64,000 nucleotides of DNA, taken from a virus. The DNA is taken from IMG/VR virus record IMGVR_UViG_3300025117_000056, positions 1-64,000 of that record. One strand, written 5' to 3'. The translations under genes were made by a program, and so were the position numbers. The notes beneath the pieces were generated by a model, which was not told where the DNA came from, did not search any database, and saw nothing but the letters and a program-made list of their open reading frames with translations. This document shows positions 1 to 64,000 of the stretch, one piece after another (position 1 is the first letter of the stretch; each line of letters starts with the position of its first letter).

Positions 1-236
1 ATGGTTATGCTTTGAAATATGTTAAACATCAGACAGAAGAAATATATTTAGCTGCTGTTAAAGAGAATGGTATGGCTTTACAATTTGTTAAACATCAAAC
101 AGAAGAAATATGTTTAGCTGCTGTTAAGGAAAATAGTTATGCTTTACGTTTGGTTAAACCAGAGATTAAAACAGAAGAATTCTTATTACGTTGTTTAGAA
201 AATAATATAGCTTGTATAAAATATATAGAAGTATAA
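1..236 (+). CDS. DUF4116-like repeat protein, 5' end outside window
   Basis: The reading frame is open from base 3, so this is the C-terminal part of a longer gene. It is built of 22-residue units of the form LAAVKENGxALQxVKHQTEEIC, resembling DUF4116 repeats, and ends with a non-repeat tail. Its last 132 coding bases (87-218) match bases 13804-13935 in a second repeat gene with one mismatch, which indicates a recent duplication or gene conversion. The function of such repeats in phages is unknown. Confidence 0.75.
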   Translation, partial: GYALKYVKHQTEEIYLAAVKENGMALQFVKHQTEEICLAAVKENSYALRLVKPEIKTEEFLLRCLENNIACIKYIEV

Positions 237-237
237 T

Positions 238-696
238 ATGAAAAATAAGAGAAAACTTAGACTTCTTCTTAAATGGTTAGGTCCACTTAAACCTAGAATA
301 GTATTCAAACCACTCAAAGGTATTTCTGGTTATATAAATGATACTTCAACTGTTATATATGTTAATAATAAAAAAGAAAGTTCTTCTTGGATTCTAACAA
401 CAATAATACATGAGTATATACATTTTCTAGCTAGTTTATATAACATAAAAGGGTATAAGTTTGAAGGTAATTATATAGAAATTGCAAATCTAAATGATAT
501 GTTTAAAGTTGTAGATTTGATTAAATCTGATTTATTAATTGAAACACATACAGAATTATTAACTTTACTAATTTACATAGAATTTTGTAGACAACATGAT
601 ATTGTTTGTGATAATATTAATTTTAGTAATTATTTAGATGCTAATGAAGATGATTTAATAGAGGATACATTTAAAAGAATTTATAAGGAAAAATAA
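238..696 (+). CDS. Putative zincin-like protein with HExxH motif
   Basis: 152 residues starting two bases after the previous stop. A central HEYIHFLA segment (about residue 60) fits the HExxH zinc-binding motif of metallopeptidase-like folds, followed by an E-rich helix that could supply the third ligand. The N-terminus is very basic. No substrate can be named. It overlaps the next start by one base (TAATG), so the two are probably co-translated. The HExxH is seen directly; the protease role is inference and a non-catalytic zincin fold is possible. Confidence 0.6.
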   Translation: MKNKRKLRLLLKWLGPLKPRIVFKPLKGISGYINDTSTVIYVNNKKESSSWILTTIIHEYIHFLASLYNIKGYKFEGNYIEIANLNDMFKVVDLIKSDLLIETHTELLTLLIYIEFCRQHDIVCDNINFSNYLDANEDDLIEDTFKRIYKEK

Positions 697-968
697 TGGA
701 AAATGTAGTATATACTATTCTTATGTTAATAATTTTATGTTTATTTATGTTAGTGATTGTACCACAGGAATATAGTCTTACATTTGTCTCACTTATTGTT
801 ATACAATTTATAATGATGATTTATATTATGATATTCTTTCCTGCACAAAATGATGACTTTTGTGTAATAAATGTTGATGGTAAAGAAAAATTAATGTTAT
901 ATAAACATATAATAGAAGATAAAACAATACATGATAAAGATAATATTTTATATTTAAAGATTAAATAA
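696..968 (+). CDS. Small membrane protein
   Basis: 90 residues. Two hydrophobic stretches fill the first half (about residues 5-23 and 30-48), predicting two membrane helices, with a charged cytoplasmic-type tail. A ribosome binding site (AAGGAA) lies in the end of the preceding gene. No family recognised. Confidence 0.6.
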   Translation: MENVVYTILMLIILCLFMLVIVPQEYSLTFVSLIVIQFIMMIYIMIFFPAQNDDFCVINVDGKEKLMLYKHIIEDKTIHDKDNILYLKIK

Positions 969-978
969 GGAGATATCT

Positions 979-1356
979 ATGTCTAGAAAATTAATTAATT
1001 TTTCAGAATTAAAAAATGTTACTTTTAATGCTATTGATAACACAGATGATATTATAACATTTTATTGTGATAATGGTGATAGATACGAAATGTATCATGA
1101 ACAAGATTGTTGTGAAAAGGTATATATTGAAGATATAAATGGTAACTTAGATGATTTATTGAATTCTCCTATTCTTTTAGCTGAAGAAACAACTAACAAT
1201 GAAAATCCAAAAAATACTTATGATGATTCGTTTACTTGGACTTTCTATAAATTAGCAACAATAAAGGGTTATGTTGACATTCGTTGGTACGGTGAATCAA
1301 ATGGATATTATTCAGAAAGTGTTGAAGTGTATAAAATTAGTAAGGAGAAGGAATAA
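979..1356 (+). CDS. DUF7448-like phage protein
   Basis: 125 residues with a strong AAGGAG site. The order of conserved blocks (YEMYHEQDCCE, VYIEDINGNLDDL, SPILLAEE, WTFYKLATIKG, IRWYGESNGYYSE) is that of a small family common in tailed phages (remembered as DUF7448). Function unknown. The adjacent cysteines could bind metal. Its stop overlaps the next start by one base. Confidence 0.7.
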   Translation: MSRKLINFSELKNVTFNAIDNTDDIITFYCDNGDRYEMYHEQDCCEKVYIEDINGNLDDLLNSPILLAEETTNNENPKNTYDDSFTWTFYKLATIKGYVDIRWYGESNGYYSESVEVYKISKEKE

Positions 1357-1556
1357 TGAAAAATATTATTAAAAAAATTCGATTATTAATTTTTAAAATA
1401 AAAATATGGTATAAACAACCAAGGTATTGTGACTATCCTGAAGCTGCTACTCCTCTTTTTGGATGTTGGGGATTATTATACAATAAAGATTTTCCAAAAT
1501 GTTGTAAAGATTGTGAATTAAATAAAGATTTAAAAAAGGATGAATATGAAAGCTAG
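1356..1556 (+). CDS. Small basic cysteine-containing protein
   Basis: 66 residues: a lysine-rich N-terminus followed by a Cys-rich half (C-x-D-Y, FGCWG, CCKDCE) that could be a small zinc-binding unit. It has a strong AAGGAG site and overlaps the next gene. Not recognised. Confidence 0.6.
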   Translation: MKNIIKKIRLLIFKIKIWYKQPRYCDYPEAATPLFGCWGLLYNKDFPKCCKDCELNKDLKKDEYES

Positions 1557-1752
1557 AAATGGTGAACATTTTGATTACTATACTTGTGAAGATATAGAAA
1601 AAGAATTAACAAAAGAAGAATTAAAGCAATTTTCTAAGTGGATTAATGGACAAACTTGTGGTATAGTAGATAATCAATGTGTGTATTATAGTGAAGATGT
1701 TGAGAGATTTATAAGAATGGTTAGAAAAGGAATACCAACATATTTTGATTAA
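1546..1752 (+). CDS. Unknown small acidic protein
   Basis: 68 residues. An ATG at 1540 is also in frame, but the AAAAAGG site is correctly spaced for the ATG at 1546, so that start is preferred. Acidic and helical, containing EDIEKELTKEELKQF. Not recognised. Confidence 0.5.
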   Translation: MKARNGEHFDYYTCEDIEKELTKEELKQFSKWINGQTCGIVDNQCVYYSEDVERFIRMVRKGIPTYFD

Positions 1753-1765
1753 GAAAGGACAAAGA

Positions 1766-2029
1766 ATGAAAATAATACTAACTCCTATAGAAGAAGTAAT
1801 ATTAGAAAAATTATTAAAAGGTGAGATTGTTGGAAATTTAACATATACAATAAACGAGTCAATTATAGATAGATGTCTAAAAGAACATGGAAAATGTTTA
1901 GGTATAGGACATACTGATGTTGTAAAGTGGAAAGAGGTTACAGAAAGATGGGTTGCTTTAGAAGAAGGAAAACATGAAGAATTTACAATAAATGGTAAAA
2001 AAGTTATGTTTCATGCTGTAAGATGGTAG
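1766..2029 (+). CDS. Unknown small protein
   Basis: 87 residues starting at the ATG that follows AGAAAGG; an in-frame TTG at 1745 is less likely. Leucine-rich N-terminal helix (IEEVILEKLLKGE) then a mixed alpha/beta region with FTINGKKVMFHAVRW at the end. Not recognised. Confidence 0.55.
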   Translation: MKIILTPIEEVILEKLLKGEIVGNLTYTINESIIDRCLKEHGKCLGIGHTDVVKWKEVTERWVALEEGKHEEFTINGKKVMFHAVRW

Positions 2030-2061
2030 GATATAAATTATTTTAACAAAGAGATAAACTT

Positions 2062-2328
2062 ATGGAAACATTAGGAATGGTATTATTTGGTATTGTCTTA
2101 ATATGGTTAATTAGTATAGAATTTAGAATGGGTAATAATGAATTATTTGACAAATGGTTAAACAGTTCTATGTTTGAAGATCGATATGTATCTAAGTCTA
2201 ATTTATTAGATTATATTTTAAGAAAAAATATAGTTGACTATCAAAAAGATTCGTGTAAAGATAGTATAAAAGATTATAGCGAAAGAATACAAAATCTAGA
2301 GGAAACTATTAAAAAATTGGAAGAATAA
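2062..2328 (+). CDS. Single-pass membrane protein with coiled-coil tail
   Basis: 88 residues. Residues 3-20 form a membrane helix with a short N-terminus, and the C-terminal half is charged and heptad-like (IKDYSERIQNLEETIKKLEE). Topology is predicted; function unknown. Confidence 0.6.
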   Translation: METLGMVLFGIVLIWLISIEFRMGNNELFDKWLNSSMFEDRYVSKSNLLDYILRKNIVDYQKDSCKDSIKDYSERIQNLEETIKKLEE

Positions 2329-2343
2329 TCAATAAGGATTTAT

Positions 2344-2787
2344 ATGCAAATATTTGCTACATATAACTGTCCTATTAAATCTGCAAAATATCTAGATAAC
2401 AAACGCGTTATTAAACAAGTTTTAGAATCAGCTCAATTACTTTCAAATGCAATACATTTAAATAATGGTGTTGGACCTTACAAATTAACCCACAGACACC
2501 ATCCATTAACTATATCAGTAAAATCATCTAGAAGTAACTATAAATGGTTACTAGAGCATTTCTATGCTTTATGTAAGGAGTATACTAGAAGGTTTAACAA
2601 AGTACATAAATGTCGCTATTTGAGTACTTATTTTGAGACTAACGTAAACCTAATACCAGACAATGAATTATATTTTGTTAACTGTACAGATTTTAAGGAT
2701 ATACAAGATGTACATTTAGCATACCGAATTTGCTTGAGAAAAAAATGGAAGAATGATATAATAAAACCTAGATGGAGGAAAAAATGA
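2344..2787 (+). CDS. Conserved phage protein of the SAKYLDxKRVxK type
   Basis: 147 residues. The blocks CPIKSAKYLDNKRVIKQ, LESAQLLSNAI, GPYKLTHRHHPL and NYKWLLEHFYALCKEYTRR are those of a family seen in many phage genomes and commonly left as hypothetical. Conserved Lys, Arg and His residues and a basic C-terminus suggest nucleic-acid binding; a distant likeness to DNA glycosylase/endonuclease V proteins is possible but not shown. It overlaps the next start by four bases (ATGA). Confidence 0.6.
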   Translation: MQIFATYNCPIKSAKYLDNKRVIKQVLESAQLLSNAIHLNNGVGPYKLTHRHHPLTISVKSSRSNYKWLLEHFYALCKEYTRRFNKVHKCRYLSTYFETNVNLIPDNELYFVNCTDFKDIQDVHLAYRICLRKKWKNDIIKPRWRKK

Positions 2788-3143
2788 GTTCAGGACTAAG
2801 TTGGGCATATGAACAGATAAAAGAAGAGGAAAGAAGTAATAAATTAACAGAAAAACAAAGACAAAAAGAAGCCGATGAAGAAAAAAAGAAGTGGTTAAGA
2901 ACACAGGAAGTATTTGACCTTCAAAATGAACATAAAAATAGTGATGAATATAGAGAATCTTTAAAACTTATTGAAGAGAAAAATTTAATTTTAACTATAT
3001 TACAAGAAGATTATAATTTAAAAGTAAAAGAAATAAATAACAAATATTGGAAAAATATTGAAAATTTACAAAACATAGCTAAAAATAAAAACAAAGAAGA
3101 GTATGAGAGAAAATTAGAGTTAATAAATAAAAAATATAAATAA
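2784..3143 (+). CDS. Charged coiled-coil protein
   Basis: 119 residues, almost entirely Lys/Glu-rich helix with heptad spacing. Starts at the ATG following GGAGGA; the in-frame ATG at 2772 lies upstream of that site. The leader GATGGAGGAAAAAATGA recurs before the next gene at 3150. Function unknown. Confidence 0.6.
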   Translation: MSSGLSWAYEQIKEEERSNKLTEKQRQKEADEEKKKWLRTQEVFDLQNEHKNSDEYRESLKLIEEKNLILTILQEDYNLKVKEINNKYWKNIENLQNIAKNKNKEEYERKLELINKKYK

Positions 3144-3162
3144 TCCATAGATGGAGGAAAAA

Positions 3163-3399
3163 ATGAAAAATTATAAAAAAGGAACAAAATTAAAGTTTGA
3201 TAAAACAGGCTTAGAATTAAATGGTGGATATAATGCTAATTCTACATGTGAATTTATTTTTATAAAAAGTAGAATAGGAAGAATATATAATGTGGATTTT
3301 ATGGATAAATATGGAAATGTTATACATTCAGATACAGAAGAAGATATTAAAGATTTAGAATTTGTAACAACTCCTATACAATACTTTCCTTGGGGGTAA
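3163..3399 (+). CDS. Unknown small protein, SH3-like beta content
   Basis: 78 residues beginning at the ATG after TGGAGGAAAAA (an upstream in-frame ATG at 3151 precedes that site). The pattern KKGTKLKFDKTGLELNGGY with short strands resembles a small SH3-like barrel, but no family is recognised. Confidence 0.5.
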   Translation: MKNYKKGTKLKFDKTGLELNGGYNANSTCEFIFIKSRIGRIYNVDFMDKYGNVIHSDTEEDIKDLEFVTTPIQYFPWG

Positions 3400-3401
3400 A
3401 T

Positions 3402-3581
3402 ATGATTGTTTCTTGTTGGATTTTATATTTTAATTTAATGTCATTATTACCTTTTAATGATTATACTATGTTAACAAAAATGTATATTATGAATAAAGAT
3501 GAAAAAATAATTGTTACTGAAATATTATTTCTATATCAATCTAATTATGTAATAGAAAGTAAAGATATGTTTTGTTATTGA
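3402..3581 (+). CDS. Small hydrophobic protein
   Basis: 59 residues, preceded by GGGGG eight bases upstream of the ATG; an in-frame TTG at 3390 is rejected. The first 20 residues are hydrophobic, consistent with a membrane segment or signal. Not recognised. Confidence 0.45.
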   Translation: MIVSCWILYFNLMSLLPFNDYTMLTKMYIMNKDEKIIVTEILFLYQSNYVIESKDMFCY

Positions 3582-3612
3582 TAAGTACATTAAATTATAA
3601 TTAGGGGTATTT

Positions 3613-3840
3613 ATGGGTAAAGATGGATGTGGAGGAGCTGTAGGAACTGAAGTTAGATATCAGAAAATAGATATTGTATATATAGTTTTATATGATGGAT
3701 ATCTTGTTGAAGTATTTAGCACAAAAGAATTAGCTAATCAATTTATAAATTATTTAGTAAATGAAGATTATGAATATAAATCTTATCATAAAGATGGTTT
3801 TGATATAGTGGAAAAATATATAAGGGAGGATTTACCATGA
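3613..3840 (+). CDS. Unknown small protein with glycine-rich N-terminus
   Basis: 75 residues with an AGGGG site. Begins MGKDGCGGAVGTE, then an alpha/beta segment (YIVLYDGYLVEVFSTKELANQFINYL) of the kind found in several small proteins of this phage. It overlaps the next start by four bases. Confidence 0.55.
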   Translation: MGKDGCGGAVGTEVRYQKIDIVYIVLYDGYLVEVFSTKELANQFINYLVNEDYEYKSYHKDGFDIVEKYIREDLP

Positions 3841-4109
3841 AAGTAACTCTTAAAGATAGATTTGGATTCACTAAAATTTATAAAGATAAATATATCAAAC
3901 ATGTTATTAAAAAAGGAAATTTATTAACATATGAGATAAGATATCCTTATATTGATAAAGATTCTATATTGGAATCAAATGAAGTATTTATTAGACCATA
4001 TTCCATTTTAGAATCAAATGAAAATTATAAGGTCTTAATTTTTGTTTGGGATAGAATAAGTAATTTAGAAGATAAAAAGATAACTTTTATAGAAAAGGAT
4101 TTACTATGA
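3837..4109 (+). CDS. Unknown small protein
   Basis: 90 residues, GGGAGGA site, ATGA overlaps at both ends, so it lies in a tightly coupled run of genes. It contains a near repeat SILESNE (about residues 41-47 and 56-62). No domain recognised. Confidence 0.55.
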   Translation: MKVTLKDRFGFTKIYKDKYIKHVIKKGNLLTYEIRYPYIDKDSILESNEVFIRPYSILESNENYKVLIFVWDRISNLEDKKITFIEKDLL

Positions 4110-4282
4110 AATATTTTGTGGCATACAACGCTAGTCCTGGTAATCTTTTAGCAAATTACGAAGGACATCTATCTGTAGAATTTAGTTCTTTTGAAGAAGC
4201 ATATGAGTTTGCTATAAAAACTAAAGGAATTATTTATAAAGGAATTGCTATTGTAGATAAATCTATAGAAATAAAGGAATAA
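4106..4282 (+). CDS. Small unknown protein
   Basis: 58 residues, start overlapping the previous stop (ATGA) with AAAAGGA upstream. Alternating strand-helix pattern (KYFVAYNASPG ... SSFEEAYEFAIKTK ... IAIVDKS), similar in style to the protein at 10654. Not recognised. Confidence 0.5.
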   Translation: MKYFVAYNASPGNLLANYEGHLSVEFSSFEEAYEFAIKTKGIIYKGIAIVDKSIEIKE

Positions 4283-4283
4283 C

Positions 4284-4406
4284 ATGAAAACAACAAAAGA
4301 AATTAAAAATTTAGAATTAAAAAAGGAAAAATTAAATGGGTATAATATATTTTATAATGGTTTTATTTTAAAATATAAAATTGGTTATAAACAAAACTTG
4401 GTTTAA
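4284..4406 (+). CDS. Very small basic protein
   Basis: 40 residues, starting one base after the previous stop with AAAGGAA upstream. Lys-rich first half and aromatic second half (YNIFYNGFILKYKIGYK). Supported only by spacing and ribosome binding site. Confidence 0.4.
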   Translation: MKTTKEIKNLELKKEKLNGYNIFYNGFILKYKIGYKQNLV

Positions 4407-4418
4407 TATGGTGAAGTA

Positions 4419-4544
4419 ATGATGTGTTATATTATACTTTTAGTAGTGGGTGTGTTTTTTATTAAAGTAATACACTATTACTTTTTTCATTATGAATATA
4501 AGATAGATAAAGTTAGAAAATATATAAAGAAAAGGAGTAGTTAA
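4419..4544 (+). CDS. Small single-pass membrane protein
   Basis: 41 residues: residues 3-24 are strongly hydrophobic and the tail is basic (KVRKYIKKRSS). Its stop overlaps the next ATG by one base. The ribosome binding site (GTGAAG) is weak. Confidence 0.4.
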   Translation: MMCYIILLVVGVFFIKVIHYYFFHYEYKIDKVRKYIKKRSS

Positions 4545-4792
4545 TGAAAAATATTGTTAAAAAAATTATATTAAAATCTTATATAAAATTTGCATATCAT
4601 AATTTACATTGGTTATCTGGTAGTGATTCTTATATTAAAGTTTACATATATAAGTTTTTATTTAACTGTTTTAAAATTAAAAAACATATAGATTTTGAAA
4701 GATGGTGTGTTTGGTTTAATCCTAAAAAGATAAATAGATATTATAAAAAAACTATGAATATTAATTTAAAACTTACTAGTGACTTTATATAA
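4544..4792 (+). CDS. Unknown basic aromatic-rich protein
   Basis: 82 residues, strong AAAAGGAG site. Rich in Lys, Tyr, Phe and Trp, with WLSGSDSYIKVYIYKFLF and RWCVWFNPKKI segments. Not recognised. Confidence 0.5.
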   Translation: MKNIVKKIILKSYIKFAYHNLHWLSGSDSYIKVYIYKFLFNCFKIKKHIDFERWCVWFNPKKINRYYKKTMNINLKLTSDFI

Positions 4793-4797
4793 AAGGA

Positions 4798-4884
4798 ATG
4801 CTTGATAATAATCCAAATTTAACATATAATGAAGCATATATAATAATCTTTAACAAAGGTTTATATGTTATACAAAATACTTAA
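4798..4884 (+). CDS. Possible 28-residue peptide ahead of DNA polymerase
   Basis: A 28-codon frame beginning at the ATG within AAAAGGAATG and ending 20 bases inside the polymerase gene. The overlap would suit translational coupling, because the polymerase itself has no good ribosome binding site. No sequence similarity is apparent, so it may be chance. Confidence 0.25.
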   Translation: MLDNNPNLTYNEAYIIIFNKGLYVIQNT

Positions 4885-6637
4885 AAGTGAATACCAAGAC
4901 TTCCTAGACTATCTTAAAGACACTTCAATCAAATCATTTACAGAAAATTCAATACTTACGTTAGATAATAACGAATACATATTTGAAGACATATCACAGT
5001 TTAATGAATTAAAGAATCCTAAAAAGAAAGATAACTCACAATTAAATGATACAACTATGTATAACAAGTGTCAATTAAATGACACAACTGATATAACTAC
5101 GTCGATTGATAAAGATTTAATCTATGGTAAAGATCCAACTGAACGTATTGTTAATATATCTATCGATGATAATTTGGTATATATCTATAGAGAATTAGAA
5201 GATGGTACAATAGATACTCAGGTTAAACAAGCTAACTACTGGATTATTGGTGCATCTAAGCCTGCTGGTAAGTATATTACTTTAGAAGGAAGTCAACCAT
5301 ATAAATACTTAAAAGAATATTCAGACTATGAAGATTATAAAGTAGCTAGAATTAACTGTTATAAGAAGAAGTCTGATGTATATTCTATATCTAATTTAGT
5401 TGAAAGTTACATGGTTAGAAATGGTTATACATATTTTAAGGGAATGAAGATTAGTGAAGTTTCTGTACTTTCGTTTGATATTGAAACTACAGGATTAGAT
5501 CCAAAGCTTGATGATGCTAGAGTGTTACTGATTTCCAATACTTATAGGAATAACAAAGGTGTGATAACTAGGAAGTTGTTTAGTTTAGATGACTATGAGA
5601 ATGATGCTGAGATGATCGAGGATTGGTGTTCTTGGGTGAGGAAAATGAATGCTAGTATATTACTAGGTCACAATATTTTTTCTTTTGACCTACCTTATTT
5701 AAACCATCGTGGAGGAGGGTTAGAACTAGGAAGAGATGATAGTTACTTAACTTTCGAAGAAAGACCATCGAATCTAAGAGTTGATGGTAGTCAACAGTAT
5801 ACTTATTTTAAGGTACATATACAAGGAAGGGAATTGCTGGATACTTGGTTTTTATCGATAAAGTATGATATACAACGAAAGTATCCTAATTATAAACTAA
5901 AAGATATTATAGAATTTGAAGGATTAACACAAAAAGACAGACAGTTTTATGATGCTAGTAAAATAAAAGATAATTGGCATCTTCCAGAAGAAAGAGTTAA
6001 GATTAAGGCGTACTGTATAAGTGATAGTGACGATAGTTTAAAATTGTTCGATTTAATGGGACCATCTTTTTTTTACTTTACAATTCACTGTCCTAAACCT
6101 TTTCAATTAATGTTGGAAAGCGCCTCTGGATCACAAATCAATAGTATGATGGTTAGAAGTTATTTACAAATTAATAAATCATTACCAAAAACCACAGAAC
6201 TATCCCCAGTACAAGGTGCCATAAGTTTCGGACTGCCTAAATTTAGATGCAACGTGTTAAAATTAGATTTTTCTGGGCTTTACCCCTCAATAATACGAAC
6301 TTGGCAATTATATGATCCAATAAAAGATCCAAATAGAAATTTCCTAAAGTTAACCGATTATTTTGCTGAAGAAAGATTAAAACATAAGAAAATAGCAAAA
6401 GATACTGATGATAAATACTATAAAGATTTGGAACAAATGGAAAAACAGACAGCAAATTCAATGTATGGTATGTTGAATTGTCAAGGATTATTATTCAATA
6501 ATAGTTTAATCGCTGGTGAAATAACAAGAAATGCTAGAGAATTATTAAATAAAATAACACTATTTTTTACATCAATTGATATAAATAAATGGAAGGAAAA
6601 ATTAGATACTGAATCCGAAGAAGTTGAAAATGAGTAG
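4865..6637 (+). CDS. Family-B DNA polymerase, N-terminal part (exonuclease, motifs A and B)
   Basis: 590 residues of a replicative DNA polymerase. Proofreading 3'-5' exonuclease motifs are visible: FDIETTGLD (about residue 204, DxE), GHNIFSFDLPYL (about 267, NxxxFD) and YCISDSDD (about 382, YxxxD). Polymerase motif A is LDFSGLYPSI (about 466) and motif B is KQTANSMYG (about 526). The frame then stops at 6637, before the catalytic DTDS of motif C, which lies in the next frame (6634-7383). So this is an active-looking polymerase cut by a -1 frame change. Either a frameshift joins the halves, they act as two chains, or the gene is damaged. Confidence 0.85.
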   Translation: MLYKILKSEYQDFLDYLKDTSIKSFTENSILTLDNNEYIFEDISQFNELKNPKKKDNSQLNDTTMYNKCQLNDTTDITTSIDKDLIYGKDPTERIVNISIDDNLVYIYRELEDGTIDTQVKQANYWIIGASKPAGKYITLEGSQPYKYLKEYSDYEDYKVARINCYKKKSDVYSISNLVESYMVRNGYTYFKGMKISEVSVLSFDIETTGLDPKLDDARVLLISNTYRNNKGVITRKLFSLDDYENDAEMIEDWCSWVRKMNASILLGHNIFSFDLPYLNHRGGGLELGRDDSYLTFEERPSNLRVDGSQQYTYFKVHIQGRELLDTWFLSIKYDIQRKYPNYKLKDIIEFEGLTQKDRQFYDASKIKDNWHLPEERVKIKAYCISDSDDSLKLFDLMGPSFFYFTIHCPKPFQLMLESASGSQINSMMVRSYLQINKSLPKTTELSPVQGAISFGLPKFRCNVLKLDFSGLYPSIIRTWQLYDPIKDPNRNFLKLTDYFAEERLKHKKIAKDTDDKYYKDLEQMEKQTANSMYGMLNCQGLLFNNSLIAGEITRNARELLNKITLFFTSIDINKWKEKLDTESEEVENE

Positions 6638-6669
6638 GTATTAATAATCAAATATATGGTGGTATCATT

Positions 6670-7383
6670 ATGATAAAAAAATATAATTTTGAATTAGTTA
6701 ACTGTGATACTGATAGTATCAGTATTTGTAATTACGATCAAAGTAAAATAACAAAAGAAACCCAAATATTAATGTTAGAAGAAATTAATAAACTATTACC
6801 AGGAAAAGTTATATTAGATCACGATGGTTATTTTCCTAAATTCCTAGTTATTAGATCAAAAAACTATGTGATGGTTAAAGAAGATGGTAAAATAAAATAC
6901 AAAGGCAGCTCAATTTTAGACAAAAAAAGAGAGCTAAGTACCCGAAATCTCATGAATGAAATCATTTCTTCCATCTTAGAAAACGATATTAACTACGACT
7001 TAATCAATGCTATCTATGAAAAATACATAATAGAAGCCAACAACGTTACTGACATCAATCAATGGGCTGTTAAACGTACATACACCAAAGCAATCATGAC
7101 TAGTGAAAGAACTAATGAATCTAAGGTGCGTGATGCTCTTAAAGATGAAACAATGTCTGAGGGTGACAGGTTCTATATTTATACAAGTAAAGGTAATACT
7201 GTGAAACTAACAAAACATTGGGTTAAAGGTGACGAAGATTGCGAAAAGCTAACAAAACGCGTGTTTGATACGTTAAACATTTTTAAAGAAATACTTGACA
7301 TGTCTAAATTTACGAAGTATCATTTAAAGACTAAACGAAAAGAATTGGAGAAATTACTAAATGAAAATGCAACAATTTTATAA
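6670..7383 (+). CDS. Family-B DNA polymerase, C-terminal part (motif C)
   Basis: 237 residues starting MIKKYNFELVNCDTDSISI; DTDS is motif C, carrying catalytic Asp of the palm. The same frame is open back to 6634 and the extra residues (VGINNQIYGGII) look like polymerase sequence, so the true continuation from the upstream gene is probably around 6625-6640 rather than at this ATG, which lacks a clear ribosome binding site. The remainder is the thumb, ending in a Lys-rich tail. Its 3' end overlaps a small membrane-protein gene. Confidence 0.8.
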   Translation: MIKKYNFELVNCDTDSISICNYDQSKITKETQILMLEEINKLLPGKVILDHDGYFPKFLVIRSKNYVMVKEDGKIKYKGSSILDKKRELSTRNLMNEIISSILENDINYDLINAIYEKYIIEANNVTDINQWAVKRTYTKAIMTSERTNESKVRDALKDETMSEGDRFYIYTSKGNTVKLTKHWVKGDEDCEKLTKRVFDTLNIFKEILDMSKFTKYHLKTKRKELEKLLNENATIL

Positions 7384-7537
7384 TATTATAGTAACAATAT
7401 GCCTTATAATAGCAATATATACTATTTTAAATCTTAACAAAAGTTATATAGAATTAGCACAAAAATATAATAATCTTTATATGTGCACATTTAATATTAC
7501 GGAAATTGAACCTAAAGAATGGTGTGAAAATATTTAA
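7361..7537 (+). CDS. Small membrane protein
   Basis: 58 residues, overlapping the polymerase end by 23 bases with a GGAG site inside that gene. Residues 8-24 form one membrane helix; the remainder (two Cys, one Trp) would be exposed. Not recognised. Confidence 0.5.
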   Translation: MKMQQFYNIIVTICLIIAIYTILNLNKSYIELAQKYNNLYMCTFNITEIEPKEWCENI

Positions 7538-7547
7538 TGGGGGTTAA

Positions 7548-7772
7548 ATGTTATTAAAATTTAAAAATGTTAAAAATAAAACAATATTAATAGATTCTAA
7601 GGATACTTTTTTAAAAAGTTATAAAAATAAAGGATCATATTTTATTATTTCCTTAAAATTTAATAAAGAATGGAAAATAACGAGATATTTTTTTATAAAA
7701 ATGTATAATTCCAAAATGAATACAGAATTTACTTCTATAAAACAAATATATTTAAATGATAATATTAAATAA
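7548..7772 (+). CDS. Unknown basic protein
   Basis: 74 residues, GGGGG site. Very rich in Lys, Asn and Phe, with alternating strand character. No family recognised. Confidence 0.5.
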   Translation: MLLKFKNVKNKTILIDSKDTFLKSYKNKGSYFIISLKFNKEWKITRYFFIKMYNSKMNTEFTSIKQIYLNDNIK

Positions 7773-7849
7773 GTTTACAAAATACCATTTAATGAATAAA
7801 TATTTCCGATGAAATAGAGTAATTATTTACGATAACTTAGAGAAAATAT

Positions 7850-8287
7850 ATGAAAATAGTAAACGATAGTATATTTAGTTATTCAGCAACACACACTATA
7901 GTTCATTGTATTTCTTTAGACTGTGTTATGGGTAAAGGTATAGCTAAACAAATAGTGGATTTAAATCCTAATTTACGTAAATTACTATTAAATGGTCCTT
8001 TCGATTTAGATATTGGTAGATCTTACTATATTGAAGATATACATAAAGTTATAAACATGATAACAAAAGAATTTTATTATGATAAACCAACATACTTAGA
8101 TTTTATTAATGCTTTAATTGATATTAGAAGAATAGTAGAAGAAAATGATATAAAAAAAATAGTTATGCCTAAAATTGGGTGTGGTTTAGATAAACTGGAA
8201 TGGACTAAAGTTAAATTCTTAATAGAACAAATACTAGATGATGTTGTTGAAGAATTAATTGTTTGTGATTTAAGTAAATGGGATTGA
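7850..8287 (+). CDS. Macro-domain protein (ADP-ribose binding)
   Basis: 145 residues, the size of a bare macro domain. The first signature, HCISLDCVMGKGIAKQI (about residues 25-41), fits the ligand-binding loop of the Poa1p/ALC1-type subgroup, and VMPKIGCGLDKLEW (about 103-116) fits the second loop. Family members bind ADP-ribose or hydrolyse ADP-ribose-1''-phosphate. A phage copy could process the 1''-phosphate product made by host RNA repair or remove ADP-ribosyl marks; the substrate is inference. The RtcB ligase at 60965 is a possible functional companion. Confidence 0.8.
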   Translation: MKIVNDSIFSYSATHTIVHCISLDCVMGKGIAKQIVDLNPNLRKLLLNGPFDLDIGRSYYIEDIHKVINMITKEFYYDKPTYLDFINALIDIRRIVEENDIKKIVMPKIGCGLDKLEWTKVKFLIEQILDDVVEELIVCDLSKWD

Positions 8288-8336
8288 CAGAACATAGCAA
8301 ATTATGCTACTATATTTAAATTGGAGTAATTACTAA

Positions 8337-8555
8337 ATGTTAATTAAACATTATGAAATTTTAGATATTCAATGTTGGTATGCACATATAAAACCAATGA
8401 CATACCAAGTTGGTGATTTTTATGAAGTTATTTTAACTAAAAGAATGAATGTATTCACTGTTACAACAACTGATGGTTATACTTTTGGATTTTATAAACA
8501 ATATTTAAATTTTGAAGAAGCAAACAAACAGTTTAAAAAATTATTAAGGGGTTGA
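8337..8555 (+). CDS. Unknown small protein
   Basis: 72 residues, GGAG site well placed. Contains TDGYTFGFYKQYLNFEEANKQF, a strand-helix arrangement also seen in other small early proteins here (DUF1642-like size). Not recognised. Confidence 0.5.
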   Translation: MLIKHYEILDIQCWYAHIKPMTYQVGDFYEVILTKRMNVFTVTTTDGYTFGFYKQYLNFEEANKQFKKLLRG

Positions 8556-8556
8556 T

Positions 8557-9741
8557 ATGTCAAGTTACACAGATAGTATGATTATTTTTATAAGGGAACT
8601 AAAAGATAAAGGAAATACTTGGGATGAAATAGCTGTTAAATTTAATAAAAAGTTTGGTGAAGAAGAAAGAAAGACAGCTAATGCTTTAAGAAAAATATAC
8701 TCACGTTATTCTGATATAGACTTTACCGATGAAACTGTGATAAACAGTATTCAAAGTAATGAAACTTCAAAAAAGAAGTCGTCTATTTTAGCTAAAGAAA
8801 ATAGAGCTTTAGTTAATTATGTATCTGGTAGGAAGAATTTATTAGAAGAAATTAGAGAAATGTTATCTAGTAGATCATTTACACAATATAAAGTACCAAT
8901 ATATAAACCAGATAAGTCTAAACGAAATATGACAATGGAAACATTATTAAGTGATTTGCATGATGGTAAAAGAACACCAACATTTAATAATAGAATACTA
9001 AAAGAAAGATTACAAAAATATACTTCAGTTATTATTGGTGAAATAAATAGATATGAAAAAATATATAATGTTGAACGTATTGTTGCACCTATTTTAGGTG
9101 ATTTAATAGAAAATTCATATATGCATGGTATAGAATCTTTAGCTGGTTGTGAATATCAGAATCCTGAACAAATTAGACATGTTACCCAATTATTATTTCA
9201 AGATTTTCTTATACCATTATCATTAACTGGAAGGCAGATAGTAGTTCCTTGTCTGACAGGAAATCATAGTAAATATTCCTTTAAAGATACATATATTGAT
9301 CCAGGAAAAAATAATTTAAGTTGGATAATTTATAACATGTTAGAAATGCTATGTAAAGCATCTAAATTAACAAATATTGAATTTATAATACCTGAAGGTA
9401 TATATTGTGTCTATGAAATATATGGAGATCCTATATTATATGAACATAAAGTTGACAGTTATCAACAAAAAAATGTAGAAGCTCATATACATGATAGATC
9501 TAAACAAGTCAAGAAGATGATAAAATTTGCTAGATTTGGTCATTTTCATGAATCATTATCTTATGGTAGGGGTAGAATTATATTTAATGCTTCATTTAGT
9601 GGTCTTGACTCTTATTCTGAGATAAAAGGATATTCATCTGAGCCAAGCCAGACCATAAATTATTATATAGAAACAGATACTAGATGTGATAGCTATTACC
9701 ACTCATTTATAGTGAATTTAAACAAATATGAAAAAGTGTAG
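8557..9741 (+). CDS. Calcineurin-like metallophosphoesterase
   Basis: 394 residues. The first 55 look like a small helical, HTH-like region (NTWDEIAVKFNKKFG). The metal-binding motifs then appear in order: SDLHDG (about 130, DxH), LGDLIEN (about 181, GDxx), TGNHSKY (about 231, GNH) and FGHFHE (about 328, GHxH). This is the fold of Mre11/SbcD nucleases and phosphatases; large relatives are common in phages and often annotated as DNA repair exonucleases. A nuclease role is inferred. It overlaps the next gene by 14 bases. Confidence 0.8.
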   Translation: MSSYTDSMIIFIRELKDKGNTWDEIAVKFNKKFGEEERKTANALRKIYSRYSDIDFTDETVINSIQSNETSKKKSSILAKENRALVNYVSGRKNLLEEIREMLSSRSFTQYKVPIYKPDKSKRNMTMETLLSDLHDGKRTPTFNNRILKERLQKYTSVIIGEINRYEKIYNVERIVAPILGDLIENSYMHGIESLAGCEYQNPEQIRHVTQLLFQDFLIPLSLTGRQIVVPCLTGNHSKYSFKDTYIDPGKNNLSWIIYNMLEMLCKASKLTNIEFIIPEGIYCVYEIYGDPILYEHKVDSYQQKNVEAHIHDRSKQVKKMIKFARFGHFHESLSYGRGRIIFNASFSGLDSYSEIKGYSSEPSQTINYYIETDTRCDSYYHSFIVNLNKYEKV

Positions 9742-10390
9742 TAAATGTAAAAAATTAAAAGAAAATTCTGATTTTACAAAAAAACAAAAAGATGGAGAAT
9801 CGTTAAGATCTCAATGTAAAGAATGTGAACGAGAATATAGTAGATTATATGATACTAGAACAAAAAACAAGGTATCAAAAAAATATGAAAAAACAATAAA
9901 TGGTTTTATAATGAGAGTATATAGAAATATGAAATCTAGAGTTTTAGGTATTCAAAAACAAAAATTTCATTTATATGAAAATTTAGAACTTTTAGATAAG
10001 GATCTATTCTATGAATGGTCAAAAAACAATATAGATTTCTTAACATTATTTAAAAATTGGGAAAATAATAAATATGTAAGAAAATTAACACCTAGTATTG
10101 ATAGAATAGATTCAAAAAAGGGATATGTTTTTAATAATATTAGGTGGGTTATTTTTAGTGATAATTGTAAAAATATCCAAAGATTACAGTCAAATAACAC
10201 AAGTTCATATCGTGGTGTATATTTTAATAAATCTAACAATAGATGGGTTTCTCAAATAAGTCACGATAAAAAACATTATTTTTTAGGATATTTTGAAAAT
10301 ATTGAAGATGCTATAGAAACATATAATAAAAAAGCAATTGAATTATTTGGAAAATTTGCTTTTATAAATATTAAAAAAATAGAAAATTAA
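9728..10390 (+). CDS. HNH homing endonuclease with C-terminal AP2 domain
   Basis: 220 residues. N-terminal zinc ribbon (CSKCKKLKENSDFTK ... CKECERE), central helical nuclease region with PSIDRIDSKKGYVFNNIRWV (HNH/H-N-N type core with D in place of the first H), and C-terminal AP2 DNA-binding domain (SYRGVYFNKSNNRWVSQI ... FLGYFENIEDAIETYNKKA). This architecture is typical of free-standing phage homing endonucleases. It is inserted between early genes with a 14-base overlap and lacks a strong ribosome binding site. Confidence 0.85.
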   Translation: MKKCSKCKKLKENSDFTKKQKDGESLRSQCKECEREYSRLYDTRTKNKVSKKYEKTINGFIMRVYRNMKSRVLGIQKQKFHLYENLELLDKDLFYEWSKNNIDFLTLFKNWENNKYVRKLTPSIDRIDSKKGYVFNNIRWVIFSDNCKNIQRLQSNNTSSYRGVYFNKSNNRWVSQISHDKKHYFLGYFENIEDAIETYNKKAIELFGKFAFINIKKIEN

Positions 10391-10414
10391 TATATACAAA
10401 CAAAGGATAGTATT

Positions 10415-10645
10415 ATGAAGTTTTATAAATTTGCAAATGGTCAGCTAATTAACGTTGACTATATCAAAGAAAAGTTAGCAATCATTGATATCGTTGAACA
10501 ATCTTATGGTTGTAATGAATGGTTTTTTACTATTAAGTTTAAAGCTGATACAGGATTAGAAAGTATACAACCAACGTTTGATAACGAAATATTAGCTAAG
10601 GAACAACTTAAAGAGTTTATATATTATCTGGAGACTAATTTATAG
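10415..10645 (+). CDS. Unknown small protein
   Basis: 76 residues, AAAGGAT site. Begins with a strand-rich region (MKFYKFANGQLINVDYI) and ends in a helix (AKEQLKEFIYYLE). Followed closely by another small gene. Not recognised. Confidence 0.5.
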   Translation: MKFYKFANGQLINVDYIKEKLAIIDIVEQSYGCNEWFFTIKFKADTGLESIQPTFDNEILAKEQLKEFIYYLETNL

Positions 10646-10653
10646 GAGATACT

Positions 10654-10809
10654 ATGAAAAATAAAATAACGGTAATAGTTAGAAACTATAACGATTATTG
10701 TTTTCATGTAAAACAATTTGAAACCTTCGAAGAAGCAAAAAATTACTTGATTGATAACTGTGGTAATGGTATAATAATCATAGGAACAGAATACCATATT
10801 ATAAACTAG
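10654..10809 (+). CDS. Small unknown protein
   Basis: 51 residues, strong AGGAG site. Strand-helix-strand pattern (KITVIVRNYND ... TFEEAKNYLIDN ... GIIIIGTEYHII), similar in layout to the protein at 4106. Not recognised. Confidence 0.5.
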   Translation: MKNKITVIVRNYNDYCFHVKQFETFEEAKNYLIDNCGNGIIIIGTEYHIIN

Positions 10810-10818
10810 GAGGAAGAT

Positions 10819-11370
10819 ATGGCAAAAAAAGATAAAGAATCAACACAGTATTGGATAGAGAAGGGAATAGATGTTGAAAATCGTATACTAGATATTGATG
10901 ATTATATAGATTCAGAGACTGTTTCACCTAAGATTAGAGCTTTACGTTGTATGCAAAGAAAGAGTAACGACCCAATAACAATCAATGTTAATAGTATGGG
11001 TGGTTGTGTTTATAATTCATTCGCATTATATGATACAATACGAGACATATCGAACTCTGGAATTCTTATTAGAACAATGGCTTATGGTAGTATAATGAGT
11101 GGTGGTTCCATTATTTTTTTAGCTGGAGATGAGAGAAGTATGTTGATAAATACCACCACAATGATACACACGATCAACTTCGGGGTCGAGGGTAAGGTTA
11201 AAGAAGTAGAAATAGAAATGAAAGAATCTAAGAGATTAGAAGAAAAGATGATTGAAATATATGCATCTAGAACTAAGAAAAGTAAACGTTTTTGGAAGAA
11301 ACAAATAAAATATATAGACAATTATTATGATTATAAAACTTCTAAAAAACTAGGAATAATTAATAAATAA
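10819..11370 (+). CDS. ClpP-like serine protease (cytoplasmic)
   Basis: 183 residues, near ClpP length. Visible are the oxyanion-loop region NSMGGCVYNSF (about 56-66), the nucleophile region AYGSIMSGGSIIFLAGDER with Ser in MSGG, the His in MIHTINFG (about 115) and an Asp in KYIDNYYDYKT followed by AKKLG-like KKLGII. Thus a Ser-His-Asp triad seems complete although the Ser motif departs from the usual ASMG. It lacks a signal peptide. In phages such proteins often act in head maturation, but this one sits in the early block away from the capsid genes, so a role in host protein turnover is equally possible. Confidence 0.75.
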   Translation: MAKKDKESTQYWIEKGIDVENRILDIDDYIDSETVSPKIRALRCMQRKSNDPITINVNSMGGCVYNSFALYDTIRDISNSGILIRTMAYGSIMSGGSIIFLAGDERSMLINTTTMIHTINFGVEGKVKEVEIEMKESKRLEEKMIEIYASRTKKSKRFWKKQIKYIDNYYDYKTSKKLGIINK

Positions 11371-11382
11371 CTTTAACGAATA

Positions 11383-11565
11383 ATGAGATATATGGAAGAA
11401 CTACTTAAACAATTTAACATTACTAAAGACGAAGTAATTAAAATACTTCAAGATGCTATACTAGATACTACAGATACTAATATAATGAAATTACTAAATT
11501 TCAGCAAAATATTCAATTGTCACCCAACAAATGCTATTAAATTCTTTAGAAAACCTTGGGAATAA
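11383..11565 (+). CDS. Unknown small helical protein
   Basis: 60 residues if the first ATG is used; the ATG at 11392 (MEELLKQF) is an alternative preceded by GAGA. Helical, with FNITKDEVIKILQDAI. No ribosome binding site is strong. Not recognised. Confidence 0.45.
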   Translation: MRYMEELLKQFNITKDEVIKILQDAILDTTDTNIMKLLNFSKIFNCHPTNAIKFFRKPWE

Positions 11566-11567
11566 CT

Positions 11568-11753
11568 ATGGAAAACAACGAAACAAATCCCACAATAATA
11601 AATTGTGATGAAAATGATATATGTTACGAATGTCTATTCTTTGATAGACAAGACGAATACTGTAACTTATATAGTGTTAATAATCTTGATGCACAAAAAA
11701 GTAAACATAAATGTTGTAAAATTAAAAGAATTATTATACAATATAATGAATAA
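11568..11753 (+). CDS. Small cysteine-rich protein
   Basis: 61 residues from the ATG shortly after the previous stop (an in-frame TTG at 11556 is rejected). Six cysteines (C-DENDIC-YEC, YC, KCC) suggest metal binding. Similar Cys patterns occur in small phage proteins of unknown function. Confidence 0.5.
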   Translation: MENNETNPTIINCDENDICYECLFFDRQDEYCNLYSVNNLDAQKSKHKCCKIKRIIIQYNE

Positions 11754-11762
11754 GGGGTAAAT

Positions 11763-12230
11763 ATGAATTTTAATCATTATTTGATGGTATTTAACTATCT
11801 TGATATCTTTGAAAAATGTTTTTGTATTTTTATAATATTATTATGTGTTGGTATTTTATCTGTTATATCATATAATATTTATTGGCATTTAAACTATAAA
11901 TATGAATACTCTGACGCAAAAGAAACTACAGGAATTGTTACTGATATGAACTATAGAGCTTCGTATATGATAACAGTTTTTAATGGAAAAACAATAAATA
12001 CTATTCATCATCCAGAAAAAAATGAAGTATATATTTATATTGAGTCTTTAAATTTAAAGAAAGAATTTGATAGTTCAAAATTATATCAACTTGTTCGAAT
12101 TGATGATACCATTAAAATAACATATAAAGAGTGTTATATAGTAAAAAAAGATTACTCTAAAAAGAAAACTTTAGATTCATATGAAATATTAACAATAACA
12201 ACACCAAAAGGTAGAATTTGGGAGAATTAA
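11763..12230 (+). CDS. Membrane-anchored protein
   Basis: 155 residues, AAGGGG site. One long hydrophobic helix (about residues 18-42) near the N-terminus, then a soluble domain of predicted beta strands (about 60-155). Probable N-in single-pass protein with an outside or periplasmic beta domain. Function unknown. Confidence 0.55.
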   Translation: MNFNHYLMVFNYLDIFEKCFCIFIILLCVGILSVISYNIYWHLNYKYEYSDAKETTGIVTDMNYRASYMITVFNGKTINTIHHPEKNEVYIYIESLNLKKEFDSSKLYQLVRIDDTIKITYKECYIVKKDYSKKKTLDSYEILTITTPKGRIWEN

Positions 12231-12244
12231 TTTAGGGAGAAAAA

Positions 12245-12541
12245 ATGAAAAAAATATTTATAGTATATAGATCTGATTATGACTATAATGAAAATATTAT
12301 AGCCTTCAATTCTAAAGAAAAAGCAGAAGAAATGATACTAAGAAATAAAGAAGCTAATTATCAAACATATTTAAAGGATTTTAATGATTTTTTAAATAAT
12401 AAGGAATCCCTTTTTTATAAAATTACTAGAGATGAAAAAATTAGAAGAAAAGAACCCTGTTCTATGAAGGAAGTCTTACAAAGTTGTTCATATGCATCTG
12501 ATATGTATTTTGAAGAAATAGAATATGATGAGGAGAATTAA
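12245..12541 (+). CDS. Unknown protein
   Basis: 98 residues, AGGGAG site. Begins KKIFIVYRSDYDYNENIIAFNSKEKAEEMI, a strand-turn-strand-helix layout repeated in several small proteins here. Acidic C-terminus. It abuts the dNMP kinase start and has GAGGAG near its 3' end that serves that gene. Confidence 0.5.
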   Translation: MKKIFIVYRSDYDYNENIIAFNSKEKAEEMILRNKEANYQTYLKDFNDFLNNKESLFYKITRDEKIRRKEPCSMKEVLQSCSYASDMYFEEIEYDEEN

Positions 12542-13234
12542 ATGAGTAATATCATTGGTATAGGTGGTAAAGCTAAACATGGTAAAGATTCTATTGCTAA
12601 CGTTTTAATTGATAATTTTGGTTATAAACGTATATCTTTAGCCGATCCACTTAAAAAAATACTTTACATAGGCTTAAAAGAATACTTTACATTAAACGAT
12701 TTCTACGATCAGAACATCAAAGATTTAACGTTTGATAAATATACTAGTTATCCAGAATTAGTTTTAACCAAAGTCCAAATAGAGCGTATTGTGTGTGCTA
12801 TAAACATCAATTACAATCTTACTGGTGTTGAAATGGATATAATACGTGAATGGTTTAGAAACGAAAAATTCTATTCTTTACGTGATTTAATGCAAAGATT
12901 TGGTACTGATTTATGTAGAAACCTAATTAATAAACAAATATGGATATTGACCTCACAAAAACAAATTAATCATACATCAATAAATAGTCCAGAAATTAAT
13001 TTTGTAATATCTGATATTCGCTTTCCAGAAGAAAGACAAATGGTTAAAAATCTTAATGGGTTACTATTACTAGTAAAACGTGATTTAAAAATTGAAGGTG
13101 AGGTTCATACATCTGAACAATCTTTAGGTGATGATAGTGAATATAATACTATTATACATAATACATCAACATTAGAAGATCTAGAAAAAAACATCATTAA
13201 ATTACACAAATCTAAATATCCTCTTTTTAAATAA
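12542..13234 (+). CDS. Deoxynucleoside monophosphate kinase (T4 gp1-like)
   Basis: 230 residues. The P-loop is GIGGKAKHGKDSIA (about residues 5-18), followed by ISLADPLKKI, a helical insert, LMQRFGTDLCR (about 115) and VISDIRFPEE (about 155), as in phage dNMP kinases of the T4 gp1 type. The enzyme phosphorylates dNMPs to dNDPs to supply phage DNA synthesis in the cytoplasm. It fits with dUTPase at 56261. Strong upstream GAGGAG. Confidence 0.85.
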   Translation: MSNIIGIGGKAKHGKDSIANVLIDNFGYKRISLADPLKKILYIGLKEYFTLNDFYDQNIKDLTFDKYTSYPELVLTKVQIERIVCAININYNLTGVEMDIIREWFRNEKFYSLRDLMQRFGTDLCRNLINKQIWILTSQKQINHTSINSPEINFVISDIRFPEERQMVKNLNGLLLLVKRDLKIEGEVHTSEQSLGDDSEYNTIIHNTSTLEDLEKNIIKLHKSKYPLFK

Positions 13235-13239
13235 TTCTC

Positions 13240-13268
13240 TTGTCTTTTCTATATTTATATCATATAAT
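13240..13268 (+). promoter_or_regulatory. sigma70-type promoter
   Basis: TTGTCT (13240-13245), 17-bp spacer, TATAAT (13263-13268). It lies in the only non-coding gap of this part of the + strand and would transcribe the zinc-ribbon, repeat-protein and resolvase genes. The -10 box is perfect; the -35 matches four of six positions. Confidence 0.7.
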
Positions 13269-13304
13269 GAAAATAACGTTGTTAACCTTAACAAAGGAAT
13301 AACT

Positions 13305-13610
13305 ATAGAAACTGAATTAAAACAACTAAAAGCTGAGAATGACCGCCTTAAAAAAAGATTGAAAATCTTGGAGAAGAGATTAGGTAAGTTTCGAAGTAAG
13401 AACAAAGAGTTATGTGACGAAATAGAAGAACTAGATGTTGAAGCTGAAACAAAGAAAGCATTAAAAACAACACCACTTAAAGAAGATGGATGTCCTAAGT
13501 GTGGTAGAGATTTGAACGTTAGTTCTGTTCCTCATGGTGAATTGGAGATATGTACAAATCCTGATTGTTCTTATAGAAAAGTTAATAGAAAAAAAGTAAA
13601 GGAAAGATAA
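13305..13610 (+). CDS. Coiled-coil zinc-ribbon protein with probable ATA start
   Basis: 101 residues. Residues 1-50 form a heptad-repeat coiled coil (LKQLKAENDRLKKRLKILEKRL) and 63-92 a zinc ribbon (CPKCGRDLN ... CTNPDC). The coiled coil begins right after AAAGGAATAACT, correctly placed for initiation, but the codon there is ATA. The first usual start is a TTG at 13359, which would cut the zipper and has no ribosome binding site. The promoter just upstream limits how far back the start can be. Either ATA is used or an ATG has mutated. Likely a nucleic-acid-associated dimer. Confidence 0.6.
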   Translation: METELKQLKAENDRLKKRLKILEKRLGKFRSKNKELCDEIEELDVEAETKKALKTTPLKEDGCPKCGRDLNVSSVPHGELEICTNPDCSYRKVNRKKVKER

Positions 13611-13611
13611 A

Positions 13612-13956
13612 ATGACACAATATGAAAAAGACTTAGCTGCTGTTAAACAAAATGGTTATGCTTTACAATATGTTAACCATCAAACAGAAGAATTGTGTTT
13701 AATTGCTGTTAAAGAATATGGTAATGTATTACAATATGTTAAACATCAAACACCAGAACTTTGTTTAGCTGCTGTTAAAGAGAATGGTTATGTTTTACAA
13801 TATGTTAAACATCAAACAGAAGAAATATGTTTAGCCGCTGTTAAGGAAAATAGTTATGCTTTACGTTTGGTTAAACCAGAGATTAAAACAGAAGAATTCT
13901 TATTACGTTGTTTAGAAAATAATATAGCTTGTATAGAACATATGGAGATAAAATGA
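13612..13956 (+). CDS. DUF4116-like repeat protein
   Basis: 114 residues with AAAGGAAAG upstream. About four 22-residue units of the form AAVKENGYALQYVKHQTEEIC are followed by the same tail as in the partial gene at the left end, to which 132 bases are nearly identical. Complete here. Repeats of this kind are found in bacteria, phages and amoebal viruses; function unknown. It overlaps the resolvase start by four bases (ATGA). Confidence 0.7.
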   Translation: MTQYEKDLAAVKQNGYALQYVNHQTEELCLIAVKEYGNVLQYVKHQTPELCLAAVKENGYVLQYVKHQTEEICLAAVKENSYALRLVKPEIKTEEFLLRCLENNIACIEHMEIK

Positions 13957-14450
13957 TCATAACAATAGATTTATCTGTACATTCAACGGGATATACAGTT
14001 TTTGATGAAGAAGTCTTAATTGACTATGGAATAATAACACCAGAAAGATACCCAAAACAATCAATAGATCGTTATCCTATTAAGTCTGTTAATCAAGTAA
14101 AGTCAACAGCTAAACAGGTACATACTCTAATTGAGTCATATTTGCCTCAAATTGAAGCTATTGTAATAGAAGAGATAAATGGTGCTGGTAGAAGAAACAT
14201 CATTGGTACAAAGGCATTGTGTGGCATTCACTACGTTTTAATGTCTTTGATGGATTTGGAAACATTAAAGAAGGTTGTTTTCATTAAATCATGTGAATGG
14301 AGAAAGGCTTTAAACCTTAAACGTAATGGTGATTGGAAACAATCTGCTGTTGATTTTATCAATGAAAAGCATGGTACTGAGTTTATTAGAGAAGAAAATG
14401 ATTTGACAGATGCTTTGTGTTTGTACTACGCTTATCTAAAACTTAAGTAA
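13953..14450 (+). CDS. RuvC-like Holliday junction resolvase
   Basis: 165 residues from the ATG that overlaps the preceding stop. RNase H-fold acidic residues are placed as in RuvC: TIDLSVHSTGY (Asp near residue 5), IVIEEINGAG (Glu near 72) and ENDLTDALCLYYA (Asp near 150). The enzyme would cleave branched DNA before packaging. It is the last gene of this + strand block. Assignment is by motif order; other RNase H-fold nucleases are possible. Confidence 0.75.
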   Translation: MIITIDLSVHSTGYTVFDEEVLIDYGIITPERYPKQSIDRYPIKSVNQVKSTAKQVHTLIESYLPQIEAIVIEEINGAGRRNIIGTKALCGIHYVLMSLMDLETLKKVVFIKSCEWRKALNLKRNGDWKQSAVDFINEKHGTEFIREENDLTDALCLYYAYLKLK

Positions 14451-14473
14451 AATTATGAGAATAATATACCTCG

Positions 14474-14582
14474 TGTTCATCAATTAGTGAACATATAAGT
14501 AAAAGTGAACATTTGTATAAATTATCGAGTAGTTATAGTGTTTTTGTTCACATTTATCATTATGTTCAGTAAGAAGTGAACA
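14474..14582. repeat. TGTTCA/TGAACA palindrome cluster at gene convergence
   Basis: Six copies of one hexamer in 109 bases. Two exact palindromes TGTTCA-N8-TGAACA lie at 14474-14493 and 14563-14582; between them are single half-sites TGAACA (14506-14511) and TGTTCA (14545-14550) in everted order. The gap between the convergent gene blocks (14451-14655) otherwise holds only a 19-codon frame at 14600. The equal 8-base spacers favour a protein-binding site, but both palindromes could also form 6-bp hairpins. Neither is followed by a U-tract, so terminators are unlikely. Confidence 0.6.
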
Positions 14583-14599
14583 TTAAAAGAAGGTTAAAA

Positions 14600-14659
14600 A
14601 TGAATTGTGAAAGCTTAGAACTCTTATCTTTAGTTATATTTTTAATAATTAATCCTTAA
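14600..14659 (+). CDS. Possible 19-residue hydrophobic peptide
   Basis: Frame MNCESLELLSLVIFLIINP preceded by GAAGG with good spacing. Hydrophobic C-terminal half. It ends four bases inside the opposite-strand lysis gene. Very short, may be chance. Confidence 0.2.
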   Translation: MNCESLELLSLVIFLIINP

Positions 14660-15210
14660 AAATATTTCATTGTTAATTTTTCATATTCTTTTCTAGGTTT
14701 TTGATTAAAACTATGATAACAAGTCCAGGGATTCTTCTTATTTTTACAAGCGTTTATTTTATCCTTTAGTATCTTAAAATGACTATCAAACATATATTCT
14801 AAGTTATTCTTAAGCTTTAAAGGGTCAAGGTTGTAGTTTTGAATCGTTTTAACATGGATTTGGAATAACCCTAAGTCTGTTTTAGCTTTAACTATCTTAG
14901 CAGTCTCTGTACATTTGATAGTATCATCAGAAATAGCCACACAATTATTCTCATATATAATAACTTCAGTTTTCCTATGTGTTTTATGGTTGAGATTACT
15001 CTCTTGTTTTGCTATAGATATTGATATATTTGGGTCAATGTCGTACTTTTTGCTGTATTTTTTAAATAGATTTGTGTATTTTTCGGCTAATTTTAAGTCT
15101 TTTACTTCCATTAAGTTGTATATCTTATTACAAAGTTTATCTTTTTTACATTCAAAAGCGTTAATTTGATTAGATAATACTAAAAAACTTATAAATAATA
15201 ATTTCTTCAT
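14656..15210 (-). CDS. Exported lytic transglycosylase-like endolysin
   Basis: 184 residues. An N-terminal signal peptide (MKKLLFISFLVLSNQINA, cleavage near residue 18) is followed by an SLT-type lysozyme fold: IAKQESNLN carries the catalytic Glu (about residue 69), GLFQIH (about 112) and YHSFNQKPRKEY (about 166) are the other landmarks. It would be exported by the host Sec system and degrade peptidoglycan. It is the last gene of the late block, with an AAAGGAG site. A signal-peptide endolysin fits the nearby spanin-like genes. Confidence 0.8.
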   Translation of the reverse strand: MKKLLFISFLVLSNQINAFECKKDKLCNKIYNLMEVKDLKLAEKYTNLFKKYSKKYDIDPNISISIAKQESNLNHKTHRKTEVIIYENNCVAISDDTIKCTETAKIVKAKTDLGLFQIHVKTIQNYNLDPLKLKNNLEYMFDSHFKILKDKINACKNKKNPWTCYHSFNQKPRKEYEKLTMKYF

Positions 15211-15219
15211 TAAACTCCT

Positions 15220-15384
15220 TTAACCAGGTTTAATTAAACTTACATCAACAATCTTAAACCATCTATAAATGTTATCTATTTTTATACGTAAACAATACTC
15301 ATTATCAGCATCAATAGCTCTTATTATTCCTTCATTTCCATTTATCCAAACTTTCTGGTTAATTCTGAATCTTTCAATGTTCAT
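15220..15384 (-). CDS. Small SH3/KOW-like protein
   Basis: 54 residues: NQKVWINGNEGIIRAIDADNEYCLRI is a typical short beta-barrel pattern. Weak AGAG site. It lies directly downstream of a terminator hairpin and upstream of the lysin, so its transcription depends on read-through. Function unknown. Confidence 0.5.
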   Translation of the reverse strand: MNIERFRINQKVWINGNEGIIRAIDADNEYCLRIKIDNIYRWFKIVDVSLIKPG

Positions 15385-15404
15385 ATTAGTCTCTAAAATA
15401 ATAA

Positions 15405-15431
15405 AGAGGACTAGGGTTTAATTAGTCCTCT
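15405..15431 (-). terminator. Rho-independent terminator
   Basis: Perfect 9-bp stem AGAGGACTA/TAGTCCTCT with a 9-base loop. On the - strand it is followed by TTTATTATTTT, on the + strand by TTTTT, so it may act both ways. On the - strand it closes the transcript of the gene ending at 15483. Confidence 0.75.
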
Positions 15432-15482
15432 TTTTAAACAAGGAGGTTGCAAATGAAAATAGATCCGATTGTGTCGTTCGGA

Positions 15483-16133
15483 TTATTTAATAATAGCAGT
15501 TTTTTTCTTTTTTGTCAATCTCTTTTTTTTAACTTTATTTACTTTTGTTATTTCAGGATCTAGAGCTTCCTGTTGTTCTTGTTCCGTTAACATATTAAAG
15601 TGTTCATTCATCTTTTCTTTAAGAATATAAGCATCTTCTGGAGACATATAATCGAAATTAGCTTCATCCTTCATATCTAAAGTATAATTACCAGAATACA
15701 ATTCATCATCATTTAAAAGTATTCTAAAGCTATTCTTCTCCTTTTTACTTTTAGTATAATAATCTCTACTCATTGAATTAGCTACATGATTACATTCTTT
15801 TCTTTGTTCTGAGGTATTATGTACATTATCTTTAGAGTATTTATATGAATCATCTGTGGTAAAATTACCATTTTCATCTTTGTAGTATTTAACTTCTTTA
15901 CGGAATTTTCTTAAATCTCTATCATTAATACAAACATATTCACCATTTTCTATGATATATGTATCCCTAATAGTAAAAGCTGCACCATAGTATTCGTCAC
16001 TAAATTTAGATAACCACTTCTTAGCTTCTGGGTCTAGATTTTTAACATAGTCAAAATCTATGAATTCTTTTCTTTCTTTTGGTAAATATTTTTTATTAAA
16101 TGATTTATCGTTATCTCTTATTTTCTTAGTCAT
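15483..16133 (-). CDS. Unknown protein of the lysis region
   Basis: 216 residues, strongly charged. Conserved-looking segment NLDPEAKKWLSKFSDEYYGA (about 31-50), middle region with Cys and His (RKECNHVANSMSRDYY), and a Lys-rich C-terminus suited to nucleic-acid or membrane contact. No signal peptide. Similar small proteins with LSPEDKKWLxKFxDEYY occur in phage genomes with unknown function. Confidence 0.55.
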   Translation of the reverse strand: MTKKIRDNDKSFNKKYLPKERKEFIDFDYVKNLDPEAKKWLSKFSDEYYGAAFTIRDTYIIENGEYVCINDRDLRKFRKEVKYYKDENGNFTTDDSYKYSKDNVHNTSEQRKECNHVANSMSRDYYTKSKKEKNSFRILLNDDELYSGNYTLDMKDEANFDYMSPEDAYILKEKMNEHFNMLTEQEQQEALDPEITKVNKVKKKRLTKKKKTAIIK

Positions 16134-16165
16134 CCTTGACTCCGTAAATGTAAGTTAAATGAACG

Positions 16166-16531
16166 TTATTTTGATGTGTTTTTGATTATTTTAGAGGTTG
16201 TATAGAATCCAACACCAGTAACTCCAACACCTAGAAAAAACCATCCTATTCTTTCCCAAGTACCCATTGGAGCTAAATCCTTAGTTTCATCAACATACTT
16301 CTTATAACCATCTAATCTTAGTTCCTGAATCTCTATCTTTCTATCTTTTAAAACATTTAAATCTTCTAATTTTATCTTTTCTTCATTAGTTTGTCTTAGT
16401 TTAGACTCCTCTTCAGAAGTAAATAAATACCCATCGTAAGGTACTTTATCATCCTTCTTAACAGGAGTCATAGCTAAGATATTCGTAGTCAATAGAGACA
16501 ATAAAACAAAGGTTGTGATTATCTTTTTCAT
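16166..16531 (-). CDS. Exported coiled-coil protein with C-terminal membrane helix
   Basis: 121 residues: signal peptide (residues 1-20, ending ILA), a charged helical periplasmic part (about 45-80), and a C-terminal membrane helix (about 92-112, WFFLGVGVTGVGFYTTSKII). Its position after the TM coiled-coil gene suggests a partner in lysis, possibly spanin-like, but the topology differs from classical o-spanins. It overlaps the upstream gene by four bases. Confidence 0.5.
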   Translation of the reverse strand: MKKIITTFVLLSLLTTNILAMTPVKKDDKVPYDGYLFTSEEESKLRQTNEEKIKLEDLNVLKDRKIEIQELRLDGYKKYVDETKDLAPMGTWERIGWFFLGVGVTGVGFYTTSKIIKNTSK

Positions 16532-16797
16532 AAGTTTCTCTTCCAGTAGTCAACTTTTTGATCATCAGTTAAATCTTGAACACCCTCAGTCTTAATTTTT
16601 TCTAGTTCCTTTTCTTTCTTATCAATTTCGGTATCAACTTTAGCTTCTTCTTTTGTTAGAATTTCTTCTTTAGTTTCAATCTTTATATTAGCGTTTTCTA
16701 TTTTATCTGAATCATTAATCTTTTTAAAGATCAAGATACCAATTATAGCTGTAACTATACCTAATATATACTTTAGTATTTCTTTTACTTTTTCCAT
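16528..16797 (-). CDS. Membrane-anchored coiled-coil protein (i-spanin-like)
   Basis: 89 residues from the ATG after GAAGGTAAAT; an in-frame ATG 30 bases upstream is less well placed. An N-terminal membrane helix (about 7-25) is followed by a highly charged coiled coil (about 30-75) with a Trp near the end. This layout is that of an inner-membrane spanin, which with a partner fuses the two host membranes at lysis. Assignment rests on architecture and location only. Confidence 0.5.
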   Translation of the reverse strand: MEKVKEILKYILGIVTAIIGILIFKKINDSDKIENANIKIETKEEILTKEEAKVDTEIDKKEKELEKIKTEGVQDLTDDQKVDYWKRNL

Positions 16798-16810
16798 ATT
16801 TACCTTCAGT

Positions 16811-17563
16811 TTAATAAAGATGTTCACTATTTGATGTATCTTTCTTGATTTCTTTTATTTCACCAATGGGTTTTCTAAGTAGAGGACACCCTGAATAAAC
16901 AACGGTTTTTGTTGAACTAAAGAAAAAGAATCCACTAGTTTGTTGTTCTTCTAGTCTTTGATTTAGAAGTTCCTTAGAGCATTTAATTTGTATAACTTCA
17001 TCTGCTGCATTTTCTTTAACAGCATTTTTGTCATATAACCACATTTCATTTTGTATCTTTTCTTTATACTCTTTAATAGATATTCCCATTCTTTTAGAAA
17101 CATCTTCTTCCATATCTTTAACAATAGATTTCCATAAATTAAGCTGACTCTCAACTTCACCTACTTCAAATTGACCTGAAAATCCACCACTAGCCCTATG
17201 ACCCATCATAACACCTTTATTGTTTATAAAGCGTTTATCACCATGTTGTGAGATCATGAAAGTCATAGATGCAGCAAAGATTGTGATTGTGTGTATTTTT
17301 TGAGGAATTAGTTTAAACGTATTGATCATATCTATTCCAGCATATACACTACCCCCTGGAGAATCCAGGACTAGATAAATAATCTCACTTTCAGGTAGTT
17401 TCGATGACAATTCTAGGAGTTTTCTTTGAGTTTTATTAACACTATCACCAGATACTTCATCACGTAATAATACCATATTGTCTGGTGTTAATGTTATTTG
17501 TGTTTGAGAATAACAAGACATTGAAAAAAGTAGAATAAAAAGCATTAAAAATAGTTGACGCAT
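16811..17563 (-). CDS. Exported ClpP/SppA-like serine protease, possible lipoprotein
   Basis: 250 residues. Signal sequence MRQLFLMLFILLFSMSC with Cys 17 could be a lipobox (SMSC, relaxed) or an ordinary signal peptide. The mature domain has DSPGGSVYAG (about 67-76), the nucleophile region FAASMTFMISQHG (Ser about 100), MGHRASGG (His about 122) and LYDKNAV (Asp about 178) followed by AADEVI: a full ClpP-type triad. A ClpP-fold protease outside the cytoplasm is unusual. It is the first gene after a sigma70-type promoter, followed by spanin-like genes, so a role in envelope breakdown or in blocking superinfection is plausible but inferred. Confidence 0.7.
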   Translation of the reverse strand: MRQLFLMLFILLFSMSCYSQTQITLTPDNMVLLRDEVSGDSVNKTQRKLLELSSKLPESEIIYLVLDSPGGSVYAGIDMINTFKLIPQKIHTITIFAASMTFMISQHGDKRFINNKGVMMGHRASGGFSGQFEVGEVESQLNLWKSIVKDMEEDVSKRMGISIKEYKEKIQNEMWLYDKNAVKENAADEVIQIKCSKELLNQRLEEQQTSGFFFFSSTKTVVYSGCPLLRKPIGEIKEIKKDTSNSEHLY

Positions 17564-17611
17564 AATATCACCATTTGTTTTATTTGATAAAAAGGTATTA
17601 ACCTTATATAC

Positions 17612-17640
17612 ATTTTAACAAATTTCGATATCAATGTCAA
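17612..17640 (-). promoter_or_regulatory. sigma70-type promoter for lysis cassette
   Basis: On the - strand TTGACA (17640-17635), 17-bp spacer, TAAAAT (17617-17612). It is 49 bases ahead of the exported protease gene, in a 101-base gap. This host-type promoter within the late block would let the lysis genes be expressed independently of the late promoter element. Confidence 0.7.
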
Positions 17641-17664
17641 GTATAATTTGTATTTAAATCAATA

Positions 17665-17976
17665 TTATTTGAGATAGTTGATTAATTCAAAGATGGCTAC
17701 AGCTATACCTATTGGTATTGCAATAAATTTAAAAAACTTAGATATTTTTTCGTAGATGTATTTTCTAATTTCTATAGGTTTTTCTATTATATCTACTCGA
17801 TTTTCAAGCAATTCTGTACGTTTCATATGCTCAACCAATGATGTCTTATTTTGTGCAATATCAAACCCTTGAGTGATTTGTACACCTTTCATCTGTTTTA
17901 GGTCATCAGCAGAATCCTTGACTATATCATATATTAGATTTACTTTTTCATTTAATAAGTCTATCTTATCATTCAT
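17665..17976 (-). CDS. Coiled-coil protein with C-terminal membrane helix
   Basis: 103 residues: helical coiled coil (1-70) then a hydrophobic segment (about 80-100, FIAIPIGIAVAIFELINYL). AAGGAG site. Architecture matches small phage membrane proteins sometimes called holin-associated; it directly precedes the lysis promoter. A holin role is possible but there is only one membrane span. Confidence 0.45.
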   Translation of the reverse strand: MNDKIDLLNEKVNLIYDIVKDSADDLKQMKGVQITQGFDIAQNKTSLVEHMKRTELLENRVDIIEKPIEIRKYIYEKISKFFKFIAIPIGIAVAIFELINYLK

Positions 17977-20202
17977 CTAAGGCTCCTTCTTTTCAAGATC
18001 AACACCAAAAGTTTTTAATAATAGATCTTTAGTATTAGGATTTTGCATAGCACTAAATAATAATGCTCTACGAGATTGTTCATTTTCAGTAGCAGCTAAG
18101 TTTCTAAACAATTGAGCTATCTTTGGATTTTCAGCTTTATCAGCTAATTTAGCTAAGTTATTAGGTAATGTGTTTACTATCTCTTTAACCATCTTCCCTG
18201 TCCAATCTGAAGCCTTCTCAATACCTTTAGAAACCTTACCTAATCCAATAGCACCTCTAATACCAGCAGCTTCAACACCACCAATAAAAGCTTTAGATAC
18301 TTGTAATCCAGAGTTAGCTGCTGATTGGTTGATATCATATAGTTGGGATAGCTTATTTACTGCTGTATATAATTCATCAGCTTTTTCCTGTCCTACAATA
18401 TCTCTATAGTATTTCATGAATTTTTCAAACTTTCTCTGTGCTTTTTCACCAGCAGCAGTTTCCAATTTGATATTCTTTAACATGTCAGTTAAATCGTCTA
18501 TAGCATTATCTTTAGTTACAACGTCTTCACTTATTAAATCTTTCTTTTTTAGTTTTTTAGTAGCACCATACATTGATTCATAAGATTTCATTACTTTACT
18601 AAATTCATCTAACATACCCTTTTCACCTAAAAGACTATCGAAATCTTTTCTAACACCCTTAGCTAATTCTCTTACTCTACTTTCAATAGTACCTTTATCT
18701 TTACCAGCTATTAGTTTTAATGAATCACTAAATTCTTTCATTTCCTTAGGTTTAAGATTTATAGCATTTTGTATTTCTCTAGTTTCAACTTTAGTTGGTA
18801 TCTTACCCCAATAAACAGAATTTACTCTACCTCTAGCATCTTTAAAATAAGCTAACCCCTTTAGATCATCAACAATAATCTCACCAGGTTCAAATGTTTT
18901 AGCTACAGCTTTCATTTCTTTTGGTAAAGACATTTCAACACCTAATTCAGGTATCAATTCTTTTTGTTTATATTTCAATCTAACAACGTCTTTTAGTATA
19001 TCAGTAGCTTCTTCTCCTGATATATTTAACAATTTAGAAACTTTAATTGTATCAATTTTGGCTGGTTGTATATCACCCTCTATTAAAGCATATTTGTCTA
19101 ACATTTTAGCTATTTCTTTAGAAGCTCCTTCCCCTTCAGAGTCTGCTAATTCCATTAACACTTTCTTCTTTTCCAAAGCACCTAAAGCTGTTTCTTTAGC
19201 TGTATAATCAGGTACAATAACATCTTCTTTTGTTATGAATTTCTTTTTAATATTATTCAATTGTTCTAATACTTTACCAGCTTTCTTTGCTGTATCATCA
19301 GTTAAAGCATTCTGATGTTCTAACTTAAATTCATTAGATAGATTATCTATATATGTAGTATAATCTTTTTTCATTTGTTCAGCTTCAGTTTTTTGCCATA
19401 GATCATCAAATTTCTTAACACCCTCTCTTTTAACATTTTCTAAATTCTTTTGAATTTCAGTAGCTTTAGAACTCAAATCATCCATAATAGTTTGTTGTAT
19501 TTTTTGCCCTATTATCTCTTCACCTTCTTTAGCTAATTCACCAGCTTCAAACATTTTTCTAAATGAAGATGTTGATTTTTCTCTTATATATTCTCTTAAA
19601 GAATTAAGTTTTTCCATTCCAGGTTTAATTGCTTTTTGACCAATATAACCCATACCAGCACCCAAAGCACCACCAGTAAGTGATCCCATACCAATTTCTT
19701 GTACAGCTTTTGGTACTTCAGCTTGAGTTAAATCAGCTTCACCATAACCAAGTCCAGCAGCTGCACCATATTTAGCTCCAGTAGCAGCACTTTGTTTAAC
19801 TGCTTCTTTTAAACCTAGTTTACCTAACGTTGCAGCAGCAGTAGCACCACCAGTAAAGAAAGCAGGAGCTATACCAGATCCAATTTCAGAAGCTGTAAAT
19901 ATGATAGGATTAGCTTCTTGTGCAGCTTCCATCTTAGCTCTTTCTGTATCTCTTTCTCTACGATATGTATCCATAAAATTAGATAATTCATCTTGTCCAA
20001 ATAAAGTACTTCCAACAGCTTTACCAGCACCAATAAGTTCATCACCAAAACCTAAAGTTAAACCTTGTACGCCACCACGTATAGCAGATTCTGTTTGTGA
20101 TATTTCTTCATTAGATTTTGATTCTAAATCAAAATTATCATCTTCTATTGGTTCTAAATCTAATTTTGTATCTTCAATTGGTTCTAAATCTAATTTATTC
20201 AT
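17977..20202 (-). CDS. Large internal virion / ejection-like protein
   Basis: 741 residues. N-terminal acidic repeats (KLDLEPIED twice, then NFDLE), then a Gly/Ala-rich amphipathic region (about 35-190) with glycine-zipper stretches such as LTGGALGAGMGYIG, followed by long charged helices. Such helical, glycine-zipper proteins at the end of a podovirus structural block are usually ejection proteins that line a channel for DNA entry. Assignment is by position and composition. Confidence 0.5.
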   Translation of the reverse strand: MNKLDLEPIEDTKLDLEPIEDDNFDLESKSNEEISQTESAIRGGVQGLTLGFGDELIGAGKAVGSTLFGQDELSNFMDTYRRERDTERAKMEAAQEANPIIFTASEIGSGIAPAFFTGGATAAATLGKLGLKEAVKQSAATGAKYGAAAGLGYGEADLTQAEVPKAVQEIGMGSLTGGALGAGMGYIGQKAIKPGMEKLNSLREYIREKSTSSFRKMFEAGELAKEGEEIIGQKIQQTIMDDLSSKATEIQKNLENVKREGVKKFDDLWQKTEAEQMKKDYTTYIDNLSNEFKLEHQNALTDDTAKKAGKVLEQLNNIKKKFITKEDVIVPDYTAKETALGALEKKKVLMELADSEGEGASKEIAKMLDKYALIEGDIQPAKIDTIKVSKLLNISGEEATDILKDVVRLKYKQKELIPELGVEMSLPKEMKAVAKTFEPGEIIVDDLKGLAYFKDARGRVNSVYWGKIPTKVETREIQNAINLKPKEMKEFSDSLKLIAGKDKGTIESRVRELAKGVRKDFDSLLGEKGMLDEFSKVMKSYESMYGATKKLKKKDLISEDVVTKDNAIDDLTDMLKNIKLETAAGEKAQRKFEKFMKYYRDIVGQEKADELYTAVNKLSQLYDINQSAANSGLQVSKAFIGGVEAAGIRGAIGLGKVSKGIEKASDWTGKMVKEIVNTLPNNLAKLADKAENPKIAQLFRNLAATENEQSRRALLFSAMQNPNTKDLLLKTFGVDLEKKEP

Positions 20203-20204
20203 TT

Positions 20205-21794
20205 TTATTCCACCAATTTATAACCTTGTTTAATTGAATCTTCTAATTGTTCTTTTGGTAATTTAAATTTCTTACCTTGACTATCCATAACAGTCACTTT
20301 ATTTTCTATATTTTTAACTGTTCTATTTTCTTTAATTTTTTTCATATTTTCTAATCTATATTTTTCAGCATCAGGATTTGATACATTATAAAAATCCACA
20401 ATATCATTATACTGCCTTTTAAACGTTTGGTCAAATGAATTTAATCTTGACATAAAAGTATCGGCAGTAACGTTAGGATTTGCAACAATATCTTTTAATC
20501 TTTCATATTCAGCATCTGTAACAGCTAATCCAGATTGACCTTTAATATAATTGGAAAGAAATGAATTCAATTTCGAATAAAATGCAGATCTATCTTTATT
20601 TGTGTTCCATATTTTTTCTGAGGTACTACCTAATCTTCCATCAACTGGTCCAACATATGATTTTTTAAATAATGATTTCAACTCATCTAAATCATTACTA
20701 GTCACATAAGCGTTTTTAGTAATTTCTTGTTGTTTAGATGTTAATTCGTCCTTCTCTTTTTGAGTCCATTTAAATCTTTCTTCACTAAGATTAGCTTTTT
20801 TTGTAGCAGCATCAGCTTGCTGTTGTCTAATTTCAAGAAGTTTAGCTGCGTTATCACTTTGAAGTTGTTGCATCTTGAGTTTCATTTCTCTATCGTCTTG
20901 AAGTAATAATAATTTTTGTAACTCTTCAAGTTGTGGTTTATTCATACCATCTAAATCTTTAAGATATGGGTTTAACTTATCTTTAAAAGATTGATTGTTT
21001 TTAATTAATGTTCTATATAATTCAGAAGCTTTACTATTTGGATCTAGTTCGGCAGCTTTACCTTGCATAGCAGCTTCTTCTAAAGCTTCTTTTACTAATC
21101 CTTTAGATTCCTTTCTTTGTTGTTTACTCATTTCTATCTTAGACATAGCATCAGACATCACTTTCTTAGCGTCTTCTTTAAGTGATTTACCAGCATTAGG
21201 ATCACCTTCAACTCTAGCCATACCAGCACTTATCTTTTCTAAACCACCTCTAAGACCACCCATGAAGTCTACCCAATTAGCCATTTTTTTAGATTCTTCA
21301 TATATTTCATTTTCTTTGTTCTTAGCAGCTTCATCATCTTTTTGTAAACGTTTTAATATAGAATTAAAACCTTCTTCATCTTTTACTTCTTCTTTTACTT
21401 CTTTAACTATAGGTTTATCTTCCTTAACTGGAGATGGTGTAATTTGTTTAGTTTTAGATGGTATAACTGGTGGTGTAACAGGAGCAACATTAACATCTTT
21501 TGGTATGTTTATCGGCTGTTGTGGTATGTTTGTTTGTGGTATAGATGGTTGTGTACTACCAAAATCAAATCCTTGTTTATTTGGTTGTAAAGGAATATCT
21601 TTTGATAAATTAGTTTGTAGATTATACCTATTTAGTAATTCATCTAATCTATTTTGTTCTAAGTTTTCTTGACTAATAAATGGTGTTGGTTGTTCACCTG
21701 TTTGATATGGAATATTAGATGATATAGTTTTACTACCATTTAATAAATCATCAAGAAACTTACTATAATCTATATTATTTTTATTCTCAGCCAT
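20205..21794 (-). CDS. Putative internal virion protein, Pro-rich N-terminus
   Basis: 529 residues. Residues 1-140 are Pro/Gln/Asn-rich and probably disordered (QPSIPQTNIPQQPINIPK), the middle is a long Ala/Lys/Gln coiled coil (about 150-360), and the C-terminal third is more globular. Likely a virion or ejection protein by position. No enzyme motif seen. Confidence 0.45.
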   Translation of the reverse strand: MAENKNNIDYSKFLDDLLNGSKTISSNIPYQTGEQPTPFISQENLEQNRLDELLNRYNLQTNLSKDIPLQPNKQGFDFGSTQPSIPQTNIPQQPINIPKDVNVAPVTPPVIPSKTKQITPSPVKEDKPIVKEVKEEVKDEEGFNSILKRLQKDDEAAKNKENEIYEESKKMANWVDFMGGLRGGLEKISAGMARVEGDPNAGKSLKEDAKKVMSDAMSKIEMSKQQRKESKGLVKEALEEAAMQGKAAELDPNSKASELYRTLIKNNQSFKDKLNPYLKDLDGMNKPQLEELQKLLLLQDDREMKLKMQQLQSDNAAKLLEIRQQQADAATKKANLSEERFKWTQKEKDELTSKQQEITKNAYVTSNDLDELKSLFKKSYVGPVDGRLGSTSEKIWNTNKDRSAFYSKLNSFLSNYIKGQSGLAVTDAEYERLKDIVANPNVTADTFMSRLNSFDQTFKRQYNDIVDFYNVSNPDAEKYRLENMKKIKENRTVKNIENKVTVMDSQGKKFKLPKEQLEDSIKQGYKLVE

Positions 21795-21809
21795 AAATTA
21801 TTCCTTTAA

Positions 21810-22877
21810 TTATTTACTATAAGGATTAGATCCACCAAAAATACCAGTAGGAGCTTTAGCTGTTGTCACATTAACACCTGATTGTGTTGGAGCAGCAGAA
21901 CTACCACTACCAGAAAAAGCTTTACCGGCACTCATTGCTATATCAGCTAATCCTGATCCCATAGATTGTATACCAGCAGCTTTGTTTGCACCAGCAGCAC
22001 TTGTTGCAGCAGCATTACCAGTTAACGCACTCATTTGTAAACCAGCTTTCTGTACTTCTCTATCATATTTTCTACCAGCAGCTTCGGCGTTCCATTGAGA
22101 TACCTGATTTGCAGCATTAACTCTGTCAGCTTCAAGTTGTTGAGCTAAACTTTGTTTAGTTAGATTTGCTGTATTTAAACCAGCTACATTACGTTGTTCA
22201 ACTCCTGCTTTTTGTAAAGCATTAAATTGAGCTATGATATCTTCAGCACTAGCCTTTTGTGCTTCTTCACCAAACTCTTGAGATCTCATTTGTGTACTAT
22301 AATCACCCAATTGACCTAAAGCTGCTAGTTTAGCTTGTGCTGATGTTTGAGCTATACGATCAGCTTGTTCAGCTTGAGCTAACATAGCTTGTTGGCTTGA
22401 CGACTGTCTTTGTGCTAACTCAGCACCAGAACCCAACATACCTCGTTCAGCCATAGATTGAAGTATTCTAGCATCTCTAGCTTCAGCTTGAGATCCAGTG
22501 CTACGTCTTAGTTGTTCAAACTCAGCCATATCAGCACTAGTTAAACCATCCATACTTCTTTCTTGTATACCACTTAATGCTGCAAGTTGAGCTTCTTTCA
22601 ATCTAGGGTCAACACCAATATCTGTCATTGATGTTTTCTGTAGTTGAATAGCTTTCTCTTCTTCTGGTAAGAAATCCCAAACTAATTCAGGACTTTCAAG
22701 TATAAGTTTTTCAGCTTCTGCTGTTGGTATTTGAAGACTATTAGCTATATTTAATGCTGCTTCTCTTAAAGCTTGTGATCTTGCTTCAGCTTCTTCAGCA
22801 GCATTTCCAGCCATTATACCACTAACTAATGACGACCCAATTCCTGCTGCTGCTCCTGCGGCTATCATTCCAGCCAT
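21810..22877 (-). CDS. Putative internal virion protein, Ala-rich helical
   Basis: 355 residues. A Gly/Ala N-terminal segment (MAGMIAAGAAAGIGSSLVSG) resembles a membrane-inserting helix, followed by Ala/Gln-rich coiled coil and a Gly/Ser-rich tail. The start IAAGAAAGIGSSLVSGIMAG is typical of podovirus ejection proteins (T7 gp14-like position). Inferred. Confidence 0.5.
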   Translation of the reverse strand: MAGMIAAGAAAGIGSSLVSGIMAGNAAEEAEARSQALREAALNIANSLQIPTAEAEKLILESPELVWDFLPEEEKAIQLQKTSMTDIGVDPRLKEAQLAALSGIQERSMDGLTSADMAEFEQLRRSTGSQAEARDARILQSMAERGMLGSGAELAQRQSSSQQAMLAQAEQADRIAQTSAQAKLAALGQLGDYSTQMRSQEFGEEAQKASAEDIIAQFNALQKAGVEQRNVAGLNTANLTKQSLAQQLEADRVNAANQVSQWNAEAAGRKYDREVQKAGLQMSALTGNAAATSAAGANKAAGIQSMGSGLADIAMSAGKAFSGSGSSAAPTQSGVNVTTAKAPTGIFGGSNPYSK

Positions 22878-22901
22878 ATAAAACTCCTTAAATAATATAT
22901 T

Positions 22902-24785
22902 TTAAGATAAACCAAAGAATTGTCGAAGTTGATTAAAATAACCACCTTCTCTTGCTGTTGTTTCACCTTTTACTTTATTACGTTGTTCTACTGTTTTTTC
23001 TATGAATTGATTTTTTAAATTAAGTATATTATTAATTTTAGCTTGTCTATTAGCTATTTCACTTTGTATTTCTGGCATTGCTAATATTTGTTCCTCTGTA
23101 AAACCAGAATAACGATCAGGACCTAATTGATAAACAATATTATTTAAATTCAAAATTGATCGATCTATTGGAAACAATCTAGTAACAGCAGGATCATTAT
23201 CCATAGCAACTCTAATTTCATTATCTGATTTATTAATCCATTCATTATTAGGATTTAAATATTGATAACTAGCTGTTGTTGCATCCTTATCGCCAGGTTG
23301 AAATCCATATCCTGTTCTTTCACCTAAAACATCATAATACCATTGGTTCATTGAAGTAGAAGCTTCTAACGCTTCTTCTTCTTTAGTTTTGTTTGTTTTA
23401 GTTTGTCTATCTAGTATTTCTTTTTCTAAGTTAGATACACCTAATCCTTCTAAACCAACTTGATTAGCTTGCAATCTTCTTGCTGCTTCAACTTCAGATA
23501 GATTACTACCTAATTGATCTTGAAATAATTCCTCTAACGCTTGTTGTTTAGCTACTTCTTCTGATGTAGCAAATCTTGACTTTTCAGCTAAGGATTCACC
23601 TATATTAGCTGTATTAAGAAGTTCAGCTAATTTAGCTTGATCTAGAGTTCCATAATTATATAAACTAGATTCAGCTTCTCCTGGTGCCTTTCCTGCATAA
23701 TATGCTGATGTACCACCAACGTTCCATCTACCTTCAACCCCTGTACCGAATTCACCTTGATAACTTAAGTTGTTAGCAATGTTTAACATTTTATCAGCAG
23801 CTTCTCCTGATGTATTTTGTCTTAAGAAATTTTGTTCATCAGAACTAATAGCTTGACCCGATAGTAATTTAGTATATAACTCAGATACTTTATTTTTATT
23901 AGTATTATATTGTTTTAACTTTTCAACAACATTAGTTTCAATATTACCGAATGCTTGTTCTGCACCAGTAGTTACAGCAGACTTTGTTGCTTCAATTTCT
24001 TCTAAAGTTTTACCTTTAGCTAATTGTTGTAATTTTTCTAGATCTGTAAGTTGTCTAGAAACATCAGTTCCTGCTATTTTAGAATAGTCTTCTAAAGCTT
24101 GTTTTTCTTGTTGTTTAGATTGTAACAATAATTGATCTAAAGATTGTTGTCCTGTAGTATATGTTTTATCAGGACGACTAAACATTTCACGAAGTAATTG
24201 AAATCTACCAGCTTCACTAGTTCCTAATCCTGCTTTTTGTTGAAAAGCATTAACATCTTGTTTTAATGTAGGTAAAGCTTGAGATTCGTATGTATTGAAT
24301 CCACCTTGTTTAGCTGTTAGATATTCTTGATATTCTGGTGTATCCATATATGAACGAATATCGGCAGCATTTTTTTCATATAGTCCAGGTAAGTCTTGTT
24401 GTACTTTTTGTATACGAGCTATTTCACCACCACCAATTTGTTTTAGATTATCTTGATCTAATCCAAATCCGGTTTTAGTTTCAATATCGCTTCTTTCTGT
24501 AGCAGTTTTTGTTGCTAATCCAGTTTCTTCTTCTTGAAGTTTACCTGTTATTTTTTCAGCTAATTTAGGTTCTTGATGTGCTTGAACATATTTTTGAGCA
24601 GAAGTACCTTTCATACCAGTACCTAATTTTCCTGCTGTACTAGCTTGAGTAGCAACAGGAGAAACACCAGCACTAACAGAAGATGGTGATCCACTAACTG
24701 ATATATCACCAGTTTGTTCTAGATTACCAGCTTTCTTCTTTTTCTCTTCTTCAGTTTGTTGAAGTGTATCTGCTATATATGGCAT
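22902..24785 (-). CDS. Putative internal virion protein
   Basis: 627 residues, Gln/Glu/Ala-rich helices throughout after a Ser/Gly/Thr-rich N-terminal 60 residues. It lies within the run of four large helical proteins that follow the tail genes. No catalytic motif seen. By position it may be an ejection or core protein. Confidence 0.45.
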   Translation of the reverse strand: MPYIADTLQQTEEEKKKKAGNLEQTGDISVSGSPSSVSAGVSPVATQASTAGKLGTGMKGTSAQKYVQAHQEPKLAEKITGKLQEEETGLATKTATERSDIETKTGFGLDQDNLKQIGGGEIARIQKVQQDLPGLYEKNAADIRSYMDTPEYQEYLTAKQGGFNTYESQALPTLKQDVNAFQQKAGLGTSEAGRFQLLREMFSRPDKTYTTGQQSLDQLLLQSKQQEKQALEDYSKIAGTDVSRQLTDLEKLQQLAKGKTLEEIEATKSAVTTGAEQAFGNIETNVVEKLKQYNTNKNKVSELYTKLLSGQAISSDEQNFLRQNTSGEAADKMLNIANNLSYQGEFGTGVEGRWNVGGTSAYYAGKAPGEAESSLYNYGTLDQAKLAELLNTANIGESLAEKSRFATSEEVAKQQALEELFQDQLGSNLSEVEAARRLQANQVGLEGLGVSNLEKEILDRQTKTNKTKEEEALEASTSMNQWYYDVLGERTGYGFQPGDKDATTASYQYLNPNNEWINKSDNEIRVAMDNDPAVTRLFPIDRSILNLNNIVYQLGPDRYSGFTEEQILAMPEIQSEIANRQAKINNILNLKNQFIEKTVEQRNKVKGETTAREGGYFNQLRQFFGLS

Positions 24786-24787
24786 TG

Positions 24788-26011
24788 TTATTTACCTTTA
24801 CTGAAAGTATTTAATACGATATCTTCAATAGCTTTTAATCTTAGTTCTTGTTCTTTCTGTTTCTGACTTATATTAGTTTCTTCTGGAGTAGATTTTCTAA
24901 CTATTGGATTTTCATTCTTAAGTGATTCAAATGGTATTTTACCTTGAATTGCTTCCATTAATCTTTGTTGACCTTCTAGATTAACAACAGACTCACCTTC
25001 ATTAACTTGAGCATCAACATTATCACCAACATAATTCATACCATCATCTTCAATTACACCACCATTACGATAGTAGTTAATTTTATCCATTGCTAGTTTT
25101 TTTAACTGATCTTGCATTGGATCAACGTTATAAGCAACACCACCATCTTCAAATTTAGGTAACACTCTTTCTTGTGTTCCTTGAGTTTTTTCAGCTAACA
25201 TTCTTCTTAAATATTCAGTGACAGGATCTTGAATTCCTGGCATTTGTGGAGGTAAAGTATAACTAGAAAGATCTTGTGAAGGCATAAATGAATTTAAATT
25301 AGGTATTTGAAGACCAGAAACTATACCACCATCTTGATATGCATTTCTAGATGGTATCTTTTTTTGTGAAAGTTCATTTTCATATTTTTCAGAATCTTTT
25401 ATGTGTTGTATTAATTCTGAATCACTTAAATTTTTATATTCTGGAAGTGATCTAAATTTTTCAAATTTCTCAGCTATTCCAAATTTAGAATCTAAATTCT
25501 CTGAAATATTAGCACCTAACTTAGAAGTATTTTCTGTATCTCTATTCATATAAACATTTCCACCATCTTCATATTTCTTAACTACACCACCACATTTATA
25601 ACCATTATTAGACTTAAGTATTTCCATTTCTTCAGGTGACAAACTATCTCCAGATTCTAATTTATAAGCTAAGGTTCCTTCTTTTGGACCCAATGGTTGT
25701 ACTTCTCCTGCTTTTTGAATGGCTTCACCTAAAGCTGCACCATATACATTACCAAATAAATTCTTACCACCAGCCATTCTTACTGTTGGACGAGAAGTTC
25801 TAATCATATTTAATTCTTTTTCTAAATTCACTTTTTGTTCTGGAGGAGTTTTTGGATTATTCAATGACTTAAGTATTTCACTTTCTCTTAGAAATGATTG
25901 AGTTTCATTAGATACAATCTCACCTCTAGGTAAAGGTTTAACCACACCACCTTCCGCATATTTAGGTTTTTTAAATTTATCTCTTAAATTTGAAAAATTG
26001 TCACTTTTCAT
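24788..26011 (-). CDS. Virion-associated protein with GG-V repeat motifs
   Basis: 407 residues. A short motif of type (Y/F)x(D/E/N)GG(V/I/N)(V/A) recurs at least six times: YAEGGVV, KCGGVV, YEDGGNV, YQDGGIV, FEDGGVA, YRNGGVI, followed by VNEGESVVNLEGQ. Such spaced glycine-pair motifs and the NEGESVV segment occur in phage virion proteins of unknown role. It is the first gene after a late promoter element. Confidence 0.5.
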   Translation of the reverse strand: MKSDNFSNLRDKFKKPKYAEGGVVKPLPRGEIVSNETQSFLRESEILKSLNNPKTPPEQKVNLEKELNMIRTSRPTVRMAGGKNLFGNVYGAALGEAIQKAGEVQPLGPKEGTLAYKLESGDSLSPEEMEILKSNNGYKCGGVVKKYEDGGNVYMNRDTENTSKLGANISENLDSKFGIAEKFEKFRSLPEYKNLSDSELIQHIKDSEKYENELSQKKIPSRNAYQDGGIVSGLQIPNLNSFMPSQDLSSYTLPPQMPGIQDPVTEYLRRMLAEKTQGTQERVLPKFEDGGVAYNVDPMQDQLKKLAMDKINYYRNGGVIEDDGMNYVGDNVDAQVNEGESVVNLEGQQRLMEAIQGKIPFESLKNENPIVRKSTPEETNISQKQKEQELRLKAIEDIVLNTFSKGK

Positions 26012-26032
26012 GTCTTCCTCGAATATAGTAAT

Positions 26033-26050
26033 TACATTAATACTTGATAA
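26033..26050 (-). promoter_or_regulatory. Late promoter element, copy 6
   Basis: TTATCAAGTATTAATGTA on the - strand, 22 bases ahead of the 407-residue virion gene. Identical to the copies at 40606 and 50873. It lies in one of the few gaps of the late block. Confidence 0.7.
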
Positions 26051-26055
26051 ACCCT

Positions 26056-26457
26056 TTAATTACTGTATATTATGATAGTTAATGTGTAAGTTGTGTTTGC
26101 TAGTAAACCTGTAATATTACTAACTTTTATTATTTTATTTTCTTCGGTATATGTTATAAAGGGATGTGAAGTTATAGCACCACCTAGAACTCTTATGATT
26201 TGTGTTCCTGTTGACTTTAAAGCTAAATTATGTTTAAAAGAGATTGAAAATACAGGATTACCACTTGCATCAACTTTGATGTTATTAATAGTTTTAATTT
26301 CTTGATTAAGATTTTCTGATATTGAAAGATTCTTATTTAAAGCATTGTAAACACTTTCAGCAAAGGAATTATAACAAATACCAATCTTTTCAACTAGTTC
26401 CTTTTCATCGTCTTTAAAATCTTCAACGTTTAATCTTTTTGGGCTATCTATTTTCAT
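26056..26457 (-). CDS. Unknown structural protein
   Basis: 133 residues. N-terminal charged helix (residues 1-45), then beta-rich region with GNPVFSISFKHNLALKS and GLLANTTYTLTIIIYS, the latter like an Ig/fibronectin strand. Sits between the tube-like protein and the ejection genes, so probably a tail component. Confidence 0.5.
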   Translation of the reverse strand: MKIDSPKRLNVEDFKDDEKELVEKIGICYNSFAESVYNALNKNLSISENLNQEIKTINNIKVDASGNPVFSISFKHNLALKSTGTQIIRVLGGAITSHPFITYTEENKIIKVSNITGLLANTTYTLTIIIYSN

Positions 26458-29351
26458 TATTTATATGCTCTCGGTGTTGTTTGTTCGTTGTAAGTTACTG
26501 AATATCCAATAATACCAAACTTCTCTCTGGCTACGTTATGTTCAAATTTCAAATATATATAACGACATCTTTGTTTATTTCTAGGCACATACGTTCTAAA
26601 TGGTCTTTCTCCACCATCACCACCATAAACATACTCACCATATGTTTGAGTACCATAATCACCATTACCTTCTGCTTCAAATTCAATACCTTCTAAATGA
26701 GCACTTATATCACTTCTAAAAGACATAGTACCATATGTAAAGTTATATTGATCAAACATTAACGTTGATTCTCTAAATTGTTTCATTAATGATGAATCAC
26801 CTAAAGTTTCCGCGGAATATTGCGTTTCAGTACTTATACCATTGAATATAATACAATCACCAACTAGAATTGGTATTTCGTTATAAAGAATAACTTTACC
26901 TAAAGAAAATATTACATCTTTAATAACGGCTTCGTAAGTTATAGCTGTTGTATATTTTTCATAGTTAGTAAAGGCAATACCAGTTGATGTATTTAGTTCG
27001 TCTACAAGAAGATTAAACCCATCTCTAAGGTCTTCTATATCGTTACTACCAGAATAACTAGTATAAGTTTGTAGAACGTCATCTAGGGCTATTTTTGACA
27101 CTAATGCTTGTAGTCTACCACCTAGATCATTACCTGTTGATAATTTCAATTCGGTATAGTAATCTGAATCATCTAACATCCAATCTTTATCTAACTGATT
27201 TAATAATCGATTAAATCTAACAATAGTAATATATTGTATTTGATATAATACATCATGAATGTTAACATTAAGTATGTTACTTGGAAAAATTATATCACTT
27301 CTAATTGTTGATGGTGATAATGTTTTTTCATATTCTCTATCAGCATAGTCTGTTCTTTCAAAGTTTTTTCTTTCAATTTCTATCTGGTTAATATCTGATG
27401 GACCTAAATAAAGTCTATCATTACCACTATTTACAATACCACAAGTTTTACTCATTATCCAACGAGTCCAAGTCCTTGTAAATACGTTAAAACGATAACA
27501 TTGTGTTGCTGTTGTATCTGTTGGTAATGTTGGTAAAAACAATAGATAAGCTCTATCACTTTCATAAGTTATACCAAAAGACTTCTTAGAGAAATTAGGA
27601 AAATTACTAGATGTTGGTTTTAGTATTAAGTCTTCTATCTTTCTAGAAATAATACTAACAGCACCATCAGTAACGGTAACAACACCTTGACTTGTTAACA
27701 TATATATTTGATTATTCAATACTTGAGCTGTGTCAGCAGCTATTAATGGACTAGATGAGTCTGTTAATGTAACAACGAAAGTATCTGGAGTAGTTCCAGT
27801 TAATCTATATATACCATCAGTCTTAAGAATAAATAAAGATTCTCTTAAAGACATAACTCTTAGAATTGGTTTATCTTTAGATCCAATAGCTATGTAATTT
27901 AATATTGGAACAGATTCAGGTTGTTCTGCTTTTGAATAATAAATCCTATTAGGATTAACTTCATTATCAGACTTAACTGATGAAGTAAATGGTGTTGATG
28001 GAACTACCAAGGGTATTTTAGGACTAATATCATTACCAGAAGCTTCTATATTTGTTCCTAAATAAAATGGTATGTTAGCCATAACTCTTTTTTCTAACAT
28101 CAATTGACCTGGAAGATCATTTGGTCCAGAAAGATAGAAAGCATATACTCTAGATGATTGATTACGATTAATTACTTTAATCAAAGAATTAACCGTATCG
28201 TCTATATTTTGTGAAGGTGTACCAGCTTTAGCTAAAGCAAACTTTTTATTTGGTATATCCTCAACTGTTGAAGCTTCATAAGTTTCATAACCACTTATAT
28301 CACCAATATAAAGTTTAGTTGGTCCACCCACATCACCTTCATCTTTAAAATCATCAACAGCTAAAACATCAAAAAATAAACGATGTAACGTTGATGTATT
28401 TGCATAAAAGACATAACTTTGATATTTAGTTACATCTTTAGCTAATGGTGGTCTATCATTTGAAGAATTTATTCCTTCTCCTGATATTGGATTTGTATAT
28501 AAAGTAGTTCCAGAAGCTCTAAAATCTTCAGAAACTAAATCAGTAGCAGTTACATAACCATTACTAAAATCTGTTGAAGTTGGATAATCTTCAAACACTA
28601 AATTCATTTCATCTTCTGGAACATTTAAAATAGCACCAACCATGTTATCTTTTTGTACATCTCTATAGACTTGGTATCCATAGTTGTTTTCAGAAGTTAT
28701 TGTGTACGCATCAATTATTTCGGTTGGTATTGTAAATGTTAAAGTTGTTGCTTTTGAAGCACCTGAAGTATTTCTTATTATTCCTATCTGTCCCGGAGAT
28801 CCTATTTTTAAATTACCATTAACATCTTTTCTAAACCAAACAACTCTATAAGCTGTCATCTTATTGTTTTCTAACCAATCTGTAGAGGCGTTTAACTCTA
28901 TTTGTATATCTAACGCTTTAGGAACACCAGCACTAACTATATAACCTGGATCTGTTGTTAATTCTGTAGCTTCCAATGCTGATATTACTTTGATTCCTTC
29001 ATTTGTTGTAAAATATAAATTACCATTAGATTCAACACTCTTTATTCTAAGTCCTGATTCTAATTCTGTATATGTTCCTGAGAATTCAGAAAAAGCACCA
29101 CTACCATCATCAAACAATAATTTAGTAGCGTAGTGTATTAGTATTCTACCTTTATATTGTAATAGTTGTTTAGAGACATCCGATGCTGTTCCAAAAGAAT
29201 CACCATATATTTTCATACCTCTACGAGGTTCAATAACACCATCTTTATCTATTACTATATTATTAGCTTGAACTAATGCACCATCTTCCAGTGTTAATTC
29301 ATTTTTAAATGAATGTAATCCCAATGCTGCATTTACTGTTTTTTGTGGCAT
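26457..29351 (-). CDS. Tail tube / stabilisation-like protein
   Basis: 964 residues, one of the largest genes. The start MPQKTVNAALGLHSFKNELTLEDGALVQANNIVIDKDGVIEPRRGM is typical of long beta-rich podovirus tail proteins (tubular protein B or stab-like), with beta-propeller-like repeats such as LLQYKGRILIHYATKLLFDD and NGNLYFTTNEGIKVI. It would lie below the adaptor in the tail. It follows the adaptor gene with an AAGGATG site. Confidence 0.6.
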   Translation of the reverse strand: MPQKTVNAALGLHSFKNELTLEDGALVQANNIVIDKDGVIEPRRGMKIYGDSFGTASDVSKQLLQYKGRILIHYATKLLFDDGSGAFSEFSGTYTELESGLRIKSVESNGNLYFTTNEGIKVISALEATELTTDPGYIVSAGVPKALDIQIELNASTDWLENNKMTAYRVVWFRKDVNGNLKIGSPGQIGIIRNTSGASKATTLTFTIPTEIIDAYTITSENNYGYQVYRDVQKDNMVGAILNVPEDEMNLVFEDYPTSTDFSNGYVTATDLVSEDFRASGTTLYTNPISGEGINSSNDRPPLAKDVTKYQSYVFYANTSTLHRLFFDVLAVDDFKDEGDVGGPTKLYIGDISGYETYEASTVEDIPNKKFALAKAGTPSQNIDDTVNSLIKVINRNQSSRVYAFYLSGPNDLPGQLMLEKRVMANIPFYLGTNIEASGNDISPKIPLVVPSTPFTSSVKSDNEVNPNRIYYSKAEQPESVPILNYIAIGSKDKPILRVMSLRESLFILKTDGIYRLTGTTPDTFVVTLTDSSSPLIAADTAQVLNNQIYMLTSQGVVTVTDGAVSIISRKIEDLILKPTSSNFPNFSKKSFGITYESDRAYLLFLPTLPTDTTATQCYRFNVFTRTWTRWIMSKTCGIVNSGNDRLYLGPSDINQIEIERKNFERTDYADREYEKTLSPSTIRSDIIFPSNILNVNIHDVLYQIQYITIVRFNRLLNQLDKDWMLDDSDYYTELKLSTGNDLGGRLQALVSKIALDDVLQTYTSYSGSNDIEDLRDGFNLLVDELNTSTGIAFTNYEKYTTAITYEAVIKDVIFSLGKVILYNEIPILVGDCIIFNGISTETQYSAETLGDSSLMKQFRESTLMFDQYNFTYGTMSFRSDISAHLEGIEFEAEGNGDYGTQTYGEYVYGGDGGERPFRTYVPRNKQRCRYIYLKFEHNVAREKFGIIGYSVTYNEQTTPRAYK

Positions 29352-29360
29352 TTTTCATCC

Positions 29361-30350
29361 TTATATTGAACGTTTACCTTTTCTACCGATACCACTACTT
29401 CTTAAAATATTATGACGAGATTTAGCTTTGATTGGAGATCCTGATATTCTGTTGTCTAACATTAATCCGTTATTGTTCTCCATTTTTTCTAAACGTCTAG
29501 TAGCAACGGCTAAATTTTGAACATCACCATTAGCTTCTAAAACTAATGTTGCTGTCATTTGTGCTAATAATGGGTGTAGTTCACTTGGACAATTAATTAG
29601 ATCTGTTTCACCAGCTAATGATAATCTATCACCAATAGATAATCTTGGTGGTATGTTCTCGGGATCTAGTTGTATATATTTACCTGAAGTATTTATCGAT
29701 ATAATAGGAACATCAAAACTTATAATTTTATGAGGTGATTTTGTTCTGACGAAATCATATAAAGCTGTTGCTGAAAAATTAGTAGGTAAAGCTGTTTTAT
29801 TTTCATCAGAATTAATTAAAGTTATAATACCGTTAGTTCTATCAATGTTTTGAATTATCGCAACTCTTTCATTTAATACTAAAGCGTTTGGTTTTATTAA
29901 ATAGAAGAATAGTAAACCACCAATACCGTCTATATTATCTTCACTAGTGTGTATTACTAGATTCTCACCTTCTATATAGTATCTAAAAACTCCATTATTA
30001 CCATTATAATCAACTAATTCATCTGTTGATACTTGTATCATATCCTGTTTAGTTTCTTCATCATTTATGTCACTAATATAAAACACTTCTTGAAATTTAG
30101 CTCCTATTGAACGATATGGTATTTCATATCGTTTTACACCAGCTTCTAATGGTATTATTTCTTGAATACGAAAATAGTTCTCTTGTTTTGATAAAATTAA
30201 AGGAATTAATGAGCTTGACATCTCATCGTTTGCTAATTTTAATATGTCATTATCATCTAGTAAATTTTGACTGTCTGGTATATTAGTACGTTTTTTTATA
30301 CTATCTAATAATTCAATAGATGAATAATAGGATTTGTTTGCTGTAGACAT
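29361..30350 (-). CDS. Head-tail adaptor-like protein
   Basis: 329 residues. N-terminal helical part (SSIELLDSIKKRTNIPDSQNLL ... DEMSSSLIPLILSKQENYF) resembles portal-proximal adaptor proteins (gp4/tubular A-like), then beta strands. Located directly upstream of the tube-like gene, as in podoviruses. Similarity is at the level of layout. Confidence 0.5.
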   Translation of the reverse strand: MSTANKSYYSSIELLDSIKKRTNIPDSQNLLDDNDILKLANDEMSSSLIPLILSKQENYFRIQEIIPLEAGVKRYEIPYRSIGAKFQEVFYISDINDEETKQDMIQVSTDELVDYNGNNGVFRYYIEGENLVIHTSEDNIDGIGGLLFFYLIKPNALVLNERVAIIQNIDRTNGIITLINSDENKTALPTNFSATALYDFVRTKSPHKIISFDVPIISINTSGKYIQLDPENIPPRLSIGDRLSLAGETDLINCPSELHPLLAQMTATLVLEANGDVQNLAVATRRLEKMENNNGLMLDNRISGSPIKAKSRHNILRSSGIGRKGKRSI

Positions 30351-30364
30351 AGTACATCCTTATA

Positions 30365-30712
30365 TTATTCTTTTAATTGAGAAGCTAATTCCATTAGTTT
30401 TTTAAGTTTAGCTAATTTATTATCTTTTCCTTCTTCCATTCCATCACATTCAGCTTCATCTTCTTTACATTCTTCCATTTCTTCTTCACTTCCAACAATT
30501 TCTTTAGCTTTCTCTAGTCCTTCTTCTAATCCATCTTTATCTGGAGCGGCTACTGTTACTTTTTTCATACCTTTTAATTCTTCACCACCAGCTTCATTCA
30601 TGATAGAATCAATATCATCAAGCATTGACTCTTTAATCTTCTTAGATTTATCATCAACAAATTTACCTTCTTTTGCTTTCTTTCTTAGTAGATCTTTAAA
30701 TTTTTCAATCAT
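30365..30712 (-). CDS. Small acidic protein
   Basis: 115 residues, Glu/Asp/Lys-rich, with many Cys-Glu-Asp (CKEDEAECDGMEEG) positions and helical ends. Overlaps the preceding gene by eight bases. Not recognised; may bind metal or act as a chaperone. Confidence 0.5.
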   Translation of the reverse strand: MIEKFKDLLRKKAKEGKFVDDKSKKIKESMLDDIDSIMNEAGGEELKGMKKVTVAAPDKDGLEEGLEKAKEIVGSEEEMEECKEDEAECDGMEEGKDNKLAKLKKLMELASQLKE

Positions 30713-30941
30713 TAGAAACTCCTTTATTTTTATTCTCTAAGTAAGTTTTAGTACCACTTATCAAATGTTCTGTTAAGTTTGCACCAAAAAAAGATACAGC
30801 ACAAACCTTTAATAAATCAACTAGCTGAGCACCATCTATATAGTTACCAACTCTAAGTAAAACACTTAGTAGTGTTATTATTCCCATTATCCAAACTTTA
30901 CGATAACCCATTAAAAAATCTAGTTTTAATCTAGATAACAT
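30705..30941 (-). CDS. Holin-like small membrane protein
   Basis: 78 residues from the ATG after CTGGAGTTTAAT (an in-frame ATG-like start at 30962 lies upstream of that site). Two hydrophobic segments (about 13-28 and 38-56) separated by a turn, charged C-terminus (TKTYLENKNKG). The size and layout suit a class II holin or a virion membrane protein. It is inside the structural block and away from the lysis genes. Confidence 0.45.
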   Translation of the reverse strand: MLSRLKLDFLMGYRKVWIMGIITLLSVLLRVGNYIDGAQLVDLLKVCAVSFFGANLTEHLISGTKTYLENKNKGVSND

Positions 30942-30942
30942 A

Positions 30943-31338
30943 TTAAACTCCAGTTGTCTCACTTCTAAATTTAAAAGTTAGACTAACATAACCACTAACG
31001 TCAGGTGAAGTATATTGTACTTGACCACTAGATGTTATATCAAATTCTATACCACTATCATCACCTGTACTATTTACTGACATATACCAACCAGAATTAT
31101 TTTGTACACCTATTAATTCAAATATTTCAAATTTATCACTAGTAGCTTGCAAATCAACACTAACTATAGTTTTAAAAGATCTAACATCAGCATTAGCAAA
31201 AGCTAATCCTGTTACGTTAGTAAATGATGTTTGATTGTTGCTACCACTAAAAGACGTTTCTTCGATATCACCTGTGCTAGGTGAAGATATAGACACTAAT
31301 TTTGGTATTCCATTTACAAAATTTACAGCATATCCCAT
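30943..31338 (-). CDS. Virion protein carrying shared C-terminal module
   Basis: 131 residues. The C-terminal part, IEFDITSSGQVQYTSPDVSGYVSLTFKFRS, matches in pattern the ends of the proteins at 38288 and 39914. The three may attach the same partner or trimerise. Probably a small tail or fibre-tip component. Confidence 0.55.
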   Translation of the reverse strand: MGYAVNFVNGIPKLVSISSPSTGDIEETSFSGSNNQTSFTNVTGLAFANADVRSFKTIVSVDLQATSDKFEIFELIGVQNNSGWYMSVNSTGDDSGIEFDITSSGQVQYTSPDVSGYVSLTFKFRSETTGV

Positions 31339-31358
31339 TTTATATCCTTGTAAAAAGA

Positions 31359-31383
31359 AGAGAAGGACTTCATGTCCTTCTCT
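31359..31383 (-). terminator. Rho-independent terminator
   Basis: Perfect 10-bp stem AGAGAAGGAC/GTCCTTCTCT with a 5-base loop, followed on the - strand by TCTTTTTA. Lies between the 532-residue fibre gene and the next virion gene. Confidence 0.75.
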
Positions 31384-31398
31384 GCTTAATTATGTTAA

Positions 31399-32997
31399 TT
31401 AGATAGCTAATTCAAGATGTGGAGCAAGAACTATTTTACCAAGAGCACTAGCATGTCCAAGTAGTACTATGTTTTTATCGGCTGGAGCAGTTTTAGTAGC
31501 ATTTCCAGCAGTAGCAGAAAGATAAACACGTTTACCTAAATCAAAGTTTCCATCTTTAAGTACAGTAACTTCACCAGCTACTTGTACTAGTCCAGAAGCT
31601 TCATCTGCTATTTCAGCAATAACAACACCAATAGTACCTTCACAAGTACTTAATGCGTCAGCATCAGCAAGAATGATTTCACCAGCAACAGTTTGACTTA
31701 AACAAACAACAGATCCTGCTGGTATAGCACTTCCTGTATTATTAGTTAATGTGATAGAAACAGATTGAACAGAACTACGTGCATCTAATTTAGCGATAGC
31801 ACTTTCAATAGTATCGGTATTTGCTATAACGCCAGCAGAAGCAGCATATGCATCAGAAAGTCCAATATCATTAGCTTCAAGTACAACGTCACCGGCTTGA
31901 CCATTTACAGATGTAACTTCATCGCTAACATCCCATTTTTCCCAAGCACTACCATTGTAAGCTACTTTATCACCAGAAGCAAGAACTATACTACCTCCAA
32001 AAGCACCAAAATCATGTGTTCCTGCTGTTGTAACTCTATATAGAGCACCTTGTACTCTTGCAGCTTCTAAATCTAAATCTGGACTATTTGTAGTAGCATT
32101 ATAAGTACCAGCATAGAACAATGGACTTGGTATAGATTCTACTTCAGTTTCCAAAGCTTGTAAAGCTGCTTTGATTGTTGAACTATCAGCAATAACTGAT
32201 CCTGTAAATGTTCCTAAATGTTGAGCATTTTCAGCAACACCAGAAAGAGTTACTAAATCGTTAGCGTTAGCATCTATTTCTTCTTGAGCTGTTTCTAGAG
32301 CTTGTAGAGCAGCTTTGATTGTTTGATCATCAGCTATAGTAGATCCTGTGAATGATCCTAGATTATCAGAATCAACAGCTACACCAGAAAGTGTTACAAG
32401 ATGTCCAACATCATCAGCAGCACCAGAAGCTACACCGGCAGTTGTTTCATGAGCACTTTCAATTGCTTGTAATGCGACTTTGATAGTTGAGCTATCAGCG
32501 ATTGTGCTTCCAGTAAAAGCACCTAAGTGTTGTGCATTTTCTGCAACACCTGATAATGTAATTAAATCATTAGCATTTACATCAACTTCTTCATGTGCTG
32601 TTTCTAATGCTTGTAATGCAGCTTTTACTGTAGAATTATCGACTATTGTTGATCCAGTAAATTCACCTAAATTCTCAGCATTAACGGCAACACCAGAAAG
32701 TATTACCAAATCACCAATAGCAGTTTCAGCAGTTCCTAAATCTGTATCTAATTTTTCAATACCTGATTGAACAGTTACTTGTGTACGAACAGCAGTTAAA
32801 CCTACTTGATCAGCACCTGAACTACCATCAACTACAGAAGCGATAAGAATTAACTTATCAGCAATAGCTCCAGTAATTTCAGCACTATTTGCACCTACTT
32901 TAATGGAACTTACTTTAAGTATGTCTGTACCACCATTTAGATCGACTTCTTTATGAAACCCATCTATATAACGAATTAATTTACTAATGTCTGTCAT
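31399..32997 (-). CDS. Fibre-like protein with tandem 46-residue repeats
   Basis: 532 residues. After about 75 residues come four repeats of about 46 residues with GVAxNAxxLGxFTGSTIxDxxTIKxALQALE and TAxEExDxNANDLxTLS cores (about 85-290), alternating strand and helix. The C-terminal half (FYAGTYNATTNSPDL ... VSITLTNNTGSAIPAGSVV ... GEVTVLKDGNFDLGKRVYLS) is beta-rich and resembles phage capsid-decoration or fibre modules. Probably trimeric. DNA-level repeats make this a recombination-prone gene. Confidence 0.6.
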   Translation of the reverse strand: MTDISKLIRYIDGFHKEVDLNGGTDILKVSSIKVGANSAEITGAIADKLILIASVVDGSSGADQVGLTAVRTQVTVQSGIEKLDTDLGTAETAIGDLVILSGVAVNAENLGEFTGSTIVDNSTVKAALQALETAHEEVDVNANDLITLSGVAENAQHLGAFTGSTIADSSTIKVALQAIESAHETTAGVASGAADDVGHLVTLSGVAVDSDNLGSFTGSTIADDQTIKAALQALETAQEEIDANANDLVTLSGVAENAQHLGTFTGSVIADSSTIKAALQALETEVESIPSPLFYAGTYNATTNSPDLDLEAARVQGALYRVTTAGTHDFGAFGGSIVLASGDKVAYNGSAWEKWDVSDEVTSVNGQAGDVVLEANDIGLSDAYAASAGVIANTDTIESAIAKLDARSSVQSVSITLTNNTGSAIPAGSVVCLSQTVAGEIILADADALSTCEGTIGVVIAEIADEASGLVQVAGEVTVLKDGNFDLGKRVYLSATAGNATKTAPADKNIVLLGHASALGKIVLAPHLELAI

Positions 32998-33025
32998 TTT
33001 TTAAATCTCCAAAAAATTGTTTATA

Positions 33026-33544
33026 TTATGCTTTTTTTACCAGTAAACGAGCAATAGCTCCTGCTCCTGGATCTGCTGACCATGTTAATGTAATTGCATC
33101 TACTGCCTGATTAAAAGATACTAAAGCTGTACTATTAGCTCCTGCTGTTTTTTGTGAACAAGCAAGAATAACATCACCAGCAGCTAAACCAACAGCAGCA
33201 ACACTTTCTACAGCACCACCACCAGCAGAAGCTGCGGTATCAATTACAACTAAATCTGCTATATCTAATTTTAAAGCTAATGCATCAAATACTACATTTT
33301 GTGATGGAGCTTTAGTTGTAACTCCGTCAACTAATGCATCTTCTATATCAGAACTATTAGCTTTCAATGCTAATGCATCAAATACTGCATTTTGTGAAGG
33401 TGCTTTATCAACAACAGCATTAACAATAGCATCTTCTATAACATCAGCAGCAGCATCTTCAGCAATATCAGTAGCTTCAACTAAAACAGCATCGATAGCA
33501 TCTTGTACGTTTTTTTCATCAATTCCTTTGTAATCTACACTCAT
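33026..33544 (-). CDS. Virion protein with duplicated DKAPSQNAVFDALALK motif
   Basis: 172 residues. The segment VVDKAPSQNAVFDALALK is repeated as VTTKAPSQNVVFDALALK about 38 residues later. This motif is common in phage fibre repeats, where it forms short helices around a trimer axis. The C-terminal 70 residues are a beta-rich cap (ALVSFNQAVDAITLTWSADPG). Confidence 0.6.
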   Translation of the reverse strand: MSVDYKGIDEKNVQDAIDAVLVEATDIAEDAAADVIEDAIVNAVVDKAPSQNAVFDALALKANSSDIEDALVDGVTTKAPSQNVVFDALALKLDIADLVVIDTAASAGGGAVESVAAVGLAAGDVILACSQKTAGANSTALVSFNQAVDAITLTWSADPGAGAIARLLVKKA

Positions 33545-33559
33545 TATTATCTCCTTAGT

Positions 33560-33733
33560 TTATTCATCAATTTTTTCAAATTGATATTGAAGTTTTACTT
33601 TTAAAGGCAATCCTGACATCTTTAAAAGTTTGTTAACTCTTGTTACTAATAATTTTAACATCTTAGCTACTTTCTTACCTACTTCCTGAGAAAGTTGTTG
33701 AATCTCTTCGTTACTTTTTGATTCTAAATCCAT
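33560..33733 (-). CDS. Small basic helical protein
   Basis: 57 residues, AGGAG site. Helical, with VGKKVAKMLKLLVTRVNKLLKMSGLP. It is the first gene after late promoter copy 5. Not recognised. Confidence 0.6.
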   Translation of the reverse strand: MDLESKSNEEIQQLSQEVGKKVAKMLKLLVTRVNKLLKMSGLPLKVKLQYQFEKIDE

Positions 33734-33801
33734 GAAATTGCTCCTATTTAATGTTTATCACCGTTTATTATTCTTCCTAAATAACAGCTACGATAAATAC
33801 T

Positions 33802-33819
33802 CACATTAAAACTTGATAA
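33802..33819 (-). promoter_or_regulatory. Late promoter element, copy 5
   Basis: TTATCAAGTTTTAATGTG on the - strand, 69 bases ahead of the 57-residue gene. Differs from the consensus at two positions of 18. Confidence 0.65.
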
Positions 33820-33825
33820 AATGAA

Positions 33826-34803
33826 TTAACTTAATTGAATTATTACATCTGGATCTAGTATAATATCTTTATTTAAAGGATTATCTTGATTTTTAGAAAC
33901 CACACCAACTTTTATAACGAAATCTCCAGAAACAAATCCATTAATACCAACTTGAGGTAAAACATTAGTTAAACCACCAGTTTTACTAACATATAGTATA
34001 TCACCAAAACTAAAAGCTATTGATACGTTTTTTATAACTCTATCAGACTTAATTTCACCTTGTTCACCATCTAAAGTGTCTGAAGCTAATAAACCAATAA
34101 TACCAACACTATTTGATATAGAAACATCTATCAAATCCATATCACCATTAGTATTAACTCTAACTGGTGTATTCTCTAGAATAGTACTTCCTGTATTATT
34201 TTCTAGAAGTATAGGTGGTGTTTGATTCTGTATCTCTAATAGTTCTTGACTATTTTCCCATTTACCACTAGTAAAGTTGAATTTAAGTATATCACTTTCA
34301 TCAGGACTATATAAATCAACATCAGTTAAACTAGATAAAGAAGCACCAGCACTTACAGCTTTTAAATCAATTTCATTTGTCGAAGCATTTCCTGTGATAC
34401 TAATTGTAGAATCACTAGAAATAAAATTGAAGCTTCTTGTAGACAAATCATCCCCATTAGTACAGCCAATCTCTACCGATCCACCAATGGGACGTTTAAA
34501 AAAACTTGCAACAACTATTTTTGGTATTCCTGAAGCATTATAAACAGAACATCTAAAACGTATTAACTCATATGAACTAATATCAACATAAGTGCTATCA
34601 ACACCAATTATAGTATCGATAGTATCCCAATTAGATTGATTTTTTAGTTTTCCTTCTACAACAACAGCATTGATAATTCCTACATTTTCAGTTACAACTC
34701 TTAGTGAAGGCTGTTCGGCTAAGTCATAACCATCAGAACTACCAAGTATCCCTGTAGATCGAAAATCAATTTCTAAATTGAGTCTACGATCTGCTGTAGA
34801 CAT
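33826..34803 (-). CDS. Structural protein, fibre or decoration
   Basis: 325 residues, Ser/Thr/Asn/Ile-rich beta structure. Segments SSLTDVDLYSPDESDILKFNFTSGKWEN are typical of phage fibre repeats. The start has an AGGAGG site. C-terminal part (NTGSTILENTPVRVNTNG) is like modules in the neighbouring 31399 gene (NTGSAIPAGSVV). Confidence 0.55.
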   Translation of the reverse strand: MSTADRRLNLEIDFRSTGILGSSDGYDLAEQPSLRVVTENVGIINAVVVEGKLKNQSNWDTIDTIIGVDSTYVDISSYELIRFRCSVYNASGIPKIVVASFFKRPIGGSVEIGCTNGDDLSTRSFNFISSDSTISITGNASTNEIDLKAVSAGASLSSLTDVDLYSPDESDILKFNFTSGKWENSQELLEIQNQTPPILLENNTGSTILENTPVRVNTNGDMDLIDVSISNSVGIIGLLASDTLDGEQGEIKSDRVIKNVSIAFSFGDILYVSKTGGLTNVLPQVGINGFVSGDFVIKVGVVSKNQDNPLNKDIILDPDVIIQLS

Positions 34804-34820
34804 TTGTACCTCCTAATAAT

Positions 34821-35288
34821 TTATAAATTCTTAAATTCTTCGAATGTTAATGGACTTTCTGGTAAAACTTGTTCTTGTGTTATATCTCTTAAGTACATTC
34901 TATAGTTCTTCATTAGTATTAATTCTTCTGATGTTATAGGGTAATCAGAAAGCATATACTTATCTGTAGATTGTAGTAGTACATTTCTTTTGTTTCTTAA
35001 CTGTTCTATGTTATACTCATTAGTAATGTCTTCAATTGTGATAACATAATCAGCTTTGATTGTGTATTCTGTATATATAACAGTTTCTCCTAGTATTTCT
35101 TCTGTTTTTTCTTCTTGACTAAGGATTCTAGAAAGAAGTTCTTCTGGGACTGTTCTTAGTTTACGTTCTGGTAAACCTATTACCTTTTCATCAATTTGTT
35201 GTTGTAACCAAGAGTCAATTCTTTCATCTTCAACTTTTGATGGATAGTATTTATTTGTTATTTCATTATGTATTATTACTTTTTTCAT
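34821..35288 (-). CDS. Tail fibre assembly-type protein
   Basis: 155 residues. The C-terminal block LRNKRNVLLQSTDKYMLSDYPITSEELILMKNYRMYLRDIT is the pattern of phage tail fibre assembly chaperones (LRxxRDxLLxxTDW ... LTxEExxxWxxYRQALRDI). Located right after the large fibre gene, as usual for such chaperones. Confidence 0.65.
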   Translation of the reverse strand: MKKVIIHNEITNKYYPSKVEDERIDSWLQQQIDEKVIGLPERKLRTVPEELLSRILSQEEKTEEILGETVIYTEYTIKADYVITIEDITNEYNIEQLRNKRNVLLQSTDKYMLSDYPITSEELILMKNYRMYLRDITQEQVLPESPLTFEEFKNL

Positions 35289-35299
35289 ATATTATCCTT

Positions 35300-37585
35300 T
35301 TAATCAATATTAAAAATACTTAATCTAGTTCTACTATCACCTGAACTAACATTTAATGTTGAACCATAATTGTGATATAATTGTAATTCAAAGTAGTCTC
35401 CAGTTACTCCGGTTAATATCCCTGAAACTCTCTGCATTTGGGGTATTGCTGGAGTTAAAAAATCCATGTATCTTGGTGATGCTATTCCATTTTTAAGAAC
35501 TTTCATTGATGCATTCGTTGGATTATTTTCAAGCCAAATCCAAACATCAATAAAAAAACTTCCATTTCTTTTCAATCTTATCTTTCCATCACTTTCAATC
35601 ATTCCATGTGTGTCTTTTATTTTTGTTGGAAAAATAACAGTTGTAAATGTACCATCAATTAATGAATTGCCACCTGTTGCAACATAATTAACTATTACTT
35701 TCTCACTCGCAGCTATTGTAGCTGGACCTGATTCTCTAATTATAAATATACCATTGGCACTGGCATTGGAACTTAGCGTACCTCCTACTCCCATTGTAAT
35801 TTTTAACATATCTCCAACATTCAAAGGCAATGCTGTATTAAGGAAAAAATCTGTTTGATCTCCTAATCTAAAGGACTTGACAATAGAATAAGATCCTCCG
35901 ACAGGTTTGTATTGTAATTGTATAGTATCACTTGTCACAGCTGTATATTTTAATTGCGCTCCTATTCTATAATCGCCTGCAATTTGAGTTGTAAATTCTC
36001 CAGTAGAAGAATTATAAGAGGAGTGAGTATCCTTGACTTTTGTTTCATAAATTACAGTTCCACCAGAAGAAATTGTTTGTCCATTAGAACTAGAGTAAAT
36101 TGTAGTGTTTACTCTTGTATCTGCTCCATCACTTAAAACTACATTAGAAGACCAACCAGCTACAGGAATAAAATTAGTATGAAATCTATATTCAGTTGAA
36201 TCTTCAAATTGTGCATTTCCATCTACAGCTTGACAAGCGTCTTGTGCCGAACCATTATTTCTAATACCAAAAAACAAGGATTTATTAGAACCATTACTAT
36301 ATGTATTAATAATCCAATCAATATTTGAAGTACCATCTTTGTATAGAATTCCGATAGGTGTGTAGTCACCATCAATCCCTATTTTATCAAAAGTTACACT
36401 AGTGTCTGTTATTTTAGCAGCGGTTGCTGTGCAAGTACCTGTAGTAAACCATCCCATATATTGAACGCTATCACCAACTCTTCTTTTATAAAATTTAGCA
36501 GATGATATTGTACCAAATCCCTCAGTTGTTGGTGTAAATTCTGTCCAATCTGTTGACGGAGTTCCAGTAACTACACCTTTACTATTAGCTACAACAACAT
36601 TATCAAATATAAAATCAAAATTCAAAGCACTAGTAGTTGTAAAATGTATATACAATCTATAGTTTGTACTAGTATTTGCGTTAGCTTGAAATTCTCCTTT
36701 ATAACTTCCAGAACCATCAAATATATCTGGCGTTAAAGGAACTATAACATCGGCGTCTTGATCACTAATAAAAGCTTTAACATCATTATTTACATAGCTA
36801 AAATTAGAAGTTACTTGATATAAAAAACTTAAGAAATGTGGTTTACTAGCATATCCTCTAGGAACAACAAAGTCATAATAATAACCTTCACCTTGAACAG
36901 ATGTTGATCCAGTTTTAGCAATTTTAAATGATGCTATACCATCTAAAACTTCACCAGCGGTTGTTGTTCTAGTTAAAGCTAAATTACCACTAGGTGCTCC
37001 TCCAGGAGTTATTTCTGGTGTTGCTGCTGATGTTGTGTTTTTATATGCTGTCCAACTAGTTGTATCATATAACGCTTTACTATTTCTAATATAACTATCT
37101 TCTAAGTATTGACTAGTAAAAGTAGTACCATTATATTGTAATAAATCATAAGCAGCAGGACTACCAACAACTAAATTATCAGTATCAATACTTTGAGTAT
37201 TAATTGTTCCAAATATATATTTACCACCTACAGCTATCCATCTAGTAGTTCCACCATCGTTAGTACTTAATATAAAAGTATTATCATCAGTCTCAGAACT
37301 ATTAGATTCATAACGATAGAATGATTCTGTTTCAACAACATAAATTAAATCAGGCTCAGAATAACCAGTAGCTGCTTCAGCTAATGCTACTGTTGTGAAA
37401 GTATCTAAACCTCCACCACCTCCACCCAATGATACCCAACTTGTGGTATCTAAATCATATCGCCAATATTCTTTAGCATAACTTCCTAATCCATCACTAG
37501 CCCATAACTGCATATCGACAGGATTTGATGGTGGATTGGTTGTTGGTTCAACTCGAATTCCTTTTTGATAAGTTCTAATACTCAT
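35300..37585 (-). CDS. Tail fibre / receptor-binding protein
   Basis: 761 residues. N-terminal part RTYQKGIRVEPTTNPPSNPVDMQLWASDGLG (particle-binding region), LGGGGGGLDTFTTVALAEAATGYSEPDLIYVVET, then beta-rich domains; the C-terminal half shows two C1q/TNF-like jelly-roll segments (ETKVKDTHSSYNSSTGEFTTQIAGDYRIG and TKIKDTHGMIESDGKIRLKRNGSFFIDVW). Typical of trimeric fibres that bind host surface. GGAG site. Receptor unknown. Confidence 0.65.
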   Translation of the reverse strand: MSIRTYQKGIRVEPTTNPPSNPVDMQLWASDGLGSYAKEYWRYDLDTTSWVSLGGGGGGLDTFTTVALAEAATGYSEPDLIYVVETESFYRYESNSSETDDNTFILSTNDGGTTRWIAVGGKYIFGTINTQSIDTDNLVVGSPAAYDLLQYNGTTFTSQYLEDSYIRNSKALYDTTSWTAYKNTTSAATPEITPGGAPSGNLALTRTTTAGEVLDGIASFKIAKTGSTSVQGEGYYYDFVVPRGYASKPHFLSFLYQVTSNFSYVNNDVKAFISDQDADVIVPLTPDIFDGSGSYKGEFQANANTSTNYRLYIHFTTTSALNFDFIFDNVVVANSKGVVTGTPSTDWTEFTPTTEGFGTISSAKFYKRRVGDSVQYMGWFTTGTCTATAAKITDTSVTFDKIGIDGDYTPIGILYKDGTSNIDWIINTYSNGSNKSLFFGIRNNGSAQDACQAVDGNAQFEDSTEYRFHTNFIPVAGWSSNVVLSDGADTRVNTTIYSSSNGQTISSGGTVIYETKVKDTHSSYNSSTGEFTTQIAGDYRIGAQLKYTAVTSDTIQLQYKPVGGSYSIVKSFRLGDQTDFFLNTALPLNVGDMLKITMGVGGTLSSNASANGIFIIRESGPATIAASEKVIVNYVATGGNSLIDGTFTTVIFPTKIKDTHGMIESDGKIRLKRNGSFFIDVWIWLENNPTNASMKVLKNGIASPRYMDFLTPAIPQMQRVSGILTGVTGDYFELQLYHNYGSTLNVSSGDSRTRLSIFNID

Positions 37586-37648
37586 TTTTTCTCCTTTTTT
37601 ATATCAGTTTCACAGGAAGTGGAGTACTTCATTGGTTTATACCAAAGG

Positions 37649-38278
37649 TTATTCCTGATATTTATTACTTTTTCTTAAATTATCTATAGCAAATAATGGT
37701 TGTAAATTAGTATAGTGAAAACATTTCTTCTGTTCTTCTTCATTTGTTAAATCAAATTTACTAATTGGTTTAATATGATCTATATGCCAAACTATTCCTC
37801 TATTTTCCCATGTCATCCCTTCCTTAAATTGTTTTTCTAAATATATTTTTAATTCTTCAATTGTACATCCAACCAATTCCATAGTTTTTTTATATTTTCT
37901 AGTACCTTTTAAAACTTTATTTATTTTTGTACGAATTAACCACATAAATCTATATTCAGGATCAGAATGATATCTTTGGTTAACATATCTTCTCTTATAA
38001 TCTCTAACCTTCTCTATATTATTTAATCGCCAATTTTTATTTCTTATTTTTATTTTATCTTTATTTTTTAAATATCTCTCATGACTTTTAATCTTTTTTT
38101 CTTCTTCAGTCAATTTAATTTTTTCTTTTTTTGGTTTTCTATTTTTTTCTAAATAAATTTTCCTTTCTATTTTTCTACATTCTTTACAATCATTTCTTAA
38201 ACCATCTTTGGATGAAGTTTTTTTACCAAATTCATTTAACTCTTTATCTTTTTTACATTTTGTACAAATTTTTCCCAT
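37649..38278 (-). CDS. HNH homing endonuclease
   Basis: 209 residues. N-terminal zinc ribbon (CTKCKKDKELNEF ... CKECRK), Lys-rich linker, and a C-terminal HNH core WHIDHIKPISKFDLTN ... CFHYTNLQPLFAIDNLRKSN. Free-standing homing endonuclease lodged between two fibre genes. AAGAGA site only. It likely cuts intron- or gene-less relatives nearby. Confidence 0.85.
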   Translation of the reverse strand: MGKICTKCKKDKELNEFGKKTSSKDGLRNDCKECRKIERKIYLEKNRKPKKEKIKLTEEEKKIKSHERYLKNKDKIKIRNKNWRLNNIEKVRDYKRRYVNQRYHSDPEYRFMWLIRTKINKVLKGTRKYKKTMELVGCTIEELKIYLEKQFKEGMTWENRGIVWHIDHIKPISKFDLTNEEEQKKCFHYTNLQPLFAIDNLRKSNKYQE

Positions 38279-38287
38279 TTTTATCTC

Positions 38288-39892
38288 TTAATCCAAATAT
38301 ATACTAGTAGCAAAATATTTAATAAATGCAGAACTAAATCCGGCAAAGTTCGGACTTGAATAAGTTACTTGACCAGCAGACACATCAAATGTAATTCCTG
38401 ATACATCACCAGAATGGTTGGCATCTAAAACCCATGTACCATTTTTATTAACTAAATTTAATTTAAACATTTGATAATAATCAACAGTAGCATCAACGAA
38501 AACATATGCTAGTATTTCAACACAATGAGTATCAACATGAAAATTCATACCTAATACGTTAGTGTTTGTTTGATTATTTTGTAAATTAGCTACTCCAGTT
38601 TTTTGTTTTGCATATTTCCAAGTTTGTGTTCCTGAGATTTCTGGATTAGTATAAGTTTTATTTGTTAATTCTTGAGTATCACTTGTTCCTACAATACTTC
38701 CTGTTACACCATGAACACCACTTGAAGGATCATCAACTTCAGCACCGTGTTCAAAGTTAGTAAAAGTATTATTATCAGCATCCATAGTTTTATTTGTTAA
38801 AGTTTGGTTATCATCTTTACCAACTATGTCTGAGGTAGTTCCATGTGTTGTTGTATCTAAAATGTGATTATTCAAATCACTTGCAACAGTTCCAGTATTA
38901 CCAGATACTGTAGCAATTGCTGCATCTAAATCATCTAACACATCTTGTACGTTAGAAGAATTACTATATGTAAATTCATCTATTGTACTTATAGCTGAAG
39001 CATCATGAGCATCTGTTACATTAGTTATGTGATTGCTTAAATTAGTTCCAACGGTACTTACAGCACCTTCAGCGGTTTCTAACCTTCCCTCAACCTCATC
39101 TATAGCATCTTGTACATCGGTCGCTACAAGCCCAGAAACAGCGTTATCGTAGGTTATCTCACTAGCTTGGTCATGATTAGCAATAGCATCGTTGATCGCT
39201 TTATAGATACAAGCGGACGTTGCTATATGGGTTTCATTGTTAATCAACCCTGTCGTTGCTGTATCCAATATACTACTCTTTATATTTGTAGTATTTATAT
39301 TACTAATTGTGCTGTTATCAGCATTTATAGTTTTGTTAGTTAATGTTTGGTTATCGTCTTTACCAACAATATCACTAGTTACACCATGTGTTGTCTTATC
39401 TAATTCATGATTTGAAAGATCTGTTGCTACGTTACCTATGTTTGTTTCTGCTGTACCTAGTCTTCCTTCAACTTCATCTATTGCAGCTTGAACATCTGTG
39501 GCTACTAATCCAGAAACTGCATTATCATAAGATATTTCACTAGCTTGATCTTTTGTTGCAATAGCATCAGCTAAAGCTTTGTAAATAGAAGCTGATGTTG
39601 CTAAATGTGTTTCGTTGTTGATTAGACCTGTTGTTGCTGTGTCTAATATTGAAGTCTTTATGTTTGTGGTATTTATGTTAGTTATTGTACTAGTATCAGC
39701 ATTTATTGTTTTATTTGTTAGTGTTTGAGTTTGTGTATCGGTAATTATTTCTCTATCAGCACCATTTATATGTACTTTTATCTTTTCATTATTTTGATTA
39801 TAAAGATTACCTTCAGAAGATTTATCATATGTTCTAGACGTTAGTTCTTTAACTAATATAATACCTTTAATCCATGCCCATGCTTTTTTCAT
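38288..39892 (-). CDS. Fibre-like protein with internal duplication and shared C-terminal module
   Basis: 534 residues. A block of about 140 residues (LTNKTINAD ... NINTTNIKxSILDTATTGLINNET ... DQASEIxYDNAVSGLVATDVQ ... VEGRL ... HGVTSDIVGKDDNQ) is present twice and partially a third time. Residues 430-534 end in GITFDVSAGQVTYSSPNFAGFSSAFIKYFATS, matching the ends of the 30943 and 39914 proteins. Probably a trimeric fibre or tail decoration. The SNHxxDxTTHG units are common fibre repeats. Confidence 0.6.
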   Translation of the reverse strand: MKKAWAWIKGIILVKELTSRTYDKSSEGNLYNQNNEKIKVHINGADREIITDTQTQTLTNKTINADTSTITNINTTNIKTSILDTATTGLINNETHLATSASIYKALADAIATKDQASEISYDNAVSGLVATDVQAAIDEVEGRLGTAETNIGNVATDLSNHELDKTTHGVTSDIVGKDDNQTLTNKTINADNSTISNINTTNIKSSILDTATTGLINNETHIATSACIYKAINDAIANHDQASEITYDNAVSGLVATDVQDAIDEVEGRLETAEGAVSTVGTNLSNHITNVTDAHDASAISTIDEFTYSNSSNVQDVLDDLDAAIATVSGNTGTVASDLNNHILDTTTHGTTSDIVGKDDNQTLTNKTMDADNNTFTNFEHGAEVDDPSSGVHGVTGSIVGTSDTQELTNKTYTNPEISGTQTWKYAKQKTGVANLQNNQTNTNVLGMNFHVDTHCVEILAYVFVDATVDYYQMFKLNLVNKNGTWVLDANHSGDVSGITFDVSAGQVTYSSPNFAGFSSAFIKYFATSIYLD

Positions 39893-39913
39893 TATGTAAT
39901 TCCTTTAAATGTA

Positions 39914-40582
39914 TTATACTGAAATTATTGATTTGGCAAAAAACTTTAATAAAGAAGCGTGAGATCCAACTTCTCCACTTAAAACTTCTGGATTATAGGT
40001 TATTGTACCAGAAGAATTTATATCAAATTCAACCTTAGCATCACCTAATCTTCTTTGGGCTAATACCCAACCTTGAAGTGAGTAGTTTCCAGAAAGGACA
40101 CCACTCTCTACTAATTCAATATCAAACTTACCACCAACATCAGAACCATTAAATGTTGAAAGAATACTAAAAGATGTTGCATTTATTCTAGTAATAACAA
40201 ATGTACTGTCTATGTTTGAAGTATCTGTTATTGTTACAGTATCACCGTTGTTTAGATTGTGATTATATGAAAGTACCACAATTGTGGTAACTCCATTACC
40301 AGTATAGGAAGTTATTTCTTTAGTAATCCGTCTTGATATGTTATATGGAGCTTCAAATGATCTAACTGTTGAAGAATTGAAATGGAATGTTATTATTTCT
40401 TTAGCTCCAGAAGTATTTAGTATTGTTTCTGAAGTTTCAATAATGTCATCTGGACCTTGGAGTGTATTTAATGCATCAATAATTGCATTTATTATATCAG
40501 CTTGTTCCTCACCCCAAGGAGCATTCTCACCTTGAAGTGGTAGGTTATAAGTCTTATTATTAATATATACGATTTTAGACAT
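39914..40582 (-). CDS. Virion protein with shared C-terminal module
   Basis: 222 residues. N-terminal KIVYINNKTYNLPLQGENAPWGEEQADIINAIIDAL is like the base of phage tail or fibre proteins; the C-terminus VEFDINSSGTITYNPEVLSGEV ... LLKFFAKSI matches the module in 30943 and 38288. First gene after late promoter copy 4. Confidence 0.6.
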   Translation of the reverse strand: MSKIVYINNKTYNLPLQGENAPWGEEQADIINAIIDALNTLQGPDDIIETSETILNTSGAKEIITFHFNSSTVRSFEAPYNISRRITKEITSYTGNGVTTIVVLSYNHNLNNGDTVTITDTSNIDSTFVITRINATSFSILSTFNGSDVGGKFDIELVESGVLSGNYSLQGWVLAQRRLGDAKVEFDINSSGTITYNPEVLSGEVGSHASLLKFFAKSIISV

Positions 40583-40605
40583 TTGTTTTCCTTGATGTTA
40601 TTATA

Positions 40606-40623
40606 TACATTAATACTTGATAA
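40606..40623 (-). promoter_or_regulatory. Late promoter element, copy 4
   Basis: TTATCAAGTATTAATGTA on the - strand, 24 bases ahead of the 222-residue virion gene and just after a terminator that ends the capsid transcript. Confidence 0.7.
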
Positions 40624-40649
40624 GATTAAATAAATACTGGAAATTAGAT

Positions 40650-40681
40650 AAAAAAAAGGGAGAGCAGAACGCCCCCCCCCC
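40650..40681 (-). terminator. Terminator after major capsid gene
   Basis: On the - strand a run of ten G, a loop, CTCCC and then T8. The G-run pairs with CTCCC (five pairs, one G-U). The C10 homopolymer on the + strand is the longest GC run in the window and its length may vary between isolates or reads. Confidence 0.6.
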
Positions 40682-40708
40682 TAAAGGTAGGATAACTGTT
40701 TGTTATAA

Positions 40709-41797
40709 TTAGTTAACGATACCAGTGAATACGATATTGCGTCCTAAAGCATTACAGAAAATTGCTAAGTCACAATAAGTACGATATTCAATACCGTTTT
40801 GATTTTCAAGAACAATTAACATTTCTTCATTTTTTCCTGGAAGATTGAAAGTAATATCAGAAGATCCAACTCTTTCAAAAGATTCAAGGTCAAGTCCGAA
40901 AGCTATTCCTTCTTTAACATAAGTACAGCTAATGATTTCAATCAAACCATTTTGGCTATGAAATACGATAGTTTGTGAACCATTCTCATATTTCTTGACA
41001 TCATAAGACTCATCAAATAGTCTTTTTGCTGTTTGTTCATTTAACAAATCAGACCATGTTTTAGGATTAACGAAAAGAGAAATCTTTCCTTCAAGTCCTT
41101 TAGCTACTGCATCAGCAATACCATCAGAAATTTTTTCGAATGATAAAGCTCCACCTACTGGATAAACGTTACCTGTCCATAAGCTGTAATCAGTAGAAAC
41201 ACCAAAAATGTTACCAGTAGTAGTTGTTAACATTTTATAGATACCCATAAATTCGTTACCCTTAGCACCATGCTCATAAATAACTAGTTCATCACCAGCT
41301 AATTTAGAAGCTTTCAAAGTAGCTAAGTTATCACCTACAGCAGAAGCCATATCAACATAAAGTCTTTTGTTTCTGATATCAACTTTAGTAATTTTGATAA
41401 TAGTAGTGTTCATTGCTGAATCAGTTAGATTATAAATATCTAACTTCATTTTCTCACCACCAACCCAAATTCCAGGTGCCCATTCAGCTACTGTAATATC
41501 AAAATAAGCAGAAGCATCATCAACAACACTTATAGTAGCCAATCCAGATTGACCATAGAAACATTGGTATTCATGCTTCTTATAAGTTGAATTTAAAAGG
41601 TTACGAACAACATGTTTTGTTGCTTTACCGTAAGCAGCAGCATCATTAATGGAACGTGAAATAGCTGCGAATGATAATTGGGCTTTCAATATCATTTCAC
41701 AACCTTTTACTGTTGCTTCTTTAGTAGCTCCTGAAATTGCATCTTTTAAAGTTACAATTTCTCCAGAATCACCGTTGTAAGAAACTCCGTGCTCTAA
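40709..41797 (-). CDS. Major capsid protein, exon 2
   Basis: 362 codons. Begins LEHGVSYNGDSGEIVTLKDAISG after removal of the intron; an ATG happens to be the last codon of the intron, so exon 2 looks like an independent gene of 363 codons if splicing is missed. The protein continues through GATKEATVKGCEMILKAQLSFAAISRSI, a helical segment and beta-rich core typical of an HK97-type capsid protein. Position after scaffold and portal fits. Joined to exon 1 (42677-42844) it gives 418 residues. Confidence 0.8.
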   Translation of the reverse strand, partial: LEHGVSYNGDSGEIVTLKDAISGATKEATVKGCEMILKAQLSFAAISRSINDAAAYGKATKHVVRNLLNSTYKKHEYQCFYGQSGLATISVVDDASAYFDITVAEWAPGIWVGGEKMKLDIYNLTDSAMNTTIIKITKVDIRNKRLYVDMASAVGDNLATLKASKLAGDELVIYEHGAKGNEFMGIYKMLTTTTGNIFGVSTDYSLWTGNVYPVGGALSFEKISDGIADAVAKGLEGKISLFVNPKTWSDLLNEQTAKRLFDESYDVKKYENGSQTIVFHSQNGLIEIISCTYVKEGIAFGLDLESFERVGSSDITFNLPGKNEEMLIVLENQNGIEYRTYCDLAIFCNALGRNIVFTGIVN

Positions 41798-42676
41798 CAT
41801 ATTGTTATTACTAGCTTTTGATGCTAGTAAGTTTGAGTAATCAAACTCTCAGTTTTATCTATTTTATAACTGAGATCAGAAACAACTTGAATTTTATAAA
41901 GCATATCAGGATGAATATAATCTTTTATTAAATTAATAAATCTTTCTTTATCTTCTTTTTTTCCAATTCTAATATAAGGATAAAAATTATGTTCAAGATA
42001 TACTTTACTATGAATATTAAATTTTTCTAATAATAAATTAGAAAGTTTAATAACATCTTCTTTTGGAAATCCACCTAAAGAAAATTTAAAAGCTTTTAGT
42101 TTTCCTTTATGACTTTCTTTTGAACCATCGTCCATAAAAAGTATAGCTAAAGAAATTTCATTAAAATGTTTTAGAACATAATCAGTTATTCTTTTTTTAC
42201 CATCAACAATCATTCTATAATATAAAGAAGTAAATTTATGATGTACAGTTGTCCAAAATCTATAAAAATTTTGTCTTTTTCCCGAAGGTGATGTCATAGA
42301 TTTAGCTAAACACATTTTACTTCCAACACCATATTCTGTTGATATCAAATCTAATTTCCATTTACCATAATCTTTTTGTTTCTCACAATGACCAAAAAGT
42401 ATATGTTTATTTTTTTTTCCAGCAAAAGAAGAATCTCCTAACAATGTCCCTATTAAAAACGCTTTTTTATTTTTCTTTAATTCCAACATTCGAACTCCCT
42501 ATTGGGTTTCTTTTATTTTTTCAAGTTGACTTTCGCATCTTCTTTCGAAGTCCTTTCGTTAAGTCGTTCAGGCTGGTTTTACCCTTGCCCCTTGTTACCT
42601 TTATTATATTATAGAAAGGCTTCCAAGTCAATTAGAAAGGATTTTACTTGGGCTTAGATTGCACTATCTATTGTTA
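41798..42676 (-). mobile_element. Group I intron in the major capsid gene
   Basis: 879 bases. The 5' exon ends TTGGGT; 22 bases into the intron is GCCCAA, which pairs with it (P1) with the required U-G at the splice site. The bases just 5' of that guide (TCTAA) pair with TTAGA at the start of exon 2 (P10). The 3' splice then follows a G (the G of the ATG at 41800-41798), as needed. Splicing keeps the frame: NTINLG joined to LEHGVSYNG. TTGACTT/AAGTCAA (P3-like) and GACTT/AAGTC (P7-like) pairs lie before the endonuclease gene, so the core is in the first 190 bases. Core helices were not modelled fully. Confidence 0.85.
41824..42489 (-). CDS. LAGLIDADG homing endonuclease (intron-encoded)
   Basis: 221 residues with its own GGGAG site. 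Two LAGLIDADG helices are visible: AFLIGTLLGDSSF (about 10-22) and LAILFMDDGSKE (about 112-123), each ending in an acidic residue for metal binding. It would cut intron-less capsid genes and promote intron homing. Its stop lies 26 bases before the intron 3' end, so the gene's end also forms the terminal intron hairpins (AGTTTGA/TCAAACT and CTAGC/GCTAG). Confidence 0.9.
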   Translation of the reverse strand: MLELKKNKKAFLIGTLLGDSSFAGKKNKHILFGHCEKQKDYGKWKLDLISTEYGVGSKMCLAKSMTSPSGKRQNFYRFWTTVHHKFTSLYYRMIVDGKKRITDYVLKHFNEISLAILFMDDGSKESHKGKLKAFKFSLGGFPKEDVIKLSNLLLEKFNIHSKVYLEHNFYPYIRIGKKEDKERFINLIKDYIHPDMLYKIQVVSDLSYKIDKTESLITQTY

Positions 42677-42844
42677 ACCCAAATTAATCGTATTCTTGTA
42701 TTCCAATCCCATTCTTTTATTAGGTGATACGAAAGGTATCATCTTAGAAATCTTAACACCTTCTGGTATTAAATCAGTTAATTCGCCATAAATGGATTTA
42801 TGAAAACCATTTAGAGCTGCCATATCATTATGATTATAAGACAT
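42677..42844 (-). CDS. Major capsid protein, exon 1
   Basis: 56 codons (MSYNHNDMAALNGFHKSIYG to NTINLG) with a strong AAGGAG site. Without splicing the frame ends at TAA directly after GGT. N-terminal FHKSIYGELTDLIPEGVKISKMIPFVSPNKRMGLEYK reads as the N-arm of a capsid protein. The exon joins exon 2 at codon phase 0. Confidence 0.8.
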
Positions 42845-42875
42845 ATAGAAACTCCTTAATTTATTTAAAAAATAT

Positions 42876-42898
42876 CATTTATAGACTACCTATAAATG
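42876..42898 (-). promoter_or_regulatory. Hairpin in capsid mRNA leader
   Basis: Perfect 9-bp stem CATTTATAG/CTATAAATG with a 5-base loop, followed on the - strand by ATATTTTTT. It lies between late promoter copy 3 and the capsid start (a 155-base leader). It could be a weak terminator/attenuator or a stabilising 5' structure. No other gene is convincing in this leader. Confidence 0.5.
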
Positions 42899-42999
42899 AA
42901 AAACCTACTTTGTTTGTTAATTACTCTTTTTCTATTTCTGGTATTTCATAATCCATCGTTGGGTATATGAAAATCATAATAAATACTAAAATAATAACC

Positions 43000-43017
43000 C
43001 ACATAAGTACTTGATAA
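43000..43017 (-). promoter_or_regulatory. Late promoter element, copy 3 (major capsid)
   Basis: TTATCAAGTACTTATGTG on the - strand, 156 bases before the capsid start. Three differences from the consensus. It gives the capsid gene its own promoter between two hairpins. Confidence 0.65.
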
Positions 43018-43041
43018 TTATGTTGTACTAAGATAACAAAG

Positions 43042-43064
43042 GGTTACCTATTAGCTAGGTAACC
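43042..43064 (-). terminator. Hairpin after scaffold gene
   Basis: Perfect 9-bp stem GGTTACCTA/TAGGTAACC with a 5-base loop, followed on the - strand by CTTTGTTATCT. The U-tract is weak, so termination may be partial. It separates the scaffold from the capsid promoter. Confidence 0.55.
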
Positions 43065-43075
43065 TGTTTAAATTA

Positions 43076-44026
43076 TTATATTTTACTCCAAAAATCTTTT
43101 TGTTCTATCGTTTTAAATTTTCGGTCAATAACTTCTTTATTTGGTTTACTTCCAGTATCCTTTATACTATTACTAGTTGGTGGTGCTTCTTTTTTAACTG
43201 GTTCAGCTTTCTTTCTTTTCTTTATTATTTGTCCAACTTTATCTTCACCCAACAATTTTTCAATAACTTCTAAAGGCATTACACTAGCTATCGATTTGAT
43301 TTCATTTAGTATTTGATCTTTAACCAAAGGAACGATATCATTAAAACTAACATCAATATTATTCTTCAATGCTATTCTCATATATCCAGTCATTCTATTA
43401 ATAATCTCAGGATTCATTGGTAATTGATTCTTTTCAATAGCAGCCATCAAATCTCTTTGATATTCAGCAGCATATCTATCTTGTAGTGCTTTCATTTCAA
43501 TTTCTTCAGCACGTTTTTTAGCTTTCTGTTCTTCTTCTTCCTTTTGTCTAAGCTTTTCTTGAAGTTCCATTAACTCTCTATCTTTTGGATCTAGTTGAGC
43601 TTTCTCTAATTTGTCATTCATTATCTTTTCAGAAAGTCCATCAATATCAATACCCATTTTACGTAAAGCATTAGCTGTATCTTTTTGTAAATAGTTAAAG
43701 AAGTCTTGTAAATCCTTTTGTACCTTAGCATCTTTCTTTTCTAGTTCAGCAGCTTTTTGTGCTCTTTTCTGTGACATTTCAGCAAGTTGAACCATTCTAA
43801 TTAGTTCTTCTTCGTTAGCTAAGTCAATTTGTTTTTCAATTTCTTTACCATCAACTTTAATGTTTAACTTTTTTAAAGTTGACTTAACTGCGTCTTTCAT
43901 TTCAGGACTAGCTTCTGCTGGTTGTTCTGGTGCAGCTTCAACATTACCTTCTTCTGGTTGTACAACAGCTTCTACATTTTCTGCTGGTGCTTCTTGTGAT
44001 GGTTGTTCTTGTGTTACTTCAGCCAT
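43076..44026 (-). CDS. Capsid scaffolding protein
   Basis: 316 residues from the ATG after AAAGGAAAATTT (an ATG 21 bases upstream precedes that site). Acidic Pro/Glu/Ala-rich N-terminus, then a long charged coiled coil (about 90-200) rich in Lys, Glu and Gln, basic C-terminus ending FKTIEQKDFWSKI. Composition and place between portal and capsid are those of a podovirus scaffold. The small basic C-terminal helix would bind the capsid. Confidence 0.7.
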   Translation of the reverse strand: MAEVTQEQPSQEAPAENVEAVVQPEEGNVEAAPEQPAEASPEMKDAVKSTLKKLNIKVDGKEIEKQIDLANEEELIRMVQLAEMSQKRAQKAAELEKKDAKVQKDLQDFFNYLQKDTANALRKMGIDIDGLSEKIMNDKLEKAQLDPKDRELMELQEKLRQKEEEEQKAKKRAEEIEMKALQDRYAAEYQRDLMAAIEKNQLPMNPEIINRMTGYMRIALKNNIDVSFNDIVPLVKDQILNEIKSIASVMPLEVIEKLLGEDKVGQIIKKRKKAEPVKKEAPPTSNSIKDTGSKPNKEVIDRKFKTIEQKDFWSKI

Positions 44027-44070
44027 AAATTTTCCTTTGTTTACCATCCATATAGGATAGGTGTATTATT

Positions 44071-44124
44071 TTCTCCATCGATAGTGATAGGAGAATGACG
44101 AGTAAATCTTTCGAAAAACTCGTC
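44071..44124 (-). other. Two hairpins between portal and scaffold genes
   Basis: Stem GACGAGT/ACTCGTC (44097-44124, 14-base loop) and stem TTCTCC/GGAGAA (44071-44095). No U-tract follows, so these may be mRNA processing or stabilising structures or weak terminators. Confidence 0.45.
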
Positions 44125-44134
44125 AAAATGTATA

Positions 44135-46186
44135 CTAACTATTTGATATATTTGTCATTCCTTCATTTGCTGTTAATGGTGCATTTTCAAAACCTTCAGG
44201 CATTCTTGGCTTTTGTAATGTTGTATCTTGTTGATTCAATGCCTGTTCTACTGGTGGTAGATTTTGGGGTGCTTCCATTTGTGATGGTGATGTTGTCTGT
44301 CCTGGATTTGGTTGGGTTATTGGTTGAACTATCGGTTGAATACCCATAGCTTGTAACAACATAGGATCTGTATTTTTCCAAGTTTGAATATGTTCATTGA
44401 TATGAGTTAATACTAGATTAACTAACTCAGCATCAGATTTTAATATAGTATCATTCAATACACCTCTATGACATTGAATATGTTTGGGGTGATTTTCTAT
44501 AGCTAATACAATAGGTTTTGTTCCCATTAAGAAACCTTCGTTTTCACCACGTATTAAAAATTCCTCTTTTACAATATCTTCTGTACCCATTTCTAATTTA
44601 CCAGTATGTATAATTGTTATGTATTGTTCTGGGGTAAGTGTGCCATATTGAAGTAAATTATCAGCCATTTGTGCTCTACCAGCAAGTGTATTAGTTAAAG
44701 GATTTGCAACATCAACAATAACTCTATTTATAGAACGTAGGTCTTCTCCTTTAAATTCTTTCATATACGACCTTCCAGATTTACCAACAATAGCCGCAAT
44801 TCTTGGAGAGTTAGCAAAATCTTGAAGTATTTCAATTAAACAAATACCGACATTTTCAATTAAGTAAATATATTCTTGTTGTAAACCCGACATAAATTGT
44901 ATAGCATTAGTTTGTACCATAGCCAATGCTGATCCAGAACGTAAAGATGCTTCTGGATTTCCTCTAGCTGTTGAATTTATAGCCGATAGAGTTTCCATAT
45001 CTTTAACATAACGATCCATTAAATTATACAATTCAGGAGCTGTTTTTGTTAAGTTTAAAGCTTCAGGTTTAGCACCACCTTGAGGGTTATAATCCATGAT
45101 ACTTAAACCATTAGCTAATTGTGTGACATCAATATTTGATCCACTAGGATTTAATATTGTTTGTACACCAAAAGCAACGTTGTTACTTAATGCTGCTGAA
45201 TTTAAACTATTATGTGCGTCCTGTATTGATAGTAAATCAAATAAAGGACTATATCCTAATGGTGTTCCTAGTATTCTTCCTGGATAAATTGGGAATACAG
45301 GTATCCTCCTATATGGTAGTTCACCCTCATGGAGTATTGCTTCTTCAGAAACAAATAACATATATTTACCTTCAGGCATTGCCTCACTACGCCTGTGATA
45401 AAACTCTAACACAGATATATCATCAGTTTCATCTCCACTATATAAACCAACACGTACTCTTTTCGAATGATCTTTCGATTCTATAGCCATTATTTCTTTT
45501 TCTAAATGTGGATACTTAGCGATCAAGTCATATCTATTTTTAAATGATCTAGTTATAATCCAATCGAAATCTCTACCTTCTTTGGAAAGATCCATAACAA
45601 CATCTAAAGCTGATAGAACATTAAATTCAACATCACCTTCATACTGTGGATCTGGTATTTCTACTTTCTCTCCATTTTCTTGTAGTTCTTTGTATTCTTG
45701 TATTTCTTTTTTATTAGTTACTTCACCTAACATACCATTCCAAGACATTTTCATCCAACCCAAAGATGTAGATAATGCATATTCACATGCCATCTTTAAG
45801 TATTCTTCTAGTTTCTTTTCTCTCATATAATAGTCAAGTAGACCATTTCCTAGATATGTCTGTGTAACCGATTTAAAGTCTGTATTTACTGCTCTACATT
45901 CCATTGCCGGTCTAGTTGATGTTGTCATAGTCAACATATGTCTAGCTATGTTTCTGAGATGATTAACTACTATCTGAGCTAGTTCTCCATCTTCACCAGC
46001 AAACGTAATTTGATGAGCTTCACCTATTGAATTATAGTATCCACCATAATATGCAGCATATAAATCTCTAAGTTTATCCATGAATCCACAAGAGTTAAGT
46101 GATCTATCCCATGATTCAATTTTAGATAACAAAGCTGAAGCACATTCTTTTGATTCTCTTGCTGCAAAATATTTATTATTTTCCAT
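44135..46186 (-). CDS. Portal protein
   Basis: 683 residues. Typical large podovirus portal layout: helical clip region (RDLYAAYYGGYYNSIGEAHQI), LRNIARHMLTMTTSTRPAMECRAVNTDFKS, membrane-like wing domain, WDWIITRSFKNRYDL, and SINSTARGNPEASLRSGSALAMVQTNAIQFMSGLQ before a Pro/Gln-rich tail. It forms the dodecameric ring through which DNA enters and leaves the head. GGATG site. Assigned by layout and location next to scaffold and capsid. Confidence 0.75.
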   Translation of the reverse strand: MENNKYFAARESKECASALLSKIESWDRSLNSCGFMDKLRDLYAAYYGGYYNSIGEAHQITFAGEDGELAQIVVNHLRNIARHMLTMTTSTRPAMECRAVNTDFKSVTQTYLGNGLLDYYMREKKLEEYLKMACEYALSTSLGWMKMSWNGMLGEVTNKKEIQEYKELQENGEKVEIPDPQYEGDVEFNVLSALDVVMDLSKEGRDFDWIITRSFKNRYDLIAKYPHLEKEIMAIESKDHSKRVRVGLYSGDETDDISVLEFYHRRSEAMPEGKYMLFVSEEAILHEGELPYRRIPVFPIYPGRILGTPLGYSPLFDLLSIQDAHNSLNSAALSNNVAFGVQTILNPSGSNIDVTQLANGLSIMDYNPQGGAKPEALNLTKTAPELYNLMDRYVKDMETLSAINSTARGNPEASLRSGSALAMVQTNAIQFMSGLQQEYIYLIENVGICLIEILQDFANSPRIAAIVGKSGRSYMKEFKGEDLRSINRVIVDVANPLTNTLAGRAQMADNLLQYGTLTPEQYITIIHTGKLEMGTEDIVKEEFLIRGENEGFLMGTKPIVLAIENHPKHIQCHRGVLNDTILKSDAELVNLVLTHINEHIQTWKNTDPMLLQAMGIQPIVQPITQPNPGQTTSPSQMEAPQNLPPVEQALNQQDTTLQKPRMPEGFENAPLTANEGMTNISNS

Positions 46187-46199
46187 AAATCATCCTTAA

Positions 46200-46880
46200 T
46201 TAAGAAAACAAAGGTTTTTGAAAAGTTAAACCCCAAGCCGTATATACATCATTACCGTCTATTTTTCCACTAACTAATAAACCACCTGTCATTATTATTT
46301 TTATTTTATATCTTTCACCGCGATAGAAATCAAATTCTATAGCACAAGTTAATTGTGATACATTTTGTAAAGTATCTTTATAGTCTAAAACAAACCATTC
46401 TTCATCAGATTCTTCACCAACTTTAAATATACTTAACGTTACTGTACTAACATCAAGTAAAGATTTTAATTTCATTTGTAAGTCTAATAAATATATACCA
46501 TCTCTAGGTATAACAAATTCGTCATTATCTGAATCATAATTACCATCTAAATCCCAAAGTACTCTAGATGATGTTACTGCGGTCCAAGAAGTTGATATGT
46601 TTTGATCTGTACCATTTTTATCAACAGCTAATGAAGAATAAAAATCAAAAGGATTCATTCTATTCATATGTAGAATCGCCTTTTCATACGACAAATCTTC
46701 AACACCATCATTTAATATGACTGTACCATTTTCTAATCTAGTTAATACACTCTCACTAGATAATAATTTGAACCATTGGTTTGATGGTACATCATATGAT
46801 TCACCAGAAGGAATATCACTATTTAATATTTGTATAGTCTCTTCTGTATTATTTTTAAGTATCTTTTTCATCATAATCAT
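46200..46880 (-). CDS. Virion protein with C1q-like domain
   Basis: 226 residues from the ATG that overlaps the preceding stop (ATGA). The region DQNISTSWTAVTSSRVLWDLDGNYDSDNDEFVIPRDGIYLLDLQMKLKS is the pattern of C1q/TNF-like jelly rolls found in phage head fibres and decoration proteins. It may project from the head near the portal. Confidence 0.55.
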   Translation of the reverse strand: MIMMKKILKNNTEETIQILNSDIPSGESYDVPSNQWFKLLSSESVLTRLENGTVILNDGVEDLSYEKAILHMNRMNPFDFYSSLAVDKNGTDQNISTSWTAVTSSRVLWDLDGNYDSDNDEFVIPRDGIYLLDLQMKLKSLLDVSTVTLSIFKVGEESDEEWFVLDYKDTLQNVSQLTCAIEFDFYRGERYKIKIIMTGGLLVSGKIDGNDVYTAWGLTFQKPLFS

Positions 46881-47365
46881 ACTGGAACCCTCGAAACCCA
46901 TAATGTTAAATCCATATCACTACAGTTAGTACCGTCATCTAAGTATTGAGCATATACAACACTACCAGCATCAAAAGTATAATCTAGACCATTAACAAAT
47001 CCATATCCATCGTTTGGGCTATCAACATCTAATGTATAAAAAATAGTTCCAGTTTTAGAAACTGATCTAAATTGTACTCTAAAAGATACATTTATAGTTT
47101 GATTAGACCAACTTATTTCGTTTATTTTGGTTTTAACAGCAAATACACAAAATGGTGTGTTTGGTAGTAATTCTGTTGGACCTAACCAATTATTATTACC
47201 AACAATACCGTTATATACACCTCTTATTCCTGCTCTAGGAAATCCTTCACCATATTGTTTAGATTCTTCTATTGCAGACTGAGTATCTGTGGAATTGAAT
47301 CCATTTGTTGAATTATCAAATGGTGTAGATTTTGCTACTTGAGTTGGGTGTGTACGATGTGTCAT
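46877..47365 (-). CDS. Virion protein with beta-rich domain
   Basis: 162 residues. N-terminal THRTHPTQVAKSTPFDNSTNGFNSTDTQSAIEE is a common fibre-base motif (DNSTNGFxSxDxQxAIEE); the C-terminal part is a beta sandwich. A one-base overlap with the upstream gene. Probably a head-fibre or decoration protein. Confidence 0.55.
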   Translation of the reverse strand: MTHRTHPTQVAKSTPFDNSTNGFNSTDTQSAIEESKQYGEGFPRAGIRGVYNGIVGNNNWLGPTELLPNTPFCVFAVKTKINEISWSNQTINVSFRVQFRSVSKTGTIFYTLDVDSPNDGYGFVNGLDYTFDAGSVVYAQYLDDGTNCSDMDLTLWVSRVPV

Positions 47366-47658
47366 TATGCTACCTCTGTTATTCTAACATCAACAGTTCC
47401 AGTAGCTGTAATAACCCAAACCCTTAATTCTGGTCCAACTTCAAGTGGAAAAAATTGATTACTAAATATTTTAGTACCGTTAGATGTTGTAACACCATTA
47501 CTATATCCGTAATAAATATCACCATTCAAAGGTTGAATTGTTATTATTTTACGTTCACTTAATGGAGTTGTATCATAAACAACTTCTTGTGCTGTTGTTG
47601 TAACACTCAAAGCTTTATTATAGCCAGGACCATCCAGTTGTGAAAAATTTCCAGACAT
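47365..47658 (-). CDS. Small beta-rich virion protein
   Basis: 97 residues, beta-rich (RKIITIQPLNGDIYYGYSNGV ... FFPLEVGPELRVWVITATGTVDVRITEVA). This arrangement is common in small capsid-decoration or head-completion proteins. Inferred from position. Confidence 0.55.
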   Translation of the reverse strand: MSGNFSQLDGPGYNKALSVTTTAQEVVYDTTPLSERKIITIQPLNGDIYYGYSNGVTTSNGTKIFSNQFFPLEVGPELRVWVITATGTVDVRITEVA

Positions 47659-47660
47659 AA

Positions 47661-47984
47661 TTATATCCTATTCCCTTTTTTCATATTTTCTATAGCAGGA
47701 AGATATTGTAAATTCCAAGGAACATGTAGTCCAGTAATATTTTTACCTTTTATCGGTATTATATGATCAACATGATATCCTTTTGGACAATTTTTATATA
47801 TTAATTTTAATTCTTCTTTTTGTTCTTTTGTTATCCATTTTGGTTGAACTTTTTTGTTTCTTCTACTATTTTCTCTTACTTTTGCTCTAGAATTATCTAT
47901 ATCTAAATAATATTCTCTTTTAGAACGTTCTCTACTTTTTTGATGTGTTAATTCTAAATCTTCATAATAATATTTTTTTTGCAT
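47661..47984 (-). pseudogene. HNH endonuclease, C-terminal part (frameshifted)
   Basis: 107 codons with a Lys/Arg-rich linker and the HNH core YHVDHIIPIKGKNITGLHVPWNLQYLPAIENMKKGNR. It continues the gene starting at 48189 in another frame. The break is at A8 on the - strand; with A7 one frame would run through. The apparent ATG lies at that tract. Without its zinc-ribbon N-terminus the domain may be inactive, unless slippage on the A-run restores the frame. Confidence 0.7.
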
Positions 47985-48189
47985 TAATTCTTCCTAATTC
48001 GCATATTCTATCTTTATTTTTTCTATAATATTTTCTTCTTCTAGAATTAACGTTGTCTTTTGTTTCTCTTATTCTATCTATTTTACATTTTCTACAATAT
48101 GAACTTCTTCCAGATTTTTTTGCTCTATCAATACAAAAATCTTCTATATTTTTTTCTTGTTTACATTTAGGACAGAACTTAGTTGTCAT
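47962..48189 (-). pseudogene. HNH endonuclease, N-terminal zinc ribbon (frameshifted)
   Basis: 75 codons: zinc ribbon CPKCKQEKNIEDFCIDRAKK ... CRKCKIDRI and basic linker. The frame ends a few codons after the A8 tract; the rest of the HNH gene follows in the next frame (47984-47661). Same architecture as the HNH genes at 37649 and 9728. Confidence 0.7.
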
Positions 48190-48195
48190 ATATAA

Positions 48196-48411
48196 TTATT
48201 CTACCTTACTTTCTTTAGATTTAATAATTCGTTTAACTTCTAAAATATTAGCATCTAATTTAGGTATAAATTTAGTTTGAATATAACTAAGTAATTTGAA
48301 ATAGTCGATTATATCTTGTGTTTTGAAATGATTGAATTCTGCTTTTTTAGCTATTGTATTTATAAATTCAATAAACTTTTCTTTGTCTTCTTCATTGAAA
48401 TAATTTTCCAT
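48196..48411 (-). CDS. Small helical protein
   Basis: 71 residues, AAGGAG site, highly charged with helical heptads (NEEDKEKFIEFINTIAKKAEFN). Not recognised. It is flanked by a hairpin and an HNH gene. Confidence 0.55.
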   Translation of the reverse strand: MENYFNEEDKEKFIEFINTIAKKAEFNHFKTQDIIDYFKLLSYIQTKFIPKLDANILEVKRIIKSKESKVE

Positions 48412-48430
48412 ATAAACTCCTTTTATATGA

Positions 48431-48474
48431 ACAAGGGATTAGAGAGAGTATTTCTACTCTCCCTTCCTACTTGT
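48431..48474 (-). terminator. Imperfect hairpin before small helical gene
   Basis: GAGAGTA (48444-48450) pairs with TACTCTC (48455-48461) around a 4-base loop, within outer partial pairing ACAAG/CTTGT. No U-tract follows, so it may be a processing or stabilising structure instead of a terminator. Confidence 0.4.
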
Positions 48475-48481
48475 TATTGAA

Positions 48482-49393
48482 TTATGATAATTCCATGTGT
48501 CTAATTTCATGACCTAATGTTGCTGCTATCCATTGAACATCTACAGCAGCTCCTGCTCTTAGTTCCATAATGTTCGCTGGATCTAGTGGAAATCCGTTTG
48601 CTTGTGTAACTGAAGCACCACCAACAAATGCTCTTTTATTTGTATTATTAAAAATATATAAATACTTTCTATTAGCTAATGCTGATGCAACAACAGATTC
48701 TCTAGTATCTGCAACATCTAGAGTATTAACATCATTTGCAATAGCTGTGTTAGCTAAAGCTGCATCATTAACAACTATTGAAGAATTGATGATATTAACA
48801 TCTAATCCAGTATCAGCACCAACAACAGTAGAAGTGATAGATGTTCCTGCTCCGTCTTTAGTCCAAGAAGATACACTATCAGTAGCAGCAGCTAAGTCTC
48901 TAATATCCAAATCTGAAGCATCTACTGTAATTGAATTACCACCATCACCAATAACCCAAGGATCTGTTCCTTGATAAGCTGTAACACTATCAGATGTATA
49001 TACTAAATCTCTAATGTCTAAATCTGAAGCAGTTACTGCTATTGAAGAATTAGAAATATGAACATCTAATGCAATATCACTGTTTTCAGAAGTAGAAGTA
49101 AAATAATTAGTACCATCACCAAGTCTTACAGAATCTTCTGTATGATCTAAATCAACATCAATTTGAATATCACTAGAAGCAATGTTAACATCTAATGCAT
49201 TACCGGTAGAAGTAATACCATTACCGGCACTATCAAATAAAGCCGATGCTGTATTCAACCATTCTTGAGAATTAATTGTTTGATGGTCAATTAACGTACC
49301 ATCAGATGATCTTACATATGCACCAACGGAATCACTAGCTAATATAGTGTCAGCGTCGGTTACATCGAAAATTAGCTTTGTCTTCCAACCCAT
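48482..49393 (-). CDS. Virion protein with DLDIRDL repeats
   Basis: 303 residues. Repeated Ser/Asp-rich strands: segments such as ASDLDIRDL, DVNIxNSSI and TDSVSSW recur about every 40 residues, with ALANRKYLYIFNNTNKRAFVGGASV at the C-terminal end (a common decoration or fibre-tip module). AGGAGG site. Probably surface-exposed and trimeric or multimeric. Confidence 0.55.
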   Translation of the reverse strand: MGWKTKLIFDVTDADTILASDSVGAYVRSSDGTLIDHQTINSQEWLNTASALFDSAGNGITSTGNALDVNIASSDIQIDVDLDHTEDSVRLGDGTNYFTSTSENSDIALDVHISNSSIAVTASDLDIRDLVYTSDSVTAYQGTDPWVIGDGGNSITVDASDLDIRDLAAATDSVSSWTKDGAGTSITSTVVGADTGLDVNIINSSIVVNDAALANTAIANDVNTLDVADTRESVVASALANRKYLYIFNNTNKRAFVGGASVTQANGFPLDPANIMELRAGAAVDVQWIAATLGHEIRHMELS

Positions 49394-49424
49394 AAAACCT
49401 CCTAAAAATTGTTAAAATAATTAT

Positions 49425-49823
49425 CTAGCTCCAACTAGATAATTCTATAGTATCATTTGCCTTGTTAGATCTAAAGTATACAACTATCGGAACAACTAAT
49501 TTTAAATTATCTTCAGTCTTTAAATTTCCAGGACTTAATGTTGAAAATGTTGTTCCACTTTCACCAATCTGAAAAGACCATTGTATCTCTCCAAATTTCC
49601 TTGATTTCCATTCAAATCTTTTAGTACCCAAAGGTATTGTAAAACTATATTCTGTATTAGCTAGAGGTGCCGCTATATTTTGAGTTAAACCAGAATCAAC
49701 TTCAATAGCTAAACTTATTTCACCTTGAATACGTACAGCAGTATTACCATCACCATCGGTGGTAAACTTTTCAGACTCCTTTCTGTGAAGCCAGTTATTT
49801 AAATGATTGAAAACTCCCTTCAC
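49425..49823 (-). CDS. Structural protein with GTG start
   Basis: 132 residues. No ATG fits; GTG at 49823 follows AGGAAGG with seven-base spacing. N-terminal helix FNHLNNWLHRKESEKFTTD, then beta-rich. Likely a head or neck protein by position. Confidence 0.5.
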   Translation of the reverse strand: MKGVFNHLNNWLHRKESEKFTTDGDGNTAVRIQGEISLAIEVDSGLTQNIAAPLANTEYSFTIPLGTKRFEWKSRKFGEIQWSFQIGESGTTFSTLSPGNLKTEDNLKLVVPIVVYFRSNKANDTIELSSWS

Positions 49824-49835
49824 AACAAATCCTTC

Positions 49836-50834
49836 CTAGATTATTTTTTCAATAGAAGATATTAATTTAGTAACTACATCATAATGTATTCTAACTTTCG
49901 CTACTAACCCTCCGATTTCTCCTATTTGTACAGATTTAATCATTCCATGTTCAGTATTAACATCTGTAGTTATTGTTGCTACACCATATGTATTATTCTT
50001 TATTGTTACTTCATTCGTTCTATATGTAGCAATAAAATAATCTAATATATCTATAGCATTATTTGTTTTTTCAGCAATAGTGTTCTCATTATCACTTGAT
50101 AAAATATTAACAATAATTGGTATACTACCTAGAGGTGATGGATCAACACCTAATCCATCTAAATTATACCAAACGTGAAATTTAAACTCATCATTTGTTG
50201 TATATAAAAAAAAGTATTTATTATTAAGAGTGTTTAAACCTTTTTGTGATGATATACCTAAACCACTTGTACCATTTGTTGCATCTGGTTTATCACCAAC
50301 ACTATTACTAGCTATAGTTGTCATACACCCAATATTAAGTGATGTAAATTCACTATCTAAATTCATAACTTCTTTTAATCTAGAAGCTAATAAATTAGAA
50401 TTATCTGATGAATATATAACAACTTCTAAATCTCTTAAAGCTCCAGTAACTGGATGTATTGATGTACCATTAAGATTAAACCATACACCAACAGATCCAA
50501 CATCATCATATATTATGAAATATTTACCATCTAAATTTATACCAGTTTTACCATTAAAAGTAACTGTAGTAATTTCGCTTCTACCATCTGGTGTTCCTCT
50601 ACATGAAATTAAAGTTTCATGAGCAATACCTTCACCATAAAAATTAATATATTCAACTTCAAACGTTCCATCACTCATATCTTTATATTCATAACTAACT
50701 TTAACGTAACGTTTAGGAACAAAGTCATTGGCTAATATAACATCAAACGCTCTTTGTGTGTCGTTAAATGCAGTTTGAAGTGTTTGTCCTGGATCTAATA
50801 CTGACAAACTATTTGGACTATTTTTAGAAAACAT
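49836..50834 (-). CDS. Structural protein
   Basis: 332 residues. Beta-rich with a duplicated segment of the form NLDGKYFxIYDDxGSVGVWFNLNGT / NTLNNKYFFLYTTNDEFKFHVWYNLDGLG (about 108 and 203), each followed by (S/T)IxPxxGx. First gene after late promoter copy 2. Probably a head-to-tail or decoration component. Confidence 0.5.
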   Translation of the reverse strand: MFSKNSPNSLSVLDPGQTLQTAFNDTQRAFDVILANDFVPKRYVKVSYEYKDMSDGTFEVEYINFYGEGIAHETLISCRGTPDGRSEITTVTFNGKTGINLDGKYFIIYDDVGSVGVWFNLNGTSIHPVTGALRDLEVVIYSSDNSNLLASRLKEVMNLDSEFTSLNIGCMTTIASNSVGDKPDATNGTSGLGISSQKGLNTLNNKYFFLYTTNDEFKFHVWYNLDGLGVDPSPLGSIPIIVNILSSDNENTIAEKTNNAIDILDYFIATYRTNEVTIKNNTYGVATITTDVNTEHGMIKSVQIGEIGGLVAKVRIHYDVVTKLISSIEKII

Positions 50835-50872
50835 ATATTATATTCCAATAACATTAGTTGTTTAATTTAAAC

Positions 50873-50890
50873 TACATTAATACTTGATAA
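50873..50890 (-). promoter_or_regulatory. Late promoter element, copy 2
   Basis: TTATCAAGTATTAATGTA on the - strand, 39 bases before the structural gene and immediately after the terminase stop codon. Confidence 0.7.
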
Positions 50891-52867
50891 TCATCTACGA
50901 CGCTTAACTGTGAAAATGTCACGAATACTCTGTTGAACGTCCGTAAGTTGTTGTTTTTGTTTAGGAGAGTAGAATCCACCTTTAGGTAAATCGTAATCTT
51001 TAGGGTATGGATTTTTATGATAGTTGATGTTACGTATCAAATAAATCAATGCATCTAAACAGTCAAAATGTGAACCATCAGCAGCTTTCTCATATTTAGT
51101 TCTTGCTTTATTCCAAGTAGCATTCATTAAATGAAATATTAGGTTTATACATCTAGGATTTATCTTTAGTTTTTTACCAGAAACTTTCATACGTAAAGCG
51201 TTTATTTGTGCGTTTTTATCATCTTTTCTAGTTGGTATAAACGATAAGTTGTGTAAGTTATTAAAGTCTACGATAATTTGCCAACTAGTATCACATATCC
51301 TTGACTCTGGTAATTTGTCACCCCAAAGCATCTTTTCCTTTAATTTAATAGCATCAGCCATATCAATAGTTGTATATTCTTTACCATTGAATACTAATTC
51401 ATCTTCAACAACAATTTCATCATTTCTAAAATCATAATACGCAAACAAAAAAGCTGTCCAATCTAGTATACCAAAGTCACCAGAAGTATAACATGTATAG
51501 TGTGCTGGTCGTTTCCATGTTTGTATTATGTCTTTCATTTTTTCATCAGTAGCTTCTGGTATAACTAATGAATTTGTGTCAGCTAATAATTTACATAAGT
51601 ATTCTCTTTTAAAATCTATAGAATCTTTACCACCAACAGCATTAGCCATTTCTTCTATTTCATATCCTTTAAATCTAGGACAATCATATATAGTTCTTCT
51701 GGTATATGCTTTTTTATAGTCAGCTTCTTTAATATATTTATTAAATGTATGTGCTGCTGAAGATGGTGGAGTTGAAATCATGATTGTTAATCTACGCTTA
51801 GACGTATTCATAGTTGGAAATAATACAGATTTATAATAGTAGTCAAATTCAGATGAATCCATAAATCCACACTCATCCATGAATACCCTATCAAATCTTT
51901 GACCTCTAGCATTTTCAATATTACCAGAGTCTGTACCAATACAATGAATTTCAGAACCATTATCAAATACGAATACGTTTTCTTGAGTATTAAATTTAGG
52001 TCTTAATTCTTTAGGACAATCTATACATATTTCATTGAAACGAGATTTAATTAATTTTCTAGCTTGATTCTGTCTAGGTAAAACGTAAGCTATTTTAAAG
52101 TTGGGATTACGAATACATTCTTCGATTGCTAATAAAGAAATTAGGAAAGAGTTATGAGTTACCAATCCATCACCAGTAAGATATAAATGTGTATCATTAT
52201 CAACAGTAATATCCCAACATTGTTCCATTCTTCTATTTTCTTTTCTAACACTAACAGAATCTGTCACACCATTTACAACAGTTACTATTTTATCATACTC
52301 ATTAAAATCTTTTAGTGGTTTCTCCAAAAGATTACCTTCACCATTTTTAACTAACCAGTAATGTTCATCAGTACAACCAGCTAAAACTTTACCATTACCA
52401 ACTAAATCAAATACTTCTTCAACACCACAATCTATTTTATCAACAACTTTAGTTGGACTTACACTACCGTCTTTATTATATCCATAAATAATATCACCAA
52501 TATTAATATCTTTGATTAACTTTGGTCCAGTTTCTGTGATGACGTAAGTACTTGAATTTATTGACTTTCCAGTTTGTCTTGAGAGGCACCATACTAACAA
52601 ATTATTCTTAGTAGTATGGTAATTTTCATATAAACTTTTCTGATTACTATCCAACTTCCAATGAAGTACTCCTCTTTTCCACAATTTAACAGCAGCTTCT
52701 CTTTGTAATCTCTGTTTTTTAGCATCAGGTTTAGTTGTACCTTTAGGTCTACCTCTAGGTACAATCTTGACTAAATCTTCTTCAGTATTTATTATTTTAC
52801 TATCAACAACAGGTTCTTTATCCTCAACAACTTCTTCTATGATAGTTTTATCTCCACTATTCATCAT
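50891..52867 (-). CDS. Terminase large subunit with intein
   Basis: 658 residues from ATG at 52867 (GTG at 52873 and ATG at 52864 are alternatives). Host protein is about 520 residues after removing a 138-residue intein. Exteins meet at the Walker A motif (SRQTGK joined to SFLISL). Walker B-like MDECGF (Asp-Glu), STPPSSAAHTF (C-motif region), and nuclease-like SGDFGILDWTAFLFAYYD with SHFDCLDALIYLI (Asp residues) follow. It pumps DNA into the head and cuts it. The gene overlaps the upstream putative small subunit. Confidence 0.9.
   Translation of the reverse strand: MMNSGDKTIIEEVVEDKEPVVDSKIINTEEDLVKIVPRGRPKGTTKPDAKKQRLQREAAVKLWKRGVLHWKLDSNQKSLYENYHTTKNNLLVWCLSRQTGKSINSSTYVITETGPKLIKDINIGDIIYGYNKDGSVSPTKVVDKIDCGVEEVFDLVGNGKVLAGCTDEHYWLVKNGEGNLLEKPLKDFNEYDKIVTVVNGVTDSVSVRKENRRMEQCWDITVDNDTHLYLTGDGLVTHNSFLISLLAIEECIRNPNFKIAYVLPRQNQARKLIKSRFNEICIDCPKELRPKFNTQENVFVFDNGSEIHCIGTDSGNIENARGQRFDRVFMDECGFMDSSEFDYYYKSVLFPTMNTSKRRLTIMISTPPSSAAHTFNKYIKEADYKKAYTRRTIYDCPRFKGYEIEEMANAVGGKDSIDFKREYLCKLLADTNSLVIPEATDEKMKDIIQTWKRPAHYTCYTSGDFGILDWTAFLFAYYDFRNDEIVVEDELVFNGKEYTTIDMADAIKLKEKMLWGDKLPESRICDTSWQIIVDFNNLHNLSFIPTRKDDKNAQINALRMKVSGKKLKINPRCINLIFHLMNATWNKARTKYEKAADGSHFDCLDALIYLIRNINYHKNPYPKDYDLPKGGFYSPKQKQQLTDVQQSIRDIFTVKRRR
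52151..52564 (-). mobile_element. Mini-intein in terminase Walker A motif
   Basis: 138 residues without endonuclease. Block A begins with Ser (SINSSTYVITETG), block B has TDEH in GCTDEHYWLV, block F has MEQCWDITVDNDTHLYLTG, and block G ends THN followed by Ser. These satisfy protein splicing needs, including Asn at the end and a nucleophile at +1. Splicing gives an uninterrupted Walker A motif, so ATPase activity of the terminase depends on it. At 138 residues it is close to the smallest inteins. Confidence 0.9.
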
Positions 52868-53291
52868 CTTCACCTGAAACTATGCGCAATAAATCAGCAG
52901 TAGCTTCTTGTTTATCTTCCTTGGATAGTTTAGGAAGCTTATCACCATTCTTTAAAGCTACATATGCTTTTATAAGTACGTCAAATTTACGCAAATCAGC
53001 CCCTTCTAAGCGTTCTCCTTGCATGACTATACCATCATGCATCCTTTTGAATTCAACCTCAATAATCTCCATTTGGTGGCTTCTACGAGCCAGTATACCT
53101 TCTTCCTGCTTTGGTTGAATTGATGGAACACTACTATTTTTTAGTAACTCTTCTAAATGTTTGACTTTCTCTTCTAAGTCATCAATATAATTCTTTGCTT
53201 CAAAAAGCATATTACATGCTTTCTCAGCAAATTCCTTAGAATTCATTTCATTTTTCAATTGCTCTAGATTTAGTATATTTAATGTATCCAT
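52857..53291 (-). CDS. Terminase small subunit-like protein
   Basis: 144 residues. Helical, with a central coiled coil (NYIDDLEEKVKHLEELLKN, about 32-50), ARRSHQMEIIEVEFKRMHDGIV and KLSKEDKQEATADLLRIVSGEDDE at the C-terminus. Its size, helicity and place directly before the large subunit suggest a small terminase subunit. No HTH is certain. Confidence 0.5.
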   Translation of the reverse strand: MDTLNILNLEQLKNEMNSKEFAEKACNMLFEAKNYIDDLEEKVKHLEELLKNSSVPSIQPKQEEGILARRSHQMEIIEVEFKRMHDGIVMQGERLEGADLRKFDVLIKAYVALKNGDKLPKLSKEDKQEATADLLRIVSGEDDE

Positions 53292-53293
53292 AT

Positions 53294-53581
53294 CTATTTT
53301 CTCTTCGATTGTTGAAACTCTAGATTAACTCTAGCTAGTTTACTTTTAATATCGTTTATCTCTTCTCTAGTACTTTCTTTAAAGTCTTCTTCAGTTTCTA
53401 TCTTACGTTTATTATCCATCCAATAAATAAAACAATAAACACCACCTAACACTAAAAGATTAGCTGCTGTTTGTAATGTTGGTTGAATCAATAGTAATTT
53501 AATAACAAAGAGTACATAGACACTTAAAAGATAGTGTTTGAAACTAGATAAAAATAACCATATCCGTTTTAAATAATTCAT
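53294..53581 (-). CDS. Small membrane protein of late operon
   Basis: 95 residues, AAGGAG site. Hydrophobic segments (about 15-33 and 39-55) predict two membrane helices, followed by a charged coiled coil (RKIETEEDFKESTREEINDIKSK). Holin-like by layout, yet first in the terminase operon. Function unknown. Confidence 0.5.
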   Translation of the reverse strand: MNYLKRIWLFLSSFKHYLLSVYVLFVIKLLLIQPTLQTAANLLVLGGVYCFIYWMDNKRKIETEEDFKESTREEINDIKSKLARVNLEFQQSKRK

Positions 53582-53605
53582 AAAACTCCTTTTTTATGAT
53601 ATAAT
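53577..53605 (+). promoter_or_regulatory. Possible sigma70-type promoter
   Basis: TTCATA (53577-53582), 17-bp spacer, TATAAT (53600-53605). The -10 is perfect, the -35 weak. It would read + strand through the divergent control region. Confidence 0.45.
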
Positions 53606-53690
53606 AGGGTATCGGTAGTTTCGTTAACGGCTTGTATGTGTTAAACACTATGTCAATATAGACCTTCCGACTTGACACTACGTAACCCTA
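53605..53690 (-). other. Structured leader of terminase operon
   Basis: Read on the - strand, just after late promoter copy 1, TAGGGT (53690-53685) pairs with ACCCTA (53610-53605), GTAG (53681-53678) with CTAC (53618-53615), and GTCAA (53676-53672) with TTGAC (53656-53652). The closed structure begins at the likely start of the transcript and ends 24 bases before the first gene. A + strand transcript from 53577 would start after the closing strand, so the structure is more natural on the - strand. Confidence 0.5.
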
Positions 53691-53706
53691 CAATAACACT
53701 TGATAA
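53689..53706 (-). promoter_or_regulatory. Late promoter element, copy 1 (terminase operon)
   Basis: TTATCAAGTGTTATTGTA on the - strand, 108 bases ahead of the first late gene. Two positions differ from the commonest form. Confidence 0.65.
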
Positions 53707-53741
53707 TCAAATAATAGTTTAAAAAATAGTTGTTAGTACTC

Positions 53742-53770
53742 TTTACAAACCAAGAAAAATATGATACAAT
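53742..53770 (+). promoter_or_regulatory. sigma70-type promoter
   Basis: TTTACA (53742-53747), 17-bp spacer, TACAAT (53765-53770). Would drive the right-hand early block or the structured RNA that follows. Confidence 0.65.
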
Positions 53771-53819
53771 AGGAAACAACAGTAGGACGTTAGGTAGTGT
53801 TACATCAGTCTTTTCTTGC

Positions 53820-53873
53820 GTTTAACTATGTATAACCTTTCGTAGCAAAAAGCGGAGAAAGGTTGTGTTAAAC
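53820..53873 (+). ncRNA. Candidate structured RNA in early leader
   Basis: Nested inverted repeats: GTTTAAC (53820-53826) with GTTAAAC (53867-53873) outside and AACCTTTC (53834-53841) with GAAAGGTT (53857-53864) inside. It lies between two promoters and has no open frame. Either a leader element or a small RNA; no class recognised. Confidence 0.4.
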
Positions 53874-53935
53874 AATGTAATAAACCTTAGACAAATGGCA
53901 CGGATAAGTTTAATTAAAATAATTTATTATTTCTC

Positions 53936-53964
53936 TTGATTTCTAATTATAGATATGGTATAAT
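53936..53964 (+). promoter_or_regulatory. sigma70-type promoter for right early block
   Basis: TTGATT (53936-53941), 17-bp spacer, TATAAT (53959-53964), 31 bases ahead of the first gene of the block. Confidence 0.75.
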
Positions 53965-53994
53965 ATAGGTATTAACAATAATAAAGGAGTAACT

Positions 53995-54363
53995 ATGAAG
54001 TTAGAGTTTACTATAGATGAGAAGCAATATCTTAACATGGTAATAAAAGATGCAATACAAGGAGCTAAGAATAACAAAGCAAGGAATACTGTTAGATATG
54101 GTAACAAAGTATTAGCTAAGTTTGACCATAATAATGTCTATAGTGAGTTAAAGTTAAAGGAATTAGATATACTAGCTAAATTGGTAACTAGTTCTGTTGA
54201 AACTCTAGATAAACTATCTCAAGATGACAAACTAAAGGATAAGTTAGATATTATAAGTACTAACTTAAAGTTTGCAAAGCAATTCTCTATTAAACTTAAC
54301 CAACTATATGTTGAACATGCTAATAGATGTTATTTACTTGATAATACTGAGAAACGTAGCTAG
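53995..54363 (+). CDS. Unknown helical protein, first gene of right early block
   Basis: 122 residues, strong AAAGGAG site. Helical throughout (LDKLSQDDKLKDKLDIISTNLKFAKQF), weakly basic. Being first behind a strong host-type promoter it is likely expressed immediately. No family recognised. Confidence 0.6.
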   Translation: MKLEFTIDEKQYLNMVIKDAIQGAKNNKARNTVRYGNKVLAKFDHNNVYSELKLKELDILAKLVTSSVETLDKLSQDDKLKDKLDIISTNLKFAKQFSIKLNQLYVEHANRCYLLDNTEKRS

Positions 54364-54371
54364 GATTATAT

Positions 54372-55037
54372 ATGTCATATTTTGATTCAAATGGATTGCT
54401 TAACAGTATAGATAACGAAGATGGTGGAGAAAATAGTATGTTATACACATTTGAGTATATACTACTATTTAAGTTATGTTATGGATTTAATTGTCATGAA
54501 TACTTAACATTTACTGAAGCTATGGATAAATGTGAACTAAGTAAAGGTGTGTTTAAACAACATCCAACAAATATAGATTCAATGAGTCATGATAACTTAA
54601 CATCTATGGTATGTTATTCTAAATTATTTAATAAGAAATACCATAAAGATATTTGGGATGAAATAAAGAGACAAGGATACTTTAAATATGATAACCAGAC
54701 ACCAGATAAACCGACTAAATGGTTACACCCTAGAGATACAATATACTATGGTATACTAAACAATAATGTTATATGTTATATGTTTATACCAATACTATTT
54801 ATTATGATGTTAGTTAGTATGTTTGAAGAAAAAGAATCTACTTGTGGTAAGATACTATGGTTTATTAGAATATATAGTTCAAACAATTTATTTTTTAAAT
54901 TGTTTTTTAAACCAATATATGATATAATACTAAGAGTACAGTATGGAAAGAATCCATTACAACAATTATTTAGTATTTACTTTAAGGAAGTTAATCATCC
55001 AATACACTATTTAACAAGGGTTTATTATGAACGATGA
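54372..55037 (+). CDS. Membrane protein, unknown
   Basis: 221 residues. N-terminal soluble half with several Cys/His and SMSHDNLTSMVCYSKLFNKKYHKDIW, then hydrophobic segment about 135-152 (NVICYMFIPILFIMMLVSMF) and a basic aromatic tail. It overlaps the next start by 11 bases. Not recognised. Confidence 0.55.
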   Translation: MSYFDSNGLLNSIDNEDGGENSMLYTFEYILLFKLCYGFNCHEYLTFTEAMDKCELSKGVFKQHPTNIDSMSHDNLTSMVCYSKLFNKKYHKDIWDEIKRQGYFKYDNQTPDKPTKWLHPRDTIYYGILNNNVICYMFIPILFIMMLVSMFEEKESTCGKILWFIRIYSSNNLFFKLFFKPIYDIILRVQYGKNPLQQLFSIYFKEVNHPIHYLTRVYYER

Positions 55038-55389
55038 TAAAGATTTTATACTAGAATTAGAGAAGAAACTAAAAGAAGCTCAGAAAGAAAATGGTATATA
55101 TTCATCTTTTGATGAGTGGTATGAAGTAAATAAAGCTAGAGTGAACTGTATTGAAGCTTATGTTAACAATGAAGATTTAGTACGTATAGGTTGGGAAGCT
55201 AGAACTGAGGAAGTACATTCACTTAAAATGAAATATAATCAATTACTAAATCATGTTGGTGGTAAGGAGATAATTGAAGGTATTGTTAGTCTTCCTATTC
55301 CAGTAAAGGAAATAGATGTTGTAATATCAACATTGTTTAAAGTTGTTGGAGCATTAATTGTTGTTTTTGGGATATATTACTTCATATGA
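55027..55389 (+). CDS. C-terminal membrane-anchored protein
   Basis: 120 residues: charged helical cytoplasmic part and a single C-terminal hydrophobic helix (about 101-119, LFKVVGALIVVFGIYYFI). Tail-anchored layout. Overlaps the next start by four bases. Confidence 0.55.
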   Translation: MNDDKDFILELEKKLKEAQKENGIYSSFDEWYEVNKARVNCIEAYVNNEDLVRIGWEARTEEVHSLKMKYNQLLNHVGGKEIIEGIVSLPIPVKEIDVVISTLFKVVGALIVVFGIYYFI

Positions 55390-55601
55390 GAGTATTACTA
55401 GGAACAACAATAACTAATTACTTCTTTAAAAAATCAGATATGAAAGAAAATATGAATCATATCTTTTATTGTGATTTTGAAAGCATTGAAGAAGTTGAAA
55501 ATTTTATACATAATTCATATAATAATAGATTATTAATATTACTAAATCCAAATGGAGAACAAGATGACGAAAGAAGCGAAAGGGAATCTGATTTGTGTTA
55601 A
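55386..55601 (+). CDS. Unknown small protein
   Basis: 71 residues. Starts in the ATGA of the preceding stop. Mixed alpha/beta with MNHIFYCDFESIEEVENFIHNSYNNR. Ends in an Arg/Glu-rich tail that overlaps the next gene by 38 bases. Not recognised. Confidence 0.45.
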   Translation: MRVLLGTTITNYFFKKSDMKENMNHIFYCDFESIEEVENFIHNSYNNRLLILLNPNGEQDDERSERESDLC

Positions 55602-55884
55602 GTGTGGTAAAAAAACATATAGAAATCATAGAGGTGTTGGTTTGTGTAGAGATTGTCAACCTTACATTAGAGATATGAGAGATATGTTTGTTGACGAAGC
55701 TCTTACTATTGAAAAAAATGGTGAAAAGGAAAGATTGAATGTGAAAGTAACAGGCACACTCAATACATCATTGATTGTTAATTTTCTTATCAGTAATAAA
55801 AAACCTGAAGATGAATTTGTTGAGTTTAAAAAGAAAAAAGAAGAAGCAATTTTATTAAGTAAAACTATGGATAAGAAAAAATAA
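55564..55884 (+). CDS. Zinc-ribbon protein
   Basis: 106 residues from the ATG after GGAGAACAAG (an in-frame ATG at 55552 precedes the site). N-terminal CVKCGKKTYRNHRGVGLCRDC is a four-Cys zinc ribbon, followed by a Lys/Glu-rich alpha/beta region. Function unknown. Confidence 0.6.
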   Translation: MTKEAKGNLICVKCGKKTYRNHRGVGLCRDCQPYIRDMRDMFVDEALTIEKNGEKERLNVKVTGTLNTSLIVNFLISNKKPEDEFVEFKKKKEEAILLSKTMDKKK

Positions 55885-56264
55885 TGAAATTAGCTATATG
55901 CGGATCTAGAACTATAACATTAAGTCCAGAAGAATTACATACTTATATTAATAAATTATATTCAGAAAGATTCTTAGATCCATATGCTGAAGATTTTATA
56001 AAAATAGTAAGTGGTGGAGCTAAGGGTGTAGATTTGTCTGCAAAAATATATAGTGAATTATATAATATTGATTATATTGAATATCTTCCTGATTGGGATA
56101 AATTTGGTAAATCTGCTGGATATATTAGAAATAAGGAAATAGCTAAATGTGCAGATAAATTATTATTAATATGGGATGGTAGGAGTAGAGGTTCGAATAT
56201 TACAAAAACATTATTTGAAAAATTAAATAAACCTATATATCAAATAGTTTTGGAGAAAGTATGA
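55884..56264 (+). CDS. SLOG-family nucleotide-binding protein (YspA/DUF2493-like)
   Basis: 126 residues. LAICGSRTI (about 3-11), IVSGGAKGVDLSA (about 46-58), PDWDKFGKSAGYIRNKEIAKCADKLLLIWDG (about 73-103) and SRGSNITKT are the hallmarks of the SLOG Rossmann-like family (DprA/YspA relatives). Members bind nucleotide-derived ligands; phage copies are common and of unknown function, and SLOG proteins are also found in anti-phage systems. It overlaps dUTPase by four bases. Confidence 0.75.
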   Translation: MKLAICGSRTITLSPEELHTYINKLYSERFLDPYAEDFIKIVSGGAKGVDLSAKIYSELYNIDYIEYLPDWDKFGKSAGYIRNKEIAKCADKLLLIWDGRSRGSNITKTLFEKLNKPIYQIVLEKV

Positions 56265-56701
56265 AATTAGAATTTAAAAAATTAAATAGAGATGCTATAA
56301 TTCCTTCGTATGGTCGTGATGGTGATTCTGGTTTTGATTTTAGTTCTGTTATATCTAGAAGGATAACAATACAACCAGGAGAGACTATGTTAATTCCAAC
56401 AGGTTTAAGTGTAAATATACCAGAAAATTATGAGATACAGATTCGACCAAGAAGTGGTCTTACGTTAAACACTAAACTAAGAATAGCTAATAGTCCTGGA
56501 ACAATTGATTCGAACTTTTTGGGTGAAATATGTATTATTGTTGATAACATAAGTCAAACACAAACTGAGTATATAAATTTTGGGGATAGGATAGCACAAG
56601 GGGTCTTATGTAAAGTTACTAAAGCTAACATTGAAGAAGTTGAAATAATAACAAAAGAAACCAATAGAGGTACTAATGGTTTCGGTAGTAGTGGAGTATA
56701 A
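56261..56701 (+). CDS. dut: dUTPase
   Basis: 146 residues with all five motifs: DSGFDFSS (I), RPRSGLTLN (II), GTIDSNFLGEI (III), FGDRIAQGVL (IV) and RGTNGFGSSG (V). Converts dUTP to dUMP and PPi, keeping uracil out of phage DNA and feeding thymidylate synthesis. Trimeric in the family. Works with the dNMP kinase at 12542. Confidence 0.95.
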   Translation: MKLEFKKLNRDAIIPSYGRDGDSGFDFSSVISRRITIQPGETMLIPTGLSVNIPENYEIQIRPRSGLTLNTKLRIANSPGTIDSNFLGEICIIVDNISQTQTEYINFGDRIAQGVLCKVTKANIEEVEIITKETNRGTNGFGSSGV

Positions 56702-56704
56702 AAA

Positions 56705-56971
56705 ATGTTTGAAAAAATTATTTATTATTATCTAACGTTAGTTGATATACCTAATATATTTAATATTTATAATAAACCTTACGTTGAACAGAACGTTAGA
56801 ACATATACATTTTTCGAACTTACTGATGTAGAAAATTATAGTGATGAGTATTTAAATAAACAGTTATTTTTTCTAGTACACCTAAATGATCCAGAATTTG
56901 TATATAACTATGATGAATATTTGTTAACTATATTAAACGAAATAGAATATAGAAAGATAATTAACTCTTGA
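56705..56971 (+). CDS. Unknown protein rich in aromatic residues
   Basis: 88 residues, no strong ribosome binding site. Tyr/Phe/Asn-rich, with FFELTDVENYSDEYLNKQLFFLVHLND. The -35 box of the next promoter starts inside its stop region. Not recognised. Confidence 0.45.
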   Translation: MFEKIIYYYLTLVDIPNIFNIYNKPYVEQNVRTYTFFELTDVENYSDEYLNKQLFFLVHLNDPEFVYNYDEYLLTILNEIEYRKIINS

Positions 56972-56996
56972 CTGTTTTTAAAAGCTATGTTATAAT
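56968..56996 (+). promoter_or_regulatory. sigma70-type promoter
   Basis: TTGACT (56968-56973), 17-bp spacer, TATAAT (56991-56996). Strong match to the host consensus, 114 bases ahead of the HAD gene. Confidence 0.8.
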
Positions 56997-57003
56997 TAGA
57001 TAT

Positions 57004-57088
57004 TCTCAGAAAAGCCTCCTTCTGAGATAGACAAGGAAGTCGATAGTATCCTCTTATATGGTAGATAAAGAAATGAATTTTTTATCTA
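57004..57088 (+). promoter_or_regulatory. Leader with two hairpins
   Basis: The likely transcript start is followed at once by TCTCAGA/TCTGAGA (57004-57027, 7 bp) and later by TAGATAAA/TTTATCTA (57062-57088, 8 bp) before the HAD gene. The second is followed by TCC, not a U-tract. May regulate translation or stability of the HAD mRNA. Confidence 0.45.
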
Positions 57089-57109
57089 TCCTTTTATAAA
57101 GAGAATTAT

Positions 57110-57793
57110 ATGGGTAATTTAATTACATTGGAAGAGTTTAAAAAACTATTAGATAATAAAAAATATTTATTATCTGATAAATCAACAAATAAAATTCCTG
57201 CGGTTGTTCTAGATATAGATGATTGCCTACTAAATTTTATAGTAACTCTAATACTTCTTTTTAATAAAATAAATAACACAAATATAAACACAAACCAAAT
57301 CATAGAATGGAATTTTGAAAGTATCTTACTGAAAGACGATATTAATAATAGTTTTATACAAGGTAAAGATATTCGAAATTTTATGAAAAGCTATGAAAAA
57401 GAAATTTTAACTTTATTGACACCTCTTCAATATGTTAACGACACATTAAATATAATTAACAAATTAGGTTATAAAATAATACTTTTAACAGCAAGAGATA
57501 AAAAACATACAAAAACCACAAGGTTTAATCTATCACATAATGGTATTTTATACGATAAAATTATTTTTAATTCGAACAAAAAGGAAATAATTAAACAATT
57601 ATCAAAAAAATACAATATAGAATTATATATCGATGATAATGTTAATAATATAGTTAACGTTAATAGTCTAGGTTTAGTTAAAAATATATGTATGGTAAAT
57701 CAAGCTCATAATATATATAAAAATATACCAAATAACATTAAAAGAATTGATGGTATATATGAAACAATTTCTTTATTAAAAGAAATAGATTAG
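57110..57793 (+). CDS. HAD-superfamily phosphatase (nucleotidase-like)
   Basis: 227 residues. Motif I VLDIDDCLL (about 32-40, catalytic DxD), motif II ILLTARDKKH (about 125-134), motif IV YIDDNVNNI (about 167-175). Cap inserted between I and II. Relatives in phages are often annotated as 5'(3')-deoxyribonucleotidase or polynucleotide phosphatases. Substrate is not set by the sequence. Strongly Asn/Ile/Lys-rich. Confidence 0.75.
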   Translation: MGNLITLEEFKKLLDNKKYLLSDKSTNKIPAVVLDIDDCLLNFIVTLILLFNKINNTNINTNQIIEWNFESILLKDDINNSFIQGKDIRNFMKSYEKEILTLLTPLQYVNDTLNIINKLGYKIILLTARDKKHTKTTRFNLSHNGILYDKIIFNSNKKEIIKQLSKKYNIELYIDDNVNNIVNVNSLGLVKNICMVNQAHNIYKNIPNNIKRIDGIYETISLLKEID

Positions 57794-57803
57794 AAGGATA
57801 TAA

Positions 57804-58049
57804 ATGAAAATAAACATAAATCATTATAGAACAGGTAAGAAAATATTAGAAAACTATTTAAAAATGTTTCCTAATACTGAAAAATCACAACTACTAGCTG
57901 AATTTTCAGCAACTCAAGGAGTACCATTATTGATATGTTATTACTTTCTAGGTGAATTACAAGGGTTTGATGATTTTATACGTAATAAGATTATAGAATA
58001 TAAGAAATACTACGATATTGATATGATGGAAGGAGAAACTTATGAATAA
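57804..58049 (+). CDS. Unknown small protein
   Basis: 81 residues, AGAAGGA site. Helical (KKILENYLKMFPNTEKSQLLAEFSATQG) with an acidic tail. It overlaps the next gene by eight bases. Not recognised. Confidence 0.5.
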   Translation: MKININHYRTGKKILENYLKMFPNTEKSQLLAEFSATQGVPLLICYYFLGELQGFDDFIRNKIIEYKKYYDIDMMEGETYE

Positions 58050-58383
58050 TCTAGATACTAATATAATATATGTAACAAAAACTAAAGATTATACTATGTT
58101 ATATGCTAAAATTACAGCTATTGGTAAACATAATGTTTGTTATGATAGATGTAAAGATTTAAATGATCTAAACTCTGGATTAGCTATGGAAGAATGTTCT
58201 AGTATAGATGATTTTAGGTCTTTTTTTGAAGAATATAAAGAAAAGCCTAAAAAAGTAACATTATATCGTTATTTATATGATGGGGCTGGTGGAATACTTC
58301 ATTTAAGTGAGTGGAGTAGTGAAAAAAAAGAAAAACAAACATGGATACTTATGGAATTTACTAAAGAAATAGATTTAGAATAA
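58042..58383 (+). CDS. Unknown protein
   Basis: 113 residues, AAGGAG site. Beta strand-rich N-terminus, DDFRSFFEEYKEKPKK helix, then LYRYLYDGAGGILHLSEWSSEK. Not recognised. Confidence 0.5.
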   Translation: MNNLDTNIIYVTKTKDYTMLYAKITAIGKHNVCYDRCKDLNDLNSGLAMEECSSIDDFRSFFEEYKEKPKKVTLYRYLYDGAGGILHLSEWSSEKKEKQTWILMEFTKEIDLE

Positions 58384-58394
58384 GGAATACAACA

Positions 58395-58616
58395 ATGAGT
58401 AAAAAACTAAAGCCTGAAGTAACTGATCCTACAACAAAACTAATATTATCTATACAAGATGTTGGTTGGGGTTTTATTGTACCAGCTGCTAGTGATAAAG
58501 ATGATGTGATAAATGGTATGTTAATTGGTAATAATGAATTTTTAGATTTAGTACATAGTTATTTACCAGAAAACTTCGCTCAGATTCTTAAAGAGAAAAT
58601 GGAAAAGAAAGGATAA
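58395..58616 (+). CDS. Unknown small protein
   Basis: 73 residues, AAGGAA site. Contains WGFIVPAASDKDDVINGMLIGNNEFLDLVHSYLPENFAQIL. Ends just before the M15 peptidase gene. Not recognised. Confidence 0.5.
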   Translation: MSKKLKPEVTDPTTKLILSIQDVGWGFIVPAASDKDDVINGMLIGNNEFLDLVHSYLPENFAQILKEKMEKKG

Positions 58617-58618
58617 TT

Positions 58619-59023
58619 ATGATAACACTTAAAGAGGTTATTGGAGATATAGATTTCGATGAATTAGACGAACAGATACAAGATAATATAATAGATCTTC
58701 TGGATAAAATTAACATAATTAGAAAAGCTTGGAATAAACCAATGATTGTTACATCAGGGTTTAGAACTATGGAAGATCATATAAGAGTATATAGAGAAAA
58801 AGGAATAACTGATGTAACTAAAATACCTATGAAATCGTTACATTTAACAGGAAAAGCTATTGACATATATGATCCAAATTTTGAGTTAACAGATTGGTGT
58901 AAATTAAATAATAGTAAAATACTAAAAGAAGTGGGGTTATGGTGTGAAGATGATAAGTCAGTAAAAAGATTACATTTTCAAACGAGTCCTCCTCGTAGTG
59001 GTAGTCGATGGTTTAAACCTTAA
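58619..59023 (+). CDS. M15-family peptidase, endolysin-like
   Basis: 134 residues. TSGFRTMEDH (about 45-54), SLHLTGKAIDIYD (about 78-90: zinc His and Asp) and RLHFQTSPP (about 118-126: zinc His) are the zinc-peptidase landmarks of D-Ala-D-Ala/L-Ala-D-Glu peptidases (Peptidase_M15_3-like). It would cut peptidoglycan cross-links or stems. No signal peptide. A lysin in the early block, far from the SLT-type lysin at 14656, is unusual. A role in entry or superinfection control is possible. Confidence 0.75.
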   Translation: MITLKEVIGDIDFDELDEQIQDNIIDLLDKINIIRKAWNKPMIVTSGFRTMEDHIRVYREKGITDVTKIPMKSLHLTGKAIDIYDPNFELTDWCKLNNSKILKEVGLWCEDDKSVKRLHFQTSPPRSGSRWFKP

Positions 59024-59033
59024 AGGAGTTAAT

Positions 59034-59480
59034 ATGGAATTTATAAGAAATATACAAGCTAATATTATTGTTTTTTATGAAACGGTTAAAAGATTTTTCT
59101 ATTATGGTTGGAAACTAAGAAAGAATGGAGATTGGGATTATAATTACTTATATAAGATCATACATCTTAAGATTTGTAATATAGAAAAAGCTATAAAAAA
59201 TGATAAACTACATAGTTGGTCTAAACGAGATTTTAGAGATCTTAAAATAGCTAAGAATTGTTTAGATAGACTAATAAACGACAGATATACAGTATATAGT
59301 AATGAAGATAGATATCTTGAAAGAAAAGTACATCCTGAATTTGGTATAGTTTATAGTATTAAACCTGATAAACTTAAATTTTATAAAAAATCTTTAGAAA
59401 AAGAACAATATCTACGTAATCAAGATATGGATATGTTTTGTAAGATACTAAAAGAAAGAAGTACCCGATGGTGGATATAA
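59034..59480 (+). CDS. Unknown basic protein
   Basis: 148 residues from the ATG after AAAGGAGTTAAT; an upstream in-frame start at 58998 is rejected. Basic and helical, with KLHSWSKRDFRDLKIAKNCLDRLINDRY. No catalytic motif recognised. Confidence 0.5.
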   Translation: MEFIRNIQANIIVFYETVKRFFYYGWKLRKNGDWDYNYLYKIIHLKICNIEKAIKNDKLHSWSKRDFRDLKIAKNCLDRLINDRYTVYSNEDRYLERKVHPEFGIVYSIKPDKLKFYKKSLEKEQYLRNQDMDMFCKILKERSTRWWI

Positions 59481-59484
59481 TACT

Positions 59485-59988
59485 ATGTTAAAGTATATAG
59501 TAAACAAAGATACTATAAATCTATGTAAACAGTTTGCTTTAGATTCAGTAGAAAGTAGCTTAGATGAATATTCAAAACGCAATCAATCAAACAAAGAATT
59601 AATCATTCAACAAATATTTGAAGGTAAGGTAGCAGAATTTGCTGTGTATCAATATTACAAAGATAGACAACTTGATTGTACTTTACCTGATATATCAATT
59701 TATACCAAAAGAAAAAAGTCATTCTCATCAGATTTACAAGTAGGTATGTATCATATACATGTTAAATCACAAAATTTAAGTTCACAAAGAAGATATGGTA
59801 AGTCTTGGTTATTTCAAGCTAAAGATCCTTTGTTTAAAAAAGCTACAGAATACGATATATGTGTGTTCTGTACTGTTGATGAAAACGTTGTAACTATTGA
59901 ATTAAAGGATCAATTTGTTAATCTTACATTTTCAGAACCTAAATTAGATAAATTAAAAGGAAATAAAAAAGCTTTTTATCTTGACTAA
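59485..59988 (+). CDS. PD-(D/E)XK-like nuclease candidate
   Basis: 167 residues. EGKVAEFAVYQYYKDRQ (about 48-64), PDISIYT, FSSDLQVGMYHIHVKSQ (about 81-97) fit the E ... D ... (x)VK order of the PD-(D/E)XK nuclease core; SWLFQ and a C-terminal strand follow. Proteins of similar layout occur in phages as putative restriction-like endonucleases. Motif fit only. Confidence 0.5.
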   Translation: MLKYIVNKDTINLCKQFALDSVESSLDEYSKRNQSNKELIIQQIFEGKVAEFAVYQYYKDRQLDCTLPDISIYTKRKKSFSSDLQVGMYHIHVKSQNLSSQRRYGKSWLFQAKDPLFKKATEYDICVFCTVDENVVTIELKDQFVNLTFSEPKLDKLKGNKKAFYLD

Positions 59989-60009
59989 AATTTAAAATTA
60001 GTTTATACT
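59981..60009 (+). promoter_or_regulatory. sigma70-type promoter
   Basis: TTGACT (59981-59986), 17-bp spacer, TATACT (60004-60009), starting at the end of the preceding gene. Confidence 0.75.
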
Positions 60010-60028
60010 TTATAAATAACGACGATGC

Positions 60029-60094
60029 TCAGGTAGCTCCTGACTGATCTATGGGATAACGGTTAGCCATAGTAAGAATAACAAAAATCCGTTA
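60029..60094 (+). promoter_or_regulatory. Leader with potential H-type pseudoknot
   Basis: Stem TCAGG/CCTGA (60029-60043), then CTATGG/CCATAG (60049-60072). The loop of the second stem carries TAACGG (60057-60062), which can pair with CCGTTA (60089-60094) just before the AAAGGA of the next gene. Two 6-bp helices that interlock next to a ribosome binding site suggest translational control, ligand-sensing or not. No known riboswitch class is recognised. Confidence 0.5.
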
Positions 60095-60110
60095 CAATTA
60101 AAGGATATAT

Positions 60111-60236
60111 ATGTTTTTAATTATTTTTTGGTTAGGAGCAGCTACTACAGTTACAGCTATTGGAATTGATAGTGATTGGAAGTTTGAGTTAAATGGTATA
60201 AAATTATATAAAGAAGAAAGAGCAATAAAGGAGTAA
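60111..60236 (+). CDS. Small membrane protein
   Basis: 41 residues, AAAGGA site. Residues 1-18 hydrophobic (MFLIIFWLGAATTVTAIG), then a charged tail. First gene after the pseudoknot leader. Not recognised. Confidence 0.5.
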   Translation: MFLIIFWLGAATTVTAIGIDSDWKFELNGIKLYKEERAIKE

Positions 60237-60240
60237 TTTT

Positions 60241-60453
60241 ATGAAAAAAGCGATTTTAATTAGTGATAATACATCGATAAATAGAGTTAAAAAAATTTTT
60301 AAAAATATAAAGAACATTACAAATGATATTGATACGTTGCGTGGTGAAAAATATGATGAAATTATAATCGTTGATGGTACAAATATAAAAAATTTTGAAT
60401 ATATTATGGACACATTAAAATCTATTTCTGATAAAATAACATTTTATATATAG
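60241..60453 (+). CDS. Unknown small alpha/beta protein
   Basis: 70 residues, AAAGGAG site. Begins KKAILISDNTSINRVKKIFKNIKNI, with DEIIIVDGTNIKNFEYIMDTL; Rossmann-like strand-helix alternation. Not recognised. Confidence 0.5.
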   Translation: MKKAILISDNTSINRVKKIFKNIKNITNDIDTLRGEKYDEIIIVDGTNIKNFEYIMDTLKSISDKITFYI

Positions 60454-60461
60454 AGGAATAT

Positions 60462-60821
60462 ATGATACTATACGATGTAGTCAAAAAAGAACTAATAAAA
60501 TTTAAAGCTGTTACTGATGATAATGGTAATGAAATCTTTGTAGAAAACATATTCGAACAAGATGGAACACTATACTCAAATAAAGAACAAGCAATAAAAG
60601 AACTAACTAGAATTACTGAAGAACATGAAAAAAACTTAAAAGATACTGGTGATTGGTACTTATTACTTAATCCTCAACAGCTTCAACAAGGTTATCACTA
60701 TACATACGATACAGGTAATGAAGTAATTGAATTCTTTATTCTTGAAAGAGAAATAGATATAAAACTTTGTTCCTGTCCCCGTCCTTCTGATGATAATGAT
60801 GGTATGATACAATTTGATTAA
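60462..60821 (+). CDS. Unknown protein
   Basis: 119 residues, AGAGGA site. Acidic mixed alpha/beta, with YLLLNPQQLQQGYHYTYDTGNEVIEF and a C-terminal CSCPRPSDDNDG. Not recognised. Confidence 0.5.
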   Translation: MILYDVVKKELIKFKAVTDDNGNEIFVENIFEQDGTLYSNKEQAIKELTRITEEHEKNLKDTGDWYLLLNPQQLQQGYHYTYDTGNEVIEFFILEREIDIKLCSCPRPSDDNDGMIQFD

Positions 60822-60830
60822 TGGAGATAT

Positions 60831-60968
60831 ATGACGAAGATTTTAAACCTTCTTAAACAAAGAATAGAAGTACATTTAAGTGGTTTTAACGTAAGAGAGA
60901 AAGATATACCAGAGTTAACGAAACTTATATTAGAAGAAATAGAAGATTTACTGAAGGATAAGAAATGA
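60831..60968 (+). CDS. Small helical protein
   Basis: 45 residues, GGAGAT site. Amphipathic helices (KILNLLKQRIEVHLSGFNVREKDIPELTKLILEEIEDLL). Its stop overlaps the RtcB start (ATGA), so the two are coupled. Confidence 0.5.
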   Translation: MTKILNLLKQRIEVHLSGFNVREKDIPELTKLILEEIEDLLKDKK

Positions 60969-62143
60969 AATATATAGACACTGAAAATGTTATAATTAAA
61001 AGTTGGTGTAATGAACCTGAAGAAAGTACTATAGAACAAGCTAAAAATCTAGCAAATCTTCCTTTTGTATTTAGACAAGTTTGTTTAATGCCAGACACAC
61101 ATATGGGTCATGGTATGCCTATTGGTGGAGTTTTAGCTACTAAAGGTGTTGTAATTCCAAACGCTGTTGGTGTTGATATTGGGTGTGGAATGTATTGTGT
61201 TAAAACCTCATTAAAAGTAAACGAAATAGATACTGAAACTATAAAAAAAATAATGACTATAATTAGAAAAAAAGTACCTGTAGGATTTGCTCACCACCAA
61301 AAAGAACAGCCATTACAATATATACCAAAAATTGACAATAATTTATTTTTTACTCATGAGTTATATATTATAAATAATGAATTTTCATCGGCTATGAAAC
61401 AAGTTGGTACATTAGGTGGTGGTAATCATTTTATTGAAATTCAAAAAGGATCTGATGGTTATGTATATTTTATGATACATACAGGAAGTAGAAATTTAGG
61501 TAAAAAAGTATGTGATTATTATAATAAAATAGCTAGAGATATAAATGATAAATGGTTTTCTAAAGTACCTAAAGAATGGGATTTAGCGTTTTTACCATTG
61601 GATACAAGAGAAGCTAAACTATATATAAACGAAATGACATTTTGTTTAGAGTTTGCGTTTTTAAATAGAAAACTTATTGCCGAAAGAATAAAAGAATCGT
61701 TTTTAGATGTTATTTCTTGCTCTTTTACTGATGAAATTAATATACATCATAATTATGCAGCTATTGAACATCATTTTGATTCTAATGTTGTTGTACATAG
61801 AAAAGGAGCTACATCGGCTAGAGATGGTGAATTAGGATTAATACCAGGATCACAAGGAACATCTTCTTATATAGTTAGAGGAAAAGGAAACGTAGAATCG
61901 TTCATGAGTTGTTCACATGGTGCTGGTAGAAAACTTAGTAGAACAAAAGCTAGAAATGAATTAAATTTAGAAAATGAACAAAAGATTTTAAACGATAAAG
62001 GTATTATACATTCAATAAGAAATCAAGAAGATTTAGATGAAGCTAGTAATGCATATAAAGATATTGATATAGTAATGGAAGAACAAAAAGATTTGGTTGA
62101 TATTTTAATAAAACTAGAACCTATGGGTGTAATCAAAGGATAA
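60965..62143 (+). CDS. rtcB: RtcB-type RNA ligase
   Basis: 392 residues, full length. Metal/GMP-site landmarks: MPDTHMGHGMPIGGV (about 41-55), VGVDIGCGMYC (about 71-81, ligand Cys), GTLGGGNHFIEI (about 149-160), and SHGAGRKLSRTKA (about 320-332, guanylylated His). RtcB joins RNA 2',3'-cyclic-phosphate or 3'-phosphate ends to 5'-OH ends, using GTP and Mn2+. In phage infection it can reseal tRNAs cut by host anticodon nucleases. Coupled to the small helical gene upstream. Confidence 0.9.
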   Translation: MKYIDTENVIIKSWCNEPEESTIEQAKNLANLPFVFRQVCLMPDTHMGHGMPIGGVLATKGVVIPNAVGVDIGCGMYCVKTSLKVNEIDTETIKKIMTIIRKKVPVGFAHHQKEQPLQYIPKIDNNLFFTHELYIINNEFSSAMKQVGTLGGGNHFIEIQKGSDGYVYFMIHTGSRNLGKKVCDYYNKIARDINDKWFSKVPKEWDLAFLPLDTREAKLYINEMTFCLEFAFLNRKLIAERIKESFLDVISCSFTDEINIHHNYAAIEHHFDSNVVVHRKGATSARDGELGLIPGSQGTSSYIVRGKGNVESFMSCSHGAGRKLSRTKARNELNLENEQKILNDKGIIHSIRNQEDLDEASNAYKDIDIVMEEQKDLVDILIKLEPMGVIKG

Positions 62144-62146
62144 AAA

Positions 62147-62341
62147 ATGAAACAACAAGTAACACAAAATTCTAATGGTATTGGATTTATAGGACTACTA
62201 ACTATTGTATTTATTACGCTAAAACTATGTGGAGTCATAGCTTGGAGTTGGTGGTGGGTATTAAGTCCTATATTGTTATCAACAGGAATAGCTATTATTA
62301 TACTTATTGTAATGTTCTTAATATTAATGTTAGCTAAATAA
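62147..62341 (+). CDS. Small membrane protein
   Basis: 64 residues, AAAGGAT site. Two hydrophobic stretches (about 9-27 and 34-60) joined by a Trp-rich turn (WSWWWV). Not recognised. Confidence 0.5.
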   Translation: MKQQVTQNSNGIGFIGLLTIVFITLKLCGVIAWSWWWVLSPILLSTGIAIIILIVMFLILMLAK

Positions 62342-62351
62342 GGAATATACT

Positions 62352-62684
62352 ATGAATGAAAAGAAAGAAATTAAAATAGAAGATTTAAGAATAGGTCAAG
62401 AAGTTTGGTATCTTGATATAATATATAAAGTTATGGGGTTGTATGGAAGAACTAACTCTATAACTATTTCAAATGGTTGTAATACATATTATGTTAAACC
62501 TTATGTGTTATCTTTAACTCCACCAAAGAAGAAGATAAAGAAAACTAAAACTTTATGGTTTAACATATATCCAGAGGATATAATATGTTTACATTCATCA
62601 CAAGAATTCGCTAAAAGCGTTTCAAGTAATTGCTTAATAGCGACAATATCACAAACAATTGAATGGGAAGAAGATGAAAAATAA
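62352..62684 (+). CDS. Unknown protein
   Basis: 110 residues, AAGGAA site. N-terminal RIGQEVWYLDIIYKVMGLYGRTNSITI is a common small-barrel pattern. C-terminal acidic helix. It overlaps the next gene by 11 bases. Confidence 0.55.
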   Translation: MNEKKEIKIEDLRIGQEVWYLDIIYKVMGLYGRTNSITISNGCNTYYVKPYVLSLTPPKKKIKKTKTLWFNIYPEDIICLHSSQEFAKSVSSNCLIATISQTIEWEEDEK

Positions 62685-62901
62685 AGAAAAGTTTAACTGT
62701 GATAAATGTAAGAAAGCTACACAAGAACTATATGTATTAAATAATAACAATAGTTTAGTTGCTACTACCGATCCAAGAGATACTTGGATCTGCTACAAAT
62801 GTGGAGCTGAACATATTAAAGACTTTGAGAAAAGCGTAGGAGCTGCTAGATGCTTTCTAGAAGCCTTAGGTTACATTCAAAGAGAAGATCAAGAAGAATA
62901 A
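62674..62901 (+). CDS. Zinc-ribbon protein
   Basis: 75 residues from the ATG after GGGAAGAAG (the upstream in-frame start at 62659 is not an ATG). Two CxxC pairs (CDKCKK, CYKCGA) form a zinc ribbon. Function unknown. Confidence 0.6.
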   Translation: MKNKEKFNCDKCKKATQELYVLNNNNSLVATTDPRDTWICYKCGAEHIKDFEKSVGAARCFLEALGYIQREDQEE

Positions 62902-62958
62902 TAACATATTAACTAAGAACGCTGAATAAGCCTATTTCTGTGATCCTAGGAGCCTATT

Positions 62959-63426
62959 TTGAAAATATATCGATATAGCCTAAAAAAGATACCTCGTTCA
63001 ATACTTGCTGAATTGATTATGATGGATGATCAATTTGAATATGCTAGATGGGATATAGATACATGGCATAGCTTAGGTATGGATTTTTATTTAAATCAAG
63101 ATAAATACGATTTATTTTTAATAGAGAATTGGTATGGTTTTGTTATTGGTTATGCTTTCTTTAGAAAAGATCCAGAAAGCTATCATCTCATGAAAATGGC
63201 TATCGTATCCAAAGATCAGTCTAAAGGGTTAGGAACTAAGCTTTTTGAGTATGTTAAAAACTATTACAAAGGAAAGCATGAAACTTATAATATAACATTG
63301 GAAGTGAAAGAAGACAATGTCAAGGGTATTGGTTTATATAAAAAGACAGGATTTGAAGAATTGCAAAAACTTGAGAACTATTATGCTGAAAACATACATG
63401 GTATCAAAATGATACTAAAAGTTTAA
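62959..63426 (+). CDS. GNAT-family acetyltransferase
   Basis: 155 residues with TTG start preceded by TAGGAG. YGFVIGYAFFRKDPESYHLMKMAIVSKDQSKGLGTKLFEYVKN (about 53-95) contains the acetyl-CoA pyrophosphate loop (QSKGLGTKL, Q/RxxGxG/A), and the C-terminal NVKGIGLYKKTGFEE (about 121-135) is the GNAT ending. Substrate unknown. The leader 62902-62958 holds nothing distinct. Confidence 0.8.
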   Translation: MKIYRYSLKKIPRSILAELIMMDDQFEYARWDIDTWHSLGMDFYLNQDKYDLFLIENWYGFVIGYAFFRKDPESYHLMKMAIVSKDQSKGLGTKLFEYVKNYYKGKHETYNITLEVKEDNVKGIGLYKKTGFEELQKLENYYAENIHGIKMILKV

Positions 63427-63669
63427 TTTCGTAATACTCAATAATTGGTTGCGTCTTTTTCCAATTATCTCTCCTAAGCCTCGATTCACTATCGTTCATT
63501 GTTCGGCTACTCCATCCAACGCTAAGCATCAAATAAACAGAGTTAGTCCTAATTATGCATTGCATTAATAAAAGCTAAGTTAAAAATATTTTTTGGCTAT
63601 GTAATTTACACTTGACAACCTTCGGCTAATATTATATACTAATCAATATACTAAACAAAGAGGTGCTAC
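63427..63669 (+). other. Intergenic region with one promoter
   Basis: 243 bases with no gene. Contains inverted repeat ATAATTGG/CCAATTAT about 63451-63478 (a possible hairpin without U-tract), and a promoter at 63612-63640. Base composition is less AT-rich than the genes. No repeats or origin seen. Confidence 0.5.
63612..63640 (+). promoter_or_regulatory. sigma70-type promoter, near-consensus
   Basis: TTGACA (63612-63617), 17-bp spacer, TATACT (63635-63640). The best match to host consensus in the window; 30 bases before the next gene start. Confidence 0.8.
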
Positions 63670-64000
63670 ATGACTCTAACACAATTTGAAGAATTTATGG
63701 ACTATCTAGATAAGAACGATGAAGCTATGCCTACATCTATGTTATTGAAAGAACAAGAAATTATAAGTCTAAAAATAGATATGCTTACTCAAAACTACAA
63801 TTCTTGGGCTGGACTTGTAAACATAACAAACAGTGAGATACTCTTTGTAAATACAACAATTTACAATAACGAGATACATAACACATATGATCAGGGTAAC
63901 AATATGATGTTTACACCACATAAGCAAATACCAGACAGATTCTTAGAATATCCAAACCAACAAAGACCGACTGAATATAAACATAAGTGTAGCTGTAACA
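63670..64000 (+). CDS. Unknown protein, 3' end outside window
   Basis: At least 110 residues, AGAGGTG site. N-terminal acidic helix (LTQFEEFMDYLDKNDEA), then mixed region with HKQIPDRFLEYPNQQRPTEYKHKCSC. Cut by the window end. Not recognised. Confidence 0.55.
   Translation, partial: MTLTQFEEFMDYLDKNDEAMPTSMLLKEQEIISLKIDMLTQNYNSWAGLVNITNSEILFVNTTIYNNEIHNTYDQGNNMMFTPHKQIPDRFLEYPNQQRPTEYKHKCSCN

Follow-up and report, generated by a model that had tools for sequence, protein, structure and literature searches.

The locus described here raises the question of whether the gene of a viral structural protein is split by a self-splicing intron or has merely been invaded by an endonuclease gene. An earlier note, made from the DNA alone, had read it as a major capsid protein (MCP) gene interrupted by a group I intron with a LAGLIDADG gene. 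The window, that is, the whole 64,000-nucleotide stretch analyzed (positions 1 to 64,000 of IMGVR_UViG_3300025117_000056), lies in a virus record of 84,982 bases with 29% G+C, in which terminase, P22-like portal, and structural genes are on the minus strand. With a probability of roughly 0.96, we conclude that a group I intron, predicted to be self-splicing and to home by its encoded enzyme, is inserted after codon 56 of an MCP gene of the HK97 fold (SU10-like). The boundaries and core structure of this intron, the family and motifs of its endonuclease, and the class of the host gene are as read from the sequence (Table 1).

Table 1. Features of the split capsid gene and its surroundings (positions in the window; MCP, major capsid protein; R2, covariance model built with this virus left out)
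Feature	Position	Strand	Details
MCP exon 2	40709..41797	-	362 codons plus stop
Group I intron, 879 nt	41798..42676	-	first bases TAACAA, last bases ATATG (G final)
Two-motif LAGLIDADG homing endonuclease, 221 aa, 3' of P7 within the intron	41824..42489	-	Pfam LAGLIDADG_2 (PF03161), 2e-28
Catalytic core, P3 to P7 3' strand	42526..42646	-	held-out model R2, 112.8 bits, E 3.3e-21
P7 5' strand GACTT, guanosine-binding helix	42561..42565	-	pairs with AAGTC at 42532-42528
P3 5' strand TCCTTTC	42635..42641	-	pairs with GAAAGGA at 42557-42551; two-sided changes in 7/7 pairs, 42 sequences
Internal guide TCTAAGCCCAA	42648..42658 (intron nt 19-29)	-	GCCCAA, P1 partner of exon 1; TCTAA, P10 partner of exon 2
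MCP exon 1	42677..42844	-	56 codons, ends TTGGGT; 34/34 relatives colinear over junction
Gene between portal and MCP, scaffold-like by position	43076..44047	-	no family match; function inferred
P22-like portal protein	44135..46186	-	Pfam P22_portal 2.9e-12; phrog_156 6.1e-26
Terminase large subunit	50891..52873	-	phrog_2, 3e-33

On the minus strand, the MCP gene is made up of exon 1, the 879-nt intron, and exon 2, and joining the exons yields a single frame of 418 residues. Because the intron begins with TAA, its first codon already ends the frame if splicing does not occur. The splice sites, the G at the intron end, the exon 1 end TTGGGT, the joined frame, and the immediate unspliced stop had all been placed correctly, to the base, in the earlier note. 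A Shine-Dalgarno sequence, AAGGAG, precedes exon 1 at 42857-42852 (duplex -8.7 kcal/mol). At the end of the intron, an ATG at 41800 opens a false protein of 363 residues, in which 56 residues are lost and one Met is gained; the predicted annotation trap, a capsid protein truncated by 56 residues, is thus real. No Shine-Dalgarno sequence was found ahead of this ATG (duplex -0.1 kcal/mol; background median -0.9). Phages are often classified with the capsid gene as a marker, and annotation turns a split copy of it into a protein that is short and wrong. Four further contigs of the same virus carry the intron free of mismatches. Past the capsid stop, a poly-G tract (40672-40681) has 10 G in the window, compared with 17-21 in three further contigs from this virus; the difference is either a variable repeat or an assembly artefact.

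Relatives of the host gene that lack the intron define the junction. Residues 19 to 416 of the joined protein align to one continuous frame of a Silvanigrella phage (CP017838), with no gap at the junction. A search of viral contigs with the capsid family returned 38 loci, four of which are this virus. All of the 34 others are gap-free around the junction by comparison to the joined protein; some of them share a contig or are near-identical, and a few end at contig ends further on. The intron model had no match in any of these 34 loci, nor in the 12 of an earlier set from the same contigs. Beside the junction stand an E and a G, both of which are unchanged in all 25 family members aligned. Our searches returned no intron-free allele of the same phage. 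One contig, IMGVR_UViG_3300043395_002142, carries two different genes of the window's capsid family, one at each end.

The guide TCTAAGCCCAA pairs with TTGGGT and TTAGA of the two exons at 11 of 11 positions, ten of them Watson-Crick and one a U-G wobble at the 5' splice site, so that both P1 and P10 stand as the earlier note had drawn them. When 3442 alternative in-frame choices of the two splice sites were compared, nine reached 11 pairs; among these nine, an exon-end U together with an intron-end G occurs only in the pair proposed in the note. In shuffles of the first 60 intron nucleotides, 11 pairs arose in 1721 of 200,000 when wobbles were free, and the strict form of the guide in 118 of 300,000. 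Chance as the sole source of the guide pairing is therefore not negligible, and the decisive independent evidence is the gap-free junction in 34/34 relatives together with a covariance model blind to this virus. The marks of group I introns present at the locus include a P1 whose 5' splice site carries a U-G pair, a G as the last intron base, and exact rejoining of the exons.

The same holds for the conserved P3-P4-P6-P7-P8 core with its P3/P7 pseudoknot. Related introns were found by a blastn match in a human faecal phage and by two pattern scans; among the matches listed, 134 fitted the pattern, of which 85 passed a looser core pattern, 56 were left after filters for length and similarity, and 42 of these 56 were aligned. 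On the 42 cores, standard pairs occupy 97.4% of 1260 cells, compared with 74.4% when shuffled and at most 45.9% when slid, and two-sided changes occur in 267 cells, compared with 75 shuffled and at most 69 slid. Two-sided changes occur at least once in 20 pairs, slightly above the shuffles (18.1; 32 of 500 as high). Changes in P3, P6, and P8 were not selected for; the four unvarying pairs of P7 say nothing, since the selection patterns fixed GACT and AGTC. P5 is the weakest helix, with 84% of its cells paired. In this virus, a mismatch (A-A) replaces one outer P7 pair for which the family shows covariation, and the remaining 29 core pairs counted are all standard.

The model R2 was built from 38 related cores with this virus left out, and its automatic structure contains P3, P4, P6, and P8, but not P5 or P7. 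Four other held-out introns score 97.4-101.5 bits with R2. In the whole 85-kb record, a further model, R1, has one match only, the window intron. The guide, the gap-free junction, and the held-out core model at 112.8 bits together support the group I call.

Rfam was of no help in this respect. A scan of the window gave no group I match, even at E 10, and neither did scans of three loci with related introns. As controls, T4 nrdB (35.7 bits) and LittleE (30.7 bits) were found with Intron_gpI, both below the cut-off of 50, and T4 td was not listed at E 1. Because T4 td also yields nothing, the silence of Rfam on the window is uninformative, and we set RF00028 aside as a test of group I identity after the T4 control. 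The earlier note had named the lack of a group I model hit as grounds for giving up its reading; this would mislead, as Rfam gives no hit here and none for T4 td either. Capsid gene splits are probably undercounted, given that Rfam missed the lineage in every locus tested.

The open frame within the intron encodes a LAGLIDADG endonuclease, in agreement with the first reading. The match to LAGLIDADG_2 (2e-28) spans nearly the whole profile, the frame is intact, and a Shine-Dalgarno-like AGGGAG precedes the gene (duplex -8.5 kcal/mol). Among solved chains, the nearest are 6x1j (9.5e-16) and then I-SceI. The acidic residues of LAGLIDADG motifs have a catalytic role, and both acidic motifs, LLGD and FMDD, are kept in the alignment to 6x1j. 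Relatives of the endonuclease in annotated phages, namely crAss-like phages and one unclassified phage, share 27-30% identity; among these eight records, one genome appears twice and four are Bacteroides phages similar to each other. In viral contigs, a search that reaches close relatives only returned none but this virus. In two of four such loci examined, from a crAss-like phage and a bajarodcaudo virus (L153, 3364-3487; L155, 3341-3458), a weak core match of 17-18 bits directly precedes the LAGLIDADG gene.

The identity of the host gene was approached through its relatives. Exon 2 of the window had no direct match in Pfam or PHROG, and three full-length relatives had none on a first scan. 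SU10_MCP is matched by 6 of 25 aligned members (best 3.4e-5), and the major head protein family phrog_14242 likewise by 6 of 25 (best 6.6e-5). A structure model of a relative, based on 25 sequences, reached a pLDDT of 81.4 and a pTM of 0.83; an earlier model from seven sequences was too poor for use (pLDDT 40.9). Compared with phage capsids, the later model scores Z up to 19.3, for the capsid of cyanophage A-1(L) (rmsd 4.4 over 276 residues), and encapsulins, which have the common fold, score up to Z 16.6. Among predicted viral proteins, it resembles the MCP of Arthrobacter phage Jasmine (E 3.6e-17). Foldseek alignments of the model to SU10 and other solved capsids give modest TM values, 0.2-0.6 among the matches listed. 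The profile of the capsid family found nothing at E 1 among sequences of solved structures, and no similarity was detected to one P22-type and one phrog_1357-type capsid sequence. From relatives at about 30% identity, the modeled fold, and gene order, the window protein is judged to be an SU10/HK97-fold MCP. The MCP assignment in the note is thus upheld by relatives that match SU10_MCP and capsid folds and by the portal gene upstream.

Elsewhere in the window, we observed an endonuclease VII-like gene (phrog_1035, 37649-38278) and, at 47661-48189, another gene whose product begins with a similar zinc ribbon and which is split over two overlapping frames. An RtcB-like RNA ligase gene is also present (60965-62143; phrog_1075, 1.4e-118), yet no tRNA genes were found in the window.

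The proposed mechanism draws on general knowledge of group I introns, from which splicing, endonuclease activity, and homing are inferred. In the transcript, P1 would form between the guide and the last bases of exon 1, and P10 between the guide and the first bases of exon 2. With guanosine bound in P7, the core would cut behind the U of the U-G pair; exon 1, once freed, would then attack behind the last intron G and so restore the capsid frame of 418 residues. Judged by these sequence features, the intron almost certainly cuts itself out of RNA. The I-SceI-like LAGLIDADG enzyme is predicted to cut intron-free capsid alleles at the insertion site, and repair of the cut allele would copy the intron in.

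It could be argued that a free-standing endonuclease gene sits in the capsid gene, that no splicing takes place, and that a short capsid protein is made from the ATG at 41800, which does open a frame of 363 residues. We consider this highly improbable: translation from this ATG would lack the Shine-Dalgarno pairing available to exon 1 (-0.1 versus -8.7 kcal/mol), the residues of exon 1 are homologous and colinear in 34/34 relatives, and the inserted segment has a group I core and a guide for two exons. Even less probable is a degenerate group I intron that splices poorly in a defective genome, as the A-A mismatch in the outer part of P7 might suggest. All 29 remaining core pairs counted are standard, the splice signals and both open frames are intact, and four other contigs carry the intron without mismatch; moreover, an unspliceable capsid gene should be lethal.

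A group II intron or an intein is the least credible explanation of all. Nothing observed speaks for either. An intein would require the insert to be open in frame throughout, and here stops follow at once. A group II intron is contradicted by the fit of the core to group I P3-P8 with covariation, and no group II family reached the Rfam thresholds, a weak argument given that Rfam also listed nothing for td. A self-splicing, mobile group I intron accordingly remains the preferred reading.

By its core, the intron belongs to a widespread lineage often found in phage capsid genes. Its relatives were fetched by intron sequence and not by host gene. In 124 flanking fragments scanned (131 were made, and seven overlapping ones were dropped), the major head protein family phrog_1357 was matched by 43 among the matches listed, followed by endonuclease families (HNH, GIY-YIG, LAGLIDADG, endonuclease VII) and portal. 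Among the matches listed, we then have 93 phage records in sets of 45 and 48, all chosen for carrying the intron. Here, again among the matches listed, phrog_1357 is present in 28/45 and 35/48 records, and a same-strand model match lies within 700 nt of it in 26/45 and 35/48. Counted by matches, 58/94 and 76/108 of those listed are near phrog_1357, where random placement in the same records with strand ignored would put about 15 of the 94 in the first set. Record counts are preferred because a gene inside the core may make one intron count twice.

We searched 31 records further, 30 without phrog_1357 and one (G037) of the two in which phrog_1357 is far from the intron match. Among these 31, phrog_9953 occurs in two and phrog_267 in three, each time beside or around the model match. 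A further record, MW202674, has its intron in a P22 coat gene. In total, the match is beside or inside an MCP gene in 67 of the 93 records, among the matches listed, with four MCP sequence families represented; in five more of the 93, with the same restriction to listed matches, it is beside or inside a portal gene. As the sample was chosen, contains many short contigs and related, non-independent phages, and leaves out 13 loci with matches, these counts describe a strong tendency toward capsid genes and not a measured rate. A strict core pattern found nothing in bacterial and archaeal genomes, a search that diverged copies could escape.

Several loci in this lineage are unusual. Four to five intron-model matches surround the phrog_1357 capsid gene in L048 and L065, and three to four lie close together in L057 and L095; in each case, one intron may give two matches. 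Two lineage introns (L007, 3004-3200; L059, 205-360) have a 3' exon resembling a tRNA T-arm, GGTTCGAATCC and GGTTCGAGTCC, respectively, which suggests insertion in phage tRNA genes. L059 is one of the 21 records of the 93 that are left over once the MCP and portal cases are counted, and L007 is not in the 93.

A far-reaching interpretation, which we put forward tentatively and think rather unlikely as a whole, is that this is an undescribed, compact lineage, invisible to Rfam and specialized on MCP genes, which has entered at least five MCP sequence families (counting that of the window), often with several copies per gene and with varied endonuclease types, and whose endonucleases may serve as weapons by cutting capsid genes in co-infecting phages. 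A description of this intron, of its non-IA2 lineage, or of the capsid bias was not found in the literature searched, which included few subscription papers. The bias raises the questions of whether conserved, highly expressed capsid genes are preferred homing targets and whether the endonucleases of the lineage affect competition between phages.

Earlier work, in the parts of the report covered here, had described an intron in the MCP gene of the Cluster J mycobacteriophage LittleE, the splicing of which is proven by RT-PCR and N-terminal protein sequencing; its type is given as unclear, most likely group I, and Tuc2009 is cited alongside (PMC3706429). Similar to the window intron, it lies in an MCP gene, has a LAGLIDADG-like endonuclease gene, and shows an exon-end U and an intron-end G. 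By contrast, the endonuclease gene of LittleE lies on the other strand, and the record calls it HNH. The LittleE core is at most distantly related, with no R1 match at E 10 and a marginal R2 match (19.5 bits, E 0.13) that falls within the stretch also marked by Rfam.

In crAss-like phages of the Delta and Zeta groups, group I introns are reported in MCP and other core genes; as far as the sections covered go, they share with our locus the splitting of MCP genes and the presence of LAGLIDADG genes (PMC7886860). In the four endonuclease-relative loci that we examined, however, no flanking gene is annotated as capsid, and one of the four sits between two pieces annotated as replicative DNA helicase. 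R1 matches these cores weakly, at 17-18 bits in two loci, and not at all in the other two.

A closer counterpart is the intron in the P22 coat gene of podovirus ctn9Y15 (MW202674, L133), which is of the same lineage (97.4 bits with R1, 100.7 bits with R2) and is in neither seed. It differs in its length of 268 nt without an endonuclease gene and in its MCP family, phrog_283. In the deposited genome, 2692-4207, the annotation divides the P22 coat protein into two CDS and lists a small CDS in between. We placed the splice sites by eye, guided by the reading frame and a P1 of 8 bp; on this placing, the last intron base is the G of the ATG annotated as the start of the second CDS, and the misannotation described above appears to have occurred in this genome.

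The T4 td intron has only the 9-mer TTGGGTTAA in common with the window intron. This 9-mer occurs once in the T4 stretch read, inside td at a position that fits the td 5' splice site, which we take it to be, and once more in the window (7218, plus strand). Scores of the core model in the T4 td/nrdB region stay below significance, with 11.2 bits (E 0.09) as the best, and R2 gave no match there at E 1. Moreover, td encodes the GIY-YIG enzyme I-TevI, and not a LAGLIDADG enzyme as in the window. Subgroup IA2, the td type, is defined by P7.1/P7.2 between P7 and P3. The J7/3 of the window intron is 3 nt (AAC), which leaves no room for them, and we rejected an IA2 kinship for this reason and for the lack of a significant core match. 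The likeness to td stated in the earlier note thus extends to the shared 5' splice sequence, and the intron is otherwise not td-like. In one database, IA2 accounts for more than half of the viral group I introns, according to the part of that report covered here (PMC11835236).

Jug phages are described, in the portion of the source covered, as having many short group I introns (about 206 nt) in essential genes, 37 of 76 with metatranscriptome support (PMC12363816). They may or may not share the lineage of the window intron, since the likeness is one of description and not of sequence. In conclusion, given the capsid-gene introns in print from LittleE and crAss-like phages, as far as those reports were covered, this kind of split gene is already known. 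The intron reported here is a newly found member of that known kind, and the bias of its lineage toward capsid genes is the interesting part.
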